Of a DNA stretch of 64,000 bases, positions 1-64,000 are shown one piece after another. The notes under the pieces were generated by a model that saw only the letters and a program-made list of their open reading frames with translations, was not told the DNA's origin and did no database searches. The translations under genes were made by a program, and so were the position numbers. This stretch comes from Bergeyella zoohelcum ATCC 43767 (GTDB lineage: Bacteria > Bacteroidota > Bacteroidia > Flavobacteriales > Weeksellaceae). The DNA lies in NCBI RefSeq assembly GCF_000301075.1, contig NZ_JH932293.1, positions 318,417-382,416 on the forward strand. Reading direction: 5' to 3'. Numbering within the stretch: the stretch's first letter is position 1; the number at the start of each line of letters is the position of its first letter.

Positions 1-1047
1 ATCTTCTCTACAGAATTTGCCCTGAGACTGATGGGTGATGTTCAGGAATATTTTATCCAAAATAAAGTAAGAAATTTCTATTCGGTTTCCATTTCAGGCT
101 ACCATATTGCCGAAGCAGGAGCTAACCCGATATCCCAACTGGCATTCACACTAGCCAATGGCTTTACCTATGTGGAATATTACCTCAGTAGAGGCATGAA
201 TATCAATGATTTTGCACCCAACCTCTCTTTCTTTTTCTCCAATGGCATTGACCCAGAATATGCCGTTATCGGTAGAGTAGCGAGAAGAATTTGGGCAAAG
301 GCTATGAAAACAAAATACGGAGCCGATGAGCGAAGCCAAATGCTGAAATACCATATCCAAACCTCTGGACGCTCCCTTCATGCTCAGGAAATTGATTTCA
401 ATGATATCCGAACCACACTCCAAGCCTTGTACGCAATTTATGATAACTGCAACTCTCTACATACCAATGCCTATGACGAAGCCATCACTACACCTACCGA
501 GGAATCGGTGAGAAGAGCTATGGCGATTCAGCTCATCATCAACAAGGAGCTCGGGTTGGCAAAAAATGAAAATCCGCTCCAAGGGGCTTTCATCATCGAA
601 GAGCTTACGGATTTGGTGGAAGAAGCCGTCTATGCAGAATTTGACAAAATCACAGAAAGAGGTGGTGTACTGGGTGCTATGGAAACCATGTACCAGCGTT
701 CTAAAATTCAGGAGGAAAGCATGCACTATGAATGGCTAAAACATACGGGAGAATATCCTATCATTGGGGTAAATACCTTTTTGGGGAAAGATGGCTCTCC
801 TACTGTATTACCAGGGGAAGTCATCCGCTCTACCGAGGAAGAAAAACAACAGCAGATACAAAATCTTAGCGTTTTCCAGAAGGTGAACGAGCAGAAATCC
901 GAAGAACTACTGAAAGTATTACAATTGGCCGCCATTAACCAAGAAAATCTTTTCGAAGTCATGATGGAAGCGGTAAAACATTGCTCCCTCGGGCAAATTA
1001 CCAATGCCCTCTTTGAAGTAGGTGGTAAATACCGAAGAAATATGTAA
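1..1047 (+). CDS. icmF: Fused isobutyryl-CoA mutase, C-terminal part (5' end outside window)
   Basis: Adenosylcobalamin-dependent carbon-skeleton mutase interconverting isobutyryl-CoA and n-butyryl-CoA; IcmF proteins join a B12-binding domain, a MeaI-type GTPase chaperone and the mutase barrel. Only the last 348 codons are here. The reading frame is open from base 1, so the ATG at 31 is internal. Visible mutase signatures are [14 protein letters not shown] just after the edge, [15 protein letters not shown] in the middle (substrate pocket) and the terminal [10 protein letters not shown], which I associate with IcmF rather than with ordinary methylmalonyl-CoA mutase. The B12 and GTPase domains would lie to the left of the window, so the fusion itself is inferred from the C-terminus. 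A large-subunit methylmalonyl-CoA mutase is the alternative. Confidence 0.85.
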
Positions 1048-1169
1048 AAGCATCATGGAATTATCCTCTTCGTATGCATATGAAATGACGCTCAATTGTA
1101 AAAAAAATTGTATTTTTACCGATATTTTTTAGTTCAACTATTTAAAATAAACATTATAAACAAAAAATT

Positions 1170-2237
1170 ATGAGCAGAAAATTCCCAGCAGGTGTTGCCA
1201 CAGGAGCTTTGGTAACAGAAATTTTCGATTATGCTAAAGAAAATAAATTTGCACTTCCAGCAGTTAATGTAGTAGGTTCTAGTACCGTAAATGCTACAAT
1301 GGAAACGGCAGCTAAACTCAATGCACCCGTAATTATTCAGTTTTCTAATGGGGGGGCTGCTTTTAATGCAGGTAAAGGTTTGAGCAATGACGCTCAGAAA
1401 TCAGCAATCCTCGGGGGTATCGCTGGTGCGAAGCATATCCACGAATTAGCAGAAGCCTACGGAGCTACCGTAATTCTTCATACAGACCACTGTGCGAAGA
1501 AACTTCTTCCTTGGATAGATGGCTTACTAGATGCCAGCGAAGCATTTTATAAACAAACAGGAAAGTCTCTTTACTCATCGCACATGCTTGACCTTTCCGA
1601 AGAGCCATTGGTAGAAAATATGGACATCTCTTGCCAATATTTTGAAAGAATGGCAAAAATGGGAATGACCCTTGAAATAGAGCTTGGAATCACTGGGGGA
1701 GAAGAAGATGGTGTAGATAATAGTGATGTAGATTCTTCTAAACTATACACTCAGCCTGAAGAGGTAGCATACGCATATGAGAGACTGAAAGCCATTTCTG
1801 ATAATTTTACCATTGCAGCTGCTTTCGGAAATGTACACGGTGTGTACAAGCCAGGAAATGTGAAACTTACACCTAAGATTTTAGATAACTCTCAAAAATT
1901 CGTACAAGAAAAATTCGGAACGGGTATAAAACCTATTAACTTCGTATTCCACGGTGGCTCTGGTTCTTCACTAGAAGAAATCCGTGAGGCAATAGACTAT
2001 GGAGTAATCAAAATGAATATTGATACGGATTTACAGTTCGCTTATACAGAGGGGGTTCGTGATTATATGATGGAGAAAATAGAATATCTTAAGACTCAAA
2101 TCGGTAATCCAGAAGGAGAAGATAAGCCGAATAAAAAATTCTATGATCCAAGAGTTTGGGTGCGTAAAGGAGAAGAAACTTTCGTGCGTAGATTAACTCA
2201 AGCGTTCGAGGATTTGAACAATGTAAATACACTTTAA
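1170..2237 (+). CDS. fbaA: Class II fructose-bisphosphate aldolase
   Basis: Zinc-dependent aldolase of glycolysis and gluconeogenesis in the cytoplasm, cleaving fructose 1,6-bisphosphate into glyceraldehyde 3-phosphate and dihydroxyacetone phosphate. The 355 aa length fits the longer class IIA form. The zinc and catalytic segment LHTDHCAKK lies near residue 110, a further metal histidine is in [14 protein letters not shown], and the phosphate-binding loop reads FHGGSGSS near residue 265. It follows the mutase gene after a 122 bp gap and precedes accD by 65 bp; no terminator was seen between fbaA and accD, so the two may be co-transcribed. Codon use is clean, as expected for a highly expressed gene. 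Confidence 0.96.
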
Positions 2238-2302
2238 TCCACCAAAGGTTTGGAGTTTTTCAGCATAAACTCCAACCCTTTATAAATATAATTATTACGC
2301 AG

Positions 2303-3154
2303 ATGGCATTTGATTGGTTTAAAAGAAAAGCCCAAAACATTACCACTTCTACTGACCAGAAAAAAGATGTTCCTAAAGGGCTTTGGCATAAGACACCTTC
2401 AGGGAAAATAGTAGAGCATGAGGAGCTTAAGAGAAATAATTTCGTATCTCCAGAAGATGGTTTTCATGTAAGAATAGGAAGCCGTGAGTTTTTCTCCATT
2501 CTCTTTGATGATAGTAAATATAAAGAACTGGATACTAAGGTAGAAAGCATTGATATCTTAAACTTTAAGGATACTAAAGCCTATAGCGATAGACTGAAAG
2601 AGGTAAAATCTAAGACCAAACTGAATGACTCTATTTCTAACGCAGTAGGTAAGGTGAATGGCACGGAGATGGTCATTTCTTGTATGGATTTTGCTTTCAT
2701 CGGAGGTTCTTTAGGTTCTGTAATGGGAGAGAAGATACGCCGAGCGATAGATTATTGTATCAAAAATAAATTACCATACATGATCATCTGTCAGTCAGGA
2801 GGAGCCAGAATGCAGGAGGCTACTTATTCACTGATGCAATTGGCAAAAGTGCAGAGTAAATTAGCACAATTGGCAGATGCTAAACTTCCTTATTTGGCTT
2901 ACCTATGTGACCCTACATTTGGAGGAATTACCGCTTCTTTTGCTATGACTGCAGATCTTATTATGGCAGAACCTGGTGCACTCATCGGTTTCGCAGGTCC
3001 TAGAGTTATCCGTGAAACCATCGGTAAAGATTTACCTGAAGGTTTCCAAACATCAGAATTTTTACAAGAAAAAGGATTTGTGGATTTCATTGTAAAAAGA
3101 ACAGAAATTAAGGAAACTGTTTCTAAAGCAGTAAACTTGCTTTATACCAAATAA
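2303..3154 (+). CDS. accD: Acetyl-CoA carboxylase carboxyltransferase subunit beta
   Basis: Beta subunit of the carboxyltransferase that makes malonyl-CoA for fatty acid synthesis. The 283 aa protein shows the crotonase-like core: [19 protein letters not shown], then [20 protein letters not shown] and [20 protein letters not shown]. The E. coli enzyme starts with a four-cysteine zinc ribbon. Here the matching segment (residues about 24-60, [18 protein letters not shown] and following) has the right spacing but no cysteine, so the zinc site is gone. As far as I recall this is shared by other flavobacterial AccD proteins, so it is probably a lineage trait and not damage. A strong terminator follows at 3176. 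Confidence 0.95.
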
Positions 3155-3175
3155 AATCAACGCATTAACGCTGAC

Positions 3176-3207
3176 TCTCACCTCTCACTGCTGAGGTGAG
3201 ATTTTTT
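3176..3207 (+). terminator. Intrinsic terminator after accD
   Basis: An 8 bp perfect stem, CTCACCTC (3177-3184) with GAGGTGAG (3193-3200), extends by one more T-A pair. It has an 8-base loop and is followed by a run of T at 3202-3207. It separates the fbaA-accD unit from the DUF6973 gene. Confidence 0.85.
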
Positions 3208-3225
3208 ATACCATTATAAATATTC

Positions 3226-3738
3226 ATGCAATCTTTAAAAGACATATTCCAAGCACTTTTTAGCCTTCATCCCAAACAACTTTTCCAGTTAGTACGCTTA
3301 GGGATTCAGCATCCTTTATTATGTATCCTCACATGGTATGCTACCTTTATTGCCTACCGAAAAGCATCAAAAATATATCCCAAAAAACATAGTAAAAATG
3401 GTAAGGAAAATGCGTTCAGACATGCTTTATGGACCAGTATGATTGCTAATTTTTGCACTAAAGTTACCTCTCCTCAAAAAGCAATGGACTTTAGCAAAAA
3501 AGCCACTGATCTGCACGAAGATTTATTTCCTAATACTCCGCTACAAAGGGCAATGGATTTACATAATAACCAGATAGGCCTCATGGTTTTCCAGCGAATT
3601 TTAAAAGGCGTACATAGGCAATTTATTGAAAAACAATTTCTCATTGATGAACTCCAAAAAATGCTCCCTAATGCTCAGCTGGTGCGTAACTTAGATGAAA
3701 TCAAAGGAAATGAAATGATATATATAGAAAAATCTTAA
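3226..3738 (+). CDS. DUF6973 domain protein
   Basis: A 170 aa protein of unknown function. The central part has the pattern I associate with DUF6973: ENAFRHALWTSMIANF near residues 60-76, then a D/H-containing stretch (ATDLHEDLFPNTPLQRAMD) and HNNQIGLMVF. The conserved His, Asp and Asn residues suggest a helical, possibly metal- or phosphate-binding fold, but no reaction is established. The N-terminus has one hydrophobic stretch (LCILTWYATFIAYR), so membrane association is possible. It stands alone, just after a terminator and convergent with murF-alr. Confidence 0.7.
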   Translation: MQSLKDIFQALFSLHPKQLFQLVRLGIQHPLLCILTWYATFIAYRKASKIYPKKHSKNGKENAFRHALWTSMIANFCTKVTSPQKAMDFSKKATDLHEDLFPNTPLQRAMDLHNNQIGLMVFQRILKGVHRQFIEKQFLIDELQKMLPNAQLVRNLDEIKGNEMIYIEKS

Positions 3739-3762
3739 CAAATCAGGTCATATATCAGCCTA

Positions 3763-6207
3763 CTAATCCTTTACATATACTCTTTTTACTCTTCTGGAAA
3801 TAGAAGTAAGCACTTCATAAGGAATGGTTTTACAATAGTGAGCAAACTCCTCTAGAGATGGATGACCATTAAAAATAATGACCTCATCTCCTTCTTTAGC
3901 GGGAATATCCTCAATATTGACCATCATCATATCCATACATACACTTCCTACAATGGGAACAATGGCGTTTTTTATCCCCACAAAACCCACACCATTGCTT
4001 AATAGCCTTGGAATACCATCTGCATAGCCCACAGGAATAGTGGCAATTCTAGTGTCCTTTTCTGCTTTGTATCTTCGTCCATAGCTCACAGATACATCTT
4101 TTTTTATCTCTGAAATCTGAGAAATAACCGACTTAAAAGCCACCGCAGGTTGTAATAGAGGCTTTACCTTTTCATTATAGCAAATCCCGACCATCCCTAT
4201 ACCTATTCTCACCATATCATATTGATATTCTGGATAATTTAAAATACCTGAAGAATTCAAAATATGCTGAATAGGCGTATAGCCTAGCCCTTGGATAAGC
4301 CGCTCTGATTGCCTTTCAAAGACTTCGAATTGCTGAAGTGTATATTCTCTTTCCGCTGGAATATCTGCACTAGAAAGATGACTGAAAATACTCTTCACAC
4401 GAATATTCATTTGTTTTAACCTTTGGATGAGCTCATCTAATTCATCTTCCTTAAAACCAAGCCTATGCATACCCGTCTCTAATTTAATATGAATAGGATA
4501 ATCACCCACAAAATCCGCTTGCTTTAGTTGTTGGTAAAACAATTCTAATACTCTAAAACTATAAATATTAGGTTCAAGATTAAAATCAATTACCGCATTA
4601 TAACTATGCTGTTCAGGATTCATCACAATAATGGGGGTAATGATGCCATTCTTTCTTAGCTCTACACCTTCGTCTGCCACTGCAACCCCTAGATAATCAA
4701 TATGATGATGCTGTAAAAATTCTGCTATTTCGTACCCTCCCAAACCATAAGAATACGCTTTTACCATTGCCATCATCTTCGTTTCTGGACGAAGGAATGA
4801 CTGATGTACCCTAATATTATGAAGCACCTTATTGAGATTCACCTCCAATACCGTTTCATGTTTTTGGAGTTCCAAATAGGTTTTTACTTTTTCCGTTTCG
4901 AACTTCCTTGCTCCTTTGAGAAGAATGAGCTGATTTTCTAATTTATTAAACTCCTGACTTTTAATCAGTTCAGAAATTTTATTAAAACTAAAACTCAATG
5001 CTTTGAAAAGCGATTGATATTTCTGAATCTCCTCCCCTACAAGGAATATCATATTAAAATTTTGTTCGTTGGTAAGGTCAGCCACCTCTTTATACAGCTC
5101 ATCAGCATTGTGTTTTTCTACGAAATCCGTAATAATCAATACCTTATTAGGTTTATTATATTCCTTAATAAATTGGTAAGCTATTTTAAGAGAGTCTAAA
5201 TCAAGATTAAAAGAATCATTGATAATAAGGTTATTACGGATACCATTTACCGCTTCTAAACGCATTTCTACGCTCTTTAAATGATGAATTTTCTCAATGA
5301 TTTTTTCCCGAGCATAACCCAAATGGTACAAAACGGTAATCACCGCCAAAGCATTCACTAAAGTAGCCTCATCTCTTTGATGAACGGGAAAAGAAAACAC
5401 TTCCCCCAAGCAGGTAACGGTAATATCTTTCGTTCTATCTTTCCAATCTGAAATGATATGAACATCATTGTGCTTTCCAAACCCATAAGAGATTAAATGT
5501 TTACTTGAATATTTTTCATTTAATATACTAAATGCCAAATCATTATCCCCATTAAAAACAATTACTTCAGAATTTTTAAATAGCGTAATTTTCTCTTCTA
5601 TAAGCTGTTTTTCATTTTGAAAATGAGCGATATGTGCCGAACCGATATGCGTAAGAATGCCTATTTTAGGAGAAAAAATCTCCTGAAGTTTTTCCATTTC
5701 ATTGGGCTTAGAAATGCCCACCTCAAAAATCCCTAACTGATGAGATGCATTAATTTTCAATAAAGACAAAGGCAATCCCAATTGGGAATTAAAACTCTTG
5801 GGACTTTTCACACAAGAAAAATCATCGGATAAACTCTGATAAAGCCACTCTTTGACAATGGTTTTTCCATTGCTTCCCGTAACACCTATGCTACTGATAT
5901 TGTATTGATTAAAATGATATCGGGCTAATTTTTGTACAAAATCAATGGCATTTTCTACTAAAAGCCAAGAAACTTCATCATTATCAATCGTTTTTTGCTC
6001 AGCAATAATTACATGAATACCTTTTTCAATGGCAGATGCAATGTATTTTTCTCCATTATTTTTCTCCGTTTTGATGGCTAAAAAAGCCGTATCCTGCACA
6101 GAATAAATAATACGGCTATCAAATGCCAAATTCTTTACCACCTTATTAGGGTCCCCTATCAGCTGAGCATTGGCAATTTCTGCAAGTTGTTGAGCGGTGT
6201 ATTTCAT
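3763..6207 (-). CDS. murF-alr: Bifunctional MurF ligase / alanine racemase
   Basis: An 814 aa fusion that supplies and uses D-alanine for peptidoglycan. Residues 1 to about 445 are MurF (UDP-MurNAc-tripeptide:D-Ala-D-Ala ligase) with the ATP loop GVTGSNGKT near residue 110 and NDSFNLDLDSLK later. Residues about 450-814 are a PLP-dependent alanine racemase, with the PLP lysine in MAMVKAYSYGLGGYEIAEF and conserved VRIGIGMVGI and VGSVCMDMMMV blocks. The fused form is characteristic of Bacteroidota. No separate D-Ala-D-Ala ligase gene lies nearby. The ORF is uninterrupted across both domains, and the ATG at 6207 begins a normal MurF N-terminus. Confidence 0.96.
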   Translation of the reverse strand: MKYTAQQLAEIANAQLIGDPNKVVKNLAFDSRIIYSVQDTAFLAIKTEKNNGEKYIASAIEKGIHVIIAEQKTIDNDEVSWLLVENAIDFVQKLARYHFNQYNISSIGVTGSNGKTIVKEWLYQSLSDDFSCVKSPKSFNSQLGLPLSLLKINASHQLGIFEVGISKPNEMEKLQEIFSPKIGILTHIGSAHIAHFQNEKQLIEEKITLFKNSEVIVFNGDNDLAFSILNEKYSSKHLISYGFGKHNDVHIISDWKDRTKDITVTCLGEVFSFPVHQRDEATLVNALAVITVLYHLGYAREKIIEKIHHLKSVEMRLEAVNGIRNNLIINDSFNLDLDSLKIAYQFIKEYNKPNKVLIITDFVEKHNADELYKEVADLTNEQNFNMIFLVGEEIQKYQSLFKALSFSFNKISELIKSQEFNKLENQLILLKGARKFETEKVKTYLELQKHETVLEVNLNKVLHNIRVHQSFLRPETKMMAMVKAYSYGLGGYEIAEFLQHHHIDYLGVAVADEGVELRKNGIITPIIVMNPEQHSYNAVIDFNLEPNIYSFRVLELFYQQLKQADFVGDYPIHIKLETGMHRLGFKEDELDELIQRLKQMNIRVKSIFSHLSSADIPAEREYTLQQFEVFERQSERLIQGLGYTPIQHILNSSGILNYPEYQYDMVRIGIGMVGICYNEKVKPLLQPAVAFKSVISQISEIKKDVSVSYGRRYKAEKDTRIATIPVGYADGIPRLLSNGVGFVGIKNAIVPIVGSVCMDMMMVNIEDIPAKEGDEVIIFNGHPSLEEFAHYCKTIPYEVLTSISRRVKRVYVKD

Positions 6208-6325
6208 TTGCTATGACTTTATTGTTCTCTTTTCAAAAAAGGGTCAATAAATGAGAAAATTTTATTCCTCATCCTCCCACTTAATTTCTTTCTCTCTTTC
6301 TTCAACATTAAATGAGAGTAGAGTT

Positions 6326-6700
6326 TTACTTATTCCTGTCTCTCAGATACTGAATTTCGCTTTTAAGTTGCTCTATAAGCTCATCTTTTACTCTGATAAG
6401 CTGATCTGTAATTTCTTTATTTTCTTGATAAAAATTTTCAATCTTTTGCTGAAAAATACTTTCATTATTATAGTTATTTTGCACAAAAGCGTTTTTATCT
6501 ACACTCAAAAATTCCTCAATGGGCGTTTCTAAAATAGCGGAAATACGAAAAAGTCTTTCTACAGTAAGTTTAGTTTCCCCTGTTTCTATTTTTCGGTAGG
6601 CAGCAGGCGTAAGCTCCAGTTCATCTGCCATATTCTCGTAAGTGTATCCTTTCCGGCTTCTATACTGAGTAATTTTATCGATAATTTTTTCTATTTCCAT
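6326..6700 (-). CDS. XRE-family HTH transcriptional regulator with coiled-coil tail
   Basis: A 124 aa DNA-binding protein. Residues 5-65 form a Cro/CI-type helix-turn-helix (KGYTYENMADELELTPAAYRKIETGETKLT, quoted here as the halves KGYTYENMADELEL and TPAAYRKIETGE), followed by the usual ALETPIEEFL-like closing helix. Residues about 85-124 are rich in E, K, Q and L in heptad-like spacing, so a coiled coil that dimerises the protein is likely. The upstream region carries three evenly spaced dyads (6710-6765), which makes autoregulation, and control of the divergent lipoprotein genes, the natural hypothesis. The targets are not known from sequence alone. Confidence 0.85.
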   Translation of the reverse strand: MEIEKIIDKITQYRSRKGYTYENMADELELTPAAYRKIETGETKLTVERLFRISAILETPIEEFLSVDKNAFVQNNYNNESIFQQKIENFYQENKEITDQLIRVKDELIEQLKSEIQYLRDRNK

Positions 6701-6709
6701 ATTTTTGTT

Positions 6710-6765
6710 TTTACCAAAAGTAAAAATTTTTATACTAATAGTAAAATTATTTTACAAAAAGTTAG
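6710..6765. promoter_or_regulatory. Triple dyad array, candidate operator of the XRE regulator
   Basis: Three 15 bp sites of the form TnTAC-N5-GTnAn: TTTAC CAAAA GTAAA (6710-6724), TATAC TAATA GTAAA (6731-6745) and TTTAC AAAAA GTTAG (6751-6765). Their centres are 21 and 20 bp apart, close to two helical turns, so bound dimers would sit on one face of the DNA. The first is only 9 bp upstream of the regulator's start codon and the third lies 23 bp before the -7 box of the divergent lipoprotein operon. Confidence 0.6.
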
Positions 6766-6787
6766 TTTAATCATAATGACTAGATGA

Positions 6788-6795
6788 TATTTTTG
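6788..6795 (+). promoter_or_regulatory. -7 box of lipoprotein operon
   Basis: TATTTTTG matches the Bacteroidota -7 element TAnnTTTG exactly and lies 21 bp before the ATG at 6817. No clear TTG is seen at the usual distance upstream; the dyad array occupies that region, which would fit a regulated promoter. Confidence 0.5.
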
Positions 6796-6816
6796 TAACT
6801 TAAAATTTTATTTAGC

Positions 6817-7314
6817 ATGAATATCAAAACTTTATCTATTTTGATGGCCATAGGGACTACCATGGTTTCTTGTGGTTCATGGGTAAGAATAGGAGACCTT
6901 ACTTCCATCAGTAATCGTAATATAGACGATAGTAAGAAATATGTACTCCTCCATAGAGATGTGGAAGCCGTTACTTCCTCCAGCTCTGATGCAATGGAAC
7001 AAGCCATAGATGAAATCACAAAGAAGCACGAAGGTGAATTTGTAAGAAATGTAAAAGTCTATGTAAAAGATAATGGTAAAAAGGTAAAAGTAATAGGCGA
7101 TGTATGGGGAACTCAAAGTACCAATGTCAATGTAATCGCTTCGGCAAATGCAAATATCCAATTAGAAATAGGAGACGCTGTAGTTTTTAAACAAAACGGA
7201 AAAATCATTGATGGAAGAATTATCGGTATTAATTCAAACAAACTCATCATTGAATATGGTAAAGGTAAAAAAACAGAGCTTAAATTTGACCAAGTAACAA
7301 AAACCAATAAATAA
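6817..7314 (+). CDS. Predicted lipoprotein, unknown function
   Basis: A 165 aa protein with a signal peptide ending in the lipobox VSC at residues about 17-19 (TTMVSCGSW), so it should be a lipid-anchored envelope protein. The mature part is soluble and rich in K, D and V; residues about 110-165 read like a small beta domain (DAVVFKQNGKIIDGRIIGIN, then KGKKTELKFDQV). I do not recognise a family. It is the first gene of a three-gene lipoprotein unit, 7 bp before the next start, opposite the XRE regulator. Confidence 0.75.
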   Translation: MNIKTLSILMAIGTTMVSCGSWVRIGDLTSISNRNIDDSKKYVLLHRDVEAVTSSSSDAMEQAIDEITKKHEGEFVRNVKVYVKDNGKKVKVIGDVWGTQSTNVNVIASANANIQLEIGDAVVFKQNGKIIDGRIIGINSNKLIIEYGKGKKTELKFDQVTKTNK

Positions 7315-7321
7315 TAATACC

Positions 7322-7711
7322 ATGAAGAAAACTCTATTCTTTTCACTTTTAGCTTCGCTATTCATATTGTTTCATTCTTGTAGAAAAGAGGATGATAAAA
7401 TAGCTGAAACCATTGTAAATATAAAAGTTCAAGACATTTCTGGAGCCAAACAAGGCGTTACGGTATATATGTTCAAAAAAGACCGTGGACCTGGTACTAC
7501 ATTTTTTAAGCCTTTTTTTGCAGACAAAACTGTAGTTACAGAAAGTAATGGTGTAGCGACTTTCAAGCTACAAGAGGTGTATGATTTAGAAGTAATTAAT
7601 CATCAAAGTACGCTTTATTTCGGAGTATTTGATAATAATACCCCAATAGGGCATGTAGGAGTAACCATTGAAAAAGGACAAACTAAATCCGCAACCATTA
7701 ATTTACAATAA
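7322..7711 (+). CDS. Predicted lipoprotein with small beta-sandwich-like domain
   Basis: A 129 aa protein with signal peptide and lipobox (LFHSCRKE, Cys about residue 20). The mature region has the layout of a prealbumin/carboxypeptidase-regulatory-like domain: IVNIKVQDISGAKQGVTVY, then an ESNGVATFKL turn and STLYFGVFDNNTP. It resembles the next gene in the same positions (NGVATFKL against KGEAVFDL, LYFGVF against FYFGAF), so the two look like old tandem duplicates. Role unknown; envelope location is inferred. Confidence 0.72.
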   Translation: MKKTLFFSLLASLFILFHSCRKEDDKIAETIVNIKVQDISGAKQGVTVYMFKKDRGPGTTFFKPFFADKTVVTESNGVATFKLQEVYDLEVINHQSTLYFGVFDNNTPIGHVGVTIEKGQTKSATINLQ

Positions 7712-7713
7712 TC

Positions 7714-8139
7714 ATGAAGAAAATTGTATTTATTTTTTCAATGGCACTTGCCATCATAGGATGTAGAGAAGAAAGTACCCATGAAACAAGCACCAGTTCT
7801 TCCTCTACTTCATCTACGGTTACTACCACTACTTCGGCAAAAATTACGGTATTAAAAAGCCCGAATAGCACTCCTCAGAAAAACATTTCAGTATTGATGT
7901 TTAAGAGCAAACCATCTATTACTGAAGCATTGCCTACTATTCTAAAAGAAGTAGTTACAAATGATAAGGGAGAAGCCGTTTTTGATTTATCCTCCATGGT
8001 AATTTCTAGTACAGGAGAGAAGTTCTATTTTGGAGCTTTCAGAAAAAATGGGGATAGCTATGTGCTTTTATCCACCTACTTTCCAGAGCTTACCATAAAG
8101 AAAAATGCAATTTCTTCTACTTATATCATTATTCAATAA
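7714..8139 (+). CDS. Predicted lipoprotein, paralogue of the preceding gene
   Basis: A 141 aa protein with lipobox AIIGCREE (Cys about residue 17), a Ser/Thr linker at residues 22-45 that probably spans from the lipid anchor to the domain, and a C-terminal domain with TNDKGEAVFDLSSM and FYFGAFRKNG. It starts 2 bp after the stop of the previous gene, so it is translationally linked to it. A perfect terminator follows. No known function; the shared fold with its neighbour is an inference from aligned motifs. Confidence 0.72.
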   Translation: MKKIVFIFSMALAIIGCREESTHETSTSSSSTSSTVTTTTSAKITVLKSPNSTPQKNISVLMFKSKPSITEALPTILKEVVTNDKGEAVFDLSSMVISSTGEKFYFGAFRKNGDSYVLLSTYFPELTIKKNAISSTYIIIQ

Positions 8140-8141
8140 CC

Positions 8142-8176
8142 AAAAAATCCGCTTCCAATGAAAGCGGATTTTTTTG
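8142..8176. terminator. Bidirectional terminator
   Basis: AAAATCCGCTT and AAGCGGATTTT form a stem around a short loop, with A-rich 5' and T-rich 3' flanks. It serves the lipoprotein operon on + and probably the DUF445 gene on -. Confidence 0.8.
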
Positions 8177-8185
8177 AATTATTTC

Positions 8186-9430
8186 TCAGCTACAATAATA
8201 AACAATAGTATAAATAATAAGCCCTACCAGTCCTCCTACTATCGTACCATTGATTCTAATAAACTGAAGGTCTTTGCCCACTTCTAATTCCAGCTTATTA
8301 GAAAGCTCCTTTCCTTCCCAATTTCCCACGGTGGAGCTAATTAATGTCCCAAACCGATGCCTATTTTTTAAGATAGTTTTGTATGCCGTAACGCGTACCC
8401 AATGGTCTATTTTATGCTGTAACTGTGCATTGGTTTGCAATTGTTCTGAAAATGATGATAAATTTTTGAGCAAATAAGTTTTTAGTAAAGAATTTTCACT
8501 TTCTAACGCTTCCATCAGCGTTCGTTTCAGAGATTGCCAAATATCTTTAGTGTATAATGCTATCGTATCCGATTTTAAAATCTCTTTTTTTGCCTTTTCA
8601 AATTCCATTTGCCACTTTTCATTGGTTTTCACCTCACCTATGAAAGTCTGTAATTGATGCGTAATTTCTCTCCTTAAATCATGATATGCATTCTGTTCTA
8701 CTTCTTCAAAATATTGCATCAATCCTCTAGTAATTTTCCCCGCAATAGCATCATCCACAAATTTAGGAATAATAGAAAAACTTTCTTTTTGCACCCTTTC
8801 TTGAATTATCTCTTGATGATTGGAAATATAATTTTTAATTTCCTTCGCAAGTGTAGTAATGAGTTTTTGGTGCATATTTTTCTGTAAAGCATAATCTAAA
8901 CCATTCCCCACAATGGTATTCATTTTCAGCTCAGCAATCATTTCTTCCGCCTTAGCATGAATTACCTTTAGCACCATTTCATCTTCTAATTTCTGAACAA
9001 TACCCAAAGCAATGTCTGAAATCTGCTCCACCAAAATCTTTTGATTTTGCTTTTTAGCCAGCCACTCTCCTATACCTGCGGAAACTTTGAGTTGCACTAT
9101 AAACGGTCTAATACTCTGTGGTGAGAGAAAATTTTCTACTACGAAATTACCAAGATTATCTCCTATCTGGTCTTTTTTATTTTGAATGAGATTGGTATGC
9201 GGAATTTTTAATCCCAGAGGATAATGAAACAATGCGGTAACGGCAAACCAATCTGCCAGAGCCCCCACCATTGCTGCCTCAGAAAAAGCTCTTACAAAAC
9301 CTATCCATGGAGCGTTATTCGTTTTTTGCAGGACGGTCATTACTATAAAAATAACCGCCATGAGAGTGAATAATCCTGTAGCGAAAAATTGATACTTTCT
9401 CAGTTGTTGCTTTTTTTGTTGTTCAGTCAT
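8186..9430 (-). CDS. DUF445 family inner-membrane protein
   Basis: A 414 aa protein of the DUF445 (YjiN-like) family. Two hydrophobic helices near residues 14-60 (FFATGLFTLMAVIFIVMTVL, then the DUF445 hallmark GALADWFAVTALFHYPLGL) are followed by a long charged helical region. The last 20 residues (GGLVGLIIYTIVYY) form a C-terminal membrane helix, preceded by FIRINGTIVG, another recognisable family signature. The function of the family is not established. It lies downstream of the act operon but behind a terminator, so it is probably transcribed separately or by read-through. Confidence 0.88.
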   Translation of the reverse strand: MTEQQKKQQLRKYQFFATGLFTLMAVIFIVMTVLQKTNNAPWIGFVRAFSEAAMVGALADWFAVTALFHYPLGLKIPHTNLIQNKKDQIGDNLGNFVVENFLSPQSIRPFIVQLKVSAGIGEWLAKKQNQKILVEQISDIALGIVQKLEDEMVLKVIHAKAEEMIAELKMNTIVGNGLDYALQKNMHQKLITTLAKEIKNYISNHQEIIQERVQKESFSIIPKFVDDAIAGKITRGLMQYFEEVEQNAYHDLRREITHQLQTFIGEVKTNEKWQMEFEKAKKEILKSDTIALYTKDIWQSLKRTLMEALESENSLLKTYLLKNLSSFSEQLQTNAQLQHKIDHWVRVTAYKTILKNRHRFGTLISSTVGNWEGKELSNKLELEVGKDLQFIRINGTIVGGLVGLIIYTIVYYCS

Positions 9431-9443
9431 ACAGCAAATTTAA

Positions 9444-9471
9444 ACAAAAAAGCCCTCATTCAGAGGGCTTT
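9444..9471 (-). terminator. Terminator of the act operon
   Basis: AAAGCCCTC (9449-9457) and GAGGGCTTT (9463-9471) form a 9 bp stem with a 5-base loop. On the minus strand the stem is followed by a T-run (+ strand A-run 9445-9450). Confidence 0.85.
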
Positions 9472-9492
9472 AAATATATTCTTTTTTCCTAT

Positions 9493-10827
9493 TTAGAAAG
9501 GATATTCATAGATTTCCGATTCTTTGAGGTAAGGGTTTCCTGTAGGAATGAGTTTCAACTTGCTCAACATAGTAAATACTACGAAGATGAATAATCCCAT
9601 TACAAATAAGATTGCCCCAATGACTACCAAGAAAGAATCTACCGACTGCCAGTACGGACCTACAGTACCTGGATATACCATATTAAAATAATCCCAAATA
9701 TGTCCAAACACTACGATAAATGCCATGGTGGTTACCACTTTATAATTTCTCTTGATGCTTGAAGATACCATTACTAATAATGGAATCAAGAAGTTAGGAA
9801 TAAGCATTGGCAAGAATAGTCCCTTATAGAATTCAAATCTTCCAAAGAAATAGTTCACTTCCTCTGGTACATTAGCATACCAATAAAGCATAAACTGAGC
9901 AAACCAAGTATATGTCCAGAGCATAGAAGTAGCGAAAAGGAATTTACCTAAATCATGCAAGTGGTTATCATTAAACTGTGGCAAGAATCCATTTTTCTTT
10001 AGATATACCGAAATGATGATGATTACCGCTACTGCACTTGACAAGCAAGATACCATAGAGTACCAAATATACATTGTAGAATACCAGTGAGAGTCAATAG
10101 ACATCAACCAATCCCAAGCCCAAGCTGCAGATGCAAAACCAAAGAAGGCAATATATCCTACTGACCATCTGTAAAGGTATTGATATTCTCTTAAAGATTT
10201 TGTTTCATCTACCTTGCGAGACTGAGAACGAAGTTTCCAAGCAAAGAAAGATGCACCAGCCACATAAATGATATTTCTAATCACATACGACGGAATGTTC
10301 AAATATTTGCTTTTCTCAAACAATATGGCATCAAACTTCGGGCTATTCATATCCACTACCTCTGGATCCATCCAGTGGAAAAGATGCCCCACATGGGTAA
10401 CATTGAGAATCATGATGATGATTACTATAGCCCCCCCCCAAGGGATATAAGCACCTATGGCCTCCATTACTCTAGTAATAATAATAGACCATCCAGCGTG
10501 TGCTGCGTGCTGAATACTATAGAAGAACATTACTGCACAAGCCAATCCAAAGAAAAATACAGACACAAAATGAATGGCTGCAATAGGACGATTATGCACC
10601 TGATGCATCGCTGCTTCCAAATGTCCTTCATGATCATCATGAGCTATTTTCATCTCACTTGAGTTGGAGGGAGCATGGTGACCATGAGCATTTACTTCCT
10701 CCATCATTTGAGCAACTTGTTCCTTTCCAATACCGTGATTAATAAAATATCCTCCAACGAACAATACCGCCCCTAATACTAACATGATTAAGGAAATGGA
10801 GCGTAATTTTGGTGAAAAACTATACAT
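9493..10827 (-). CDS. actF: Alternative complex III subunit ActF
   Basis: Integral membrane subunit of the quinol:electron-acceptor oxidoreductase (alternative complex III) in the inner membrane. The 444 aa protein has about ten hydrophobic helices. After the first helix comes a His-rich loop (HDDHEGHLEAAMHQVH, residues about 62-78), then HFVSVFFFGLACAVMFFYSI, and WAWDWLMSIDSHWYSTMYIW in the middle, which is characteristic of ActC/ActF-type quinol-binding subunits. It is the last act gene, ending just before the operon terminator. ActC in the same operon is the related NrfD-type subunit. Confidence 0.92.
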   Translation of the reverse strand: MYSFSPKLRSISLIMLVLGAVLFVGGYFINHGIGKEQVAQMMEEVNAHGHHAPSNSSEMKIAHDDHEGHLEAAMHQVHNRPIAAIHFVSVFFFGLACAVMFFYSIQHAAHAGWSIIITRVMEAIGAYIPWGGAIVIIIMILNVTHVGHLFHWMDPEVVDMNSPKFDAILFEKSKYLNIPSYVIRNIIYVAGASFFAWKLRSQSRKVDETKSLREYQYLYRWSVGYIAFFGFASAAWAWDWLMSIDSHWYSTMYIWYSMVSCLSSAVAVIIIISVYLKKNGFLPQFNDNHLHDLGKFLFATSMLWTYTWFAQFMLYWYANVPEEVNYFFGRFEFYKGLFLPMLIPNFLIPLLVMVSSSIKRNYKVVTTMAFIVVFGHIWDYFNMVYPGTVGPYWQSVDSFLVVIGAILFVMGLFIFVVFTMLSKLKLIPTGNPYLKESEIYEYPF

Positions 10828-10845
10828 TGTTTCTTAGTTTAAATA

Positions 10846-11517
10846 TTATTTAGTGGCAACTGAATCTTGAGCAACAGCAGTAGGAGCAGGAGCCATTCCT
10901 CCTTTGAAAGCATCCATTACATACATTGCAACTCTCCATCTATCACCAGGTTGTAACTGACCAGCATAAGACCCCATCGCATTTCTACCATTTACCAATA
11001 CATAGTGTACAGAGCCTAATGTGATTTCTCTATCTTTATAATTAGGAACTCCTGAATAAGCACCGCTTACCACAATAGAACCTTGTCCATCTCCTGCAGC
11101 ACCATGACAAGCACCACAAGTTCTCTCATAAAGCACCTTACCTCTGGCCAAATCCTTCTCACGATTTTTAGGATCAAGAGGGGAAACAGTGATAGACTTA
11201 GAAGCATCATACCCTGCGTTATATTCATCAGGGGTAAGAATTTTGCTACTATTTACCTCTACTATATGCTCTATATTTCTCGGTACGGTACCATCTACTG
11301 GTGTTAATGCAGTAGCTCCATTCTGTGCCACAAAAGCAGGAATTTCATTATCGTGTTTAGAATAAGCATCTTCCGCTTTTTGTAGTGGGTCATATGCTAC
11401 CGGAAAATACATATCTGGAAACCATACCAAAGGGGTATTTTCTTTCGGGCCACAAGAATTTAGCACTACACCAGTGATTCCTAATACAGATGCGATTTTT
11501 AATATATTCTTTTTCAT
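10846..11517 (-). CDS. actE: Alternative complex III monoheme cytochrome c ActE
   Basis: A membrane-anchored c-type cytochrome that passes electrons from the complex towards terminal oxidase. The protein has a lipobox (VVLNSCGP, Cys near residue 22) and one heme motif CGACH near residue 133, with a later Met-containing segment (NAMGSYAGQL) likely to supply the sixth ligand. I chose the ATG at 11517, which gives a standard KK-type signal peptide; an ATG at 11526 would overlap actD by 8 bp and is possible. It sits between actD and actF with very short gaps. Confidence 0.92.
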   Translation of the reverse strand: MKKNILKIASVLGITGVVLNSCGPKENTPLVWFPDMYFPVAYDPLQKAEDAYSKHDNEIPAFVAQNGATALTPVDGTVPRNIEHIVEVNSSKILTPDEYNAGYDASKSITVSPLDPKNREKDLARGKVLYERTCGACHGAAGDGQGSIVVSGAYSGVPNYKDREITLGSVHYVLVNGRNAMGSYAGQLQPGDRWRVAMYVMDAFKGGMAPAPTAVAQDSVATK

Positions 11518-11518
11518 A

Positions 11519-12040
11519 TTATGCATCTTTTACAGTTATTTCTTCTACTCCAGTTTCAATGAACACTTGTTTTACAGCCTCCAAGTTATCCGATTTAATT
11601 TCAATCAAAAATTTATCATCCGTAGTTCTTGGATCTGGATTCTGAGCAGGTGCCATAGGATACATTTTGTTTCTCACAAAGAAAGTAAGTGACATCATGT
11701 GTGCTGCAGAGAATACCATAAGCTCAAACATTGGTACCACGAAGGCAGGCATATTTTCTGCCCAGGAAAAAGCAGGTTTACCACCAATGTTTTGAGGCCA
11801 ATCATGGTTCATCGTGTACCATGAAAGTAAAATACCTATCGTTACTCCATATACTGCATAGCAAAATGCTGCATCAGATATTCTTGTTTTGCGTAAGCCC
11901 AGTGCCTTATCAAGTCCATGGACAGGAAATGGCGTATAGACTTCGCTGATTTCTATTCCTTTCTCTCTGAAAGAATGCACGCCTTTCATCATATCATCAT
12001 CGTCGGCGTAGAGTCCGTAAATAATTTTAGTGGTGCTCAT
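11519..12040 (-). CDS. actD: Alternative complex III subunit ActD (DUF3341)
   Basis: Small membrane subunit of alternative complex III. The 173 aa protein starts with a soluble ferredoxin-like segment (KIIYGLYADDDDMMKGV) and has two transmembrane helices at residues about 55-75 and 92-115, as usual for DUF3341. The ATG at 12040 was chosen because it begins STTKIIYGLY, the conserved N-terminus. This start lies 14 bp inside the end of actC, so translation of the two is probably coupled. The longer reading from 12067 only adds a lysine-rich extension. Confidence 0.92.
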   Translation of the reverse strand: MSTTKIIYGLYADDDDMMKGVHSFREKGIEISEVYTPFPVHGLDKALGLRKTRISDAAFCYAVYGVTIGILLSWYTMNHDWPQNIGGKPAFSWAENMPAFVVPMFELMVFSAAHMMSLTFFVRNKMYPMAPAQNPDPRTTDDKFLIEIKSDNLEAVKQVFIETGVEEITVKDA

Positions 12041-13421
12041 CTCCTTCTTTTGCTTTATAAGTTTCACCTGAAATTTTCAAAATAGACTTTAATTCTGCCT
12101 GTGCAATCACAGGGAAAGTCCTTGCGTACAATAGGAATAATACTCCGAAGAATCCTATCGTTCCTAAATATACCCCTACATCAATGATGGTAGGTTTAAA
12201 CATCGTCCATGAACCTGGTAGGTAGTCTCTAGAAAGGTTGATTACAATAATGTCAAATCTCTCAAACCACATACCGATATTGATAATCAATGCAATGATA
12301 AATGTAGCAAAGATATTAGTTCTTACTTTCTTAAACCAGAATAGTGCTGGAACTACTAAGTTACAAATAATGAGTGAGTAGAATGCCCACCAGTAAGGTC
12401 CTGTAGCTGCCCCATGCGTAAGGTAAGCAAAGTCTTCATATCTACTTCCTGAGTACCAAGCGATGAAGTACTCACACGCGTAAGCTACGGTTACCATACC
12501 GCCCGTAATGATGATTACAATATTCATAATCTCAATATGGTACATGGTAATATAATCCTCTAAATGACACACTTTTCTTGCAATCAAAAGAAGTGTTTGT
12601 ACCATAGCAAACCCTGAGAATACTGCACCCGCTACGAAGTAAGGTGGATAGATGGTAGAGTGCCATCCTTTAATTACCGAAGTAGCAAAGTCAAAAGATA
12701 CGGTAGTGTGTACCGAGAATACAAGTGGCGTAGCCAAACCCGCCAATACCAAAGATACCTCTTCAAATCTTTGCCAATGTTTTGCCTTACCTCCCCATCC
12801 GAAAGAAAGGAAAGTGTAGATTTTCTTTGTCCAAGGTGTTTTCGCTCTATCTCTGATCATCGCAAAGTCTGGAATAAGACCGATGAACCAGAACACGGTA
12901 GATACCGAGAAGTAGGTAGAAATTGCGAATACATCCCAAAGTAGTGGGGAGTTAAAGTTCGTCCATAGAGAACCGAACTGGTTAGGCACAGGGAATACCC
13001 AGTATCCTACCCATACTCTACCCATGTGAATCACTGGGAAAAGTGCCGCCTGCACTACGGCGAAGATGGTCATCGCTTCCGCAGAACGGTTTACAGACAT
13101 TCTCCATCTTTGTCTAAATAATAACAATACTGCGGAGATGAGTGTACCCGCGTGCCCAATACCTACCCACCATACGAAATTGGTAATATCCCAACCCCAG
13201 TTGATGGTTCTATTGAGTCCCCACGCACCGATACCCGTACCGATGGTATAAGCAATACAACCAAATCCGTAAATAAAAAGAACTAATGATGCGTAAAATG
13301 CAATCCACCAGAGTTTTCCAGCGCGTTCTTCTATAGGTCTTGCAATATCTTCCGTGATATCGCGGTAAGTTTTGTGACCAATAATTAAAGGTTCCCTTAT
13401 CGGGGCTTCGTAATGTGACAT
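12027..13421 (-). CDS. actC: Alternative complex III subunit ActC (NrfD-type)
   Basis: NrfD/PsrC-like integral membrane protein that binds menaquinol in alternative complex III. The 464 aa sequence has about ten hydrophobic helices, with family features such as NFVWWVGIGHAGTLISAVLL near residue 85 and SVDFATSVI-type helix (TVSFDFATSVIKGWHSTIYP) near residue 240. In the ancestral operon it follows actB directly. Here it is separated from actB by a 2.6 kb block with three unrelated genes, while the gap to the last of these is only 43 bp, so it still appears to depend on transcription through the insert. Confidence 0.94.
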   Translation of the reverse strand: MSHYEAPIREPLIIGHKTYRDITEDIARPIEERAGKLWWIAFYASLVLFIYGFGCIAYTIGTGIGAWGLNRTINWGWDITNFVWWVGIGHAGTLISAVLLLFRQRWRMSVNRSAEAMTIFAVVQAALFPVIHMGRVWVGYWVFPVPNQFGSLWTNFNSPLLWDVFAISTYFSVSTVFWFIGLIPDFAMIRDRAKTPWTKKIYTFLSFGWGGKAKHWQRFEEVSLVLAGLATPLVFSVHTTVSFDFATSVIKGWHSTIYPPYFVAGAVFSGFAMVQTLLLIARKVCHLEDYITMYHIEIMNIVIIITGGMVTVAYACEYFIAWYSGSRYEDFAYLTHGAATGPYWWAFYSLIICNLVVPALFWFKKVRTNIFATFIIALIINIGMWFERFDIIVINLSRDYLPGSWTMFKPTIIDVGVYLGTIGFFGVLFLLYARTFPVIAQAELKSILKISGETYKAKEGDEHH

Positions 13422-13464
13422 ATTACTATACTTGTATTATTTAACTCTTTTTTATCTTATTCTC

Positions 13465-14058
13465 TCACTGCCTCATCAATACAAACTCTTCCTCCGATTT
13501 GGGAAAAGTCGCTCTAAAAGTAGGAGGACAAAGTCCCTTCAATATATCTCTATGTGTATAATATTTCGCTATCATCCTATTAGGATTGTTGGGATCTACT
13601 TTTATATACACAAAACCACTATTTATACATCCCTCAGGAGCATCTCCTCCAAAATGAAAATGATACCATTGAGGCTCTTTTTTCTTAAAGGAATACCCTC
13701 TTAATCCCGTTTCATTATCATTAGGTTCATCAAAAGTATTGTATATTATACTGCTTTTGGCATCTCTCACTCTTAATCTCCCTAAAAGCCTATCTCTTTT
13801 TTTTTCGCTACCTTGATATTCGAAATATCGTATACCTTTGTTTAACTTCAATTCATAAACATTTCCTTGAAAACTTCCTTTCCAAATACCTTCAAACTTA
13901 TTCAAAGAACCATTGGTATCCTTTTCGTAAGTGTACTGTGATGGCTTTAGATAAAGCCCTTCCTCCAACGATACGACTTGCCCCTTAATCAGCAAAGTTA
14001 CAAATCCCAATATTATTATTGCTATATTTCTGATAGTATCGTTTTTAATATCAGGCAT
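13465..14058 (-). CDS. DUF6705 protein, second tandem copy
   Basis: A 197 aa exported protein of the DUF6705 type, known to me only as a flavobacterial family without a function. Hydrophobic segment NIAIIILGFVTLLIKGQ serves as signal peptide; the mature part contains GTWKGSFQGN-like sequence (GIWKGSFQGNVYELKL), GDAPEGC and a C-terminal FPKSEEEFVLMRQ. The first copy starts at an ATG immediately before this hydrophobic stretch. In this copy that codon is ATC, so translation must begin ten codons upstream at 14058 (PDIKNDTIRN), which changes the signal-peptide N-region. It ends 43 bp before actC. Confidence 0.7.
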   Translation of the reverse strand: MPDIKNDTIRNIAIIILGFVTLLIKGQVVSLEEGLYLKPSQYTYEKDTNGSLNKFEGIWKGSFQGNVYELKLNKGIRYFEYQGSEKKRDRLLGRLRVRDAKSSIIYNTFDEPNDNETGLRGYSFKKKEPQWYHFHFGGDAPEGCINSGFVYIKVDPNNPNRMIAKYYTHRDILKGLCPPTFRATFPKSEEEFVLMRQ

Positions 14059-14094
14059 TTCTCTTCATCCTCCTCTTCTTTACCAACAAAAATC

Positions 14095-14664
14095 CTACTG
14101 CTTCATCAATACAAATTCTTCCTCCGATTTGGGAAAAGTTGCTCTAAAAGTAGGAGGACACGGTCCCTTCAATATATCTCTATCTGTATAATATTTCGCT
14201 ATCATCGTATTAGGATTGTTGGGATCTATTTTTATATATACAGTACCTCTGTTCATACATCCCTCAGGAGCATCTCCTACAAAATACATTCTGTACCACG
14301 ATATATCTTTTTTATAAAAACTCAAACCATTAAACCAAGTTTCTTCATCATTGGGTTCATCAAAAGTATTAAAAACAACTGTACCTCTAGCATCTCTCAC
14401 TCTTAATCTTCCTAATAATTCATCCTTCTTTTTATAATTTCCATCATGATATTGAAAATTTTCAACTCTCTTGACGAATTTAAACTCATAGGTGTTCCCT
14501 TGAAAACTCCCTTTCCAAGTACCCAAATATTTATCAAGAAGCCCATTAACATCTTTTTTATAAGTATAATGAGACGGCTTGATGTGATCCGCTTCTAAAG
14601 GAACAACCTGCCCCTTAATCAGCAAAGTTACAAATCCCAATATTATTATTGCTATATTTTTCAT
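14095..14664 (-). CDS. DUF6705 protein, first tandem copy
   Basis: A 189 aa exported protein, paralogue of the next gene. I place the start at 14664 (ATG-AAA-AAT, signal peptide NIAIIILGFVTLLIKGQ), four bases after the stop of the JAMM lipoprotein, so the two are tightly coupled. Conserved pieces: LGTWKGSFQGN, GRLRVRDARG, VGDAPEGC and FPKSEEEFVLMKQ. The two copies are almost identical at both ends at the DNA level but differ clearly in the middle. The close coupling to the upstream gene suggests the pair works with it, perhaps as partner or immunity proteins, but this is only inference. Confidence 0.72.
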   Translation of the reverse strand: MKNIAIIILGFVTLLIKGQVVPLEADHIKPSHYTYKKDVNGLLDKYLGTWKGSFQGNTYEFKFVKRVENFQYHDGNYKKKDELLGRLRVRDARGTVVFNTFDEPNDEETWFNGLSFYKKDISWYRMYFVGDAPEGCMNRGTVYIKIDPNNPNTMIAKYYTDRDILKGPCPPTFRATFPKSEEEFVLMKQ

Positions 14665-14668
14665 AGTA

Positions 14669-16021
14669 TTAACATTCTGTTGTTTTGATCCAAGTTCCTC
14701 TATCATTGAGTTTTATTTCTTTATTCTTGTCTTTTCTATCCATTTTATAAAGACTTACCCCTTTCAAACTCATTTTATTTTGGAGAAATTGTAAAAATGG
14801 CAATTCTAAATTTGGAGCATAGGTAATATCATACTCACTTTTCTCAAACATTTGCGCATACTCTTTACTAATTTTTTTCATTTCAGTTTCTGTAAAAGTT
14901 TTAATATCTTCCTCTCTACCTGTAAATCTCAATTGATAATTGCCACTGCTACTTATCATAATCATATACACATCGCTTAGAGCTCTACCTTTCTCAGCTG
15001 CATTCCTTACCATATCCATAAAATAATCCACATCAGCAGGAGAAAACATTTTCACACCACTATCGGAATCTATATGGGTGTGCATTACACCATAAATATC
15101 CTTATAATCTTCAATCCTTGGATTAGGAAGTCCCAAAGAGTGGGCTTGACTACCATTAGAAGCATGAGAATCGTCGTAGTAAACATATTCCCCCTCGTTT
15201 CTTTGGATGTATCCAGTTTCCTTTGATAGACCAGTATTATTTTTTAATTTTTCAATACTTTTATTGAAGTCTATACTATTTCTTTGTTGCTTGATTTTAT
15301 TACATGGATCTTGGTGGTCTTTTGGTTTTGGATCGCCACCGCCACCACCACCGCCTATATTTCCTGAGTAACTACAATCATTAAAGTCACCACATCCTCC
15401 AGAATCTGAGCCATAATCATAGTAAGAAGTAAAAAAATAATATCTCGGACTTCTTGGAGGTGCAGAAATAACAACTTCTTCTATATCACATACATCCTCT
15501 CCTGTACATCTCACCTTTGCTACCATCCCTCTATTGTAGGAAAGCTGTTCGGTTTTCGGTTTGCCCAGTTGCTCCAAAGCTACATTCATCTTTTCCTTAA
15601 ACTCATCATGGTACTCTGTTTGTGGGGAGATAATATAGCTCCCTAGCACTGTTCGGTCTTCACTCAGCGTTACACCAAAAATATCTCTTACCCTCCCATG
15701 CTCTACCAATGGATAGAGCACCCAAACTTCACCATTACCCATCATGGGTTCAGTGTAAATATTCCATTCTATATAAGGCGTATTTTGCCTCAACTTAGCA
15801 TCCTTGCCAAGCACTAAAGGAGTAAACTTTTTATTTTTAGTATGCTGAATAGAGTCTCTCCTTTGGAATAAATCTCTGAACTTGCTCCCATACGGAAAGC
15901 CCTCCTTATGTGTCTCTCCTAAAGTTCTAAAATATTGGCTTCGCTGGGTTTCTTCCAACCACTGCTCTTCTGTTCTACAGCCTATCAACAATAAAATTAA
16001 CAATACCCCTATATACCTCAT
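14669..16021 (-). CDS. Lipoprotein with C-terminal JAMM-like metalloprotease motif
   Basis: A 450 aa predicted lipoprotein (lipobox LLIGC, Cys about residue 15). Residues 16-180 form an N-terminal domain of unknown type. A Gly-rich linker of seven glycines follows near residue 225, then a DPCNKIK segment and a C-terminal domain. In that domain, GVMHTHIDSDSGVKMFSPAD (residues about 312-331) gives the JAMM/MPN-type arrangement H-x-H-x10-S-x2-D for a zinc site; the usual spacing is nearer x7, so the match is suggestive, not certain. This layout (anchor, linker, enzyme-like tail) is seen in polymorphic secreted proteins of Bacteroidota. It starts 16 bp after actB and is followed within 4 bp by a DUF6705 gene. 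Confidence 0.7.
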   Translation of the reverse strand: MRYIGVLLILLLIGCRTEEQWLEETQRSQYFRTLGETHKEGFPYGSKFRDLFQRRDSIQHTKNKKFTPLVLGKDAKLRQNTPYIEWNIYTEPMMGNGEVWVLYPLVEHGRVRDIFGVTLSEDRTVLGSYIISPQTEYHDEFKEKMNVALEQLGKPKTEQLSYNRGMVAKVRCTGEDVCDIEEVVISAPPRSPRYYFFTSYYDYGSDSGGCGDFNDCSYSGNIGGGGGGGDPKPKDHQDPCNKIKQQRNSIDFNKSIEKLKNNTGLSKETGYIQRNEGEYVYYDDSHASNGSQAHSLGLPNPRIEDYKDIYGVMHTHIDSDSGVKMFSPADVDYFMDMVRNAAEKGRALSDVYMIMISSSGNYQLRFTGREEDIKTFTETEMKKISKEYAQMFEKSEYDITYAPNLELPFLQFLQNKMSLKGVSLYKMDRKDKNKEIKLNDRGTWIKTTEC

Positions 16022-16037
16022 TGCAAACTTACAATAT

Positions 16038-19000
16038 TTACACTTCTTCTTTTCTATTTCTTACTTTTACATGATAGAATACATTCGGCTTCGTACCGAT
16101 TTCTTCTAACAAGTGGTATCTTCTGGTGTCTGCGAAAAGCTCACGAACTTTAGATTCTTTATCATTCATATCTCCGAATCTCATCGCCCCTGTAGAACAA
16201 GCTGTACTACATGCACAAGCGTCGTTAAACTCATCATCAGTTACCTTTCTACCCTCTTTTTTAGCCTCTAAAATAGCTGCCTGAGTAGATTGGATACATA
16301 GAGAACATTTCTCCATTACCCCTCTGGTTCTTACTACCACATCTGGATTCAATACCATACGACCGAGGTCATTATTCATATTGAAGTCAAACTTATCGTT
16401 CATATTGTAAGTAAACCAGTTAAATCTACGCACTTTATATGGACAGTTGTTCGCACAATATCTCGTACCGATACATCTATTGTACGCCATTTGGTTTTGC
16501 CCTTGCTTACCGTGGGAAGTTGCGGCTACTGGACAAACCGTTTCACACGGAGCGTGGTTACAGTGCTGACACATAATTGGTTGGAAAATCACATCTGGGT
16601 TTTCAGCAATTTCTGATAGAGCCCCTTTCTTACCTGTGATATGGTTTCCATACATATCTGGAACATCCATTCCTTTCGCTACCGCCTCTTCTGGTTTTAA
16701 TTTTTGAACCGCAGAGTAGTATCTATCAATACGCAACCAATACATATCACGAGACATTCTTATCTCTTCCTTACCTACTACTGGCGTATTATTTTCTGCC
16801 TGACAAGCGATAACACAAGCTCCACAACCTGTACAAGCGTTTAAGTCAATAGACAAGTTAAAATGTACACCATCCGTATCATCAAACTCATCCCAAAGGC
16901 TGATTTTTCCTGCTGGGAGAGAGCCATTGAGCGTATGATATTCCAATGGTTTGTTCCAACCGTTTTTAGCATCATCGAAAGGTACATTGATGAAATCTTG
17001 AAGAGAAACTTCTCTTGCAATTTCATAACGACCCATCAAAGTATTTTGTAGCTGCATTCCTGCAAACTCATGTTCAGCACCTGTTTTATCTAACTTCACA
17101 TTCCCTACCCATAGAGATTTTCCGTCAAATAAAGGATATGCATTGACCCCCGTTTCTGCTACTTTTCCGTGGTCTTTTTTACCATAACCCAACGCTAAAC
17201 CAAATGAACCATCCGCTTGACCTGGCTGAATGAACACAGGTACATTTTCTAAGGCAACACCATTTGCACTGACTTTTACTACATCACCATTGAGCTGCAT
17301 ACGAGCATTTAAGTGATTCTCAAGCCCTAGTTTTTCTGCATCCTTAGGAGAAATGGTAAGATAGTTATCCCAAGAAAGACGAGTAATCGGGTCTGGAAGT
17401 TCTTGTAACCAAGGGTTATTCGCCTGAGTACCATCTCCCATACCAGTCTTAGTATAAAGATTGATTTCAAACTCAGATTCTTTAATCTCTTGAATTTCTG
17501 CCAAAGCCTGAGCTGCATTACCTCCTGCGTAAGATAGTGTATTACCTGCCGCCACTTCGTTATAACCATTATAAAGTGCTTGGTTAAATGAAGTAGTACC
17601 AAGAATCTCTACCGCATGGGCTTTCAAATATTCATAATAGTTATTATTCGCATGGTTTTTACCATTTAACCATACCAATAGTGATTCCTCTATCTGTCTT
17701 GATTTATAAATTTTCTGAATAGTAGGCTGAATCAGTGCATACACCCCTGTTTGAGGCATAATATCTCCCCAGCTTTCTAACCAGTTGGCAACAGGGATTA
17801 CCACCTTAGCTGCCTTATACATTTCATTCTTCTTATCAGTAACTGCTACTACAGTACCTACTTTTTTAAGTGCTTCACTAAACTGAGCTCCTTTATTAGA
17901 AGAATAAATTGGGTTTACATTATTGGTAATGAGTACGCCCACCTGCCCTGCATTCATAGATGCTAAGAACTGTTGGTAAGCCACATCATTGTATTCTCTA
18001 AGGAAATTTGCCTTACCTGTGAAGGCCACAGCACCCAATTTCGCATTAATCAAATGTGCAAGCACATGAGCAGATTTATTTCCATCTGCTAAAACCACAG
18101 CCTTATTTCCTTTTGCTAAAAGTTCTTTTGCAATATCATTTGCTATTTTATCTGAAGACGAAGCTCCTGAAACAATTTTGTAAACTTCTGCTAAAGTTTT
18201 AGCTACTTTGCTTGGCTTCAATGGAATTCTAGTATCCGAATTGGCTCCTGTGAGAGACATATTAGATTCTACCTGAATATGTCTAAGCATATTTGCACCC
18301 GGTTTACGAGCTGCACCATAAGATTTTTCCAAAGAAGCACCGTTATAATCTCCTAAGAAATCTGCACCGAAAGATACTATCAATTCAGATTGAGAAAGAT
18401 CATATACAGGTAATGCTCTCGTTCCGAATACCTCCTCTGCAGCATCAAGTCCTGCTGAAAAAGGAATGGCATCATAAGTTACTAACTCAGCATTAGAATA
18501 TTTGGCTTTAAACTCAGCAAATAATTTCTTAAATGTAGGCGAAGCGAAAGAATGAGAAAGTACTACAATTTTCTTCCCTGAAACCTGTGCATCATTTAAG
18601 GCTTTGATAACTACATCATCTACTTTATCAAAAGTTTCATCCTTACCATTCAAAGCCGGTTGCTTCACTTTATCATTATCATAGAGTGAAAGTATCGCCG
18701 CCTGAGCTCTTGCGGAAGTACATCCTAAATCACCTGCCTGAGGGTTTGGTTCTATTTTGATAGGTCTTCCTTCTCTAGTTTTTACAAGAACACTTGCAAA
18801 ATCAAACCCATCAAAGAAAGAAGTTGCATAAAAATTAGGAACACCAGGAGTGATGCTATGCGGTTTTACCACATAAGGTATCGTTTTAATCACTGGTGCC
18901 TCACATGCTGCCAAAGTAACTGCAGCGGTAGAGAAACCTAAGAGTTTTAGGAAATCTCTTCTTGAAGTAGAACCTCCATTAAGTTTTTCCTCATCTCCTA

Positions 19001-19112
19001 AGAATTCATCTACAGGAATTTCATTTTGAAATTCTTTTTGTGCAAGATTCGCCGTAAGAGACGGATCTTTTAGTTCATGAATACTTCTGAATTGTATTTT
19101 ATTTGAAGCCAT
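16038..19112 (-). CDS. actB: Alternative complex III subunit ActB (molybdopterin-like/Fe-S)
   Basis: Large periplasm-facing subunit of alternative complex III. It is 1024 aa. The N-terminus carries a twin-arginine-like signal (SRRDFLKLLGFSTAAV, near residue 50) followed by a Cys suited to lipidation (LAACEAP). Residues about 100-700 resemble a molybdopterin oxidoreductase; ActB proteins are known to lack the cofactor. The C-terminal third is an NrfC-like ferredoxin region with cysteine clusters CTGCGACVIAC (about 757), CQHCNHAPCETVC (about 847), CIGTRYCANNC (about 882), CSLC (about 937) and CACSTAC (about 967), for several Fe-S clusters. It starts 19 bp after actA. Confidence 0.94.
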   Translation of the reverse strand: MASNKIQFRSIHELKDPSLTANLAQKEFQNEIPVDEFLGDEEKLNGGSTSRRDFLKLLGFSTAAVTLAACEAPVIKTIPYVVKPHSITPGVPNFYATSFFDGFDFASVLVKTREGRPIKIEPNPQAGDLGCTSARAQAAILSLYDNDKVKQPALNGKDETFDKVDDVVIKALNDAQVSGKKIVVLSHSFASPTFKKLFAEFKAKYSNAELVTYDAIPFSAGLDAAEEVFGTRALPVYDLSQSELIVSFGADFLGDYNGASLEKSYGAARKPGANMLRHIQVESNMSLTGANSDTRIPLKPSKVAKTLAEVYKIVSGASSSDKIANDIAKELLAKGNKAVVLADGNKSAHVLAHLINAKLGAVAFTGKANFLREYNDVAYQQFLASMNAGQVGVLITNNVNPIYSSNKGAQFSEALKKVGTVVAVTDKKNEMYKAAKVVIPVANWLESWGDIMPQTGVYALIQPTIQKIYKSRQIEESLLVWLNGKNHANNNYYEYLKAHAVEILGTTSFNQALYNGYNEVAAGNTLSYAGGNAAQALAEIQEIKESEFEINLYTKTGMGDGTQANNPWLQELPDPITRLSWDNYLTISPKDAEKLGLENHLNARMQLNGDVVKVSANGVALENVPVFIQPGQADGSFGLALGYGKKDHGKVAETGVNAYPLFDGKSLWVGNVKLDKTGAEHEFAGMQLQNTLMGRYEIAREVSLQDFINVPFDDAKNGWNKPLEYHTLNGSLPAGKISLWDEFDDTDGVHFNLSIDLNACTGCGACVIACQAENNTPVVGKEEIRMSRDMYWLRIDRYYSAVQKLKPEEAVAKGMDVPDMYGNHITGKKGALSEIAENPDVIFQPIMCQHCNHAPCETVCPVAATSHGKQGQNQMAYNRCIGTRYCANNCPYKVRRFNWFTYNMNDKFDFNMNNDLGRMVLNPDVVVRTRGVMEKCSLCIQSTQAAILEAKKEGRKVTDDEFNDACACSTACSTGAMRFGDMNDKESKVRELFADTRRYHLLEEIGTKPNVFYHVKVRNRKEEV

Positions 19113-19131
19113 TGTACACTTCTTATTTTAA

Positions 19132-20490
19132 TTAATAATGACATTTACCACACTCTAGACCACCAATAGCGTCCACTGTAATCTTACCTTCTTTAGAAGG
19201 ATATTGTTTTTTCAGTTTTTCGTGTAAGTTTTTGAAATACTCTTTATTATGTCCGTTGTTCATATCCACTTCTGTAGTACGGTGACATTCTATACACCAT
19301 CCCATTGTGAAGTCATTCGCCATTTGTACCACATTCATTGTATCTACCTTACCATGACATGCTTTACAAACCACATCAATTTGGTCTTTAGGGTTTTTCT
19401 TGTTATGAGAACTGATGATAGCCTGTTCACCTGCCACCACATGCTGTGCGTGACTAAAGAATACAAAGTCTGGCATATTGTGAATTCTCACCCACTCAAT
19501 AGGTTCTGTTTTACCTGTATAAGACTGAGTAGCAGGATCCCAACCAGCTGCTTTATAGATTTTCTGAATTTCAGCATCATAGAAAGCCTTATCTTTTCCT
19601 GGCTCAAAATATTTACCATTGTATTCAGAAATAGAACGGTGACAGTTCATACAAACATTTACAGAAGGGATTTCAGACACCTTTCCATATTTTGCAGAAG
19701 AGTGACACATCTGACAGTCTATCTTATTATCACCTGCGTGAATTTTGTGAGAGAAATGAATTGGCTGTTCTGGCTTATATCCTTTGTACACCCCTATCCA
19801 CATTAAGCCATTCCACACACCATAAAGTGCCAAGAGTGCAAGAAGCCCAATTCCCGCATTGGCAAATTTCTTATACTTTTCAAAAAGCTCACCTACAGAT
19901 TGAATTCTTGTAGCATTGAGTTCTGCCAACTCTGGCGACTGCTGTACTTTTACAAGTTTTCTAAGCTGGAATAATACCCAAATGAGCAAACCTACAATAG
20001 ATAGCAAAGAAATCAATACGATAGTAGAATTCATTTTTGCTTTTTCAGCTGCTTCTAACGCCGCTACAGAATTCGTATCGGCCGCAGCCTCTGCTACTGG
20101 CTCTGGAGCAGGCGGATTAGTAGTATATTCCAAGATATCCGTAATATCTTGCTCTGATAAAGCAGGAAAGGCGGTCATTTCCACCTTATTAAACTTCTCG
20201 AAAATCTCATTCGCGTATTTATCGCCAGATTCTCTTAAAGCCTTACTGTCTTTAATCCACTTCTGAAGCCATTGCTCATCTAAATTCTGCTCTGTTTTTA
20301 ACCTTTCCACAACGCCTCCTAACGCAGGACCAATAACTTGCTTATCTAATGCGTGACAAGCTGTACAATTGGTCTTAAAGAGCTGTTCACCCTTTTTAGC
20401 ATCGCCTTGTGCAAACACAGAAGCACCAGCACCCCATAGCAAACTAAGTGCTAAAAGTCCTCTTTTCAAATGCTTTTTCCAAGTAACCAT
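19132..20490 (-). CDS. actA: Alternative complex III multiheme cytochrome c ActA with fused N-terminal cytochrome domain
   Basis: Electron-transfer subunit of alternative complex III. The 452 aa protein has six CxxCH heme motifs: CTACH at 42-46, CQMCH at 259-263, CMNCH at 280-284, CKACH at 375-379, CIECH at 399-403 and CGKCH at 447-451. A signal peptide precedes the first. Residues 28-125 are a class I monoheme cytochrome domain, then a transmembrane helix at about 155-178 and another at 210-233 lead into the pentaheme ActA domain. The fusion therefore combines an extra cytochrome c with the canonical five-heme subunit. It is the first gene of the act operon, with a promoter at 20548-20576. 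Confidence 0.93.
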   Translation of the reverse strand: MVTWKKHLKRGLLALSLLWGAGASVFAQGDAKKGEQLFKTNCTACHALDKQVIGPALGGVVERLKTEQNLDEQWLQKWIKDSKALRESGDKYANEIFEKFNKVEMTAFPALSEQDITDILEYTTNPPAPEPVAEAAADTNSVAALEAAEKAKMNSTIVLISLLSIVGLLIWVLFQLRKLVKVQQSPELAELNATRIQSVGELFEKYKKFANAGIGLLALLALYGVWNGLMWIGVYKGYKPEQPIHFSHKIHAGDNKIDCQMCHSSAKYGKVSEIPSVNVCMNCHRSISEYNGKYFEPGKDKAFYDAEIQKIYKAAGWDPATQSYTGKTEPIEWVRIHNMPDFVFFSHAQHVVAGEQAIISSHNKKNPKDQIDVVCKACHGKVDTMNVVQMANDFTMGWCIECHRTTEVDMNNGHNKEYFKNLHEKLKKQYPSKEGKITVDAIGGLECGKCHY

Positions 20491-20547
20491 TTATTTAAAA
20501 CTTGATTTTATATTAAATACAATTATGTAAATATACATTCAGTTGGG

Positions 20548-20576
20548 CAAAAGTAACAATTTTAACACGAAATTAA
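20548..20576 (-). promoter_or_regulatory. Promoter of the act operon
   Basis: On the minus strand TACTTTTG (20555 to 20548) matches the -7 consensus TAnnTTTG exactly. TTA at 20576-20574, one base off the -33 TTG, is 18 bases upstream. The leader to the actA ATG is about 50 bases. The rest of 20577-20749 shows no gene or other signal. Confidence 0.55.
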
Positions 20577-20749
20577 CAGCCAGCCCAACCTGCAAAATAT
20601 CATTTTCAGTTAATTTGTAACGATTCTAAATTATCAAATACCAAACAAAACCTTCACCATTCTCCCGCTCATCATAATAACTTTATTCCAGACAAACCAA
20701 TACAATTCTTTTTAAAATTTTAAATTTATCAACATTTTATCGCTCATCC

Positions 20750-20780
20750 TTGTTATTTAATTCAAAAATTCATACCTTCG
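20750..20780 (+). promoter_or_regulatory. Promoter of Cys-rich lipoprotein gene
   Basis: TTG (20750-20752), a 20-base spacer, and TACCTTCG (20773-20780), one base off TAnnTTTG. It ends 27 bp before the ATG at 20808. Confidence 0.55.
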
Positions 20781-20807
20781 AAGCAATAACCATTCAAAAC
20801 ATTTATT

Positions 20808-21233
20808 ATGAAACATTTAAAAACATTATTACCGCTACTTATTTTGAGTTTTTTGATTTCTTGCGGTAAACATCACAAAAAAGAAGATTCTTTTACGCTC
20901 ACAGACACAGAAAAATCAAAAATAGAGCGTATTGTAGAAAATCACTTAAAAGGAGAGTTATTTTCTAAAACAGGAAAACATGTACCTGTAAGAGTAGAAA
21001 ATTCTATAGTAAAAGAAATAGACGGAAATATGTACATAGTATCCACCTATGGGGAATATACTTCCACCTCCTTGCTAGACAAGAATACGAGTACCATGGA
21101 GTATGAATATGCGGGCATCACTTGCACCTCGAGTGGGTGTTCAGCAAATAATGAATGTATTCCTAAAAGTAAAGCCAGCTGTACACCATGTACATTGGGG
21201 GATTGTAGTAAATCCGTAACAAGTTTTGAATAA
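20808..21233 (+). CDS. Predicted lipoprotein with Cys-rich C-terminus
   Basis: A 141 aa protein with signal peptide and lipobox (LISCGKHH, Cys about residue 19). The middle is soluble and charged (residues 25-90). The last 35 residues hold seven cysteines in the pattern CTSSGCSANNEC, then CTPCTLGDC, which could form disulfides in the periplasm or bind a metal or cluster. I do not recognise the family. It is a single-gene unit with its own promoter and a near-perfect terminator, divergent from the act operon; a link with redox chemistry is possible but unproven. Confidence 0.72.
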   Translation: MKHLKTLLPLLILSFLISCGKHHKKEDSFTLTDTEKSKIERIVENHLKGELFSKTGKHVPVRVENSIVKEIDGNMYIVSTYGEYTSTSLLDKNTSTMEYEYAGITCTSSGCSANNECIPKSKASCTPCTLGDCSKSVTSFE

Positions 21234-21269
21234 TCATTTTAACATAATCACTTACACATTGATTACCTT

Positions 21270-21302
21270 TACACCACTTTAATCTAAAGTGGTGTATTTT
21301 TT
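21270..21302 (+). terminator. Intrinsic terminator
   Basis: TACACCACTTTA (21270-21281) and TAAAGTGGTGTA (21285-21296) form a 12 bp stem with a 3-base loop, followed by six T. Confidence 0.88.
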
Positions 21303-21404
21303 GCTAATGCTTTTCTATTATATAGAACTCCCTAATCACGAACTTATTGATTTTTTATACATCCAATTCTTTTTATATAAATTTGCACCTAATAGAATAA
21401 GATA

Positions 21405-21953
21405 ATGAAAAATTACATTTTTAGCTCTTTAGCAATATTTTCTTTCTGCTTTATGAGTGGACAACAGCTGGTTACCACTGAAGAAACATACAATGGCACT
21501 CCCCTTACCATTACCATGGACAGCAGAACCGCAGCGGCCCTCCACACCATGGAAAATAACTGCAACCGCACCTCGGGAGTAGGGAAAAACAATGATAAAA
21601 CCACCGCTTTTTCTAGCACAGATAGTGATAATGTAAGAAATACCCGAACTACACCCACCCGAAAACTCACCACTGCGGAGATATGCAGCCGAAACCCTAA
21701 AATATCAGGATATAAAATTCAAATTGCCGTAGTGAAAAGCAATGAGGAAGCCAATACTATAAAAACCAACTTCAGAAGGATGTTCCCAAGACTGAAAGTG
21801 GAAACCGATGCTTCCCTAAGACCGAACTATAAAATCCTAGCAGGAAGCTATTTCTCTAGAGAAAGTGCGAGTGGAGACCTTAAGCAAATTAAATCCACAT
21901 TTAAAGAAGCGGTAGCCGTACAGAGAACCATTTACTGTGTAGAAGGGAAATAG
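21405..21953 (+). CDS. Exported SPOR-domain protein
   Basis: A 182 aa protein with an N-terminal signal peptide (NYIFSSLAIFSFCFMSGQ) and a C-terminal SPOR-type domain at residues about 105-180: ISGYKIQIAVVKSNEEAN, then NFRRMFPRLKVET and YKILAGSYFSRESA. SPOR domains bind denuded glycan strands of peptidoglycan at division sites, so a periplasmic cell-wall role is likely. The residues between are Thr/Asn-rich and probably disordered. It lies 66 bp upstream of an exonuclease gene with no clear functional link. Confidence 0.8.
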   Translation: MKNYIFSSLAIFSFCFMSGQQLVTTEETYNGTPLTITMDSRTAAALHTMENNCNRTSGVGKNNDKTTAFSSTDSDNVRNTRTTPTRKLTTAEICSRNPKISGYKIQIAVVKSNEEANTIKTNFRRMFPRLKVETDASLRPNYKILAGSYFSRESASGDLKQIKSTFKEAVAVQRTIYCVEGK

Positions 21954-22019
21954 AAAAGTATAAGTCATACATTTTTACCTCATAGACGCCTAAGTGATTT
22001 AACGAACACACACCTCTTT

Positions 22020-22721
22020 ATGCTCCAAAAAATCCCTATCGAAAATATCCTATTCATGGATATAGAGACCGTCCCTGCTTATGAAACTTGGGAGGCACTC
22101 TCTGAGCAAGAAAAAAATCTTTGGGATAAAAAAACTTTCTACCAAAGAAAAGAAGAGCCCGCCGAAGAATATTACGCCCAAAGAGCAGGAGTAATGGCAG
22201 AGTTCGGAAAAATTATCTGTATCACCGTAGGCATGATAGACAAAAGCGGAAAGCTGAAAATCACTTCTTTTTATGATGATGATGAACAAAAAATACTCCA
22301 TGACTTCGGTCAGATTTTTAATAGCATAAGACTGGCGAATGTTATCCTCTGTGCCCATAACGGAAAAGAGTTTGATTTTCCTTGGATAGCAAGAAGATTT
22401 CTGGTCAATGGAATGACACCACCTCTCCCCTTTCAGATGTTCGGGAAAAAACCTTGGGAAATTCCACACCTAGACACCATGGAACTATGGAAATTCGGAG
22501 ATTATAAAACCTTTGTTTCGCTGGAGCTCCTCGCACACCTGTTTGGGATTCCTACCCCGAAAGATGATATAGACGGCAGCATGGTAGCAGAAATTTATTG
22601 GAAAGAAAAGGATTTAGAAAGAATAGTACGCTATTGTGAGAAAGATGTTTTAACTTTGGCGAATGTTTTCCGCCGAATGCGACAAGAAGAACTACTCACA
22701 CGCAGTGAAAATGAATTATAA
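22020..22721 (+). CDS. PolB-like 3'-5' exonuclease (DEDDy)
   Basis: A 233 aa predicted 3'-5' exonuclease with a ribonuclease H-like fold similar to the proofreading domain of family B polymerases, but without a polymerase. The three catalytic motifs are visible: Exo I MDIETVP near residue 11, Exo II CAHNGKEFDFPWIARR near residue 118, and Exo III YCEKD near residue 212 (Y-x3-D), placing it in the DEDDy group. Such stand-alone proteins act on DNA or RNA ends; the exact substrate is unknown. sufT begins 4 bp after its stop, so the two are likely co-transcribed. Confidence 0.85.
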   Translation: MLQKIPIENILFMDIETVPAYETWEALSEQEKNLWDKKTFYQRKEEPAEEYYAQRAGVMAEFGKIICITVGMIDKSGKLKITSFYDDDEQKILHDFGQIFNSIRLANVILCAHNGKEFDFPWIARRFLVNGMTPPLPFQMFGKKPWEIPHLDTMELWKFGDYKTFVSLELLAHLFGIPTPKDDIDGSMVAEIYWKEKDLERIVRYCEKDVLTLANVFRRMRQEELLTRSENEL

Positions 22722-22725
22722 TACA

Positions 22726-23055
22726 ATGAAAATGCTTACTGACGAACAAATACAAACGATAGGAGAAGAAATCATCATGGCACTGAAAACCGTGTATGAC
22801 CCTGAAATTCCAGTGGACATTTATGAACTAGGACTGGTCTATGATGTTCAGATTTCTGAAGAGGGAGATGTAAAAGTAGTGATGACCCTCACCACTCCCA
22901 ATTGCCCCGTAGCCGAAACGCTTCCACAAGAGGTAAAAGACAAAGTACAAGAGGTGGAAGGCGTGAGGGAGGTAGATTTAGAACTTACCTTTGAGCCTTC
23001 TTGGAATAAAGATATGATGAGCGAAGAAGCTAAATTCGAACTGGGAATGCTTTAG
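22726..23055 (+). CDS. sufT: SUF system-associated MIP18 family (DUF59) protein
   Basis: Small cytoplasmic factor for maturation of Fe-S proteins, of the DUF59/MIP18 family. From the ATG at 22726 it is 109 aa. It shows the family core KTVYDPEIPVDIYELGLVYD and the cysteine loop TLTTPNCPVAETLP, and ends in the short Bacteroidota-type tail (FEPSWNKDMMSEEAKFELGM). The longer frame from 22663 would overlap the exonuclease gene by 59 bp with an unrelated extension, so it was rejected. sufS lies 350 bp downstream; the rest of the suf genes are 20 kb away. Confidence 0.85.
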   Translation: MKMLTDEQIQTIGEEIIMALKTVYDPEIPVDIYELGLVYDVQISEEGDVKVVMTLTTPNCPVAETLPQEVKDKVQEVEGVREVDLELTFEPSWNKDMMSEEAKFELGML

Positions 23056-23109
23056 TTTTGGATAAAGTACAATGATTCAACCGAGAAAAAATAAATTTTA
23101 AAATTAGAG

Positions 23110-23140
23110 TAGAGACACCATGCACGGCGTCTCTATTTTT
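23110..23140 (+). terminator. Palindromic terminator after sufT
   Basis: TAGAGACACC (23110-23119) pairs with GGCGTCTCTA (23126-23135) apart from one A.C mismatch, with a 6-base loop ATGCAC, followed by TTTTT. The sequence has the look of the GAGACGCCATGCATGGCGTCTC-type intergenic palindrome found in many genomes (general recollection). The remainder of the 352 bp gap to sufS (23141-23300) shows nothing definite. Confidence 0.7.
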
Positions 23141-23300
23141 CATTTGCTTTACCACCATTTTGATGCTTTGGAGAAGCTCCAGTTATAAATTATCAATTCA
23201 AAGTGAGTTAATTCCAAGTATAAAAAATTGCACTTAATAGATTAAATCTATCCCTGAATGATATTTTTAAGATAAGAATAAAAGAAATTATTTTTTATCC

Positions 23301-23308
23301 TATCTTTG
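23301..23308 (+). promoter_or_regulatory. -7 box upstream of sufS
   Basis: TATCTTTG is an exact match to TAnnTTTG; no TTG is present 17-23 bases upstream. It leaves a leader of about 90 bases before the sufS ATG. Confidence 0.4.
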
Positions 23309-23407
23309 TCCGCAGTTTCTGAATGTGAATGCTTTAACTGCCATCCATTTTCAAGAAACCTCAAAAAATCAGAATGTTTTTTTTAATCACTTAATTTTCA
23401 TACAGAA

Positions 23408-24634
23408 ATGCTTACCATAGAAAATATACGCAAAGAATTTCCTATCCTTCAGCAAAAGGTCAATGGTCATCCGCTCGTTTATCTGGATAATGCGGCCACC
23501 AGCCAAAAACCACTGCTGGTACTGGACAATGAAAGAAAATACTATGAAACCCTGAATGCCAATGTGCATAGAGGTATCCATACACTCAGCCAAGAAGCAA
23601 CAGAAGCAATGGAAGATGCCCGAAAGAAAGTACAAAAATTCATTGAGGCAAAGCATGATTATGAAGTGATATTCACGCGAGGAACTACCGAGTCTATTAA
23701 CCTCGTTGCTTACAGTTTAGGAAACACACAGTGGCTGAAAGCAGGGGACGAAATCATCATTTCCCACTTAGAACACCACTCCAATATCGTACCTTGGCAA
23801 ATGCTCTGCGAAAGGACGGGGGCAGTACTGAAAGTTATCCCCATGAACGAGGAGGGGGTTCTAGACATGGCATTTTTAGAAGAAAATCTTAATGAAAAAA
23901 CCCGACTGGTTTCGTTCAACTATATTTCGAATGCACTGGGCATCATTAATCCTGTCAAAGAAATGATCGCACTTATCCGAAAACATTCAGAGGCACTCAT
24001 TTTCATTGACGGTGCTCAGGCGGCTCCTCATTTGAAAATCAATGTCCAAGAGCTAGACTGTGATTTCTTTGCTTTCTCTGGACATAAATGCTACGCCCCT
24101 ACTGGGGTGGGCATCCTGTACGGAAAAGAAGCCATCCTTAACACTCTTTCCCCTTTCCACGGTGGCGGCGAGATGATTGCTACTTGCTCTTTTGAAAAAA
24201 CCACCTATGCGGGATTGCCTTTTAAATTCGAAGCAGGGACGCCCAATATCGCAGCCAATATCGGAATAGGCTATGCCATTGATTTTATGGAATCTGTAGG
24301 AATGGAAAACATTCAGAAGCATGAAAATCAGCTCCTGAATTATGCCCAAGAGCAGTTATTAACATTAGACCATATCAAAATCTATGGCGAAAAATCTCCA
24401 AGAGCAGGAGTGGTTTCTTTTAATCTTTTAAACGAAGGCATTGCCTCTGATGTGGGGATGATTTTGGACAAAATGGGCATAGCGGTAAGAACGGGACATC
24501 ACTGTACACAGCCGATTATGAATTTCTTCAATATCGCAGGAACGGTAAGAGCGAGTTTTGCCGTGTACAACACTATGGAAGAAATAGACCGATTTGTAGA
24601 AGGCGTGAAGAAAGCACAAAGACTGTTAGGATAA
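23408..24634 (+). CDS. sufS: Cysteine desulfurase SufS
   Basis: PLP-dependent group II cysteine desulfurase that releases sulfur from cysteine for the SufBCD scaffold. The 408 aa protein has YLDNAATSQKP at the N-terminus, the PLP lysine region FAFSGHKCYAPTGVGILYG near residue 225, and the catalytic cysteine loop RTGHHCTQPIMNFF near residue 365. It is coded away from sufABCD (42-47 kb), near sufT, so the suf genes form two clusters. No SufE was recognised in the window. Confidence 0.95.
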   Translation: MLTIENIRKEFPILQQKVNGHPLVYLDNAATSQKPLLVLDNERKYYETLNANVHRGIHTLSQEATEAMEDARKKVQKFIEAKHDYEVIFTRGTTESINLVAYSLGNTQWLKAGDEIIISHLEHHSNIVPWQMLCERTGAVLKVIPMNEEGVLDMAFLEENLNEKTRLVSFNYISNALGIINPVKEMIALIRKHSEALIFIDGAQAAPHLKINVQELDCDFFAFSGHKCYAPTGVGILYGKEAILNTLSPFHGGGEMIATCSFEKTTYAGLPFKFEAGTPNIAANIGIGYAIDFMESVGMENIQKHENQLLNYAQEQLLTLDHIKIYGEKSPRAGVVSFNLLNEGIASDVGMILDKMGIAVRTGHHCTQPIMNFFNIAGTVRASFAVYNTMEEIDRFVEGVKKAQRLLG

Positions 24635-24736
24635 TTTTTAGAAGTTAGAGATTGGAGATTAGAATTTAGAGATTAGAAATTGGATATTACCTCATTCCCA
24701 AATTATCCCATTCCCAAATTACCTCATTATCTCATT

Positions 24737-25168
24737 ATGTTTACCCATGAATATTTTATGCGATTGGCACTGGCAGAAGCACAAGCCGCCTATGATGCGG
24801 GGGAAATCCCTGTGGGTGCTATTGTGGTAACTAATGAGAGAGTCATCGCGAAATCTCATAATCTTACGGAACTCCTCAAAGATGTTACTGCACATGCAGA
24901 AATGCAGGCCATCACCGCTGCTGCCGATTTTTTAGGGGGAAAATATTTACAAAATTGTACCATGTACATCACGCTAGAGCCATGTGTTATGTGTGCTGGG
25001 GCATTGGCTTGGTCTCAGATTTCTAGAGTAGTTTGGGGTGCCGATGACCCTCATAGAGGCTTCCGAGCCAAGGGCGTTACGCTCCATCCTAAAACCGAAA
25101 TTACCTCAGGCATCCTCCAAAAGGAATGCAGCAACCTTATCAAGAAGTTTTTTCAGGAAAGGAGATAG
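24737..25168 (+). CDS. tadA: tRNA-specific adenosine-34 deaminase
   Basis: Zinc enzyme that deaminates A34 of tRNA-Arg(ACG) to inosine. From the ATG at 24737 it is 143 aa, the normal size. The zinc motifs are HAEMQAI near residue 53 (His ligand and catalytic Glu) and EPCVMCAGAL near residue 83. The frame stays open upstream to 24680, but that stretch is a repeated CTCATT/AAATTA intergenic sequence giving a Pro-rich extension, so it is not taken as coding. The segment from 24640 to 24736 holds imperfect short repeats typical of intergenic DNA in this genome (compare 44150-44215). Confidence 0.93.
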   Translation: MFTHEYFMRLALAEAQAAYDAGEIPVGAIVVTNERVIAKSHNLTELLKDVTAHAEMQAITAAADFLGGKYLQNCTMYITLEPCVMCAGALAWSQISRVVWGADDPHRGFRAKGVTLHPKTEITSGILQKECSNLIKKFFQERR

Positions 25169-25207
25169 GAATGTGGTATAATTAATAAAACATATACTAA
25201 AAATACT

Positions 25208-25279
25208 CTATTTTCTAAACTTAATTAGCAGATAAACAACTCCCATTGCAAAGACCGACAATATAACAAAAAATGGTGC
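25208..25279 (-). pseudogene. C-terminal remnant of a membrane protein cut by the IS element
   Basis: Reading the minus strand away from the left IS end, 23 codons followed by a stop give APFFVILSVFAMGVVYLLIK plus FRK. This is a typical last transmembrane helix with a positively charged tail. The frame closes with a TAG at the start of the IS inverted repeat, so the rest of the gene is missing. No matching N-terminal part was found on the other side of the element. Confidence 0.4.
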
Positions 25280-25315
25280 CTAAAAACCTTGTAAAGCATT
25301 GTCTTTTATAGACTT

Positions 25316-25355
25316 ATAAGAGTTATAATGAAAGTGGTTTCATTATAACTCTTAT
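25316..25355. repeat. Perfect 18 bp inverted repeat before the transposase start
   Basis: Arms 25316-25333 and 25338-25355 with loop GTGG (core AAGAGTTATAATGAAA and its complement) end 3 bp before the transposase ATG. In RNA it would make a very stable hairpin covering the translation start region, as expected for a device that limits transposase made from outside transcripts. Confidence 0.75.
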
Positions 25356-25358
25356 TTT

Positions 25359-26333
25359 ATGTCCAAAACGAATAAAAAATGTCCAGTTTGTGATTCTAAT
25401 CACATCATCAAAAAAGGAAAAAGAAATGGAAAACAACGCTTTCAATGTGGAGATTGTCAGGCAAATTTTACGATTAAAAACATTGGTGTAAAAAGAAAAA
25501 ATCAATTCATTTGGTTCAGAAAATGGATAATGGAAAGGCAAGTCTATAAAACCCTTTCGAGGGATAGCTCAATGAGCCAATCTACCCTTCAAAACCTCTT
25601 TAAACATTACCTTTCACAAGTTCCTACCCTCAGCATCAAAAGCAAGACAAAGGTTCATCTCTTGATTGATGGCACCTACTTTTCCAATGGATTATGCCTG
25701 ATACTCTACTACGATTATGACATTCGATATGTGCAACTTTACCGCCAAACCAACAAGGAAAAACTTCGTGATATAAAGCAAGATTTGGAAAACTTAAAGA
25801 AGCTGAATGTGGCAGTTTACAGTGTAACCTGCGATGGGCATAAATCTATTTTAGGAGCGGTAAAAAAGGTGTTTCCAGAGGTGATTATCCAAAGATGTTT
25901 AGTGCATATTAAACGACAGATTAAGAACTATTTAAGTGGTAGCCCAAAACATTTTATTAGCCAACAGCTTTTGTGTTTATCCAAAGAAATTACGCATCTA
26001 AAAACCAATGAACAGGCTAACGATTGGGTAAATAGATTTTACCAGTGGTATGTTGAAAATCAATATTTTATAGAAGAAAAATCAATGAATGAAGAATCTG
26101 GATTTCAGTGGTTTAAACATAAAAATCTACACTTAGCTACTTATCATATTATCAATGCCTTACCCAATATGTTTGCATATCTGAAAGATAGTGAAATCCC
26201 TTATACTACCAATCGTTTAGAAGCCTATTTTACGCATTTGAAAGAGAAATTAACCTTGCATAGAGGACTTCGTTTTGAGGCTAAAAAGAACTTTATAAAA
26301 TGGTATTTATATTTTAAAAATCAAGGGGGATAA
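25359..26333 (+). CDS. Transposase, IS256 family, zinc-binding variant
   Basis: A 324 aa DDE transposase. Residues 8-35 are a zinc ribbon with CPVC and CGDC pairs, followed by a helical DNA-binding region. The catalytic core has LLIDGTYFS near residue 105 (first Asp), TCDGHKSILGAVKKVFP near residue 150 (second Asp), the RCLVHIKRQIKNY motif near 180, and TTNRLEAYFTHLKEKLTLHR near residue 290 (catalytic Glu). This order is that of Mutator-like IS256 enzymes. The gene looks intact and the right terminal repeat overlaps its stop codon. Confidence 0.85.
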   Translation: MSKTNKKCPVCDSNHIIKKGKRNGKQRFQCGDCQANFTIKNIGVKRKNQFIWFRKWIMERQVYKTLSRDSSMSQSTLQNLFKHYLSQVPTLSIKSKTKVHLLIDGTYFSNGLCLILYYDYDIRYVQLYRQTNKEKLRDIKQDLENLKKLNVAVYSVTCDGHKSILGAVKKVFPEVIIQRCLVHIKRQIKNYLSGSPKHFISQQLLCLSKEITHLKTNEQANDWVNRFYQWYVENQYFIEEKSMNEESGFQWFKHKNLHLATYHIINALPNMFAYLKDSEIPYTTNRLEAYFTHLKEKLTLHRGLRFEAKKNFIKWYLYFKNQGG

Positions 26334-26369
26334 GGTTTTTTTAGCCATAGGGTTCATCCGATAGTTTTA

Positions 26370-26522
26370 ATAAAAAAGGGTGAGAAAAACTCACCCCTAA
26401 AACTATCGTTTTGAACATTGATTGTATTGCTGACAATGAACTATGTTCGTAACCTTCGTAAAAGCTATTCGCTTTTTCTCGCTTATTCCTCAGCAGAGCT
26501 TGTTTCCTCTTCCAATCAATGT
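26370..26522 (-). ncRNA. Structured noncoding RNA candidate
   Basis: On the minus strand a 10 bp perfect helix (ACAUUGAUUG from 26522-26513 with CAAUCAAUGU from 26424-26415) closes a 108-base domain. Inside, several further helices can be drawn: AGAG/CUCU, GCUGA...UCAGC, AAAAGC/GCUUUU around a GAAUA loop, and GAAC/GUUC. After the domain comes an intrinsic terminator (GGGGUGAG, loop, CUCACCC, U-run, to 26371). TATATTTC (26532-26525), one base off the -7 consensus, would start transcription close to the closing helix. The compact size and rod-like closing stem make the Bacteroidota 6S RNA (6S-Flavo) one family to test; I cannot confirm it. No convincing protein is encoded. Confidence 0.6.
26371..26396 (-). 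terminator. Terminator of the ncRNA
   Basis: GGGTGAG (26378-26384) and CTCACCC (26390-26396) with five-base loop; on the minus strand it is followed by TTTTTT. It is nested in a wider inverted repeat, CGATAGTTTTA (26359-26369) with TAAAACTATCG (26398-26408). Confidence 0.8.
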
Positions 26523-26737
26523 GCGAAATATAAGCATTTTTTATCAATTATAAAAGTACCATTTTTTACCACATTGCCCAAAGACCGAGAAAAGAGTTTT
26601 AGTATAAATAACCTTATCAATAATAAATTTATAGGCTAAAAATAAGGAAACAATCAAAAGTATTGTTGAATAGAAATATTCAAACCTTCTATTCACTTTC
26701 ATATAAAAAAGTATTTTCAAAAAATTGCCTTCATTAA

Positions 26738-26953
26738 TTATTTGCTTCTTATATAGTTGATAAGATTAGGAATAAAATGGATAGTTCCAATACCCAACTC
26801 TTTCAGCTTGGGAAATACGCCTCCTAAAATACGGGGAACTAGAATCAATACAAAAAACCAATAAATGGAAATCTTGCCACCATCCTCACTTGTTATTACA
26901 GAAATAAAATATACTAGAATTAAAGCGAATACAAAAGTGATTAAATACTTCAT
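26738..26953 (-). CDS. Small membrane protein, unknown
   Basis: A 71 aa hydrophobic protein starting KYLITFVFALILVYFISV (helix 1), with a second helix SIYWFFVLILVPRILGGVF and an amphipathic end. It is the right size and composition for a small inner-membrane protein, but no family is recognised. It belongs to a row of minus-strand small genes (26.7-27.8 kb) with broken ORFs between them. Between 26523 and 26737 no gene is seen. Confidence 0.5.
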   Translation of the reverse strand: MKYLITFVFALILVYFISVITSEDGGKISIYWFFVLILVPRILGGVFPKLKELGIGTIHFIPNLINYIRSK

Positions 26954-27154
26954 ATATATTTGGTTTTTAAAAACATTAAACTCTGCAAAAATTTTCCTTT
27001 AAAAGAAAAAGGAGATATGAAATCATGCTATTAAAGCTCCTTTTATCCCAATCACCACAAACATTGCCAGGTGGCTTATCTACTCCAGTTCATTTACACA
27101 AAAGATGAAACTTCATCTCTCTCTGAATGATACGGAATAATGCACAAATAAGCA
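26954..27154 (-). other. Short gap with possible gene remnant and terminator
   Basis: One minus-strand frame reads through a single TGA, with TGVDKPPGNVCGDWDKRS after the stop; it may be a decayed small gene. AAAAGGAG and CTCCTTTT around 27007-27046 form a stem followed by a T-run on the minus strand, a possible terminator. Nothing firmer can be supported. Confidence 0.3.
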
Positions 27155-27364
27155 TCAATTGTTTTTAGCAAATAGTATCTTATGATTTTTGATCAAAATG
27201 AATACTATAAAAATCATAAAAATAAATACCGCAAAAGCAGAAGCAATCAAATGATTAATATTTGATACTTCCCAATTATTTACAAAAGCAAAAACTGAAG
27301 CACTAAAAAGAGACAAATTTAAAATTAGTGCTATTACTATTCTTTTTTTTAAATCAACCATCAT
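27155..27364 (-). CDS. Small two-helix membrane protein, unknown
   Basis: A 69 aa protein with a lysine-rich start (VDLKKR) and two hydrophobic helices (IVIALILNLSLFSASVFAF and ASAFAVFIFMIFIVFILI), ending in a basic tail. Predicted inner-membrane protein with both ends in the cytoplasm. No family recognised. It starts 15 bp after the broken small ORF at 27380-27535, so the two may have been one unit. Confidence 0.5.
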   Translation of the reverse strand: MMVDLKKRIVIALILNLSLFSASVFAFVNNWEVSNINHLIASAFAVFIFMIFIVFILIKNHKILFAKNN

Positions 27365-27379
27365 AATATTGAAATAAGA

Positions 27380-27535
27380 TTAAAAATAAACCATTGCTCC
27401 CGCTAAACCACTGGTAACAAACACTATAGCTGAATTTGAATAACACATCCAACTTTCGCATTGAGAATCTTCCACCTACGAAACATTTAGTTTTTTCACA
27501 TTGTAGAATATTAAATTTTGAAAATCTTCGTACAT
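27380..27535 (-). pseudogene. Small peptide gene interrupted by an in-frame TAG
   Basis: From the ATG at 27535 the minus strand codes 19 residues (MYEDFQNLIFYNVKKLNVS), then TAG at 27478-27476, then 31 further residues in the same frame (beginning VEDSQCESWMCYSNSAIVF and ending GLAGAMVYF) before TAA. The halves look like a charged leader and a Cys-containing hydrophobic core, as in a small secreted peptide, but the match is by appearance only. Re-initiation at the GTG after the stop is possible. Confidence 0.35.
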
Positions 27536-27624
27536 GATTCTCTTCACCACAAACCTAACGAAAAATCAAAAAATAACAAAATTTTAAATGCTAAATTTTG
27601 GAATGAATTTGAATGAAAGTATGT

Positions 27625-27786
27625 TTAATCTCTCTTTAATACTCTATATAACAAATAAAAAGAAATTATTACAATCAATACATATATTGGTTTAAACTCT
27701 CTTATTTCAGCTTTAAAAAAAGATAAAATAGCGTATAAAATTAATAGCAATAATATTAAAACTCTAACCCACTTATATTTTTTCAT
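27625..27786 (-). CDS. Small two-helix membrane protein, unknown
   Basis: A 53 aa protein from the ATG at 27786 (KKYKWVRVLILLLLILYAIL), with a second helix PIYVLIVIISFYLLYRVL and a basic C-terminus. An upstream ATG at 27813 adds nine residues and is less likely. No known family. It is the first of the row of small minus-strand ORFs. Confidence 0.5.
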   Translation of the reverse strand: MKKYKWVRVLILLLLILYAILSFFKAEIREFKPIYVLIVIISFYLLYRVLKRD

Positions 27787-28122
27787 CGTATATGATCTCA
27801 TTTCAACTAACATCCTAACTCAGCTAATTTTCTCGTGAATAAACTATGTACACTGGTAGCAAAGCGATTTCTATTCCCCGTCTTCCTAAATACAGAATAC
27901 ACAAGCTGGGATATACCACCTTATCTGAAACCACATTAACCATTATGGTAAACTTTCCATAGCTTAAATTTCTTTCTCCAAAATTACAATAAAAAATTGT
28001 TATTGAAAATTTTTTGCTTTTTCAAAATAGAAAATCATCTATTAGCCAAACATTTTTATCCAAATCGAAATAAATAGTTTCGGTGTGTAAAATCTACTTT
28101 CTTACGACTTACACAGACTTTT
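27787..28122. other. Intergenic, no gene recognised
   Basis: AT-rich stretch between the small-gene row and rsmI. A 39-codon minus frame near 27830-27950 has no family resemblance. The only clear signal is the rsmI promoter at its right end. Confidence 0.4.
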
Positions 28123-28154
28123 TTGGCGAAATTCTAATTTTAGCTTTATCTTTG
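28123..28154 (+). promoter_or_regulatory. Promoter of rsmI
   Basis: TTG (28123-28125), 21-base spacer, TATCTTTG (28147-28154): both elements match the Bacteroidota consensus exactly. The ATG follows 14 bp later, so the leader is very short. Confidence 0.7.
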
Positions 28155-28168
28155 GTCAAATTTATTCC

Positions 28169-28843
28169 ATGGCAGGTATTCTATATTTTGTTCCTACCCC
28201 TATTGGGAATTTAGAAGATATGACTTTCAGAGCGGTAAAAACTTTAAAGGAGGTGGACTATATTCTCTGTGAAGATACAAGAACTTCGGGGATACTTCTA
28301 AAACACTATGAAATCTTTAAACCACTGAAATCTTATCATTTACATAACGAACATCAAGCAACACTTAAAGTAATTCAAGATTTACAAAATGGGCAAAATA
28401 TCGCCATCATTACTGATGCAGGAACTCCTGGAATTTCAGATCCTGGTTACCTTTTGGCAAAAGCATGTACAGATCATGACATTGATATGATTTGTTTGCC
28501 TGGAGCTACGGCATTTGTTCCCGCTTTGGTGGTTTCTGGTTTACCCAATAATGAGTTTCTATTTGCAGGATTTTTACCCGCCAAAAAAGGACGACAAACC
28601 AAACTCAAACAACTCGCTGAAGAGAAAAAAACCATCGTCCTCTATGAAAGTCCCCATAAAATTAATACCACTCTGGAGCAAATCAAAGAATTTTTTGGTG
28701 AAGAAACCAAAGTAAGCCTTAGCAGAGAGATTTCTAAAAAATTTGAAGAAACTAAACGAGGGACTATCAATGAATTAATAGATTTCTCTAAAACAAAAAC
28801 TTTAAAAGGAGAAATAGTATTGATAGTGAATAATGCCATATAA
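28169..28843 (+). CDS. rsmI: 16S rRNA (cytidine(1402)-2'-O)-methyltransferase RsmI
   Basis: SAM-dependent enzyme that 2'-O-methylates C1402 of 16S rRNA in the decoding centre. The 224 aa protein belongs to the tetrapyrrole-methylase fold and shows its markers: LYFVPTPIGNLEDMTFRAV at the N-terminus, EDTRTSGILL, ITDAGTPGISDPGYLL near residue 78 and CLPGATAFVPALVVSGLP near residue 110. It is shorter than E. coli RsmI and lacks the extra C-terminal domain. It has its own promoter and is followed after 18 bp by a glycosyltransferase. Confidence 0.94.
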   Translation: MAGILYFVPTPIGNLEDMTFRAVKTLKEVDYILCEDTRTSGILLKHYEIFKPLKSYHLHNEHQATLKVIQDLQNGQNIAIITDAGTPGISDPGYLLAKACTDHDIDMICLPGATAFVPALVVSGLPNNEFLFAGFLPAKKGRQTKLKQLAEEKKTIVLYESPHKINTTLEQIKEFFGEETKVSLSREISKKFEETKRGTINELIDFSKTKTLKGEIVLIVNNAI

Positions 28844-28861
28844 AGTAATAATACCTTTTCT

Positions 28862-29851
28862 ATGAAAATTGCATTAGTTGTTTATTCTCAGCTTCCCGTT
28901 ACGCTCTATGGAGGTACAGAGAGAGTGGTTTGGTATTTGGGTAAATCTCTTGTTAAAATGGGGCATGAGGTAATTTTCCTCTGTAAAGAAGGCTCTTATA
29001 GTGATTTTGCTGAGGTGATACCATTAGACACGCGAAAAAAAATTCATGAACAACTGCCCGAAAATGTAGATTTCGTGCATTTTCATTCTCATTTTGAACT
29101 GGCAGAAGGGTTAGATATTCCTTATGCCATGACCCTGCATGGAAATACCAATAGCCAATACCCGCTGGACAAAAACACTATTTTCGTTTCAAAAAACCAT
29201 GCAGAGAGGTTTGGCTCTGAACAGTTCGTACACAATGGATTAGAATGGGAAGACTATTCATCACCGAATCTGTGTTTACCTAGAAAAAGATTTCATTTTT
29301 TAGGCAATGCTGCATGGAGAGTAAAAAATGTGGTGGGTGCAATAGAAGTTGCCAAAAAAGCCAATGAATCCATCGATATTCTGGGAGGTGTTCGGTTTAA
29401 TTTTAATATGGGCATTCGGCTTACATTCACTCCTAAAGCACGATTTAAAGGACTAGTGGGAGGTAAAGAAAAAGATGCACTCATGATGCAATCCAAGGGA
29501 CTGATATTCCCCGTTCGTTGGCATGAACCTTTCGGACTTGCGATCATAGAAAGTCTCTACTACGGCTGCCCCGTTTTTGGAACGCCTTATGGAGCTTTGC
29601 CCGAATTGGTAAACTCCCAAGTGGGTTTTCTAAGCAATTCTTGCACAGCACTCTCAGAAGCCATAGGTCAAATAGAAAAATACGATAGAGAAGGGTGTCA
29701 TCTTTACGCCAAAGCGCAATTTAATGCCGAAAAAATGACCATGACCTATTTAGAAAAGTACCACGCCATCATTCAGCGAGGGTTTCTGAATGAAAAATCG
29801 CCACAATTGGTAAAAATTCAGCAGGAAAAATTTTTGGAATGGAAAGCCTAA
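28862..29851 (+). CDS. Glycosyltransferase family 4 protein
   Basis: A 329 aa GT-B fold enzyme that transfers a sugar from a nucleotide-sugar donor; acceptor unknown. The N-terminal domain has LVVYSQLPVTLYGGTERVVW with the glycine loop and VDFVHFHSHFELAEG. The donor-binding C-terminal half has FLGNAAWRVKNVVGAIEVAK, then FPVRWHEPFGLAIIESLYYG, the classical EPFGL-x-x-x-E motif, and GTPYGALPELV. No other polysaccharide genes are nearby. It probably shares the rsmI transcript. Confidence 0.88.
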   Translation: MKIALVVYSQLPVTLYGGTERVVWYLGKSLVKMGHEVIFLCKEGSYSDFAEVIPLDTRKKIHEQLPENVDFVHFHSHFELAEGLDIPYAMTLHGNTNSQYPLDKNTIFVSKNHAERFGSEQFVHNGLEWEDYSSPNLCLPRKRFHFLGNAAWRVKNVVGAIEVAKKANESIDILGGVRFNFNMGIRLTFTPKARFKGLVGGKEKDALMMQSKGLIFPVRWHEPFGLAIIESLYYGCPVFGTPYGALPELVNSQVGFLSNSCTALSEAIGQIEKYDREGCHLYAKAQFNAEKMTMTYLEKYHAIIQRGFLNEKSPQLVKIQQEKFLEWKA

Positions 29852-29914
29852 TAATAAGTTCATATTCACCTTTTTATTCTATTATTCAGAATGCTTAATC
29901 ATAGGATGATCTAT

Positions 29915-29973
29915 TTTAATTGACTCAAAATTATTGTATATTTGAGGCGATTATTTTATTTAATTGACTCAAA
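29915..29973 (+). promoter_or_regulatory. Fic gene promoter flanked by duplicated dyad operators
   Basis: The 15 bp sequence TTTAATTGACTCAAA occurs at 29915-29929 and again at 29959-29973, the second copy ending on the A of the Fic start codon. Each contains the dyad TTGA-C-TCAA. Between them is TATATTTG (29937-29944), an exact -7 box. Two identical dyads 44 bp apart around the promoter suggest an operator pair for autorepression. Confidence 0.55.
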
Positions 29974-31085
29974 TGAAATACAATTGGCAATATCCAGATT
30001 GGGCTAACTTCACTTATGATGATTCTGTAATAGATTCATTATTAATTGATTTAATTTCTGAAACCAGTGAAATTAAAGGAATGCTAAATGCTCTTTCTGA
30101 CGGTAATCAACAAGATACTATTCTACAATTTATGATTTCAGAAGCTATAAAAACCTCTGAAATTGAAGGAGAATTTTTTAGCAGACAAGATGTGATGTCT
30201 TCCATTAAAAGGCACTTGGGAATTAATGAAAATTTAACTCATATTAGAGATAAAAAGGCTTTGGGAATAGGCTCTCTAATGGTGGAAGTTAGAAAATCTT
30301 ATCAGGAAAAACTCACTGAATCTATGCTGAAATCTTGGCATAAAACCCTGATGAGTGCCCATCCTTACATTAATGCAGGGAAATACAGAAGTGGAGCAGA
30401 ACCTATGCAGGTAATTTCTGGGGCATTTGGAAAGGAAGTGGTTCATTATGAAGCACCTCTATCTAAAAAAGTTGCAGATGAAATGAAGCAATTTGTGAAG
30501 TGGTATACTCATTTTAAGGTAAACTCTGATGATATGAAACAGGCTTTAATCAAGACTTGTATTTGCCATCTTTATTTTGAGAGTATTCACCCTTTTGAAG
30601 ATGGAAATGGAAGAATAGGCAGGGCTTTGGCCGAAAAATGTCTGGCTCAATCTCTTAATAGACCTATGCTAATCAGTCTTTCTTCTGTTATTGAAAAAGA
30701 TAAAAAAGCATATTATGATACATTGAAAAAGGCTCAAAGAACCCTTGAAATTACAGATTGGATTTTATATTTTTCTAAAACTATTGTAAAGGCTCAAAAA
30801 TCTGCTAAACAGACCATTCTTTTTACTATAAATAAGAGTAAATTTATTGATAATCATAAACATAATATCAATGAAAGACAGCTAAAAGTTCTTTTGAAGA
30901 TGTTTGAACTTGGAGTTTCTGGCTTTGAAGGAGGTATGACCACCAAGAAATATATTTCTATCACAAAATCTTCCAGAGCCACAGCTACAAGGGATTTGCA
31001 AGATTTAGTAGAGAAAAATATCCTCACTCCTAAAGGAGCAGGAAGAAATGTGAGGTATGAGATTAACTTTAGGCAAAGTTTCTAG
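29973..31085 (+). CDS. Fic family protein with N-terminal inhibitory helix and C-terminal winged helix
   Basis: A 370 aa Fic enzyme, likely an AMP-transferase acting on a protein target. The N-terminal Fic-N region holds the self-inhibitory motif TSEIEG (residues 61-66; S/T-x3-E-G) whose Glu blocks ATP. The catalytic motif HPFEDGNGRIGR begins at about residue 206. The last 80 residues (LLKMFELGVSGFEGGMTTKK, then TATRDLQDLVEKNILTPKG) are a winged-helix DNA-binding domain. Because an inhibitory helix is present within the protein, no separate antitoxin is needed. I use the ATG at 29973; a TTG three codons upstream is less likely. The dyads around its promoter suggest the protein represses its own gene. 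Confidence 0.88.
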   Translation: MKYNWQYPDWANFTYDDSVIDSLLIDLISETSEIKGMLNALSDGNQQDTILQFMISEAIKTSEIEGEFFSRQDVMSSIKRHLGINENLTHIRDKKALGIGSLMVEVRKSYQEKLTESMLKSWHKTLMSAHPYINAGKYRSGAEPMQVISGAFGKEVVHYEAPLSKKVADEMKQFVKWYTHFKVNSDDMKQALIKTCICHLYFESIHPFEDGNGRIGRALAEKCLAQSLNRPMLISLSSVIEKDKKAYYDTLKKAQRTLEITDWILYFSKTIVKAQKSAKQTILFTINKSKFIDNHKHNINERQLKVLLKMFELGVSGFEGGMTTKKYISITKSSRATATRDLQDLVEKNILTPKGAGRNVRYEINFRQSF

Positions 31086-31134
31086 ATTCTAACTTTCTTA
31101 TCAACTCAGTAGCATACTTTTTAATGAAAACAAA

Positions 31135-31162
31135 AAAAGGCTTACATTTCTGTAAGCCTTTT
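31135..31162. terminator. Terminator after tRNA-Asn
   Basis: AAAAGGCTTACA (31135-31146) with TGTAAGCCTTTT (31151-31162), loop TTTC; a T-run follows on the minus strand. It directly follows the tRNA 3' end and may also stop the Fic transcript. Confidence 0.85.
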
Positions 31163-31163
31163 G

Positions 31164-31237
31164 CTCCTCCTGCTGGGCTCGAACCAGCGACCCTCTGATT
31201 AACAGTCAGATGCTCTAACCAACTGAGCTAAGGAGGA
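31164..31237 (-). tRNA. tRNA-Asn (GTT)
   Basis: Read on the minus strand, TCCTCCTTAGCTCAGTTGGT begins the 74-base gene. The acceptor stem is TCCTCCT/AGGAGGA, the D-arm is GCTC...GAGC, the anticodon stem-loop is TCTGA-CTGTTAA-TCAGA with anticodon GTT, and the T-arm is CTGGTTCGAGCCCAG. The discriminator base is G and CCA is not encoded. A consensus promoter lies upstream and a terminator immediately after, so it is a single-gene unit. Confidence 0.97.
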
Positions 31238-31260
31238 TTGTTCCTTTGATTTCGCTGGTG

Positions 31261-31291
31261 CAAATATAGAACCTTTTTTTTATTTAGCCAA
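31261..31291 (-). promoter_or_regulatory. Promoter of tRNA-Asn
   Basis: Minus strand TTG (31291-31289), 20-base spacer, TATATTTG (31268-31261): exact match to the Bacteroidota promoter. Confidence 0.75.
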
Positions 31292-31355
31292 ATTTTTATT
31301 CGCTTTTTTTATATTTTTTTCACTTTTATTAGCAAATAAAACCTTAACACATTGT

Positions 31356-32099
31356 TTATGTGAGCATTCCGCCATCCACATTCAGTACCTGTCCTGTAAT
31401 ATATGTGGACATATCACTCGCTAGGAATACACAAGCGTCTGCAATATCCTTTGGCTGTCCGCCCCTTTTCAGTGGAATTTGTTCCACCCATCCCTGAACT
31501 ATCTTCTCATCAAGTGCTCCCGTCATTTCAGTCTCTATAAACCCTGGTGCAATGGCATTACAACGAATATTTCTGGAACCCAACTCTAAGGCTATAGACT
31601 TAGAGAAACCAATAACCCCCGCCTTAGATGCTGCATAGTTGGCTTGTCCTGCATTTCCTTTTACGCCCACCACTGATGTCATATTAATGATAGAACCGCT
31701 TTTTGCCTTCATCATAGGCTTAATCACTGCCTTAGTAAGATTAAACACCGAATCCAAATTTACCTTGATAATAGTGTCCCAATCTTCTTTGGACATTCTT
31801 AGCATCAAATTATCACGGGTAATTCCTGCATTATTAATTAAAATATCAATCTGACCAAAATCTGCCAATACTTGCTCTATCAACTGCTGAGCGGCATCAA
31901 AATCAGAAGCATCTGACTGATAAGATTTTACCTTAGACTTTGATGATAATTCGCTTTCTAATGCCTTTGCTTTCTCCACAGAACCTGCATAAGTAAAGGC
32001 CACCTTCGCACCCTGAGCCACGAACTCCTCTACTATTCCTTTTCCTATACCACGCGTTCCGCCCGTTATTAGAGCCACTTTTCCTTCTAATAATTTCAT
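31356..32099 (-). CDS. fabG: 3-oxoacyl-[acyl-carrier-protein] reductase FabG
   Basis: NADPH-dependent reductase of the fatty acid elongation cycle. A 247 aa short-chain dehydrogenase with the cofactor loop ITGGTRGIGKGIVEEF, the NNAG motif (ILINNAGITRDNLMLRM), and the catalytic S-Y-K set (INMTSVVGVKGNAGQANYAA, then SKAG). The C-terminal TGQVLNVDGGM is also typical of FabG. It follows the JmjC/cupin gene by 21 bp on the same strand. It is the only fatty-acid gene in this cluster; accD lies 29 kb away. Confidence 0.93.
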   Translation of the reverse strand: MKLLEGKVALITGGTRGIGKGIVEEFVAQGAKVAFTYAGSVEKAKALESELSSKSKVKSYQSDASDFDAAQQLIEQVLADFGQIDILINNAGITRDNLMLRMSKEDWDTIIKVNLDSVFNLTKAVIKPMMKAKSGSIINMTSVVGVKGNAGQANYAASKAGVIGFSKSIALELGSRNIRCNAIAPGFIETEMTGALDEKIVQGWVEQIPLKRGGQPKDIADACVFLASDMSTYITGQVLNVDGGMLT

Positions 32100-32120
32100 T
32101 GTATATATTTTTGGTTGATA

Positions 32121-33002
32121 TTATTTTGGTAATCCTTTTGCCAAAGCCTCATTGGCTCTTTTAATAGCGAGCTGCTCTTTCCAAGCCATGTATTTCCCCT
32201 TGAACTGAGCTTTCATAAAATTGTCAAATTTTCTTTGTACAGTAAGATTCCACAGTGAGTGTGCCTTTACTGCCCAAGACTTATCCCATGCTCTTAATGA
32301 AATAGAAAAACTTCCGTCCAAATATTTCATCCAATGCCACCATCCTGTAGGCATAAAAAGTGTATCTCCGTGTTCCAAATAACACTCTATCCCTTCCACG
32401 CCATTGAGAGCTGGGAATGCTTCAAAATCAGGATTTTCAATACTATAATCCTCTAATGAATAAGTAGCAAAAGGAATCTGATACAGCCTTTCTTTCCATT
32501 TGTAATCAAAAAGTAAAATATGTTTTCGTCCTCCGAAATGGGTGTGGAAAATATGAGCCATATCAATATCAAAGTGCAAGAAAGTTTCTGAACCTTGCCC
32601 ACCAAAGAACATATTAGGATATTTGTCCAAAAATCCTCCCATCAATTCCTTAGGAGACATATAATCATCTAATAATTTGGGAGCAAATTTTATAGGATCA
32701 AAGAGAAAAATTCTAAGATCTGTAGGTGTAGTTTTGATTAAATCAATATAATCTGCAAACTTCATTTTGGCTGCCGAAGCGTTAATAGGAGCTGCTGGAT
32801 CTGCCTTGGAACTATCATACAAAGGCACCTCCACATCACCCACTACTTCTTTCATATAGTCTAATGACCACTTTTCGTAGGCAGGCCATTGACGAGCCAT
32901 ATTCTTAATCACCACCGGCTTGCGAGGTTTCAGATACTTCTCATGAAACTCTTCTTTGGTGATATTTTCTACAATATCTATCGGAGTAAGCTTAATGCTC
33001 AT
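32121..33002 (-). CDS. Cupin-like JmjC domain protein, predicted 2-oxoglutarate/Fe(II) oxygenase
   Basis: A 293 aa cytoplasmic protein of the cupin_8/JmjC family, enzymes that hydroxylate proteins or small molecules with Fe(II) and 2-oxoglutarate. The N-terminal PRKPVVIKNMARQWPAYEKW is a family hallmark. The iron site is LHFDIDMAHIFHTHFGG (H-x-D, near residue 165) and the distal histidine lies in GDTLFMPTGWWHWM. The start at 33002 (SIKLTPIDIV) replaces a longer frame whose extra residues cover the promoter. Substrate unknown; it precedes fabG in a probable two-gene operon. Confidence 0.87.
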   Translation of the reverse strand: MSIKLTPIDIVENITKEEFHEKYLKPRKPVVIKNMARQWPAYEKWSLDYMKEVVGDVEVPLYDSSKADPAAPINASAAKMKFADYIDLIKTTPTDLRIFLFDPIKFAPKLLDDYMSPKELMGGFLDKYPNMFFGGQGSETFLHFDIDMAHIFHTHFGGRKHILLFDYKWKERLYQIPFATYSLEDYSIENPDFEAFPALNGVEGIECYLEHGDTLFMPTGWWHWMKYLDGSFSISLRAWDKSWAVKAHSLWNLTVQRKFDNFMKAQFKGKYMAWKEQLAIKRANEALAKGLPK

Positions 33003-33022
33003 AATAAAACAATTTTTCCAAA

Positions 33023-33030
33023 CAAAGGTA
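33023..33030 (-). promoter_or_regulatory. -7 box of JmjC-fabG unit
   Basis: TACCTTTG on the minus strand matches TAnnTTTG exactly, 21 bp before the ATG at 33002. No clear -33 TTG. Confidence 0.45.
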
Positions 33031-33163
33031 ATCAATTTTCTGTTATCATCCCATTGATATTAGTGATATATATCATTCGGTATTTCTATCCCTTGGCTTG
33101 GGTTTTTCTATGAAGCTATCTTGATACTTATTTGATAATAAACATTTATTAAAAAATGAAGAG

Positions 33164-33202
33164 AGTACTTTGCCAAAGTTTTTAGCACATTGGCAAAGTG
33201 CT
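33164..33202. repeat. Intergenic hairpin repeat
   Basis: AGTACTTTGCCAA (33164-33176) pairs with TTGGCAAAGTGCT (33190-33202), 13 bp with one G.T. A related string, AAAGCACTTTGTCAAAGT, occurs at 54538-54556 in another intergenic region, so this may be a dispersed family. Confidence 0.5.
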
Positions 33203-33285
33203 TTAAAATCGTATCCAAACTCAGGGAGTAAGCAAAATAAAAAGTCAATACGAGTGCTATAAAAAATTATCATTACCTTTACTTC

Positions 33286-33780
33286 ATGAAAAAAATCATG
33301 TCGGTTCTCATTATGCTATGGATGATTTCTTGTCAAAGAGAAGATACCCCTGTGAGAGAAATAGACCAAGTTTCCAGAATTTATATAGATTCGGCAGGGA
33401 TAGATATGCTCAATGACAGCCTGAATATCAGCTATAAAACCCGAAGATATTATGATGCATTAGGACTTACAGATAACGCTCCGGTATCACTTCAGCTGAA
33501 ACAAAATAAAAACGGAAGATACTTTTTAGAATACACCGCAGGAGCGGTAAGAAAAACCCTTCCTACAGAACATTCCCCCACTATTGTGCGTTCCATCATT
33601 GCTTTTCAGATGGCCTACCCCGCTCATACTACAGCCAGCATTCTCCCCATTCAGGATACGCTCATTTTAGACTACCGATTCTCCGATGCTGAATTTAGGC
33701 TCATCAGTGCACGATATAACGGCAAAGAAGCACTTCATGGTAAAGAAGAAAATGCACATCGTATAGAAATTCATAAATAA
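33286..33780 (+). CDS. Predicted lipoprotein, unknown function
   Basis: A 164 aa protein with signal peptide and lipobox MISCQRED (Cys about residue 16). The mature part contains SAGIDMLNDSLN near residue 36 and beta-rich sequence without known motifs. The lipoprotein at 38939 has a similar early element (GAGIDMNDDGVIN), so the two may be distant relatives. It is 54 bp upstream of serS on the same strand; whether it shares that transcript is unclear. Confidence 0.7.
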   Translation: MKKIMSVLIMLWMISCQREDTPVREIDQVSRIYIDSAGIDMLNDSLNISYKTRRYYDALGLTDNAPVSLQLKQNKNGRYFLEYTAGAVRKTLPTEHSPTIVRSIIAFQMAYPAHTTASILPIQDTLILDYRFSDAEFRLISARYNGKEALHGKEENAHRIEIHK

Positions 33781-33834
33781 TCGTTATTTTTACGCTTTAA
33801 TTCAATCAACAAATTTCATAATTCATCTACAATT

Positions 33835-35106
33835 ATGCTTCAAGTACAATTTTTACGCGAAAATATAGACCGTGTAATGACGGGATTGGCAAAGAGAAAT
33901 TTCAAGGAAACAGCACTGGTTCATCAGGCGATAGAAAAGGATGATGCTCGTAAAAAAATACAGTTTGAGCTGGATCAAAACCTATCCGAAATGAACAAAA
34001 TCTCCAAAGAAATCGGTATGCTCATGAAAGAAGGAAAAAAAGAAGAGGCAGAACAAGCAAAACAAAAAACCGCCAGCTACAAAGAAAGCATTCAGCAACT
34101 ACAGCAACACCTTAAAGACACCGAAACGGAACTACAAAACATTCTATATCAAATTCCTAATATCCCATCAGAAGCGGTAAAAGCAGGTATTTCCGCAGAT
34201 GATAACGAAAATATCTACCAGTCCACAGAGGTAGAAGGCATGGATGAAAATGCTCTTCCGCACTGGGAACTGGCAAAGAAATACAACCTTATTGATTTTG
34301 AACTGGGCGTTAAAATCGCAGGGGCGGGGTTTCCCGTGTATCTAGGAAAAGGTGCTAGACTACAAAGAGCCTTAGTACAGTATTTCCTTGATAAAAATAC
34401 AGACGCAGGATATCTAGAAGTGAACCCTCCGCATGTAGTGAATGAAGCATCGGGGTACGGAACAGGACAACTTCCTGATAAAGAAGGACAGATGTATTTC
34501 ATCAATGAAGATAATCTCTACCTCATCCCTACTGCTGAAGTTCCCGTAACCAATATTTACAGAGATACCATTATAGAGGAGAAAAATTTACCCATTAAAA
34601 ATACGGCGTTTTCTCAGTGCTACCGCAGAGAGGCAGGAAGCTATGGTGCCCATGTAAGAGGTCTGAACAGGCTGCACCAGTTCGAAAAAGTAGAAATAGT
34701 AAGGATAGAAAAACCTGAAAACTCTTATGCAGCACTGGAAGAAATGAAAGCCCATGTACAAAGTATTTTAGAAGATTTAGAACTGCCTTACAGAATCCTA
34801 AGACTTTGCGGAGGAGATATGGGTTTTACCTCTGCACTGACTTATGATTTTGAAGTATGGAGTGCAGCACAGCAAAAATGGCTAGAAGTTTCTTCTGTAT
34901 CTAACTTTGAGAATTTCCAAGCCAATAGACTGAAATGTAGGTATAAAGGTAATGAAGGAAAAGCTCAGCCGGTACATACGCTCAATGGCTCTGCCATGGC
35001 ACTACCTAGAATTATGGCAGCACTTTTAGAAAACAACCAAACCGAAAATGGAATTAAAATCCCTAAAAAATTAGCTCAATACACTAGATTTGAAATAATT
35101 GATTAA
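33835..35106 (+). CDS. serS: Seryl-tRNA synthetase
   Basis: Class II aminoacyl-tRNA synthetase that charges tRNA-Ser. The 423 aa protein begins with the long antiparallel coiled-coil arm (residues about 25-105, rich in K, E, Q) that grips the tRNA variable arm. The catalytic domain shows motif 2 FSQCYRREAGSYGAHVRGLN near residue 260 and motif 3 LNGSAMALPRIMAALLENNQ near residue 385. A terminator follows at once. Confidence 0.96.
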   Translation: MLQVQFLRENIDRVMTGLAKRNFKETALVHQAIEKDDARKKIQFELDQNLSEMNKISKEIGMLMKEGKKEEAEQAKQKTASYKESIQQLQQHLKDTETELQNILYQIPNIPSEAVKAGISADDNENIYQSTEVEGMDENALPHWELAKKYNLIDFELGVKIAGAGFPVYLGKGARLQRALVQYFLDKNTDAGYLEVNPPHVVNEASGYGTGQLPDKEGQMYFINEDNLYLIPTAEVPVTNIYRDTIIEEKNLPIKNTAFSQCYRREAGSYGAHVRGLNRLHQFEKVEIVRIEKPENSYAALEEMKAHVQSILEDLELPYRILRLCGGDMGFTSALTYDFEVWSAAQQKWLEVSSVSNFENFQANRLKCRYKGNEGKAQPVHTLNGSAMALPRIMAALLENNQTENGIKIPKKLAQYTRFEIID

Positions 35107-35111
35107 ACAAG

Positions 35112-35146
35112 ATAGGCTTTCCGAAAAAATGGGAAAGCCTATTTTG
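35112..35146 (+). terminator. Terminator after serS
   Basis: ATAGGCTTTCC (35112-35122) with GGAAAGCCTAT (35132-35142), 11 bp stem, 9-base loop, then TTTT. Confidence 0.85.
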
Positions 35147-35177
35147 CATTTGTACTTAAATCTTTATTTCCTAATTC

Positions 35178-35890
35178 TTATCCTTCTTTCAGATACTTTA
35201 AGAACGGACTTATCTTATCCATAGAATGAATATATCGGTACTGGAGTACTAAAGTGGATACGATACCGAATAAAATAATCATAATGGTTATGACAAAAAA
35301 ACCGAGACGCATAAGCTGATGTACATCTGTTATCATATCATAGTAAATGAGGTAAGAAGGACGAAGATTAATCATTAGATTTGCCACTAAACCGTATCCT
35401 GCTCCCATAGTTCCTTGAAGGCTATTGAGCTTATAATTACTAAAAGTTCTCGCCATTGTAAAGATTTTACGGTGTTTAATAAATACCATAAACGGAATGG
35501 TGCCCAATACCGCCAAAAGGATAATTACACCAATGAGAAAAAGCTCTCTTTCTACTCCCCTAGATAATAAAAAGAGTATTGCAAAGAATACCATGCCCAC
35601 TTTCAGTGAATAAAAAAGGATGCCTTAAGCCAAGCTTTTCGCTGGGCTTTGTACATTCTTCTTTCAAGGTCGGTTTTGTCATCTAAATCCCAACTGCCAT
35701 TCCAATAGACTTTCAAATCTTCACTCCATGTCAATTGGGTTTTATTAAATGCTTCTTCGAATGCATGCCCCTCTGCCATCAATGCCGTAATTTGTGTTAC
35801 AAAGTGATCATACACTTCTGCAATGATGTCTATAGACAGTTTTTTGGAAATCAAATAATGAACAATTTCAGTATGTTGGTTCTCTGTCAT
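35178..35890 (-). pseudogene. Frameshifted member of the HAAS-like membrane protein array
   Basis: Two adjacent frames, 35890-35603 (95 codons) and up to 35178 (last 140 codons), together make one protein. The first half has the shared N-terminal domain (LSIDIIAEVYDHFVTQITAL ... FEEAFNKTQLTWSEDLK). The second half is a string of membrane helices. The join falls at a run of six A on the + strand (35612-35617). Adding one base there gives RKAWLKASFFYSLKVGMVFF and a protein of 237 aa, the same length as the neighbouring paralogue. The gene is therefore frameshifted in a homopolymer: a real mutation, a phase-variable tract or a sequencing error. Confidence 0.8.
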
Positions 35891-36600
35891 AAGAAATTAA
35901 TTTTTCGTTTTAGTAGGTGCATGGTTTTTAAAAAATGGAAAAGCATGGTATTCGCATAGATAATCATCCAGCAAATCCCCACATAAGCAATGATTTTCAC
36001 CGTGGTATTAATTAGGGAAAAGTTTAAAAAATACAGCGGTGATACCCATTCTTCCCACGGACCAAGAAATTGTAAACCCAGATAAGCAAAAGGAAAAAAT
36101 GAAAATGTCTTCCATTGGTAAATGGAAAAACGGACATCCTTGAATTTCTCTTTAAACAAAATTCTATTAAAAATGAAAAAATACATGACGAAAAAAAAGT
36201 GCACCGATAGAAACAAAAACAATAGCCCTTTTAATAATTTTTGGTAAATTTCTAGGGAAAACCACTGCGTACTGAGGATAAGGAAAATAAAACTAAATAC
36301 CGTTATTTTAAGGGCGAAAATCATCGCTTTTTGATTGGCATCTGCTCTCATTTTCTTTTCTATTCTCGTCTGTACAGAGCGTTCATTTCTCACAATAACA
36401 TACCAAGGATATGCTGCTTCCAAATCTTCTTTCCATGCCATTTGGGTTTGTTCAAATGCTTGAGCAAAACTCAAATTTTGTGCTGTCATTGTCTCAGAAA
36501 TTTGCATAACAAAATGATCTTTCAATTCCAAAATAATATCTATCGGAATTTTCTTAGCTATTAGAAAATCAATAATTTCCTTGTATTGAGATCCGGTCAT
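35887..36600 (-). CDS. Membrane protein with N-terminal HAAS-like domain, second of array
   Basis: A 237 aa protein. Residues 1-60 (IPIDIILELKDHFVMQISET, ... FAQAFEQTQMAWKEDLE) match the same region in both neighbours. They resemble the cytoplasmic HAAS-type signalling domain found next to PadR regulators in Firmicutes; this assignment rests on context and helix pattern. Residues about 95-237 hold four to five hydrophobic helices. Its stop overlaps the start of the next paralogue by 4 bp. Function unknown; it probably works in the same membrane system as its neighbours. Confidence 0.75.
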   Translation of the reverse strand: MTGSQYKEIIDFLIAKKIPIDIILELKDHFVMQISETMTAQNLSFAQAFEQTQMAWKEDLEAAYPWYVIVRNERSVQTRIEKKMRADANQKAMIFALKITVFSFIFLILSTQWFSLEIYQKLLKGLLFLFLSVHFFFVMYFFIFNRILFKEKFKDVRFSIYQWKTFSFFPFAYLGLQFLGPWEEWVSPLYFLNFSLINTTVKIIAYVGICWMIIYANTMLFHFLKTMHLLKRKINFL

Positions 36601-36658
36601 TTTAGGTAAAAAAAGAAATAAGTTGGAGAATAAATGTGATGATAAAAACAGCCATAGT

Positions 36659-37378
36659 TTAAAAATCTGCCTTTAACCTGCGGTTAATTGTTTCTACACT
36701 TTTGCTATATTCTTTCAAATATAAAATCCCTACAATGGTAATATAGTTCCATGCAAAAAAGGTAATAAAATGGATAATAAAATCTATGGTTATTTCAAAA
36801 TTAAAATGAAAATCCATCAGCTGAGCTAAAAATTTTTCATATCTCCTAGGTAAAGTGGTTACCAGCATAGGCTGGTAAATAGTTCCCAAAAGCAATAAAC
36901 CTACTCCAGCTTCAGTAAAACTCAGCCTTTTCCTATGATTCCGCCTACTATTATTTACCAATTTCCATTTTGTAATGATATAATACACACCAATAAGAAC
37001 AAAAATAACATGCATCATCATCCAAGAATAGTACCCCAAATCTTCATCATACCGCATTAGTAACAAACAAGTTATAAAAGGAATAATATACCAATACAAT
37101 GCCTTGAGAAGAAATTTTCTATGCACTGTATTAATGGCTTTGTTTTCTAAAATAGTAATTTTTCTTCGCCATGGTAAAATATTTTTCTTAAACTTGAGAT
37201 CCTCCTGCCATGCTGTTTTTACTATTCTGAATGCTGTAGGAAAATCCCTTTGTTCATGTATCATCAGACTTTGTATCTGTTCAGTAATATGGTCTAGCAC
37301 CTCTAAATACAAATCTAATGGAAGTCTTTTTTCTCCTAAAAACCTTTTTATCGTAGCCCAATTTTCTTGTGTCATCAT
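36659..37378 (-). CDS. Membrane protein with N-terminal HAAS-like domain, first of array
   Basis: A 239 aa protein with an N-terminal helical domain (LPLDLYLEVLDHITEQIQSL, then FPTAFRIVKTAWQEDLK) followed by a basic linker and about four transmembrane helices between residues 90 and 225. It starts inside the last codon of the padR gene (4 bp overlap), so the two are translationally coupled and PadR probably controls the array. The three paralogues keep the same length and order of parts but differ much in sequence, which points to an old duplication. Confidence 0.75.
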   Translation of the reverse strand: MMTQENWATIKRFLGEKRLPLDLYLEVLDHITEQIQSLMIHEQRDFPTAFRIVKTAWQEDLKFKKNILPWRRKITILENKAINTVHRKFLLKALYWYIIPFITCLLLMRYDEDLGYYSWMMMHVIFVLIGVYYIITKWKLVNNSRRNHRKRLSFTEAGVGLLLLGTIYQPMLVTTLPRRYEKFLAQLMDFHFNFEITIDFIIHFITFFAWNYITIVGILYLKEYSKSVETINRRLKADF

Positions 37379-37698
37379 TTGCTAAAAATGGTATTAAGAT
37401 TAAAAATAAAGCTCCGCATTTCTGCTTCATGCAGTTTTTGCTGTCTTTTTCCTTTTTCGGTGAGTAGATAATACTTCCTATCTCTACCGTTGACCTTCTG
37501 TATTTCAGAATAAATAACGCCATCTGCCTCCAGCTTGTGCAAAATAGGATACAATGCTCCTTCCGTCATTTCAAGCTCTCCTTGGGTGAGTTCCTTTGCC
37601 CTCTGGGTAAGCTGATAGCCATACATTTTTACCTCCGTAGAAAGAAGTTTTAAGATGATATTTTGTAAAGTCCCTTTGTACAAGGCGTTTTTCTTCAT
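37375..37698 (-). CDS. PadR family transcriptional regulator
   Basis: A 107 aa winged-helix repressor of the PadR type. Key parts are YKGTLQNIILKLLS at the N-terminus, the recognition region GYQLTQRAKELTQGELEMTE, and EGALYPILHKLEADGVI with the wing KVNGRDRKYYLLTEKG. The start at 37698 (KKNALYKG) is preferred to one eight codons upstream that would run through the promoter. It heads an operon with three membrane paralogues, the usual PadR arrangement in which the regulator controls membrane proteins encoded with it. Confidence 0.9.
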   Translation of the reverse strand: MKKNALYKGTLQNIILKLLSTEVKMYGYQLTQRAKELTQGELEMTEGALYPILHKLEADGVIYSEIQKVNGRDRKYYLLTEKGKRQQKLHEAEMRSFIFNLNTIFSK

Positions 37699-37709
37699 AC
37701 CTATATAAC

Positions 37710-37734
37710 TTATGTATTGCAAATATATACATAA
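37710..37734 (-). promoter_or_regulatory. PadR promoter with operator-like inverted repeat
   Basis: TTATGTAT (37710-37717) and ATACATAA (37727-37734) form an inverted repeat containing the ATGT...ACAT half-sites known for PadR proteins. Minus-strand TATATTTG (37727-37720), an exact -7 box, lies between the arms, so binding would block transcription. Confidence 0.55.
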
Positions 37735-37898
37735 TTTTCTTAGGTATTATATTTTTTTTACTCATAAATTCTCTAAAAAATGATTTTCATTGTTTTGGAT
37801 TTTGCTAAAGTACTAACGAAGCCCTTTAAAATGAAATGAAGAAAATTCCTATATTTGGACTGAAAGAAATTTGATGCTCTACAATAAGAAAAATAAAT

Positions 37899-38813
37899 AT
37901 GGATAAAGAATTGACCAACAATTTTATTGACCAACTGAAAGAAGTAATGAACTTTGTGATTTTTAATGTCAGTGGAACTAAATTCACACTCATTACCCTC
38001 ATCTACATCATTATTGCTTCTAGCTTCTTAATTTTTCTCTCTAAAAGAATTACCCGGCTGCTGGAAAATAAACTCCTCGCTACTGCAATTGCCGAAAAAG
38101 GAACACGATCTGCCATAGTTACCATTATCCGATATGCTATTTTACTTCTAGGTTTCTTTTTTATCTTCAAAACCGCAGGCTTTGACTTAGGAGCATTCAG
38201 CTGGATGCTCGGAGCATTAGGGGTAGGTTTAGGTTTTGGCTTACAGAATATTACAAGTAATTTTATCTCGGGCATTATTATCCTTTTTGAAAGACCTATC
38301 AAAATAGGAGATAGAATACAAGTGGGAGATATCTCGGGGGATGTTACTTCTATTTCCATGCGTTCTACCACTATTGTCACCAATGATAATATCTCTATCA
38401 TCGTACCGAATTCTAAATTTATCAATGACAATGTGATTAACTGGTCTCATAATGATAGGAGAATAAGGGTGCATTATCCCGTATCTGTTTCCTACAAAGA
38501 AGACCCTGAAAAAGTGAAAGAAATCGTACTCAATATCGCAAATAATCACCCTGATGTACTGAAAAACCCAGAACCTGCCTTTTGGTTTGTAGAATATGGA
38601 GATAATTCTTTAAATTTTGAGCTGGTAGTCTGGACTTCTACCTATATTCAAAAACCCGTAGTTCTCAAAAGCCATTTGTATTATATTATTTTCAAAGAAT
38701 TTGCCAAACATAATATTGAAATTCCATTTCCACAAAGAGACATCCACATCCGCTCCGGGCTTCATAATAGCGAGAATGATGCTTCTCATCATGAAAAAGG
38801 ATTGCAAGAATGA
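37899..38813 (+). CDS. MscS family mechanosensitive ion channel
   Basis: A 304 aa small-conductance mechanosensitive channel protecting cells from osmotic shock. Three hydrophobic helices lie in residues 25-130. The pore helix is MLGALGVGLGFGLQNITSNF, the glycine/alanine-rich TM3 signature, followed by GIIILFERPIKIGDRIQVGD at the start of the cytoplasmic beta domain, and IIVPNSKFINDNVINWSHND. The C-terminal vestibule domain ends in FPQRDIHIRSG. TATATTTG at 37850-37857 is a likely -7 box. No neighbouring gene is clearly linked. Confidence 0.93.
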   Translation: MDKELTNNFIDQLKEVMNFVIFNVSGTKFTLITLIYIIIASSFLIFLSKRITRLLENKLLATAIAEKGTRSAIVTIIRYAILLLGFFFIFKTAGFDLGAFSWMLGALGVGLGFGLQNITSNFISGIIILFERPIKIGDRIQVGDISGDVTSISMRSTTIVTNDNISIIVPNSKFINDNVINWSHNDRRIRVHYPVSVSYKEDPEKVKEIVLNIANNHPDVLKNPEPAFWFVEYGDNSLNFELVVWTSTYIQKPVVLKSHLYYIIFKEFAKHNIEIPFPQRDIHIRSGLHNSENDASHHEKGLQE

Positions 38814-38865
38814 TAGCACTTCCTTATTGCTTCAGTGAAAAGCAGCTGTTACCTTAATCAAAATC

Positions 38866-38909
38866 ATGATAAATATCATATTGTATAATATATTTTTTCA
38901 TTAGTTTTG
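38866..38909 (+). promoter_or_regulatory. Promoter with upstream 14 bp dyad
   Basis: TTG (38881-38883), 18-base spacer, TAGTTTTG (38902-38909): consensus promoter. Just upstream is the dyad ATGATA-AA-TATCAT (38866-38879), placed where an activator could bind. The start codon follows 29 bp downstream at 38939. Confidence 0.6.
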
Positions 38910-38938
38910 TGCAAATTTATTTTTATTTATTCCAAACA

Positions 38939-39481
38939 ATGAGAAAAATTTGGTTTACATTTTTATTCATTTTCGCTATTGTTTCTTGTGACCGTATTGA
39001 AAATACAGTTGTAGATAACCGACAAGAGGAATTGCTATTTCATTTTAGTAAGTTTGATATTATTGAAGGGGCAGGAATAGATATGAATGATGATGGAGTC
39101 ATCAATACAAATATATTAAAGGAACTATATGCCTCTAATTATTTTTCTACCCCTAGAAGAAGAGATATGGAACTTCGTGTTTCTCTTGATCATAATAATC
39201 CTTGGAGTATTATAACATTTACTTTTCCTGAGGTACAAACCTCTTCTTATGACGGTGGATTTCTTGGCATCCAGTTATCTTCCCTTCATACGCTTTATTT
39301 TAAAAAAGGAACTGAGACGGATACTGAAATGATTTTAGGCAGTGGTCTTAAAGTATTTTCTTTCAAAAAAATAACGGATACAAGGTATAGGCTCATCATG
39401 GAAAAAAGTTATTTTAACTATGCTACCAATGCTAAGGAGAGTAGAAAATTTGAGGTAGAGTATTTTGAATACCAAAGATGA
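38939..39481 (+). CDS. Predicted lipoprotein, unknown function
   Basis: A 180 aa protein with signal peptide and lipobox AIVSCDRI (Cys about residue 17). The mature part is beta-rich, with GAGIDMNDDGVINTNI near residue 43 that recalls a calcium-loop-like Asp/Asn pattern, and no recognised domain. The start at 38939 (RKIWFTFLFIFAIVSC) is preferred to one ten codons upstream. Single-gene unit with promoter and terminator. Confidence 0.72.
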   Translation: MRKIWFTFLFIFAIVSCDRIENTVVDNRQEELLFHFSKFDIIEGAGIDMNDDGVINTNILKELYASNYFSTPRRRDMELRVSLDHNNPWSIITFTFPEVQTSSYDGGFLGIQLSSLHTLYFKKGTETDTEMILGSGLKVFSFKKITDTRYRLIMEKSYFNYATNAKESRKFEVEYFEYQR

Positions 39482-39495
39482 TAACTTCTGAAACA

Positions 39496-39524
39496 AAAAC
39501 TGCCCCTTTCGGGGCAGTTTTATT
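39496..39524. terminator. Bidirectional terminator
   Basis: AAAACTGCCCC (39496-39506) and GGGGCAGTTTT (39511-39521), loop TTTC. It serves both the lipoprotein gene and aconitase, which converge here. Confidence 0.88.
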
Positions 39525-39548
39525 ATTATGGAACGATAAGTAAAAACA

Positions 39549-41825
39549 CTATTCCGTTTTTTTGGCTTCCTCAGCTATCAGATTAAGGGCAGAGCCTGCT
39601 CGGAACCAGCCTATTTGCTGTTCATTATAAGTATGGTTTGCCAATATTTCATCCGTAGTACCATCTTTGTGGGTAACCTTAAGAACTAAAGGCACATTAG
39701 GTGCAAAATCTACCAAATTAATGAAATCAATGGTATCATCCTCCTGAATTTTATCATAATCAGCTTCGTTTGCAAAAGTAAGTGCCAGCATTCCTTGCTT
39801 CTTCAGATTGGTTTCGTGGATACGCGCAAAAGATTTTACCAAAACCGCTTTCACACCAAGATGTCTCGGTTCCATAGCAGCATGCTCACGGGAAGAGCCT
39901 TCACCATAGTTATGGTCTCCCACCACAATGGAAGGTACTCCACTTGCCTTATAATTTCTCTGTACGGCAGGTACTTCCCCATATTCACCCGTCAGTTGGT
40001 TTTTCACCTGATTGGTTTCCATATTATAGGCATTCACTGCCCCGATGAGCATATTATTAGAAATATTATCCAGATGTCCACGGTATTTCAGCCACGGCCC
40101 CGCCATAGAAATATGGTCAGTAGTACATTTTCCAAATGCTTTGATGAGTACTTTCGCACCCTCTATATTCTTCCCATCCCACGGCTGGAAAGGCTCTAAA
40201 AGCTGTAATCTATCCGAATTTGGATCTACGATGACTTGTACCGAAGAACCATCTTCTGAAGGCGATTGGTAACCATTATCCTCCACATCAAATCCTTTGG
40301 TAGGAAGCTCTGCTCCTTTAGGTTCATCTAATTTTACTTGCTCTCCCTTTTCATTGGTCAGCGTATCTGTAATCGGGTTAAAATCTAATCTCCCCGAAAT
40401 GGCTACCGCTGCCACCATTTCTGGCGAAGCTACAAAGGCATGGGTATTGGGGTTACCATCGGCTCTTTTCGCGAAATTTCTATTAAAAGAATGGATGATG
40501 GAGTTTTTCTCTTGTTTCTCTGCACCTTCTCTGTCCCACTGCCCTATACATGGACCACAAGCATTGGTAAAAATTCTTGCGTTTTCAAATTTTCTAAAAG
40601 AATCAAGGAAGCCATCTCTCTCAGCGGTAAATTTTACTTGTTCCGAACCAGGGTTAATCCCCAAAATAGCCTTTGGTTTTACCCCTTTCGCCACGGCATC
40701 TTCTACGATGGAAGCCGCTCTGGAAAGGTCCTCATAAGAGGAATTGGTACAAGAACCTATGAGTGCCCATTCTACATCTAAAGGCCAACCATTTTCTAAG
40801 GCTTTGGTTCTAAATTCTGCCACAGGAGTAGCCAAATCTGGCGTAAAAGGCCCATTGAGATGCGGCGTAAGTTCAGAAAGATTGATTTCTATGACTTGGT
40901 CAAAATATTCTTCAGGATGAGCATAAACCTCCTCATCTCCTGTGAGGTGCTCTGCTATTTTATCTGCAGCCTCTACCACATCTTGCCTTCCCGTAGCTAC
41001 TAAATATCTTCTCATAGCATCATCATACCCAAAGGTAGAAGTAGTGGCTCCAATTTCCGCTCCCATATTACAAATGGTTCCCTTACCCGTTGCTGAAAGC
41101 GATTGAGCTCCTTCCCCGAAATATTCTACAATACAACCTGTACCGCCCTTCACCGTAAGAATACCTGCCACCTTAAGGATAACATCTTTGGCTGAAGTCC
41201 ATCCATTCATTTTTCCAGTAAGCTTCACCCCGATGAGTTTTGGCATTTTCAGCTCCCATGCCATACCTGCCATTACATCTACAGCATCAGCTCCGCCTAC
41301 CCCTATGGCTACCATTCCTAATCCACCCGCATTTACGGTGTGAGAGTCTGTTCCTATCATCATTCCACCTGGAAAGGCATAGTTTTCTAGTACCACTTGG
41401 TGGATGATTCCCGCTCCTGGCTTCCAAAATCCAATGCCATATTTATCACAAACGGAGCTAAGGAAATTAAATACTTCTGAGTTTTTTTGAATCCCCTCTT
41501 GAAGGTCTTTATCTGCCCCTACTCTTGCCTGAATAAGGTGGTCTGCATGCACAGTAGAAGGAACAGCTACTTTCTTTTTTCCTGCTTGCATAAACTGCAA
41601 TAACGCCATTTGAGCGGTGGCATCTTGCATAGCCACTCTATCCGGAGCAAAATCTACATAGGATTTACCTCTTTCATACGCTTCGGTAGGTTTTCCGTCC
41701 CAAAGGTGAGTGTATAGTATTTTTTCTGCAAGTGTAAGCGGTTTTCCCACAATCTTTCTTGCCGCTGCAATTCGTTCTGGGTAACGCTCATACACTTTTT
41801 TGATCATATCAATATCAAAAGTCAT
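39549..41825 (-). CDS. acn: Aconitate hydratase (mitochondrial-type)
   Basis: TCA-cycle enzyme interconverting citrate and isocitrate through a [4Fe-4S] cluster. The 758 aa length and N-terminus ([20 protein letters not shown]) fit the mitochondrial-like aconitase of Bacteroidota rather than E. coli AcnA or AcnB. Cluster ligands are in [18 protein letters not shown] (first Cys) and [15 protein letters not shown] (the other two). The [20 protein letters not shown] substrate region and the C-terminal swivel domain ([20 protein letters not shown]) are complete. Fe-S supply would come from the suf operon just upstream on the same strand. Confidence 0.95.
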
Positions 41826-42009
41826 ATCAAAATAAGTTTTTATAATAAATAATAATTAAAGAGATTTTTAGCTGGATACTAATCATCAAATGTAGTAATT
41901 TTTTGATATTTGTGGAGCCTCTGTAAAGAATTTGGAATGAGTTTAAATAATATAGATTACAACACAAAGTATCACAAAAAGTGAGCGAATCTTTTTCCTA
42001 CAATAAAAG

Positions 42010-42047
42010 AAAAACTCCTCTAAGGAATACCCAAAAGAGGAGTTTTT
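42010..42047 (-). terminator. Terminator of the suf operon
   Basis: AAAAACTCCTCT (42010-42021) with AGAGGAGTTTTT (42036-42047), 12 bp stem, directly after the sufD stop on the minus strand. The rest of 41826-42009 holds TACATTTG on the minus strand (41894-41887), a possible -7 box for aconitase. Confidence 0.85.
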
Positions 42048-42061
42048 ATCAAGACAATCTT

Positions 42062-43342
42062 TTAAAACTCTATACCTACTTCTAATTTTTCGGCAAGCAG
42101 TCTAGAAATTTTCTCTTTCAGTGGCTCTATATCTATATTTTGCATGGCATCATTGGCGAAAGCATAGAGGAGCAATGCCTGTGCTTCTTTCTTAGAAATT
42201 CCTCTGGCTCTGAGGTAAAAGAGTGCATCTTCGTTTAGCTGCCCCACGGTACAACCATGGGAGCATTTCACATCATCGGCAAAAATCTCTAGTTGTGGCT
42301 TGGTATCTATGGTAGCCCCTTCGCTGAGAAGCACATTATTATTTTGCTGGTAAGCATTGGTCTTTTGAGCAATTTTATCCACGAAAACCTTTCCATTAAA
42401 AACGCCATGTGCCTTATCTTTGAAAATCCCTTTATAATTTTGGTAAGACTCACAATTTGGCTGATTATGATGTACGGCGGTATGATGATCCACCAGCTGT
42501 TCCCCTCCGATGATGGTAATTCCATTCATAAAGGAATTAATATTTTCCCCATTGTGAATAAAATCCAAATTGTTACGAACCAGTTTCCCTCCGAAAGAAA
42601 AAGTATTCACCGTAGCCAAACTATCGCGTTCTTGCTTAGCAAAAGTATGATCCACTAAATAAGAACTAGCATTGTCATTTTGAAGTTTATGCCAATCTAC
42701 CTTGGCATTAGATGCCACAAAAATTTCCGTTACGGCATTGGTAAAAGTATAAGTAGTATCAAAATTATGATGACTTTCAATAATTTCCACCTTCGCTCCT
42801 TCTTCTGCTATCAATAGGTTTCTTACATTGTAGCAAGTGTTTTCTTCTTGGTTTTGAGAAAGGTAAAACACATGAATTGGCTTTTCTATCACCGTATTTT
42901 TAGGGATATGAAGAAAAAAACCGAAGCTGTATAGTGCGGTATTCAGTTGGGTAAAAGCCAAATCTTTATTGGCTATTGTATCCAAATACTGCTTTACCAT
43001 AGGCTGGTATTGCTCGTGATTCTGAACATATTCTAAGGAAAGAAATTCCGCATTCTCTATGGAGATTTTAGAAAGTTCCTTGTGTAACTCACCGTTCACA
43101 AAAACGAGCCAATCAAAATTTTCTTCGCCCAAATGCAACTGATTGAGCTGCTCTTTGGTAATATTATGCGTTTTTTTAGGACTAAAATTATAGTCTTTTT
43201 CGGTTACCTCTTTCAGGTGAGTATATTTATATTCTTCGTCTTTCTTAGTAGGAAAACCCAAGCTAAGAAACTTCTCCAAAGCGGCATGTTTTTCCCCTTG
43301 GAGCGTATTTTTTTGTTTTTCTATCCGTTCTAATAATGCCAT
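42062..43342 (-). CDS. sufD: Fe-S cluster assembly protein SufD
   Basis: Subunit of the SufBCD scaffold on which Fe-S clusters are built. The 426 aa protein has the beta-helix core seen in SufB/SufD, with FVASNAKVDWHKLQNDNASS, FSFGGKLVRNNLDFIHNGEN and a C-terminal CSHGCTVGQLNEDALFYLRA block in which the His and Cys are conserved. The end RLLAEKLEVGIEF is complete. It is last in the operon, 45 bp after sufC. Confidence 0.94.
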   Translation of the reverse strand: MALLERIEKQKNTLQGEKHAALEKFLSLGFPTKKDEEYKYTHLKEVTEKDYNFSPKKTHNITKEQLNQLHLGEENFDWLVFVNGELHKELSKISIENAEFLSLEYVQNHEQYQPMVKQYLDTIANKDLAFTQLNTALYSFGFFLHIPKNTVIEKPIHVFYLSQNQEENTCYNVRNLLIAEEGAKVEIIESHHNFDTTYTFTNAVTEIFVASNAKVDWHKLQNDNASSYLVDHTFAKQERDSLATVNTFSFGGKLVRNNLDFIHNGENINSFMNGITIIGGEQLVDHHTAVHHNQPNCESYQNYKGIFKDKAHGVFNGKVFVDKIAQKTNAYQQNNNVLLSEGATIDTKPQLEIFADDVKCSHGCTVGQLNEDALFYLRARGISKKEAQALLLYAFANDAMQNIDIEPLKEKISRLLAEKLEVGIEF

Positions 43343-43387
43343 TACTCTAAAATTTCCGAATTATCCAATTAGCTTATTATCTAATTT

Positions 43388-44131
43388 TTACTTCACCAGC
43401 CAATCGTAGCCTTTTTCCTCCAGTTCCAAAGCGAGAGATTTATCGCCTGTTTTAATGATTTTACCATCTGCCAATACATGGACAAAATCTGGCTGAATGT
43501 AGTTCAATAGCCGTTGGTAATGGGTAATCAAAAGTACTGCATTGCCTTGATTTTTAAAATGATTTACTCCTTCGGAAACAATTCTTAGAGCATCAATATC
43601 CAATCCCGAATCGGTTTCATCCAAAATCGCCAATTTAGGATTGAGCATGAGCATCTGGAAGATTTCATTTCTTTTCTTTTCTCCTCCTGAGAAGCCTTCG
43701 TTTAGTGAACGAGAAAGAAACTCTTTTTTCATCCCCAAAAGCTCTGATTTTTCACGGATAAGGGCGAGCATTTCCTTAGCTGGCATCTCTTCAAGTCCGT
43801 TAGCTTTTCTGGTTTCGTTAATCGCTGCTTTTATAAAATTGGTATTAGAAACCCCCGGTATTTCTACAGGATATTGGAACGAAAGAAAAATACCTTTATG
43901 TGCTCTCTCTTCAGGAGCATCTTCTACAATATTCTCTCCCTCGAAGAGGATTTCTCCCTCCGTAACTTCATAGTCTTCTTTTCCTGCAATCACCGATGAC
44001 AGGGTGGATTTTCCTGCTCCGTTCGGTCCCATGATGGCGTGAACTTCCCCTGGTTTTATTTCAAGGTTAATCCCCTTAAGGATTTCAATACCGTCCTCTA
44101 TTTGTGCGTGTAAGTTTTTTATTTTAAGCAT
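43388..44131 (-). CDS. sufC: Fe-S cluster assembly ATPase SufC
   Basis: ABC-type ATPase of the cytoplasmic SufBCD complex. The 247 aa protein carries Walker [15 protein letters not shown] near residue 35, the signature [19 protein letters not shown] (the SufC form FSGGEKKR), Walker [21 protein letters not shown] and the H-loop [10 protein letters not shown]. The 482 bp upstream to sufB are not empty but hold a dead four-helix-bundle gene. Confidence 0.96.
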
Positions 44132-44198
44132 GATATATTTATTTAATGTGATAATGAGGTAATTTGGTAATTTGGTAATTAGTATAATGAGGTAATTA

Positions 44199-44558
44199 CT
44201 AATTCCCGCATTCTCTCATTCTATTTTTTAGCGTGATAATAATTTTATTAACAATATTTTCTATTTCCTTTAAATCAGAAATTAAATTCTCACAATTGGG
44301 ATAGTTTTGAGAATAATGGCATAATTCTAACCAGTATTTAGTTTCTTCTATTTCTTTTGCAGAGATTTTGAATTTGTGAATAAAATCCTTTTTACTCTCG
44401 CTGTTTTGAGCTTCTCTAATGTTCGCTCATATAGAAGTTCCAGACCTTAATAATTGATTAGCAATGACAAATTTTTTCATTTGATGAAGTAACTCGCAAT
44501 ATTTAATAATTTCTAATGCGAATGAAAAAGTTTTATCTAAAATGATATTTTTTTCCAT
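44199..44558 (-). pseudogene. Four-helix-bundle protein gene with nonsense mutation
   Basis: Minus-strand frame from ATG 44558 to TAG 44199, 119 codons with one internal TGA at 44429-44427 (codon 44). The sequence around it reads LLRSGTSI-stop-ANIREAQNSESKKDF, where intact relatives have GTSIGANIREA, so a GGA glycine codon became TGA by one base. The family is the four-helix-bundle proteins first known from 23S rRNA intervening sequences (TIGR02436 type). The rest of the frame is open through [13 protein letters not shown], so the mutation is recent or the stop is read through. It lies between sufB and sufC in the operon direction. Confidence 0.8.
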
Positions 44559-44613
44559 AATTTATAACATTGCAATAAAAATCACCTCATTCCCCCATTC
44601 TCAAATTATCTTA

Positions 44614-46062
44614 TCATCCCACACTTCCTTCCAGCGAAATCTCCAGTAGTTTCTGAGCTTCTACGGCAAATTCCATTGGAAGTTTGTTGAGAACCTCTTT
44701 ACTGAAACCATTAACAATAAGTGCAATGGCTCTTTCCGTATCAATACCCCTTTGGTTACAGTAGAAAATCTGATCTTCTCCGATTTTGGAAGTCGTAGCT
44801 TCATGTTCCAGCTGTGCCGAAGGGTCTTTAATTTCAATGTACGGAAAGGTATGTGCTCCACACTCATTGCCCATAAGCAGAGAATCACACTGGGAGAAGT
44901 TTCTTGCTCCTTTTGCCGATGGCATCACCTTTACCAAACCTCTGTAGGAGTTGTTGGATTTTCCTGCTGAAATTCCCTTAGAAATAATGGTAGATTTGGT
45001 ATTCTTACCGATATGAATCATTTTGGTTCCTGTATCTGCGTATTGGTGCATATTGGTTACTGCGATAGAGTAAAACTCTCCTATGGAGTTATCGCCTTTC
45101 AAAATACAAGATGGGTATTTCCAAGTAACCGCCGAACCTGTCTCTACCTGCGTCCATGAGATTTTTGCATTCTTTTCACAAAGTCCTCTTTTGGTCACGA
45201 AATTGTACACCCCGCCTTTTCCTTCTTCATCTCCAGGGTACCAGTTCTGAACGGTAGAGTATTTAATTTCGGCATTATCCAAAGCAATAAGCTCTACTAC
45301 CGCGGCATGCAACTGATTTTCATCTCTAGAAGGTGCCGTACAGCCTTCCAAATAAGATACATAAGCACCTTCATCGGCAACCACCAAAGTTCGCTCAAAT
45401 TGCCCCGTTCCTGCCTGATTGATACGGAAATAGGTAGAAAGTTCCATAGGACATTTTACCCCTTTAGGAATATAGCAGAATGACCCATCAGAGAACACCG
45501 CTGAGTTCAGTGCGGCATAAAAATTATCTCCTCTCGGCACCACCTTACCGATGTATTTTTTTACCAAATCTGGATGTTTTTTTATAGCTTCGGAAATGGA
45601 CATAAAGATAATGCCTTTTTCTGCTAGCGTTTCCTGAAAGGTAGTGGCCACAGATACGGAGTCCATTACCACATCTACGGCTACCCCCGTGAGTCTTTTC
45701 TGTTCGTCCAACGAAATTCCGAGTTTCTCAAAAGTTTTCAAAAGCTCTGGATCCACCTCATCTAAACTTTCGAGTTCTGGCTTTTTCTTCGGTGCCGCAT
45801 AGTATTTTATCGCTTGGAAATCTGGCTTTTCATACTTAATATTTGCCCAATCGGGTTCTTCCATTTTTTGCCAGATACGGAAAGCTTCCAGCCTCCACTC
45901 GGTCATCCATTCTGGTTCTTCTTTCTTCTCAGAAATCGCCCGAATGATATCCTCGTTCAGTCCTGCTGGAAAATCCTCGTATTCTATATCGGTATAAAAT
46001 CCAGCTTCGTATTCTTTATTTTTAAGGTCTTCCCTTAAATCGTCTTCGGTGTATTTTGACAT
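44614..46062 (-). CDS. sufB: Fe-S cluster assembly protein SufB
   Basis: Core scaffold subunit of SufBC2D. The 482 aa protein starts with a charged helical region and [20 protein letters not shown], and continues into the beta-helix with [40 protein letters not shown], then [20 protein letters not shown] containing the conserved cysteines, and the terminal [20 protein letters not shown]. It is cluster-forming together with SufD and SufC. It is separated from sufA by an inserted four-helix-bundle gene and from sufC by a dead one. Confidence 0.95.
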
Positions 46063-46155
46063 TTTTATTGATTAAATGATTAAAAAATTGAAAGATTAAA
46101 AAGATTAACATTCTTTCAATTTATTTATTTTTTGAAGTTGTTTTTATTATAAGGA

Positions 46156-46536
46156 TTAATTTCTACTATTACTTGTCTTTTTATGACTTGTTATTTTCAA
46201 ATAATCTATAAATTTTGACAATTGCACAGAAATTTCTTTACAATCTTTTTGCAATTGTTCCACATCTATCTGATAAATTTTTTCACAAATATTGAGCATA
46301 TTTCTCACTTCTGCACAACTTCCTTTCGCATATTTTAGAAATCTAACAAACTGAATATTACTATTGTATTCAGAACCTTCTGCGATATTGTTACTTATAG
46401 ATAAAATAGCTCTTTTCAACTGGTTAGACAATTCAAATTCTTTTTGTAAGGCTTCATTACTAAGTAATTCAAAAATATTTTTTGTAAGAATTAAGGTAAG
46501 CTGATAAACTTTAAAGTTTTCAAAATTTTCTGCCAT
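46156..46536 (-). CDS. Four-helix-bundle protein (23S rRNA IVS-type)
   Basis: A 126 aa intact member of the same family as the pseudogene at 44199-44558. It begins ENFENFKVYQLTLILTKNIF, has the typical SNQLKRAILSISNNIAEGSE centre (quoted as two halves in order), then FVRFLKYAKGSCAEVRNML, matching the R-A/S-x-x-S-I-x-x-N-I-A-E-G consensus of four-helix-bundle proteins. Such proteins form pentamers; their cellular role is unknown. It sits inside the suf operon between sufA and sufB on the coding strand, so it would be expressed together with Fe-S assembly genes. The two copies are not near-identical, suggesting separate arrivals. Confidence 0.88.
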   Translation of the reverse strand: MAENFENFKVYQLTLILTKNIFELLSNEALQKEFELSNQLKRAILSISNNIAEGSEYNSNIQFVRFLKYAKGSCAEVRNMLNICEKIYQIDVEQLQKDCKEISVQLSKFIDYLKITSHKKTSNSRN

Positions 46537-46616
46537 ATCTATTTACTTATTGCTAAATGATGTATCAAAAGCAGTTCTAATTTTTTTAATTCTTGAATCT
46601 TTGAATTTTTTAATTT

Positions 46617-46946
46617 TTATAACGAAAAACTTTCTCCACATCCGCAGGTTCTTGCGGCATTAGGATTATTGAATACGAATCCTTTACCATTGAGTCCTCC
46701 TGAATATTCCAGTGTAGTTCCGGCAAGGTAAAGAATGGACTTTTTATCCACTAAAATTTTAAGATTATTGTCCTCGAAAACCTGATCGGATTCTGTTTTT
46801 TCCTTATCGAATTTCAGAACATATTCCAGTCCAGAGCAGCCACCGCTCTTCACGCCCACTCTTATATAGTCCTTGGCAGGATCAAAGCCGTCTTCTTTCA
46901 TCAGCTGAAAAGCCTTATCTCTTGCTTGGTCAGATACTTTTATCAT
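46617..46946 (-). CDS. sufA: A-type Fe-S carrier protein SufA/IscA
   Basis: Carrier that moves Fe-S clusters from the Suf scaffold to target proteins. The 109 aa sequence has all three conserved cysteines: GVKSGGCSGLEYVLKF (Cys near residue 37) and RTCGCGESF at the C-terminus. It is the first gene of the suf operon on the minus strand, 30 bp downstream of a consensus promoter. The name erpA would also be possible; position in the operon favours sufA. Confidence 0.92.
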   Translation of the reverse strand: MIKVSDQARDKAFQLMKEDGFDPAKDYIRVGVKSGGCSGLEYVLKFDKEKTESDQVFEDNNLKILVDKKSILYLAGTTLEYSGGLNGKGFVFNNPNAARTCGCGESFSL

Positions 46947-46975
46947 TGTATTTAATTAGAATGATTTTGAACTGG

Positions 46976-47006
46976 CAAAAATACGAACTAATATGACGAA
47001 AATCAA
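46976..47006 (-). promoter_or_regulatory. Promoter of the suf operon
   Basis: Minus strand TTG (47006-47004), 20-base spacer, TATTTTTG (46983-46976), both exact consensus. The leader to the sufA ATG is about 25 bases. No IscR- or Fur-like dyad was recognised around it. Confidence 0.7.
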
Positions 47007-47177
47007 TTTATTGTATAAATTAATACGATAAATTTCGTAAATTTAACTTTTGTCTGAAGAAAAAACCACGAGAAGTAATTTTTTTCTAAAAACTAGCGTT
47101 ATTAATAACTACTATGGATAAACCTAATACCATAACGAAAAATAAAATATAGGGTTTATTCTGCCTAATGAAATTAT

Positions 47178-47207
47178 AAAAAAACTGCCCTTTTGGGACA
47201 GTTTTTT
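47178..47207 (-). terminator. Terminator after TM2 gene
   Basis: AAAACTGCCC (47181-47190) pairs with GGGACAGTTTT (47195-47205) with one bulged A; T-run on the minus strand. The remaining gap 47007-47177 shows no gene. Confidence 0.7.
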
Positions 47208-47214
47208 GCTTTAT

Positions 47215-47496
47215 TTAGAACCAAGGTTTTCTACCCACTTGGTAAGTTTGATAAAACTCTTCATCTGATTTAGTAAGGTACATAATTCCCTCTATGAAAG
47301 GAATAATCCCTGCTACACCACAAGTAAAAATGGTAGCCACAATCTGAATAATTCCCTCCTTTTGATAACCCAAAACAAATTTATGAACGCCTAAAGAGCC
47401 TATAAGAAGTGCTAATACACCTGCCACTATTTTCTTATTCTCTTGTTTTGGTGCTGGATTAGTGTATTGTACACCTTGATTTTCTGTTGTATTCAT
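47215..47496 (-). CDS. TM2 domain protein
   Basis: A 93 aa membrane protein. A polar N-terminal tail (NTTENQGVQYTNPAPKQENK) leads to the TM2 domain: helix VAGVLALLIGSLGVHKFVLG, a short turn YQKEGIIQ, and helix IVATIFTCGVAGIIPFIEGI, ending in a charged tail. TM2 proteins occur across bacteria and eukaryotes without a settled function. Single-gene unit with terminator. Confidence 0.85.
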   Translation of the reverse strand: MNTTENQGVQYTNPAPKQENKKIVAGVLALLIGSLGVHKFVLGYQKEGIIQIVATIFTCGVAGIIPFIEGIMYLTKSDEEFYQTYQVGRKPWF

Positions 47497-47563
47497 TGCT
47501 TAATAATTTTGTATAAAGTTATAAATTATTTTTTTATTGGGCTATCAGGTCAAATGAAAAAAA

Positions 47564-49723
47564 TCATATTTTTCCCATTATTTTGAAATCCAATTGTTTT
47601 CTTACCAAATCCGCTTTTATTACCTTTATTTTTACAGTATCTCCCAGCTGGTATTGGTTACCTGTACGCATTCCATAGACCGCATGATTTTTAGCATCAT
47701 ACATATAAGTGTCATCCATTAAGTCTCTAAGTTTTATTAGTCCTTCGGCTCCATTTTCAGGTATTTGAACCCAAAAACCGAACTCTGCAACGCCAGAAAT
47801 TACTCCTTCAAACTCCTGACCTAAATGTTGCTCCATAAATTTCACCTGCATATACTTAATAGAATCCCTTTCTGCATCAGAAGCGAGTCTTTCCATATTA
47901 CTACAATGTTTACATTTTTCCTCGTATTCTGCCTTATTAGGAGATTTTCCCTTGTCCAAATAATGCTGTAATAAACGGTGGGCAATCAAATCTGGATAAC
48001 GGCGGATGGGCGATGTAAAGTGGGTATAATAAGCAAATCCTAACCCATAATGCCCAATAGGATCAGTAGAATAAACGGCCTTACTCATGGATCTCATTGC
48101 GAGGGTTTCTATCATATTCTCCTCTCCTTTTCCTTTTACTGATTTTAAGAGATTATTCATACTCTCTGCCACTTTTTTAGAATTAGAAAGATTCATTTTA
48201 TAGCCAAAAGTAGCCACAAAATCTCTCAATGCTTCCAGCTTTGTAGGATCTGGATCATCATGAACACGATAAATGAAGGTAAGCCCTGTAACTTCATTTT
48301 TAGCATTTATAGAGATGTACTCGGATACTTTTCGGTTGGCCAAGAGCATAAATTCTTCGATGAGGTGATTGGCATCTTTACTCGTCTTAAAATACACACC
48401 CACAGGCTCATTATTTTCATCGAGATGAAAACGAACTTCGCTTCTATCAAAGGTAATGGCACCTTTCTTCACACGATCTTCTCTGAGAATTTTTGCCAGT
48501 TTATCAAGGACCAAAATTTCTTCTGCAAGGTCTCCCTTACCCGTTTCTATCCGTTCTTGGGCTTCCTCATAAGTAAATCTTCTGTCCGAATGAATCACCG
48601 TTCTTCCAAACCATTGTTTAATGATTTCTGCCTTATCATTCAGTTCAAAAACAGCGGAGAAAGTGTATTTATCCTCATTGGGGCGAAGGGAACAAACATC
48701 ATTGGAAAGCACTTCTGGAAGCATAGGTACTACTCTATCTACGAGATAAATGGATGTAGCACGGCTATAGGCCTCCTCATCTAATAATGTTCCTGGAGTA
48801 ACATAGTGGGATACATCAGCAATATGAACGCCTACCTCCCAATTTCCATTTTTGAGCTGACGAATAGAAAGGGCATCATCAAAATCTTTAGCATCTTTCG
48901 GGTCTATGGTAAAGGTAAGTACATCACGCATATCTCGGCGTTTTTTTACCTCTTCTTCATCTATGTTTCTGTTAATCGCATCTGCCTCTTGTTCTACTTC
49001 CTCTGGAAAACTATATGGTAATCCGTATTCTGCTAAAATAGAATGAATTTCGGTTTCATGCTCACCTGGAGCACCCAAAACTTGTACCACTTTTCCTTCT
49101 GGATTTTTGGAATGCGGTTTCCAATCTACAATTCTTACCACCACTTTATCCCCATCTTTGGCATCATGGATATTTCCTTTTGGAATGAAAATATCTGTGT
49201 TAATTTGTTTCTTATCACACACCACAAAGCCAAAATCTTTATGCTTAATGTATTCCAAAGTACCCACAAATTCTTCACGATTTCTCTCAAGAACTTCTAA
49301 TACCGAACCTTCCATTTTTTTACCTTTAAAATGATAGGTAACGATGAGTACTTTATCTCCTTGGAGGGCATCTTTTACATTTTTAGAATGCACGAAGATA
49401 TCTTCTTCCAATCCTTCCACTTTCACATAAGCATTTCCAGACTGATTAAAATCTATAATCCCTATGAGAGTACCTTCTATCTGGAGATTAATAATGTATT
49501 TTCCTTTCTCGGTTTCCTTTATTTTGTCCTTTGCCAAAAGACGATGAAGTGCCTGGATAACCTGTTCTCTTTGTCTTGGGTTTTTATAACCAATGCCATC
49601 TGAAATTTGTTTATAATTATAGATTTTAGATGATTTCTTATTCATAAAATTGAGAATCAATTTACCGATATCTCTGAGCTTATTCTCATTTTTCTGTGAT
49701 ATATATTTTCTTTTTTTTGCCAT
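47564..49723 (-). CDS. rnr: Ribonuclease R
   Basis: 3'-5' exoribonuclease of the RNB family that degrades structured RNA. The 719 aa protein has, in order, a winged-helix N-terminus (residues 1-60), cold-shock domains with GTLIGIIDFNQSGNAYVKVE and GFVVCDKKQINTDIFIP, the RNB catalytic domain with FTIDPKDAKDFDDALSI (the metal-binding aspartates) near residue 270, and a C-terminal S1 domain (FEGVISGVAEFGFWVQIPEN). The frame is complete. It lies in a single-gene unit between TM2 and DUF2807 genes. Confidence 0.95.
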   Translation of the reverse strand: MAKKRKYISQKNENKLRDIGKLILNFMNKKSSKIYNYKQISDGIGYKNPRQREQVIQALHRLLAKDKIKETEKGKYIINLQIEGTLIGIIDFNQSGNAYVKVEGLEEDIFVHSKNVKDALQGDKVLIVTYHFKGKKMEGSVLEVLERNREEFVGTLEYIKHKDFGFVVCDKKQINTDIFIPKGNIHDAKDGDKVVVRIVDWKPHSKNPEGKVVQVLGAPGEHETEIHSILAEYGLPYSFPEEVEQEADAINRNIDEEEVKKRRDMRDVLTFTIDPKDAKDFDDALSIRQLKNGNWEVGVHIADVSHYVTPGTLLDEEAYSRATSIYLVDRVVPMLPEVLSNDVCSLRPNEDKYTFSAVFELNDKAEIIKQWFGRTVIHSDRRFTYEEAQERIETGKGDLAEEILVLDKLAKILREDRVKKGAITFDRSEVRFHLDENNEPVGVYFKTSKDANHLIEEFMLLANRKVSEYISINAKNEVTGLTFIYRVHDDPDPTKLEALRDFVATFGYKMNLSNSKKVAESMNNLLKSVKGKGEENMIETLAMRSMSKAVYSTDPIGHYGLGFAYYTHFTSPIRRYPDLIAHRLLQHYLDKGKSPNKAEYEEKCKHCSNMERLASDAERDSIKYMQVKFMEQHLGQEFEGVISGVAEFGFWVQIPENGAEGLIKLRDLMDDTYMYDAKNHAVYGMRTGNQYQLGDTVKIKVIKADLVRKQLDFKIMGKI

Positions 49724-49816
49724 TTACATTGATATTAAATAATTGAATAATTAAAAGATTAAAAAAATGGGAGACTGATGACTTTTAGCCATTGGTCTGT
49801 ATCAAAATTTAATCAA

Positions 49817-49852
49817 AAAGCCTTGTCATGTAACGACAAGGCTTTATTTTTT
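49817..49852. terminator. Terminator after DUF2807 gene
   Basis: AAAGCCTTGTC (49817-49827) with GACAAGGCTTT (49835-49845), 11 bp stem with 7-base loop. T-runs or A-runs flank both sides. Confidence 0.85.
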
Positions 49853-49853
49853 T

Positions 49854-50564
49854 TTATAATATTTTTATCGTTCCTGAACCTTTGATTTTCTTTTCAACAT
49901 CAGAAGGGTTGCCTTTCACTTTTATATCTCCTGAACCCTTTACATCTCCTTTAAAATGAGATGAAGCATTCACTTCTATATCTCCAGAGCCTACTAGAGT
50001 AGCTTCTACTTTTTGACTACTAAGCTGATAAGCAGATACATCTCCAGAGCCTCTAAGGTCTATATTAAAATCTTTAGTGTTTCCTTTCAGTTCCATATCT
50101 CCCGAGCCGATGAGCTGAGCTGATATGGATGCTGCACTGACATTCAGTTTAATATCTCCCGAACCTCTTAAATGAAGTGTTAACAATTGTGTTTTTAAAA
50201 TGTCTTGATTTTCTATATCTCCTGAGCCTGAAAGTTCTATTTTATTCACTCCAGTAGAAGGAACATAAACAGTTGCCCCTTTCTTATAAGAAACGCTTAT
50301 ATTTTCCTTGAATGAGATTTCTAAATTACCATTGACTATTTTCGTAGTGATAATAGGAATAATATTTTCCTCTGCCGAAATGGTAATTTTTCCTTGTTCC
50401 TTCGGAGTAAGCACCACATCTAAACTCCCTTTGAGTACCACACCACTATAGCCTGAGATATTTCGGGTTTGTGTAGTTACTTTTCCGTTACCTCGTACCC
50501 TATTTTGTCCAAAGGAGAAAGCTACTGCCCACCCTAAGAATAGGAATAATAATAATTTTTTCAT
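49854..50564 (-). CDS. DUF2807 (head GIN) domain protein, exported
   Basis: A 236 aa exported protein with a signal peptide (KLLLFLFLGWAVAFSFGQ). Residues about 30-236 form a right-handed beta-helix-like region built from short repeats with GSGDI or GSGDM: ELSGSGDIENQDI, LRGSGDIKLNVS, LIGSGDMELKGN, LRGSGDVSAYQL, LVGSGDIEVNAS, GSGDIKVKGN. This is the DUF2807 / putative adhesin head GIN family. Envelope location is inferred. It follows rpiB by 21 bp and probably shares its promoter. Confidence 0.88.
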   Translation of the reverse strand: MKKLLLFLFLGWAVAFSFGQNRVRGNGKVTTQTRNISGYSGVVLKGSLDVVLTPKEQGKITISAEENIIPIITTKIVNGNLEISFKENISVSYKKGATVYVPSTGVNKIELSGSGDIENQDILKTQLLTLHLRGSGDIKLNVSAASISAQLIGSGDMELKGNTKDFNIDLRGSGDVSAYQLSSQKVEATLVGSGDIEVNASSHFKGDVKGSGDIKVKGNPSDVEKKIKGSGTIKIL

Positions 50565-50585
50565 AATGATATTTAATTTATTGAT

Positions 50586-51017
50586 TTAACAAAAAGCAAT
50601 TTTATCTACCCTTCCCTGATGTCTTCCGCCTTCAAAATCTGTAGTAAGGAAGGTATTTACGATCTCTAATGCCAACTCCTTCGCTATAAAACGAGCTGGA
50701 ATAGCCACCATATTACAATTATTGTGCTGTCTTGCTAAAGCACCTAACTCGGGCATCCAACACAAAGCACATCTTATACCCTTGTGCTTATTCGCAGTAA
50801 GCTGTACTCCCTGTCCACTTCCACATATTAATATCCCAAATTCATTCTCTCCATTTTCTACAGATGAAGCCGCTGGATGCACAAAATCTGGATAATCTAC
50901 CGAATCCAAAGAATGCGTACCATAATCCGTGATTTCATATTTTCCTTTCAACTGCTCTTTTAAAAATTCTTTGTATTCAAAACCTGCATGATCACAAGCA
51001 ATCGCTATTTTTTTCAT
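50586..51017 (-). CDS. rpiB: Ribose 5-phosphate isomerase B
   Basis: Pentose phosphate enzyme interconverting ribose 5-phosphate and ribulose 5-phosphate. The 143 aa protein has the RpiB/LacAB motifs IAIACDHAGFEYKEFLKEQL at the start, ILICGSGQGVQLTANKHKGI with the catalytic cysteine region, ALARQHNNCNMVAIPARFI and FEGGRHQGRVDKI. Minus-strand TATTTTTG at 51057-51050 is a likely -7 box. Transcription runs away from the putative origin. Confidence 0.94.
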   Translation of the reverse strand: MKKIAIACDHAGFEYKEFLKEQLKGKYEITDYGTHSLDSVDYPDFVHPAASSVENGENEFGILICGSGQGVQLTANKHKGIRCALCWMPELGALARQHNNCNMVAIPARFIAKELALEIVNTFLTTDFEGGRHQGRVDKIAFC

Positions 51018-51693
51018 AAGTTTTTATGTGTTATTCATTGTTTTCCTGACAAAAATAAAGGAAAAAAATGAAAATTAGAATATATTTTCACCATCAAGTT
51101 CAAATAAAAATAGGTTATCCACATCGGTTCATTTTAGAAATAAAATATACTCTACTGATAATGAATCAACTGAAAAATCTACCTAAGTTTAATGATTTAA
51201 TAATGAAAAAATTAAGCCGAAATGAAAAAATGTGAGTCAAAATGTGAATAACTATGGAAAAATAAGAATAAAAAATACTTGTACCAATCAAAATAAAGCA
51301 TAATGGAAAAAATGAATGATAAATACAATACTTTTTTATAAAAATTTTCAAAAGACCTTTTCTATATATTTTCTGAAAATTGTTATACGCATGATTCATC
51401 AATAATAATAATCCATAATTGTGAATAAAATACTTAATATAATGATTATCAGATTAATATTATTCACAAAAGTAATGCTAAAAATGAGAATAAAATCGGT
51501 ATAAGTCAGTACCTAATAATTATCCACAAATTCACAAACACTTAACAACAGCCTCCGTATTATTTTTTTATTAATTAAGAAAAAAAGTACTGATGATGAT
51601 GAATATGTTTTGTGAAAAATGAATGGAGAAGAAAACATAAAGTTCAAGGGAATATTTGTATTTTTGTGCTATATAAAATTTCAACTCTCTCTT
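51018..51693. other. Candidate chromosomal replication origin (oriC)
   Basis: AT-rich, gene-free region between the divergent rpiB and pgk genes. DnaA boxes: perfect TTATCCACA at 51115-51123 and 51520-51528; TTATTCACA (one mismatch) at 51460-51468 and, on the minus strand, at 51251-51243 and 51428-51420. The + strand composition switches here: by hand count 35 G against 63 C in 50581-50820, and 49 G against 27 C in 51961-52140. The same trend holds for genes on the opposite strand (34081-34200: 17 G, 29 C, coded on +; 56281-56520: 51 G, 41 C, coded on -). dnaA itself is not in the window, as is usual for many Bacteroidota. AT-rich repeats near 51530-51600 could be the unwinding element. Confidence 0.75.
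51659..51666 (+). promoter_or_regulatory. -7 box of pgk
   Basis: TATTTTTG, exact -7 consensus, 27 bp before the pgk ATG at 51694; no clear -33 element. Confidence 0.45.
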
Positions 51694-52884
51694 ATGAAAA
51701 CAATCAAAAATTTCAATTTTTCTGGCAAAAAAGCATTGGTGCGTGTGGATTTTAATGTACCTCAAGATGCTGATAAAAAAGTAACCGATAATACCCGCAT
51801 TGTAGCAGCAAAACCGACTATAGATAAAATTCTTAATGACGGTGGGGCAGTGGTCATCATGACACACCTAGGAAGACCTAAAGGAAAAGTAAATGAAGAG
51901 TTTTCTTTGGCTCAAATTGTTTCAGAAGTAGCTAAAGTACTGGGCAGAGAAGTAAAATTTGCTCCTAATTGTATAGGGGAGGAGGCAGAAAAAATGGTAG
52001 CAGAATTAAAAGCTGGAGAAGTTTTACTTTTGGAAAATCTTCGTTTCCATGCAGAAGAAGAGTCTGGTGATCTGGCTTTTGCTGAACAACTTGCTAAGTT
52101 AGGGGATGTCTATGTGAATGATGCTTTCGGTACAGCCCACAGAGCTCATGCTTCCACAGCGGTGATTGCTCAGTTTTTTCCTGAAACTAAGTTTTTCGGT
52201 TTATTAATGGCTCATGAATTAGAGGCGATAGATAAGGTACTTCATTCTGGGGAAAAACCTGTAACAGCCATTCTGGGAGGGTCTAAAGTTTCTACTAAAA
52301 TCACGATTATAGAAAATATTCTTCCTGCGGTGGATAACTTGATTATCGGTGGCGGTATGGCCTTTACTTTTATCAAAGCACAAGGTGGAAACATTGGTAG
52401 TTCTTTGGTAGAGGAGGATAAATTGGATTTGGCTTTGGATATTTTACAGAAGGCGAAAGCCCAGAATGTAAAGGTGTACATTCCTGTAGATGTGATTGCA
52501 GCAGATGCTTTTAATAACGATGCCGATAGAAAAGAAGTTCCAGCAGATGAAATTCCTGAGGGATGGATGGGATTAGATGTAGGTGCGAAAACATGCACTA
52601 TGAATAATGATGTAATCATGAATTCTCGTACTATTCTCTGGAATGGACCATTAGGAGTTTTTGAAATGTCTAATTTTGCTGAAGGAACTAAATCTTTAGG
52701 TGATAGTATTGCAGAAGCAACGAAGTTAGATGCTTTTTCTCTCGTAGGCGGAGGAGATTCTGTAGCTTTTGTAAAGCAATTTGGCTATGCAGATAAGGTT
52801 TCTTATGTTTCTACAGGTGGGGGAGCAATGTTAGAAAGCCTTGAAGGTTTGGAGCTTCCTGGAGTAGCAGCGGTTAATAAGTAA
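51694..52884 (+). CDS. pgk: Phosphoglycerate kinase
   Basis: Glycolytic kinase that makes ATP from 1,3-bisphosphoglycerate. From the ATG at 51694 it is 396 aa, the standard length. It shows [49 protein letters not shown], the hinge and nucleotide region [14 protein letters not shown], and the C-terminal [15 protein letters not shown] and [14 protein letters not shown] longer open frame from 51619 lies in the promoter and origin region and is rejected. Confidence 0.96.
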
Positions 52885-52909
52885 TGTATTGATTTACAAT
52901 ATAAAATTT

Positions 52910-52939
52910 GATGTCTCCGACATTCATGTCGGAGACATC
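52910..52939. terminator. Perfect hairpin after pgk
   Basis: GATGTCTCCGACA (52910-52922) and TGTCGGAGACATC (52927-52939), 13 bp stem with loop TTCA. The following T-run is short and offset (52944-52948), so it may act both as terminator and as a repeat-type palindrome. Confidence 0.7.
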
Positions 52940-52995
52940 AGTAATTTTTACATTAAGTTATTGATATTTAATGGTTTAATTAGATAAAAACTATT

Positions 52996-54018
52996 ATGAA
53001 ACAAGATTTGGTAAATTCTTCCGTACATAGGAAAAATATATTGAATAATAATATTGCAATACCTAAGATTTATGAGGCAATTGGCTATGATGGGATTTTC
53101 TTTGATAAAAAATATAGATTTACCAAAGAACAAATCATTGATTTTTATGAGGTAGATACAAGAACAATAGAGCGATTGATAGAAAATCACGAATCTGAAA
53201 TTCAGTATAGTGGTTATGAGGTATTTACGGGACAAAAACTTCGAGATTTTAAAGATGAAATTTTAAAAAATAATATATCGTTATACGATAGAATTAATAA
53301 AGCTCCTTCTTTAGGTGTATTTACTTTTAAATCTCTATTAAATATAGGTATGCTTTTATCAGAATCGGAGAGAGCACGGCAGGTTCGTTCTTTGATACTG
53401 GATATTGTGATAGATGTTCTGAATCAAAGAGCTGAAGGGCATACGAAATATATTAACCAAAGAGAAGAAAAGTATTTAGAATCAGCTATTAATGAGTTTG
53501 ATTGCAGAAAGAAATTTACAAATGCTATTGATTTTTATATTGTTAAAAATAACTTTAAATATGCTCAATTGACAGATAAAGTGTATAAAAGTATTTTTAA
53601 TGAAAAGGCGAAAGAATATAAAAAAATATTAAATTTATCTAAATCAGATAGTGTTAGGGCGACTTTGTATTCCGAAGTTTTGAGAATTATCTCAGATTAT
53701 GAAAATGGTTTTGCGAAAGAGTTAGAATTAGAATATCACAAAAAAGGGGATAAACTTACTTTGACGGAAGCTCATTATATCTTTAATGATTTTGCAAAGA
53801 GGGCAGAATTTTTAATGGAAAATTCTATTAATCAAGCAAGACAATTGATGGCAAGTAGAGATTTAGTTTTTAGAGATGTTCTACATCAGAAATTAGAGAA
53901 TTATATAAAAGAAATTTCAGAGGAAGATTTTGAAAAATTCTTAGGAGAGCATAGTATGGCTTTAAGTAAAAGATTTGAAGAAAATAAAGATGTATTTAAA
54001 CGTCTAAGAGATAGATAA
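52996..54018 (+). CDS. RhuM-like DNA-binding protein, candidate antitoxin of Doc
   Basis: A 340 aa protein. The N-terminus (YRFTKEQIIDFYEVDTRTIE, residues about 40-60) and LGVFTFKSLLNIGMLLSESE with RQVRSLILDIVIDVL resemble RhuM/Bro-N-type DNA-binding proteins. The C-terminal 170 residues are helical and charged. In other genomes RhuM-like and Doc-like parts occur fused in one protein; here they are split, with the toxin ATG overlapping the last base of this stop codon (TAATG). That makes an antitoxin or regulator role likely. It is much larger than the usual Phd antitoxin of Doc, so the pair is not the textbook type. Confidence 0.7.
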   Translation: MKQDLVNSSVHRKNILNNNIAIPKIYEAIGYDGIFFDKKYRFTKEQIIDFYEVDTRTIERLIENHESEIQYSGYEVFTGQKLRDFKDEILKNNISLYDRINKAPSLGVFTFKSLLNIGMLLSESERARQVRSLILDIVIDVLNQRAEGHTKYINQREEKYLESAINEFDCRKKFTNAIDFYIVKNNFKYAQLTDKVYKSIFNEKAKEYKKILNLSKSDSVRATLYSEVLRIISDYENGFAKELELEYHKKGDKLTLTEAHYIFNDFAKRAEFLMENSINQARQLMASRDLVFRDVLHQKLENYIKEISEEDFEKFLGEHSMALSKRFEENKDVFKRLRDR

Positions 54019-54494
54019 TGTTAACTTTGATATATCCCAAAATAGAAGATATTATTGAAAAACACGATGAAATTATCAAGATTTCAGGTGGGTTAAATGG
54101 AGTAAAGAATATAGGATATTTGGAAAGTCCTCTTAGTTTTGTCCAAGAGAATGATTATTATCCAAAATTTGAGGATAAACTAACTCATTTGGTATTTTCT
54201 ATTAATAAAAATCATGCTTTTGAAGACGGAAATAAAAGAACCTCAATTGCAATAGGAGCAATGTTTCTAGAATTTAATGGATTTGGATATATAGTGGGCA
54301 AATTTATTAGAGAAATGGAGAATATATCAGTCCTTGTTGCTGATAATTTTATAGATAAGTCACTTTTAAATGAAATTATTTATTCCATAATCTTTGAAGA
54401 TGATTATAGTGAAGAATTGAAATTGAAGATAATTTCTGTAATGACTGTTTTTGAAGAAAGAAAGAATGACACATATGATGATGATTTTTTTTGA
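54018..54494 (+). CDS. doc: Doc (death-on-curing) family toxin, Fic fold
   Basis: A 158 aa single-domain Fic protein. The motif HAFEDGNKRTSIAIG starts at His66 and matches H-x-F-x-D/N-G-N-K-R of Doc kinases, which phosphorylate elongation factor Tu and stop translation; in Doc the usual second G of Fic is K. It has no internal inhibitory helix, so it needs a partner, presumably the RhuM-like protein it overlaps by one base. The C-terminus is acidic (NDTYDDDFF). Confidence 0.82.
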   Translation: MLTLIYPKIEDIIEKHDEIIKISGGLNGVKNIGYLESPLSFVQENDYYPKFEDKLTHLVFSINKNHAFEDGNKRTSIAIGAMFLEFNGFGYIVGKFIREMENISVLVADNFIDKSLLNEIIYSIIFEDDYSEELKLKIISVMTVFEERKNDTYDDDFF

Positions 54495-54537
54495 TGAACT
54501 CATCTTGACTTTTTATTTTACTCAATTTTTACTATTT

Positions 54538-54556
54538 CAAAGCACTTTGTCAAAGT
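54538..54556. repeat. Short palindromic repeat
   Basis: AAAGCACTTTGTCAAAGT, containing the dyad ACTTTG-T-CAAAGT, is related to the hairpin arms at 33164-33202. The rest of the 223 bp gap to 54718 shows nothing else. Confidence 0.35.
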
Positions 54557-54717
54557 CTAAAAACCTTAATAGAGTATCAGAAAAATAATGAAACTTATTG
54601 AGCTAAACATTTCTCATAGCTCTATTTATAGATTTTTAATAAAAAGTTTTTATACTTAATTTTCTTTACTTGTTAAGGGGTATTGTTATCAAATAAGTCG
54701 AGATAGCTTCGATATAT

Positions 54718-55311
54718 TTACTCATCAATATCTTCGAAAACCAATTCATTTTTCGTTTTTTGAATAGAAATTCTTCTAAAAGTGGGGGCATAGCCTTCGC
54801 TATTGGGTTGGAAATATTCTCTTACATAGGAGCTATTCGTTTCATAGTTTTGAATTATTTTTTTATCCAATCTATTCAAATAAATAAAGTAATTTACACT
54901 ATCTTTTTGAGTTTTATAATTTTCTGAGGATTTTATCTGCTGGATAATTCTTTGTTGGTCTCCTGAAGAAATGGAAAGTGTAAAAGTATGGTAATAATCA
55001 CCAATTGAAGAATGAGATTCGTTTTTGAGAATTCTAAAATCCTCTTTAAGGATAATATCTTGTTCTGCTAGGAATTCTTTAACATTATTTTCATAAAAAA
55101 ATAAATCTTCATACTTTAAGTAAAGTATAAAGCTTATCAGCAAAATGAAGTAAGAAAAACTCAAAATTTTCCCGATTCCTTTATCTCCAAAAATTTTTGG
55201 AATATAGTAGAGTGCCCACCCAAAAATTATGGGAAGAATGATGAAGATAAAAATTAATATAAAATCAGATACAAGTCCTTCCATATCCATCGAATGTTGT
55301 TTTTTATCCAT
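54718..55311 (-). CDS. Membrane protein, unknown function
   Basis: A 197 aa protein with two hydrophobic helices near the N-terminus (DFILIFIFIILPIIFGWALY and ILSFSYFILLISFILYLKY) and a soluble C-terminal part of about 120 residues. The latter has beta-strand-like pieces (YYHTFTLSISSGDQQRIIQQ, YAPTFRRISIQKTKNELVF) and should face the periplasm or cytoplasm depending on topology. No family recognised. It ends a minus-strand group of four genes with a methyltransferase and a hydrolase. Confidence 0.65.
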   Translation of the reverse strand: MDKKQHSMDMEGLVSDFILIFIFIILPIIFGWALYYIPKIFGDKGIGKILSFSYFILLISFILYLKYEDLFFYENNVKEFLAEQDIILKEDFRILKNESHSSIGDYYHTFTLSISSGDQQRIIQQIKSSENYKTQKDSVNYFIYLNRLDKKIIQNYETNSSYVREYFQPNSEGYAPTFRRISIQKTKNELVFEDIDE

Positions 55312-55365
55312 TTTCTGGAAATCTGTAAAAAATCGACCTTCAGAAATATATCAAAAATCCATTTT

Positions 55366-56250
55366 CTATTTTTTTTCGACTATATATATCAAACTAGAAA
55401 AATCTCCTGTTTTTAATGCTTTAAAATTAGAAATTGCTCCGTGGAGACCTCCAAAAAACCAAAAAAGCGGATTTTTCTTGTATTTTTCACTCAGTAGTGA
55501 AATATAAAATGAGTCCAGTAGGAGAGGGGCTATTTTTTGCACTTGCCATTGTTCGTTGTTCATTAGTCTCAGCATGCCTGCTTTGGAAAAGTGAAAAATG
55601 TGGCGAGGCACATCATAGGCTGCCCAAAACTCCTTGTAGTGTTGAGCATCGTAAGAGTTAGGATTGGGAACAGCAATTATGAGTTTCCCCTGAGGTTTTA
55701 ATTTTTGATGAAAAATATCCAACACTTCCTTTTGGTTTTCTATATGCTCAAAAACATGCCAAAGCGTGATGGCATCTAAACTTTCATTTTCTATCTCGGA
55801 GAGGGTAGGGGAGGAGAGAAAAGTGGTTACATTGTTTTTTTGTTGGGCAAAAGTTCTGGCATTTGAATTGGGTTCATAGCCGAAGGTTCGGTATTCTTTG
55901 GAAATATATTTTACAAACTCTCCAGCACCACAACCATAGTCTAATATAGAGATAGACGGTAGGCTAGAGGCATTAGGCTTTTCCATTTTCTCATTTTCAT
56001 GGCTGGTATCCTGTTTCCTGCTTGTAGCTTTTTGTAAAATTTTCTTTTTATATTTTAAGTTGAATTTTTGTAGGAATTTATAGATTGTTTCTTTCAGGCT
56101 ACCACTATCTTGATGGTGGGAAATATAATTTTTACTTTCGTAATACTGGCTTATATTTTCAGGAATAGGGTAGGTTTTTAAAACTCCAGAAATTTCTGTT
56201 TCTCGGAGTTCAAATTCTTCTTGGGAAAGGAAATGGTCTTTGATTTTCAT
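55366..56250 (-). CDS. Class I SAM-dependent methyltransferase
   Basis: A 294 aa methyltransferase with a Rossmann core. Motif I ISILDYGCGAGEFVKYIS lies near residue 105, then FGYEPNSNARTFAQQKN (acidic loop binding SAM ribose) and DAITLWHVFEHIENQKEVLD, characteristic of the UbiG/methyltransf_23 type. The N-terminus has a segment (IPENISQYYESKNYISHHQD) found in related flavobacterial proteins. Substrate unknown. It follows the YiiX-like gene by 5 bp, so the two form an operon. Confidence 0.85.
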   Translation of the reverse strand: MKIKDHFLSQEEFELRETEISGVLKTYPIPENISQYYESKNYISHHQDSGSLKETIYKFLQKFNLKYKKKILQKATSRKQDTSHENEKMEKPNASSLPSISILDYGCGAGEFVKYISKEYRTFGYEPNSNARTFAQQKNNVTTFLSSPTLSEIENESLDAITLWHVFEHIENQKEVLDIFHQKLKPQGKLIIAVPNPNSYDAQHYKEFWAAYDVPRHIFHFSKAGMLRLMNNEQWQVQKIAPLLLDSFYISLLSEKYKKNPLFWFFGGLHGAISNFKALKTGDFSSLIYIVEKK

Positions 56251-56255
56251 TCCAT

Positions 56256-56891
56256 TTATTTTAGGGTTCCAATTTTATAAATTTTGTCGGATTTAGACAT
56301 TCCATTTGGGTTACATCCCAGCTCGCCTTCTGGTATTTTGGCATTCAGTTGCTGGTAATGCTGTAGCCAATATTCATCAGTTTTTCCTGTTTCGGGATTG
56401 ATAAATGTCATAGGTTGGAGGTCAAAGATACTACAATTTCTAAAAGCTCGTTCTATAAAATCAGAACAATAGTATTCATTCTCATTCGGAGTGTAGGTGT
56501 AGTTATAAGGTTTGCCGAGCATGGTTTTTGCTGTGGGAATGGCATCATCTAAGCATGGTAAATATTCTTTTTTGAGTCGATAAATATGAAGTATTCTATT
56601 TTCTTTTTTATGTCTTTTAAGATAGGTTTTTAGATTTTCTCTATGAGAACCTTTTCCAGTAGTGGCCTCTAATACGAAATGGTTTTCCCCATCGGTTTCT
56701 ATCATTGCAATATGATCAAATGAAATGATGGATTTTTCATTTTTTGTTACTCTGCTAATGGCTCCAGATAATTTTTTGGTTTCTGCTTCTATAAAAATAA
56801 AATCACCGTTTTTTATATCAATATTACTTTGATTTATGGTACAGCCATAGAGTAGGGTAGTAGTGATGATTCCGAATATTCGTTTTTTCAT
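56256..56891 (-). CDS. YiiX/YebB-like NlpC/P60 family cysteine hydrolase, lipoprotein
   Basis: A 211 aa envelope hydrolase. The signal ends at lipobox LLYGCTIN (Cys about residue 16). The permuted NlpC/P60 core has FIFIEAETKKLSGAISRVT near residue 33, SFDHIAMIETDG with the catalytic His, and NEYYCSDFIERAFRN with the catalytic Cys near residue 142. Members of this group act on peptides or lipids; YiiX-type substrates are not settled. It heads a unit with the methyltransferase gene. Confidence 0.82.
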   Translation of the reverse strand: MKKRIFGIITTTLLYGCTINQSNIDIKNGDFIFIEAETKKLSGAISRVTKNEKSIISFDHIAMIETDGENHFVLEATTGKGSHRENLKTYLKRHKKENRILHIYRLKKEYLPCLDDAIPTAKTMLGKPYNYTYTPNENEYYCSDFIERAFRNCSIFDLQPMTFINPETGKTDEYWLQHYQQLNAKIPEGELGCNPNGMSKSDKIYKIGTLK

Positions 56892-56942
56892 ACCTTATTT
56901 TATGTTGCAATAATAGTATTTTGTTTTCGTTTTTACAATAGA

Positions 56943-56958
56943 TGTTTCACGGGAAACA
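56943..56958. promoter_or_regulatory. parS-like centromere site 1
   Basis: TGTTTCACGGGAAACA has one mismatch to the ParB target TGTTTCACGTGAAACA; the extended dyad is GATGTTTC-ACGG-GAAACATC. It lies 5 kb to the right of the putative origin, in a gap between genes. Confidence 0.7.
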
Positions 56959-57010
56959 TCTATTGTTTTTTTTAAAAAAGTTACAGTTATTTTTTTATTT
57001 TATTTTCGCT

Positions 57011-57625
57011 TCATTGATTGTATTCCTTACAGATTAATCTCAGCTCATTTAGGGAATATTCTTTTTGTTTTATTTGTTTTAAGAAGTCGGGTTCATCAGA
57101 AAAGTATTTTTCTATATTGTTTTTGAAAACTCTTTCATTGGTATTAGGAAAAGGTTCGTTCGTCCTTGTTCCAATCAGTGTAGGATGATTTTCATTATCT
57201 CTTTTTAAAAAGTAATATGTGTTACTTTTACTATATTCTTTTCTGTGTTCTATATAGGTAGTTTCATAGAGAGATAGTTTACCATGTATGATTCTTTTTA
57301 TCCATTCTTTTCTTTTTATTTTTTTATCTGTACTTTTTCTTTTAGGATAATATACAGTGGATGTAAATAGTATTGCTGTGTTAGGGTATTCATTGTACAC
57401 AATGGAATCAATTTCTTTGCTCTCTATATTCAGATTTTCCCCAGCATTTCTTATTTTGATATATTTTTGATAGGCAGAAAGTGGTGTAGTGATTTTTCCC
57501 TCTATTGTAGTATCATTATTTTTATAGATGATGCCTCTGTTTATGTTTTTTTGGACCATGTCAATGAGGTTTTGTCCTAAGAATATATTGGATGCTAATA
57601 GTAGTGATAATTTAATAGTTTTCAT
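57011..57625 (-). CDS. Exported protein, unknown function
   Basis: A 204 aa protein from the ATG at 57625, with a signal peptide (KTIKLSLLLASNIFLGQ). The mature part has a Lys/Arg-rich middle (YYPKRKSTDKKIKRKEWIKR) and a C-terminus with YFSDEPDFLKQIKQKEYSLN. No family recognised; it looks like a small periplasmic or outer-membrane-associated protein. A start nine codons upstream adds only a basic stretch. It is flanked on both sides by parS-like sites. Confidence 0.6.
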   Translation of the reverse strand: MKTIKLSLLLASNIFLGQNLIDMVQKNINRGIIYKNNDTTIEGKITTPLSAYQKYIKIRNAGENLNIESKEIDSIVYNEYPNTAILFTSTVYYPKRKSTDKKIKRKEWIKRIIHGKLSLYETTYIEHRKEYSKSNTYYFLKRDNENHPTLIGTRTNEPFPNTNERVFKNNIEKYFSDEPDFLKQIKQKEYSLNELRLICKEYNQ

Positions 57626-57758
57626 TTTGTATTTTTTTGTACTTTTAATCAAAGATTATTCCTTTTATTTTTAATGATTTCATTACGCTGAATTTATTTT
57701 AAAGTATTTTTTATGTATTTTGTATTTAAATATTTGAAAAACAGTTTATTAATATTAA

Positions 57759-57774
57759 TGTTTCTCGTGAAACA
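57759..57774. promoter_or_regulatory. parS-like centromere site 2
   Basis: TGTTTCTCGTGAAACA, one mismatch to the parS consensus, within the longer dyad AATGTTTC-TCGT-GAAACATT. It is 816 bp from site 1. The rest of the 321 bp gap from 57626 to 57946 contains no other signal. Confidence 0.7.
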
Positions 57775-57946
57775 TTGTGTCATGATAAAGTAAAAGGAAC
57801 TTAGTATGGAGCATATTACTAATAAATAATCAGGTAAAAAATTGATTTTGCGTATTGTTTTTGCAACAATAAAATCAAAAATAATTCTACATTTTCTCCT
57901 ACTGAATTGGGTTTTATTTATTATATTAGCTATCAAATACAAAGCT

Positions 57947-59482
57947 ATGCTAGTAAAAGTTTATGGAAGTGCTATACACGGAGTTTCTGCTCAAACCATT
58001 ACCATAGAAGTAAATGTAGATGCTAAAGGAATAGGTTATCACTTGGTAGGTTTGCCAGACAATGCGATTAAAGAGAGTAGTTATAGAATTTCTGCAGCAT
58101 TGAAAAATGTAGGATATAAAATACCAGGTAAAAAAATCACGATTAATATGGCTCCTGCTGACCAAAGAAAAGAAGGTTCAGCGTATGATTTGAGTATTGC
58201 TATAGGAATTTTAGCTGCTTCAGAGCAGATTACTGCACCTGATTTAGATAAATACATCATCATGGGGGAATTATCTTTGGACGGAAGTTTACAGCCTATC
58301 AAAGGAGTTTTGCCTATTGCTATTAAAGCTAGGGAAGAGGGGTTTAAAGGAATTATATTACCTATCCAAAATACTAAAGAAGCTGCTATTGTAAATCAAT
58401 TAGAAGTATATGGTGTGGAGAATATCAAGGAGGTTATTGATTTTTTTAATCTCGGTATTCCACTTAAACAAACCAGCATTGATACCCGAAAGGAGTTCGA
58501 GGAAAAGATTAATCATTTTCCTTATGATTTCTCAGAAGTTAAAGGGCAGGAGACGGCAAAAAGAGCTATGGAAGTGGCAGCAGCAGGCGGACATAATATC
58601 ATCCTTATCGGTCCGCCAGGAAGCGGTAAAACCATGCTTGCTAAAAGAGTTCCTAGTATTTTACCTCCACTGACCCTTAAAGAAGCTTTGGAAACTACTA
58701 AAATACATTCGGTAGCAGGGAAAATAGGGGCAGAAACTTCACTCATGACGGTAAGGCCATTCAGAAGTCCGCATCATACCATTTCTGATGTTGCTTTAGT
58801 AGGAGGGGGAAGTTATCCGCAGCCAGGGGAGATTTCTTTGGCTCATAATGGCGTACTTTTCCTTGATGAAATGCCCGAATTTAAAAGAACTGTATTAGAA
58901 GTGATGCGTCAGCCTTTAGAAGATAGGGAGGTTACCATTTCCAGAGCAAAATTTACGGTAAATTATCCCGCTAGTTTTATGTTGGTAGCCAGTATGAACC
59001 CTTCGCCTTCCGGGTATTTTCCTGATGACCCTAATAATACCTCTTCTACTTATGAAATGCAGAGGTATATGAATAAACTTTCAGGTCCTCTTTTGGATAG
59101 AATAGATATCCATATTGAGGTTCAAAAAGTAGAATTTGAGCAGCTTACGGATAAAAGAAAAGGAGAAACAAGTATAGAAATTAGAGAAAGAGTATTGAAA
59201 GCCAGAACAATACAGACTGAAAGATATAAAGAAAGTGAAATCAATTACAATGCACAGATGGGACCTAAAGAGATAGAAAAATATTGTGTTCTCAATGCCG
59301 TTTCTCAGAATTTGATTAAAATAGCCATGCAAAAACTTAATCTTTCAGCCAGAGCATACGATAGAATATTGAAAGTAGCCAGAACCATAGCAGATTTAGA
59401 TGGGGAAGAAAACATACAGCCTGCTCATATTTCCGAAGCTATTCAATATCGAAGTTTAGATAGAGAGTTTTGGAATGTATAA
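57947..59482 (+). CDS. yifB: YifB/ComM family Mg-chelatase-like AAA+ ATPase
   Basis: A 511 aa ATPase of the YifB/ComM family; ComM is a helicase that promotes branch migration during natural transformation. The N-terminal Lon-like domain (KVYGSAIHGVSAQTITIEV, GLPDNAIKESSYRISAALKN) is followed by Walker A LIGPPGSGKTMLAKRVPSIL, Walker B NGVLFLDEMPEFKRTVLEVM and LDRIDIHIEV. The start at 57947 (LVKVYG) is the family start; a longer frame from 57842 would cover the parS-side intergenic DNA. A terminator follows. Confidence 0.93.
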   Translation: MLVKVYGSAIHGVSAQTITIEVNVDAKGIGYHLVGLPDNAIKESSYRISAALKNVGYKIPGKKITINMAPADQRKEGSAYDLSIAIGILAASEQITAPDLDKYIIMGELSLDGSLQPIKGVLPIAIKAREEGFKGIILPIQNTKEAAIVNQLEVYGVENIKEVIDFFNLGIPLKQTSIDTRKEFEEKINHFPYDFSEVKGQETAKRAMEVAAAGGHNIILIGPPGSGKTMLAKRVPSILPPLTLKEALETTKIHSVAGKIGAETSLMTVRPFRSPHHTISDVALVGGGSYPQPGEISLAHNGVLFLDEMPEFKRTVLEVMRQPLEDREVTISRAKFTVNYPASFMLVASMNPSPSGYFPDDPNNTSSTYEMQRYMNKLSGPLLDRIDIHIEVQKVEFEQLTDKRKGETSIEIRERVLKARTIQTERYKESEINYNAQMGPKEIEKYCVLNAVSQNLIKIAMQKLNLSARAYDRILKVARTIADLDGEENIQPAHISEAIQYRSLDREFWNV

Positions 59483-59488
59483 CAGATA

Positions 59489-59519
59489 AATGGTGGTCAC
59501 TATGTGCCGCCATTTTTTA
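59489..59519 (+). terminator. Terminator after yifB
   Basis: AATGGTGG (59489-59496) and CCGCCATT (59507-59514), one G.T pair, followed by TTTTTT. Confidence 0.7.
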
Positions 59520-59553
59520 TTTGTTTTTCTTCGCTTTTCAGTGTCTTTTTCAG

Positions 59554-59561
59554 TAATTTTG
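59554..59561 (+). promoter_or_regulatory. -7 box of HerA-like gene
   Basis: TAATTTTG, exact match to TAnnTTTG, 23 bp before the ATG at 59585; no -33 TTG at the usual distance. Confidence 0.4.
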
Positions 59562-59584
59562 CTTCATCCTATTGTAATTCTATT

Positions 59585-61129
59585 ATGGAAAACAAAACTG
59601 CATTTATAGAACAAATTCAGCCGAGATATATAACCAAAGGTGAAAATATACTTTTGGGAACGGGTATTTTAGATGGTGAGGTAATACCTGAAGTAAAAGT
59701 GGCTATACCACTGAAAACTATCAATAGACATGGACTAATTTCAGGTGCTACAGGAACGGGAAAAACCAAAACAATTCAGGCTTTTGCGGAACAATTATCT
59801 TTAGCAGGAATTCCTTCTTTGGTATTAGATATTAAAGGAGATTTCTCAGGAATTGCAGCTCAAGGAGAAAAAAATAACATTATCCAAGAAAGATATGATA
59901 AATCTCAATTGGAATGGGAAGCACAGATGTTTCCCGTGGAACTATTGACCATTTCTGACGAAAAAGGAGTCAGACTGAGAGCTACTGTAACAGAATATGG
60001 ACCGATACTCTTATCAAAAATTTTGGGATTGAATGATACCCAGTCCAGTATTATTTCTATTGTCTTTAAATATGCTGATGACAATGGATTACCGCTCATT
60101 GATTTAGAAGACCTGAAAAAAATGCTCAATTTTCTTACCACAGACCCTCAAGGCAAAGCAGCATTGGCAAAAGATTATGGAAGTATTTCTCCAGCCTCTT
60201 TAGGAGCTATCCAAAGAAGTATAGTGGCATTAGAACAGCAGGGAGCTACTTCTTTTTTTGGTGAACCCAGTTTTGATGTGGAAGACTTGCTTCAGAAGAG
60301 AGAAGGAAAAGGGGTTATTAATATCCTTAGGGTGGGAGACATCCAGAGTAAACCACAGCTTTTCTCCACTTTTATGCTCTCCCTTTTTGCCGAAATTTAC
60401 ATGACTTTTCCTGAAGAAGGAGATAGTGGAAAACCTAAATTGGTACTTTTCATAGATGAGGCACATTTGATTTTCAAAGAATCTTCCAAGACGCTTTTGA
60501 GCCAAATAGAAACTATGGTAAAACTCATTCGTTCCAAAGGGATAGGTATTTATTTCATTACCCAAATCCCAGGTGATATTCCAGAAAATGTTTTATCTCA
60601 ATTGGGGCTCAAAATTCAGCATGCCTTGAGAGGATTTACAGCAAAAGATAAAAAGGAAATCACCAAAGCAGTGGAGAACTATCCAGAATCCGCATTTTAT
60701 GATGCTAAAAATCTTATTCAAAATTTAGGAATAGGAGAGGCTTTGGTTACTGCTTTAGATGAAAAAGGAATTCCTACACCATTGGTGCATACTTATCTTA
60801 TCTCACCACAATCTAGAATGAATGTTCTTTCTGAGATAGAAATAGAACAGCTGACACAGCATTCAGCATTGGTAAAAAAATACGCTACTACTGTAGATAA
60901 AGAATCTGCATATGAAATATTGGTAGAAAGAATAGAAAGAGCAGAAAGAAATGCTGAAAATCAGAATACAGCTCCAACGCCCAAAAGAACTTCTACTAAA
61001 AAGGAAAAGAGCATGATGGAAGAAGTGTTTTCTAGCCGTGCAGGAAGAACTTTTACTACTACCATTATGAGGGAAGGAGCAAAAGCTATTATGGGAATGT
61101 TAGGCTTAGGAGGAAGGAGAAGAAGATAA
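59585..61129 (+). CDS. HerA-like DUF853 ATPase (helicase HerA-type)
   Basis: A 514 aa FtsK/HerA-superfamily ATPase of the DUF853 group. Walker A is LISGATGTGKTKTIQAFAEQ near residue 50, followed by LVLDIKGDFSGIA, and Walker B is KLVLFIDEAHLIFKESSKTL near residue 290. FITQIPGDIPENVLSQLGLK then carries the sensor Gln and Arg. The tail is Lys/Arg-rich. These proteins are hexameric motors probably acting on DNA; the target is unknown. The ATG at 59585 (ENKTAFIEQ) was chosen over a frame that begins in the promoter. The next gene, an exonuclease, starts 4 bp after the stop. Confidence 0.88.
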   Translation: MENKTAFIEQIQPRYITKGENILLGTGILDGEVIPEVKVAIPLKTINRHGLISGATGTGKTKTIQAFAEQLSLAGIPSLVLDIKGDFSGIAAQGEKNNIIQERYDKSQLEWEAQMFPVELLTISDEKGVRLRATVTEYGPILLSKILGLNDTQSSIISIVFKYADDNGLPLIDLEDLKKMLNFLTTDPQGKAALAKDYGSISPASLGAIQRSIVALEQQGATSFFGEPSFDVEDLLQKREGKGVINILRVGDIQSKPQLFSTFMLSLFAEIYMTFPEEGDSGKPKLVLFIDEAHLIFKESSKTLLSQIETMVKLIRSKGIGIYFITQIPGDIPENVLSQLGLKIQHALRGFTAKDKKEITKAVENYPESAFYDAKNLIQNLGIGEALVTALDEKGIPTPLVHTYLISPQSRMNVLSEIEIEQLTQHSALVKKYATTVDKESAYEILVERIERAERNAENQNTAPTPKRTSTKKEKSMMEEVFSSRAGRTFTTTIMREGAKAIMGMLGLGGRRRR

Positions 61130-61133
61130 AACT

Positions 61134-62363
61134 ATGTACACAATCATCGATATTGAAGGCAATGGTGCTGGCTATCGTGAAGAATCTATCATCGATATTG
61201 CAATTTTTAAATTTGATGGGCATCAAATCATGGATCAGTTTTTTTCTTTGGTAAACCCAGAGGCAGAAATTGCTCCCTATGTGCAGAAGCTCACAGGAAT
61301 TAGCACTAAGATGGTGCGTACAGCACCTAAATTCCACGAACTGGCGAGGAGAATAGTGGAAATTACTGAAGGGACTACTTTGGTGGGGCATAATATTGAT
61401 TTTGATTATCGAATGCTCAGGCAGGAGTTTAGGAGATTAGGTTATGATTTTCATATTGAAACATTGGATACCATCCCTCTGGCAAAGCAGTTGATTCCTG
61501 ATGCAGAAGGCTATTCATTAGGTAAATTGGTCAAAAGTTTGGGGATTCCATTGTCTAATGCACATCGGGCAGAAAATGATGCTAGAGCCACTTTGGAACT
61601 TTTCAAAATTCTTATTTCTAAAGATGTAGAAAATACCATTATTCAAAAACTGCATGAGGATACCAATGCAAAAACTTATCTGAACAAGGTAAAACAGCTT
61701 ACCCAAGATTTGCCTAGTAAGGTGGGAATTTTTTATTTACAAAATAAAAAAGGAGAAATTCTTTACTCTGAGTATGTAAAAAATATCAATAGAGGAGTGA
61801 AGAAAATTTTTAATGCCAAATCTAAACGAATGATGCCCATTCAGGAGTCCACCTCTCAGGTTCAGTATGAACTGGTAGGAAATGCTCTTTTGGCACAGAT
61901 CATACTTACACAGAAACAGTTATTTCGAGAAAAAAAACGCCCTATTGGACTGTATGAAATTGATGAGGAATGGAAGCTGAAATCCAGAGCTTCTATGGGG
62001 AAGGATATTAAGCCTTTGCTGGAATTTTATTCCACATCTCAAGGGATGAAAGCGTTACGATACATTCATCAAAGCCACTGGAAGGAGGATATAGCAACGC
62101 TTGGTAACATATTTTCTTTGTCTGAAAACCGAAAAATATTTACTATAGAAGGGAGACGATTGGGAGAGAAGGCTTTTATTGTCCTAGAAAAAAGTGGAGT
62201 AGTAGGCTATGGTTTTTATGAGTTCCATACACAGATTTCCACTTGGAAAAAAATTAGCCAGCTCATGATACCTATCCATATCCCGATGAAAGCCATCGAG
62301 AATGAACTTAAGTTAGCATATCTTCAGGGAGAAATGAAAGAATGTGTGATAAATATGCCCTGA
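61134..62363 (+). CDS. DnaQ-type 3'-5' exonuclease fused to degenerate GIY-YIG domain
   Basis: A 409 aa protein. Residues 1-165 are a DnaQ-like DEDDh exonuclease: TIIDIEGNG (Exo I), GHNIDFDYRMLRQEFRRLGY (Exo II) and NAHRAENDARATLELF (Exo III). Residues about 195-285 follow the GIY-YIG plan of UvrC: LPSKVGIFYLQNKKGEILYS then KNINRGVKKIF and ELVGNALLAQIILTQKQLF. The key YVGK is replaced by YSEY and GIY by GIF, so the nuclease is probably inactive. The C-terminal 120 residues are unassigned. Fusions of DnaQ and UvrC-like parts are known. It is 4 bp after the HerA-like ATPase, which suggests a joint DNA-processing role. Confidence 0.82.
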   Translation: MYTIIDIEGNGAGYREESIIDIAIFKFDGHQIMDQFFSLVNPEAEIAPYVQKLTGISTKMVRTAPKFHELARRIVEITEGTTLVGHNIDFDYRMLRQEFRRLGYDFHIETLDTIPLAKQLIPDAEGYSLGKLVKSLGIPLSNAHRAENDARATLELFKILISKDVENTIIQKLHEDTNAKTYLNKVKQLTQDLPSKVGIFYLQNKKGEILYSEYVKNINRGVKKIFNAKSKRMMPIQESTSQVQYELVGNALLAQIILTQKQLFREKKRPIGLYEIDEEWKLKSRASMGKDIKPLLEFYSTSQGMKALRYIHQSHWKEDIATLGNIFSLSENRKIFTIEGRRLGEKAFIVLEKSGVVGYGFYEFHTQISTWKKISQLMIPIHIPMKAIENELKLAYLQGEMKECVINMP

Positions 62364-62374
62364 AAAAAGGCTTA

Positions 62375-62899
62375 TTATGGTTTCATGTTTTTGTTATTTT
62401 TATCAGCATCGTTGTATTTTATCTTTCTTTCCATTATTCTTTTTCGGATACGCCCTTCGTAATGAAATAGTTCTATTACTTTGTGGGTGGAGATAATGGT
62501 TTGGAATTTTTTAGCATATTCTTTTCTTATTTCTAATAGTTTTTCACTTACTATGAAACTATTATTTAAAATCTTTTTTGCTTCTTCCTCTGTGAGTTCG
62601 CCCAGATTTTCTTGCATAGGATATGCTTCTTTTACGGCGTGAATCTTGAGCTGATACTCGCTGTAGATTTCTGTAAAATCATGAATTTTATCTTGTGGAA
62701 GATTCATTTTTTTAACCACCTCTTGTAGAATGGCGTTACGGAAAAGCTCCATTCTTTCTGCTGGACTGAGTTTGTCTAAAATTTCCTTTCGTTGCTGGGA
62801 ATCCAGTTTATGCCATTGTTCGATGTTTTGTGCCATTGCCCAAGTATGAACAAAGAATAAAGCAATGGTGAATATTATTGTATGAATACTTTTCATCAT
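62375..62899 (-). CDS. Spy/CpxP-like exported protein of a sigma-factor operon
   Basis: A 174 aa exported protein with a signal peptide (HTIIFTIALFFVHTWAMAQ). The mature part is wholly helical and charged, with repeated L/E/K spacing: DSQQRKEILDKLSPAERMEL and ELTEEEAKKILNNSFIVSEK. This is the pattern of the periplasmic sensor or heavy-metal-resistance-like proteins that follow sigma/anti-sigma pairs in Bacteroidota. It starts 11 bp after the anti-sigma gene. Function inferred from context. Confidence 0.65.
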   Translation of the reverse strand: MMKSIHTIIFTIALFFVHTWAMAQNIEQWHKLDSQQRKEILDKLSPAERMELFRNAILQEVVKKMNLPQDKIHDFTEIYSEYQLKIHAVKEAYPMQENLGELTEEEAKKILNNSFIVSEKLLEIRKEYAKKFQTIISTHKVIELFHYEGRIRKRIMERKIKYNDADKNNKNMKP

Positions 62900-62910
62900 G
62901 TCAATTTTTT

Positions 62911-63447
62911 TTATTGATATAAATCTAAATATAAATCCAGTTCCATATTTTGCGTAAGCATAGCAATGTCTTCAGCAGGAAGCACATTAATCATCTGTTC
63001 TGCGGGTATGCTTTTTAGTTTTACCGAATTTTTATTTTGTTTATTTATTTTCTGTTCATTTTTAATAGGAGAAATATTACTGGCATTAGCCCATGATGCG
63101 TTATCATGATTTGCATAGTGCTGAGCAGAATCTTTTTTCACTATCATATGGCTTTGCATTGTTTTCGTATTTTCATTTTTAGTATGACCGATGATTTCTT
63201 TTTCGGAAGAAACATGTTTATTTTCAATGGAAAGGAGTATTATTCCCAGTCCTAATAACAATACAAAAGATGCCGCCACTGCCCAGTATTTCTTAAGGTT
63301 ATTTTTAGCAATGGGAAGTGCTGGTTTTCTTTCTTGTTCTATTTTTTCTATACCTTGCATGACTCTTCTCTGAAGCACATCAAAAGCGTTTTCAGGTTGG
63401 GTATAGATATTTTTTCGGGGCAATTTTTCTATATCTATCTCTTTCAT
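62911..63447 (-). CDS. Putative anti-sigma factor (single transmembrane helix)
   Basis: A 178 aa protein with a cytoplasmic N-terminus of about 50 residues, one transmembrane helix (YWAVAASFVLLLGLGIILLS) and a periplasmic C-terminus. Its stop overlaps nothing, but its start overlaps the sigma gene stop by 4 bp, the usual sign of a sigma/anti-sigma pair. The N-terminus (NAFDVLQRRVMQGIEKIEQE) should bind the sigma factor. No conserved ZAS zinc motif is visible, so assignment rests on context and topology. Confidence 0.75.
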   Translation of the reverse strand: MKEIDIEKLPRKNIYTQPENAFDVLQRRVMQGIEKIEQERKPALPIAKNNLKKYWAVAASFVLLLGLGIILLSIENKHVSSEKEIIGHTKNENTKTMQSHMIVKKDSAQHYANHDNASWANASNISPIKNEQKINKQNKNSVKLKSIPAEQMINVLPAEDIAMLTQNMELDLYLDLYQ

Positions 63448-64000
63448 ATTTTTTCGTAATGTTCTTTAATGTAGATTTCTATTTTTTGTTTAGCATAGTG
63501 GTAATTGGTTTTCAGCGTTCCTACGGACATTTCTACTATTTGGCTGATTTCCTCATAAGGTAGTTCATCATAGTACCTTAAGTTAAACACTAAGCGTTGT
63601 TTTTCTGGAAGCGTATGAATGGCTTTCTGGAGAAGGATTTGGATTTCTTCCGCATTGGGATCTGCGTGGAGATTTATCTGAGATTCCATATAGTCTCTGG
63701 CAGATTCCATTCCTATTCTGGGCATTTTTTTCTCTTTAGCAAGGTATTGTAGTGCCTCATTAGAAGCGATTTTGTACAGCCAAGTAAAGAGTGTACTTTC
63801 TTCTTTAAAAGCATCTATTTTTTGATAGATTTTAATGAAAGTATTCTGTAAAATATCTTGTGTCCCCTCGTGTTCTACTACCATTCTTCTGATGTGCCAA
63901 TACAAACGAGACTGATAGGTATCCATTAATTTCCGAAGCCCCAACTCCCTTTTATGGGGGGATTTCATCATGGTGAGTATCTCTGCATCGCTTGCTTTCA
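63444..64000 (-). CDS. ECF-type RNA polymerase sigma factor (5' end outside window)
   Basis: Sigma-70 family protein of the extracytoplasmic function group. Region 2 reads LMDTYQSRLYWHIRRMVVEH then DILQNTFIKIYQKIDAFKEE, and region 4 reads LPEKQRLVFNLRYYDELPYE and EEISQIVEMSVGTLKTNYHY. The first ATG in this window is at 63971, but the frame stays open to the edge (KASDAEILT before it), and that extension matches the normal N-terminus of flavobacterial ECF sigmas, so the start lies beyond base 64000. It heads the sigma/anti-sigma/Spy-like operon. Confidence 0.9.
   Translation of the reverse strand, partial: KASDAEILTMMKSPHKRELGLRKLMDTYQSRLYWHIRRMVVEHEGTQDILQNTFIKIYQKIDAFKEESTLFTWLYKIASNEALQYLAKEKKMPRIGMESARDYMESQINLHADPNAEEIQILLQKAIHTLPEKQRLVFNLRYYDELPYEEISQIVEMSVGTLKTNYHYAKQKIEIYIKEHYEKI

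What the first reader, a model, noticed from the sequence alone, without database searches (positions are those of the whole stretch)
51018..51693. Probable chromosomal replication origin between rpiB and pgk
Two perfect DnaA boxes (TTATCCACA at 51115 and 51520) and three one-mismatch boxes (51243, 51420, 51460) sit in a single AT-rich gene-free interval between divergent genes. oriC has been mapped experimentally in few flavobacteria, and dnaA is not next to it here.
Basis: partly seen in the sequence, partly recalled or inferred. Interest (0 to 1): 0.7.

Follow-up and report, generated by a model that had tools for sequence, protein, structure and literature searches.

The report
Replication origin with dnaA at terminus
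This gap between two sugar-metabolism genes is almost certainly where this flavobacterium starts copying its chromosome, and, unusually, the gene for the protein that should start the copying lies at the opposite end, beside the site where copying finishes.

Summary
The 676-bp rpiB/pgk gap holds five TTATYCACA DnaA boxes, against 0.05 per dinucleotide shuffle (0 of 5000 reach five). No other 700 bp of the 2.33-Mb genome holds more than two. Cumulative GC skew over 144 contiguous kb has its minimum inside the gap (window 51556), and third-position GC skew changes sign between chromosome arms whichever strand a gene is on. The single full match to a dif pattern lies 1.24 Mb away (arc 0.47). In relatives the gap is box-enriched, and pgk is antipodal to dif in 25 of 26 family chromosomes and 10 of 12 from other families of the order; in two of these the skew minimum follows rpiB, not pgk.

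That dnaA is far from oriC in Bacteroidetes is in print. Not found in print in ten searches of a partial library: dnaA starts about 0.6 kb from dif here, and lies in the terminus half in 28 of 30 family chromosomes; rpiB may be the older origin neighbour; the origin box (TTATYCACA or TTATYAACA) varies with one residue of DnaA's recognition helix. Nothing was measured: marker-frequency sequencing is still needed.

The parts
51018..51693 (.). predicted oriC: 676-bp AT-rich intergenic region
   Evidence: 5 DnaA boxes; cumulative skew minimum at 51556; box-enriched in relatives
51115..51123 (+). DnaA box, perfect TTATCCACA
51243..51251 (-). DnaA box TTATTCACA
51420..51428 (-). DnaA box TTATTCACA; forms an inverted repeat with the next box (I12, 51419-51431/51457-51469)
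51460..51468 (+). DnaA box TTATTCACA
51520..51528 (+). DnaA box, perfect TTATCCACA
51386..51505 (.). candidate DNA unwinding element: least stable part of the gap (7 of the 60 least stable 80-mers of the window start at 51386-51426; up to 88% A+T per 50 bp)
   Evidence: nearest-neighbour energies recalled; prediction only, less stable stretches exist elsewhere in the window
51400..51412 (-). weak DnaA-trio candidate (three triplets, read on the - strand, 8 nt after the 51420 box)
   Evidence: motif definition recalled; short run, no chance test
50586..51017 (-). rpiB (PF02502), transcribed away from the origin
51694..52884 (+). pgk (PF00162), transcribed away from the origin

Best explanation
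The rpiB-pgk gap is the chromosomal replication origin (oriC) of this bacterium (Weeksellaceae or very near). DnaA binds the five boxes, opens the AT-rich stretch around the inverted box pair (51386-51505), and two forks leave in opposite directions, co-directional with rpiB and pgk, to meet near dif at C1:1606656. Shown by sequence: the boxes, the skew switch, the opposite dif-like site, conservation in relatives. Inferred from how known origins work: DnaA binding, melting, helicase loading, bidirectional firing. The initiator gene dnaA is not at the origin but about 0.6 kb from dif, so it should be among the last genes copied and have the lowest copy number in growing cells.
For: Box cluster unique in the genome. 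Cumulative skew minimum inside the gap. GC3 skew of coding strands by arm: left arm + ORFs -0.138, - ORFs +0.177; right arm + ORFs +0.134, - ORFs -0.085, so not a gene-orientation artefact. The only full match of a dif-like pattern, at arc 0.47 from pgk. rpiB, pointing away, within 4 kb upstream of pgk in 76 of the 80 best pgk loci (of 538 found); in those 76 gaps 84 TTATYCACA against 2.65 in shuffles, and 1.33/kb in gaps against 0.013/kb in 619 kb of flanks. Unbiased 9-mer search in 40 pgk-upstream regions (39 genomes of 30 genera plus the window): TTATCCACA ranks first, 19 of 40 against 0.2 expected. pgk antipodal to dif (arc >=0.4) in 25 of 26 family chromosomes and 10 of 12 of other families of the order; related genomes, so not independent counts.
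Against: No direct measurement. Skew was sampled (0.63 Mb of 2.33 Mb including the window), not computed end to end; 4 of 21 right-arm and 3 of 18 left-arm samples have the wrong sign, and around dif the skew is broken by local blocks. In relatives the local skew minimum is not always at pgk: 8.4 kb off in G001, 16.7 kb off in G042, about 23 kb off, next to rpiB, in G221 and G181. 13 of 76 gaps and 14 of 39 genus-spread regions hold no TTATYCACA, and rpiB is not within 3 kb of pgk in 11 of those 39. In the 76-gap set the top 9-mers are TTATCCCCG-like, and TTATCCACA is not among the 14 printed. One family chromosome (G059, arc 0.32) and two others of the order (G204 0.346, G155 0.135) are not antipodal.
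Confidence: 0.95

Rival explanations
1. The boxes are a DnaA-titration or regulatory cluster (datA- or DARS-like), or DnaA-regulated promoters of rpiB and pgk, and the true origin is elsewhere.
For: DnaA boxes also occur at such non-origin sites in other bacteria (recalled); both flanking genes start from this gap.
Against: The skew switch falls inside the gap and dif is opposite; no second TTATYCACA cluster exists.
Confidence: 0.03
2. The skew switch is only the effect of divergent gene blocks, and the boxes are a chance cluster in AT-rich DNA.
For: The genes next to the gap point away from it: RNase R, DUF2807 and rpiB are -, pgk and the next two are +.
Against: GC3 skew reverses by arm for both gene orientations; 0 of 5000 shuffles reach five boxes; enrichment is seen in other genera.
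Confidence: 0.01
3. The dnaA-dif closeness reflects a local rearrangement or assembly fault in this genome rather than a stable arrangement.
For: In relatives the distance varies widely (15 kb to 909 kb, one at 2.1 Mb), and skew near dif is patchy.
Against: dnaA, the thioesterase gene and dif lie within 2.1 kb of one contig; dnaA is in the terminus half in 28 of 30 family chromosomes.
Confidence: 0.1

Closest known systems
Ori-Finder predicted oriC of Elizabethkingia meningoseptica G4076 (PMC8994065, passages read)
   Same: Same family (lineage recalled); a 649-bp oriC with three TTATCCACA-type boxes (at most one mismatch), far from dnaA (oriC 740,720-741,368; dnaA 2,613,273-2,614,727).
   Different: In the passages seen the flanking genes are not named and dnaA is not related to the terminus or dif.
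Bacteroidetes oriC remote from dnaA (PMC4755523 on Prevotella intermedia, citing DoriC; passages read)
   Different: Another order (recalled); the passages give no rpiB/pgk context and do not place dnaA by dif.
Flavobacterium columnare oriC from DoriC (PMC8092290, passages read)
   Same: One of two hot spots of spacer acquisition lies on the predicted oriC: indirect experimental support for an origin prediction in this order.
   Different: No coordinates, flanking genes or dnaA position in the passages seen.
E. coli oriC
   Same: DnaA boxes plus an AT-rich region (recalled); DnaA domain IV here aligns to chain 1j1v_A, with GGRDHTTV at the recognition helix (that the chain is E. coli is recalled).
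   Different: Different flanking genes (recalled); GATC/SeqA, IHF and Fis sites were not examined.

Membership tests
DnaA-dependent bacterial oriC | cluster of DnaA boxes in one intergenic region, beyond chance and unique in the genome | tested here: met
DnaA-dependent bacterial oriC | switch of GC skew from lagging-type to leading-type at the site | tested here: met
   sampled, not whole-genome
DnaA-dependent bacterial oriC | roughly opposite the dif/terminus | tested here: met
   arc 0.47; dif function itself not tested
DnaA-dependent bacterial oriC | AT-rich unwinding element next to the boxes | tested here: inconclusive
   low-stability stretch 51386-51505, but less stable stretches exist elsewhere in the window
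DnaA-dependent bacterial oriC | intact dnaA in the genome | tested here: met
   DnaA with N-terminal, ATPase and C-terminal domains in one open frame
DnaA-dependent bacterial oriC | BUS-type DnaA-trio | tested here: inconclusive
   three triplets after one box only
DnaA-dependent bacterial oriC | linkage to dnaA (common, not defining) | tested here: not met
   dnaA is 1.24 Mb away; usual in Bacteroidetes per PMC4755523
DnaA-dependent bacterial oriC | highest copy number in growing cells, or autonomous replication | not testable with these tools
   no reads or experiments
XerCD dif site (the terminus mark used) | one site per genome at the skew change opposite the origin | tested here: inconclusive
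   One full match here; in 143 of 148 family genomes with at most one mismatch, exactly once in 121 by my count. Skew turns mostly negative after it, but the cumulative maximum of 1.50-1.72 Mb is 46 kb before it. XerC/D and recombination not tested

The most novel reading that the evidence does not exclude
In Flavobacteriales the initiator gene is held in the terminus half of the chromosome, and here beside dif, because late duplication of dnaA lowers the DnaA-to-origin ratio from initiation until a round is finished, which would act as a built-in brake on re-initiation. In the same order the origin, linked to rpiB, changes its DnaA-box letter at position 6 (C or A) together with one recognition-helix residue of DnaA (T/S or A).
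Probability: 0.25. Interest if true: 0.75.

Novelty: new member of a known kind. Interest (0 to 1): 0.5.

Why it matters
A firm origin and terminus let read-depth (peak-to-trough) growth estimates, gene-dosage and inversion studies be done correctly in this family. Among the 29 single-contig family records 11 are numbered from dnaA, which by the positions of pgk puts base 1 in the terminus half in all 11. The dnaA-beside-dif layout is a natural test of whether the position of the initiator gene helps to time initiation, and the box/helix co-variation gives a testable case of initiator-origin co-evolution.

Tried and rejected
The first box count in relatives used a literal N in a pattern, so its TTATNCACA column is void; redone. 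I first took pgk as the general origin marker. The local skew minima of five relatives did not all fit, and two pointed to the neighbourhood of rpiB, so I changed the claim: rpiB for the wider order, both genes in the family. Considered and set aside: box cluster by chance; gene-orientation skew; titration site. The DnaA-trio reading stays weak. For the helix/box co-variation I first tested residue T against the rest: 460 of 5000 shuffles reach the observed value, not convincing. A against S/T: 7 of 10000, 5 of 10000 without G000, 227 of 10000 within the family; this second grouping was chosen after seeing the table, and kinship is not corrected.

Rows dropped or chosen: G109 was fetched but only 103 bp exist before the contig end, so 39 of 40 regions entered. 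Four single-contig family genomes (G001, G031, G048, G051) had no dif place in the capped list and are missing from the 26; G001, listed later, has pgk-dif 0.44. Where two dif-like hits were listed I took the exact one; G131 has two one-mismatch hits, and the other choice would give pgk-dif 0.247 instead of 0.444 and dnaA-dif 0.482 instead of 0.173, that is 24 of 26. Genome sizes are rounded by the tool. Two order genomes (G198, G202) have no dif hit and are outside the 12. G213 was dropped for want of an origin region. The 20-kb piece of contig C2 was used in no count.

The Fic/Doc pair next to pgk was looked at only by Pfam. Literature: ten searches of a partial library. The DoriC 2023 paper was not held and DoriC itself cannot be searched here; Ori-Finder 2022 uses lineage-specific indicator genes in a Table S2 that I did not see (PMC10225481, passages). 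So these origins, and rpiB or pgk as markers, may already be listed there.

Full report
What is there. The window is C1:318417-382416 of a 2.33-Mb, 7-contig genome. The best named pgk relatives are Bergeyella (84% identity), Riemerella (82%) and Chryseobacterium (up to 79%) loci (the tool may leave out the genome itself and very near ones), so it belongs to Weeksellaceae or very near (family name inferred; the genome tool only says f1). The 676-bp gap 51018-51693 lies between rpiB (-) and pgk (+). It holds five TTATYCACA boxes at the stated places. Dinucleotide shuffles of the gap give 0.046 on average and never five in 5000. Over the whole genome there are 98 such 9-mers; five lie within 414 bp here and no other 700 bp holds more than two.

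Skew. In 144 contiguous kb the cumulative G-C minimum is at window 51556, inside the gap. Of 39 spaced 8-kb samples, 17 of 21 between the gap and dif are positive and 15 of 18 on the other arm negative; the wrong signs are at 670, 1090, 1390 and 1570 kb and at 1690, 1750 and 2170 kb. To exclude a gene-orientation artefact I took third codon positions of mechanical ORFs of at least 150 codons by arm and strand: left arm + ORFs -0.138, - ORFs +0.177; right arm + ORFs +0.134, - ORFs -0.085. The sign follows the arm, as replication-linked skew does.

Terminus and dnaA. A recalled dif-like pattern with up to two mismatches gives 14 hits in the genome, no more than the reversed control (15); only one is a full match, TATAATTTATATTATGTTAA at C1:1606656, and one more has a single mismatch. 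A slightly tighter pattern with at most one mismatch is in 143 of 148 family genomes, exactly once in 121 by my count, while the reversed control is zero in nearly all genomes. Skew is mostly negative after the site, but the cumulative maximum of 1.50-1.72 Mb is 46 kb before it, with mixed blocks between. The site is 1.24 Mb from the gap one way and about 1.10 Mb the other if the small contigs lie on that side (arc 0.47). The only PF00308 match is at C1:1605136-1605621. The dnaA gene (from the ATG that I chose, about 1604608-1606074, - strand) is separated from dif by one thioesterase-like gene (PF13279) and starts about 0.6 kb from dif. A TTTTCCACA sequence, a possible DnaA-box variant, lies about 70 bp upstream of that dnaA start (read).

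Relatives in the family. Of the 80 best pgk loci (538 relatives found), 76 have rpiB, pointing away, within the 4 kb upstream; in 9 of these the distance is about 2.2 kb, in the rest 0.55-0.93 kb. These 76 gaps hold 84 TTATYCACA against 2.65 in shuffles; 1.33 per kb against 0.013 per kb in 619 kb of flanks; 63 of 76 have at least one, 20 at least two, one three. No gap of the 76 reaches the five of the window. In 39 further genomes of 30 genera, 28 have rpiB within 3 kb of pgk and 25 have at least one TTATYCACA. In these plus the window TTATCCACA is the most enriched 9-mer, 19 of 40 against 0.2; in the 76-gap set, mostly Chryseobacterium, the leading 9-mers are instead TTATCCCCG-like and one shared with the pgk start region, and TTATCCACA is not among the 14 printed. 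In 26 chromosomes (25 single-contig plus this one; sizes rounded) the pgk-dif arc is at least 0.4 in 25; the exception is G059 (0.32); one of the 25, G131, rests on my choice between two equal dif hits. dnaA is further than a quarter circle from pgk in 28 of 30 chromosomes and never nearer than 0.206. On one contig, dnaA and dif are 15 kb apart in G014 and G075, about 20 kb in G035 and 28 kb in G064, so the closeness here is the extreme of a trend and not a fixed distance. These genomes are related and the counts are not independent.

The wider order. In 12 single-contig genomes of other families with all three marks, the pgk-dif arc is at least 0.4 in 10, dnaA-dif below 0.25 in 9, and pgk-dnaA above 0.25 in 9; in three (G176, G213, G227) dnaA is nearer the pgk side. 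The rpiB-dif arc is at least 0.4 in 10 of 12. Local skew minima around pgk were read in five relatives: 15 bp inside the pgk start in G150, where rpiB is adjacent; about 23 kb upstream of pgk in G221 and G181; 8.4 kb off in G001; 16.7 kb off in G042, where skew is weak. In G221 the minimum lies in the gap directly upstream of rpiB, followed by an RNase R-like gene; in G181 it lies 0.1 kb past that gap, inside the start of the next gene. So rpiB, rather than pgk, may be the older origin neighbour; this rests on few genomes. In 39 rpiB-upstream regions of other families TTATYCACA occurs 14 times within 600 bp (11 of 39 regions) against 0.96 in shuffles, and never in the next 480 bp; the top 9-mers are TTATCAACA (14 of 39 against 0.35) and TTATTAACA (24 against 1.8). 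Counting both forms, TTATYMACA, there are 72 in 30 of 39 regions against 4.1 in shuffles and none in the next 480 bp; this pattern was chosen from the same sequences, and the next 480 bp are probably largely coding. Small 0.6-Mb genomes of family f13 listed give no dnaA match at E 1e-30, yet keep adjacent divergent rpiB-pgk where positions are listed; the one gap read, in G212, is 113 bp without boxes. They look like Blattabacterium (inferred), for which absence of dnaA and of boxes is in print, with an origin placed by skew in dapB (PMC2768785, passages read).

DnaA and box. The DnaA recognition helix reads GGKDHTTV here, aligning with GGRDHTTV of chain 1j1v_A (E. coli DnaA by recall); relatives have DHST or DHAT. 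In 40 genomes the origin regions hold TTATYCACA:TTATYAACA 8:1 (T, 3 genomes), 33:15 (S, 22) and 9:23 (A, 15). A against S/T: 7 of 10000 label shuffles reach the observed difference, 227 of 10000 within the family alone. Kinship is not corrected and the grouping was chosen after the fact; the regions are pgk-upstream for the family and rpiB-upstream for the others. G172, outside the family, has DHST and three TTATCCACA, in line; G002, inside it, has DHAT and three TTATYCACA, a counter-example. That this residue (Thr435 in E. coli numbering) touches the box is recalled, not tested.

How it works. DnaA binding to the five boxes, opening of the AT-rich stretch 51386-51505 and bidirectional forks are inferred from known origins. 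Because dnaA lies at the terminus, its dosage should be lowest in growing cells and double only at the end of a round; that this restrains re-initiation is a hypothesis.

What is known. A paper on Prevotella states that in Bacteroidetes oriC is commonly far from dnaA, citing DoriC (PMC4755523, passages). An Elizabethkingia paper predicts an oriC far from dnaA (PMC8994065, passages). F. columnare spacers have one hot spot at a DoriC oriC (PMC8092290, passages). A Flavobacterium enshiense paper places the origin at gltX by skew (PMC9867689, passages), which I could not relate to rpiB. Ori-Finder 2022 calls dnaA the usual neighbour and uses lineage-specific indicator genes in a table I did not see (PMC10225481, passages). 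Passages of PMC8359277, PMC5850607 and PMC13342612 did not bear on the point. None of the passages seen places dnaA by dif or names rpiB as origin marker; searches showed no such statement in titles or abstract openings, in a partial library.

Noticed in passing
G000:C1:1604608-1606675 (outside the window; locus L135:4608-6675): dnaA, one thioesterase-like gene and the dif-like site lie within 2.1 kb, at the terminus; a TTTTCCACA sequence is about 70 bp upstream of dnaA.
   Followed up: partly
loci L205-L242 and L244, upstream of rpiB in other families: Many of these regions carry TTATCAACA/TTATTAACA rather than TTATCCACA, a possible DnaA-box variant in other Flavobacteriales.
   Followed up: partly
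L135 and L245-L284, DnaA helix-turn-helix: The residue after DH in the recognition helix is T, S or A and varies together with the box letter at position 6.
   Followed up: partly
pgk-upstream gaps of the 76 loci among L001-L080: TTATCCCCG-like 9-mers (CGGGGATAA in 54 of 76 gaps against 0.1 in shuffles) lead there: a further box variant or only shared descent among close relatives.
   Followed up: no
window 52996-54018 and 54018-54494 (+): A protein without Pfam match followed by a Fic/DOC-family protein, in low-GC DNA just downstream of pgk: a possible toxin-antitoxin pair close to the origin.
   Followed up: no
G109 (2,768,102 bp): This relative's record ends with the pgk start, so its base 1 seems to have been set at the predicted origin, whereas 11 of 29 single-contig family records start at dnaA.
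   Followed up: no
family f13 genomes, e.g. G212 (L243): 0.6-Mb genomes without a strict dnaA match keep the divergent rpiB-pgk pair; the one gap read is 113 bp and has no boxes.
   Followed up: no
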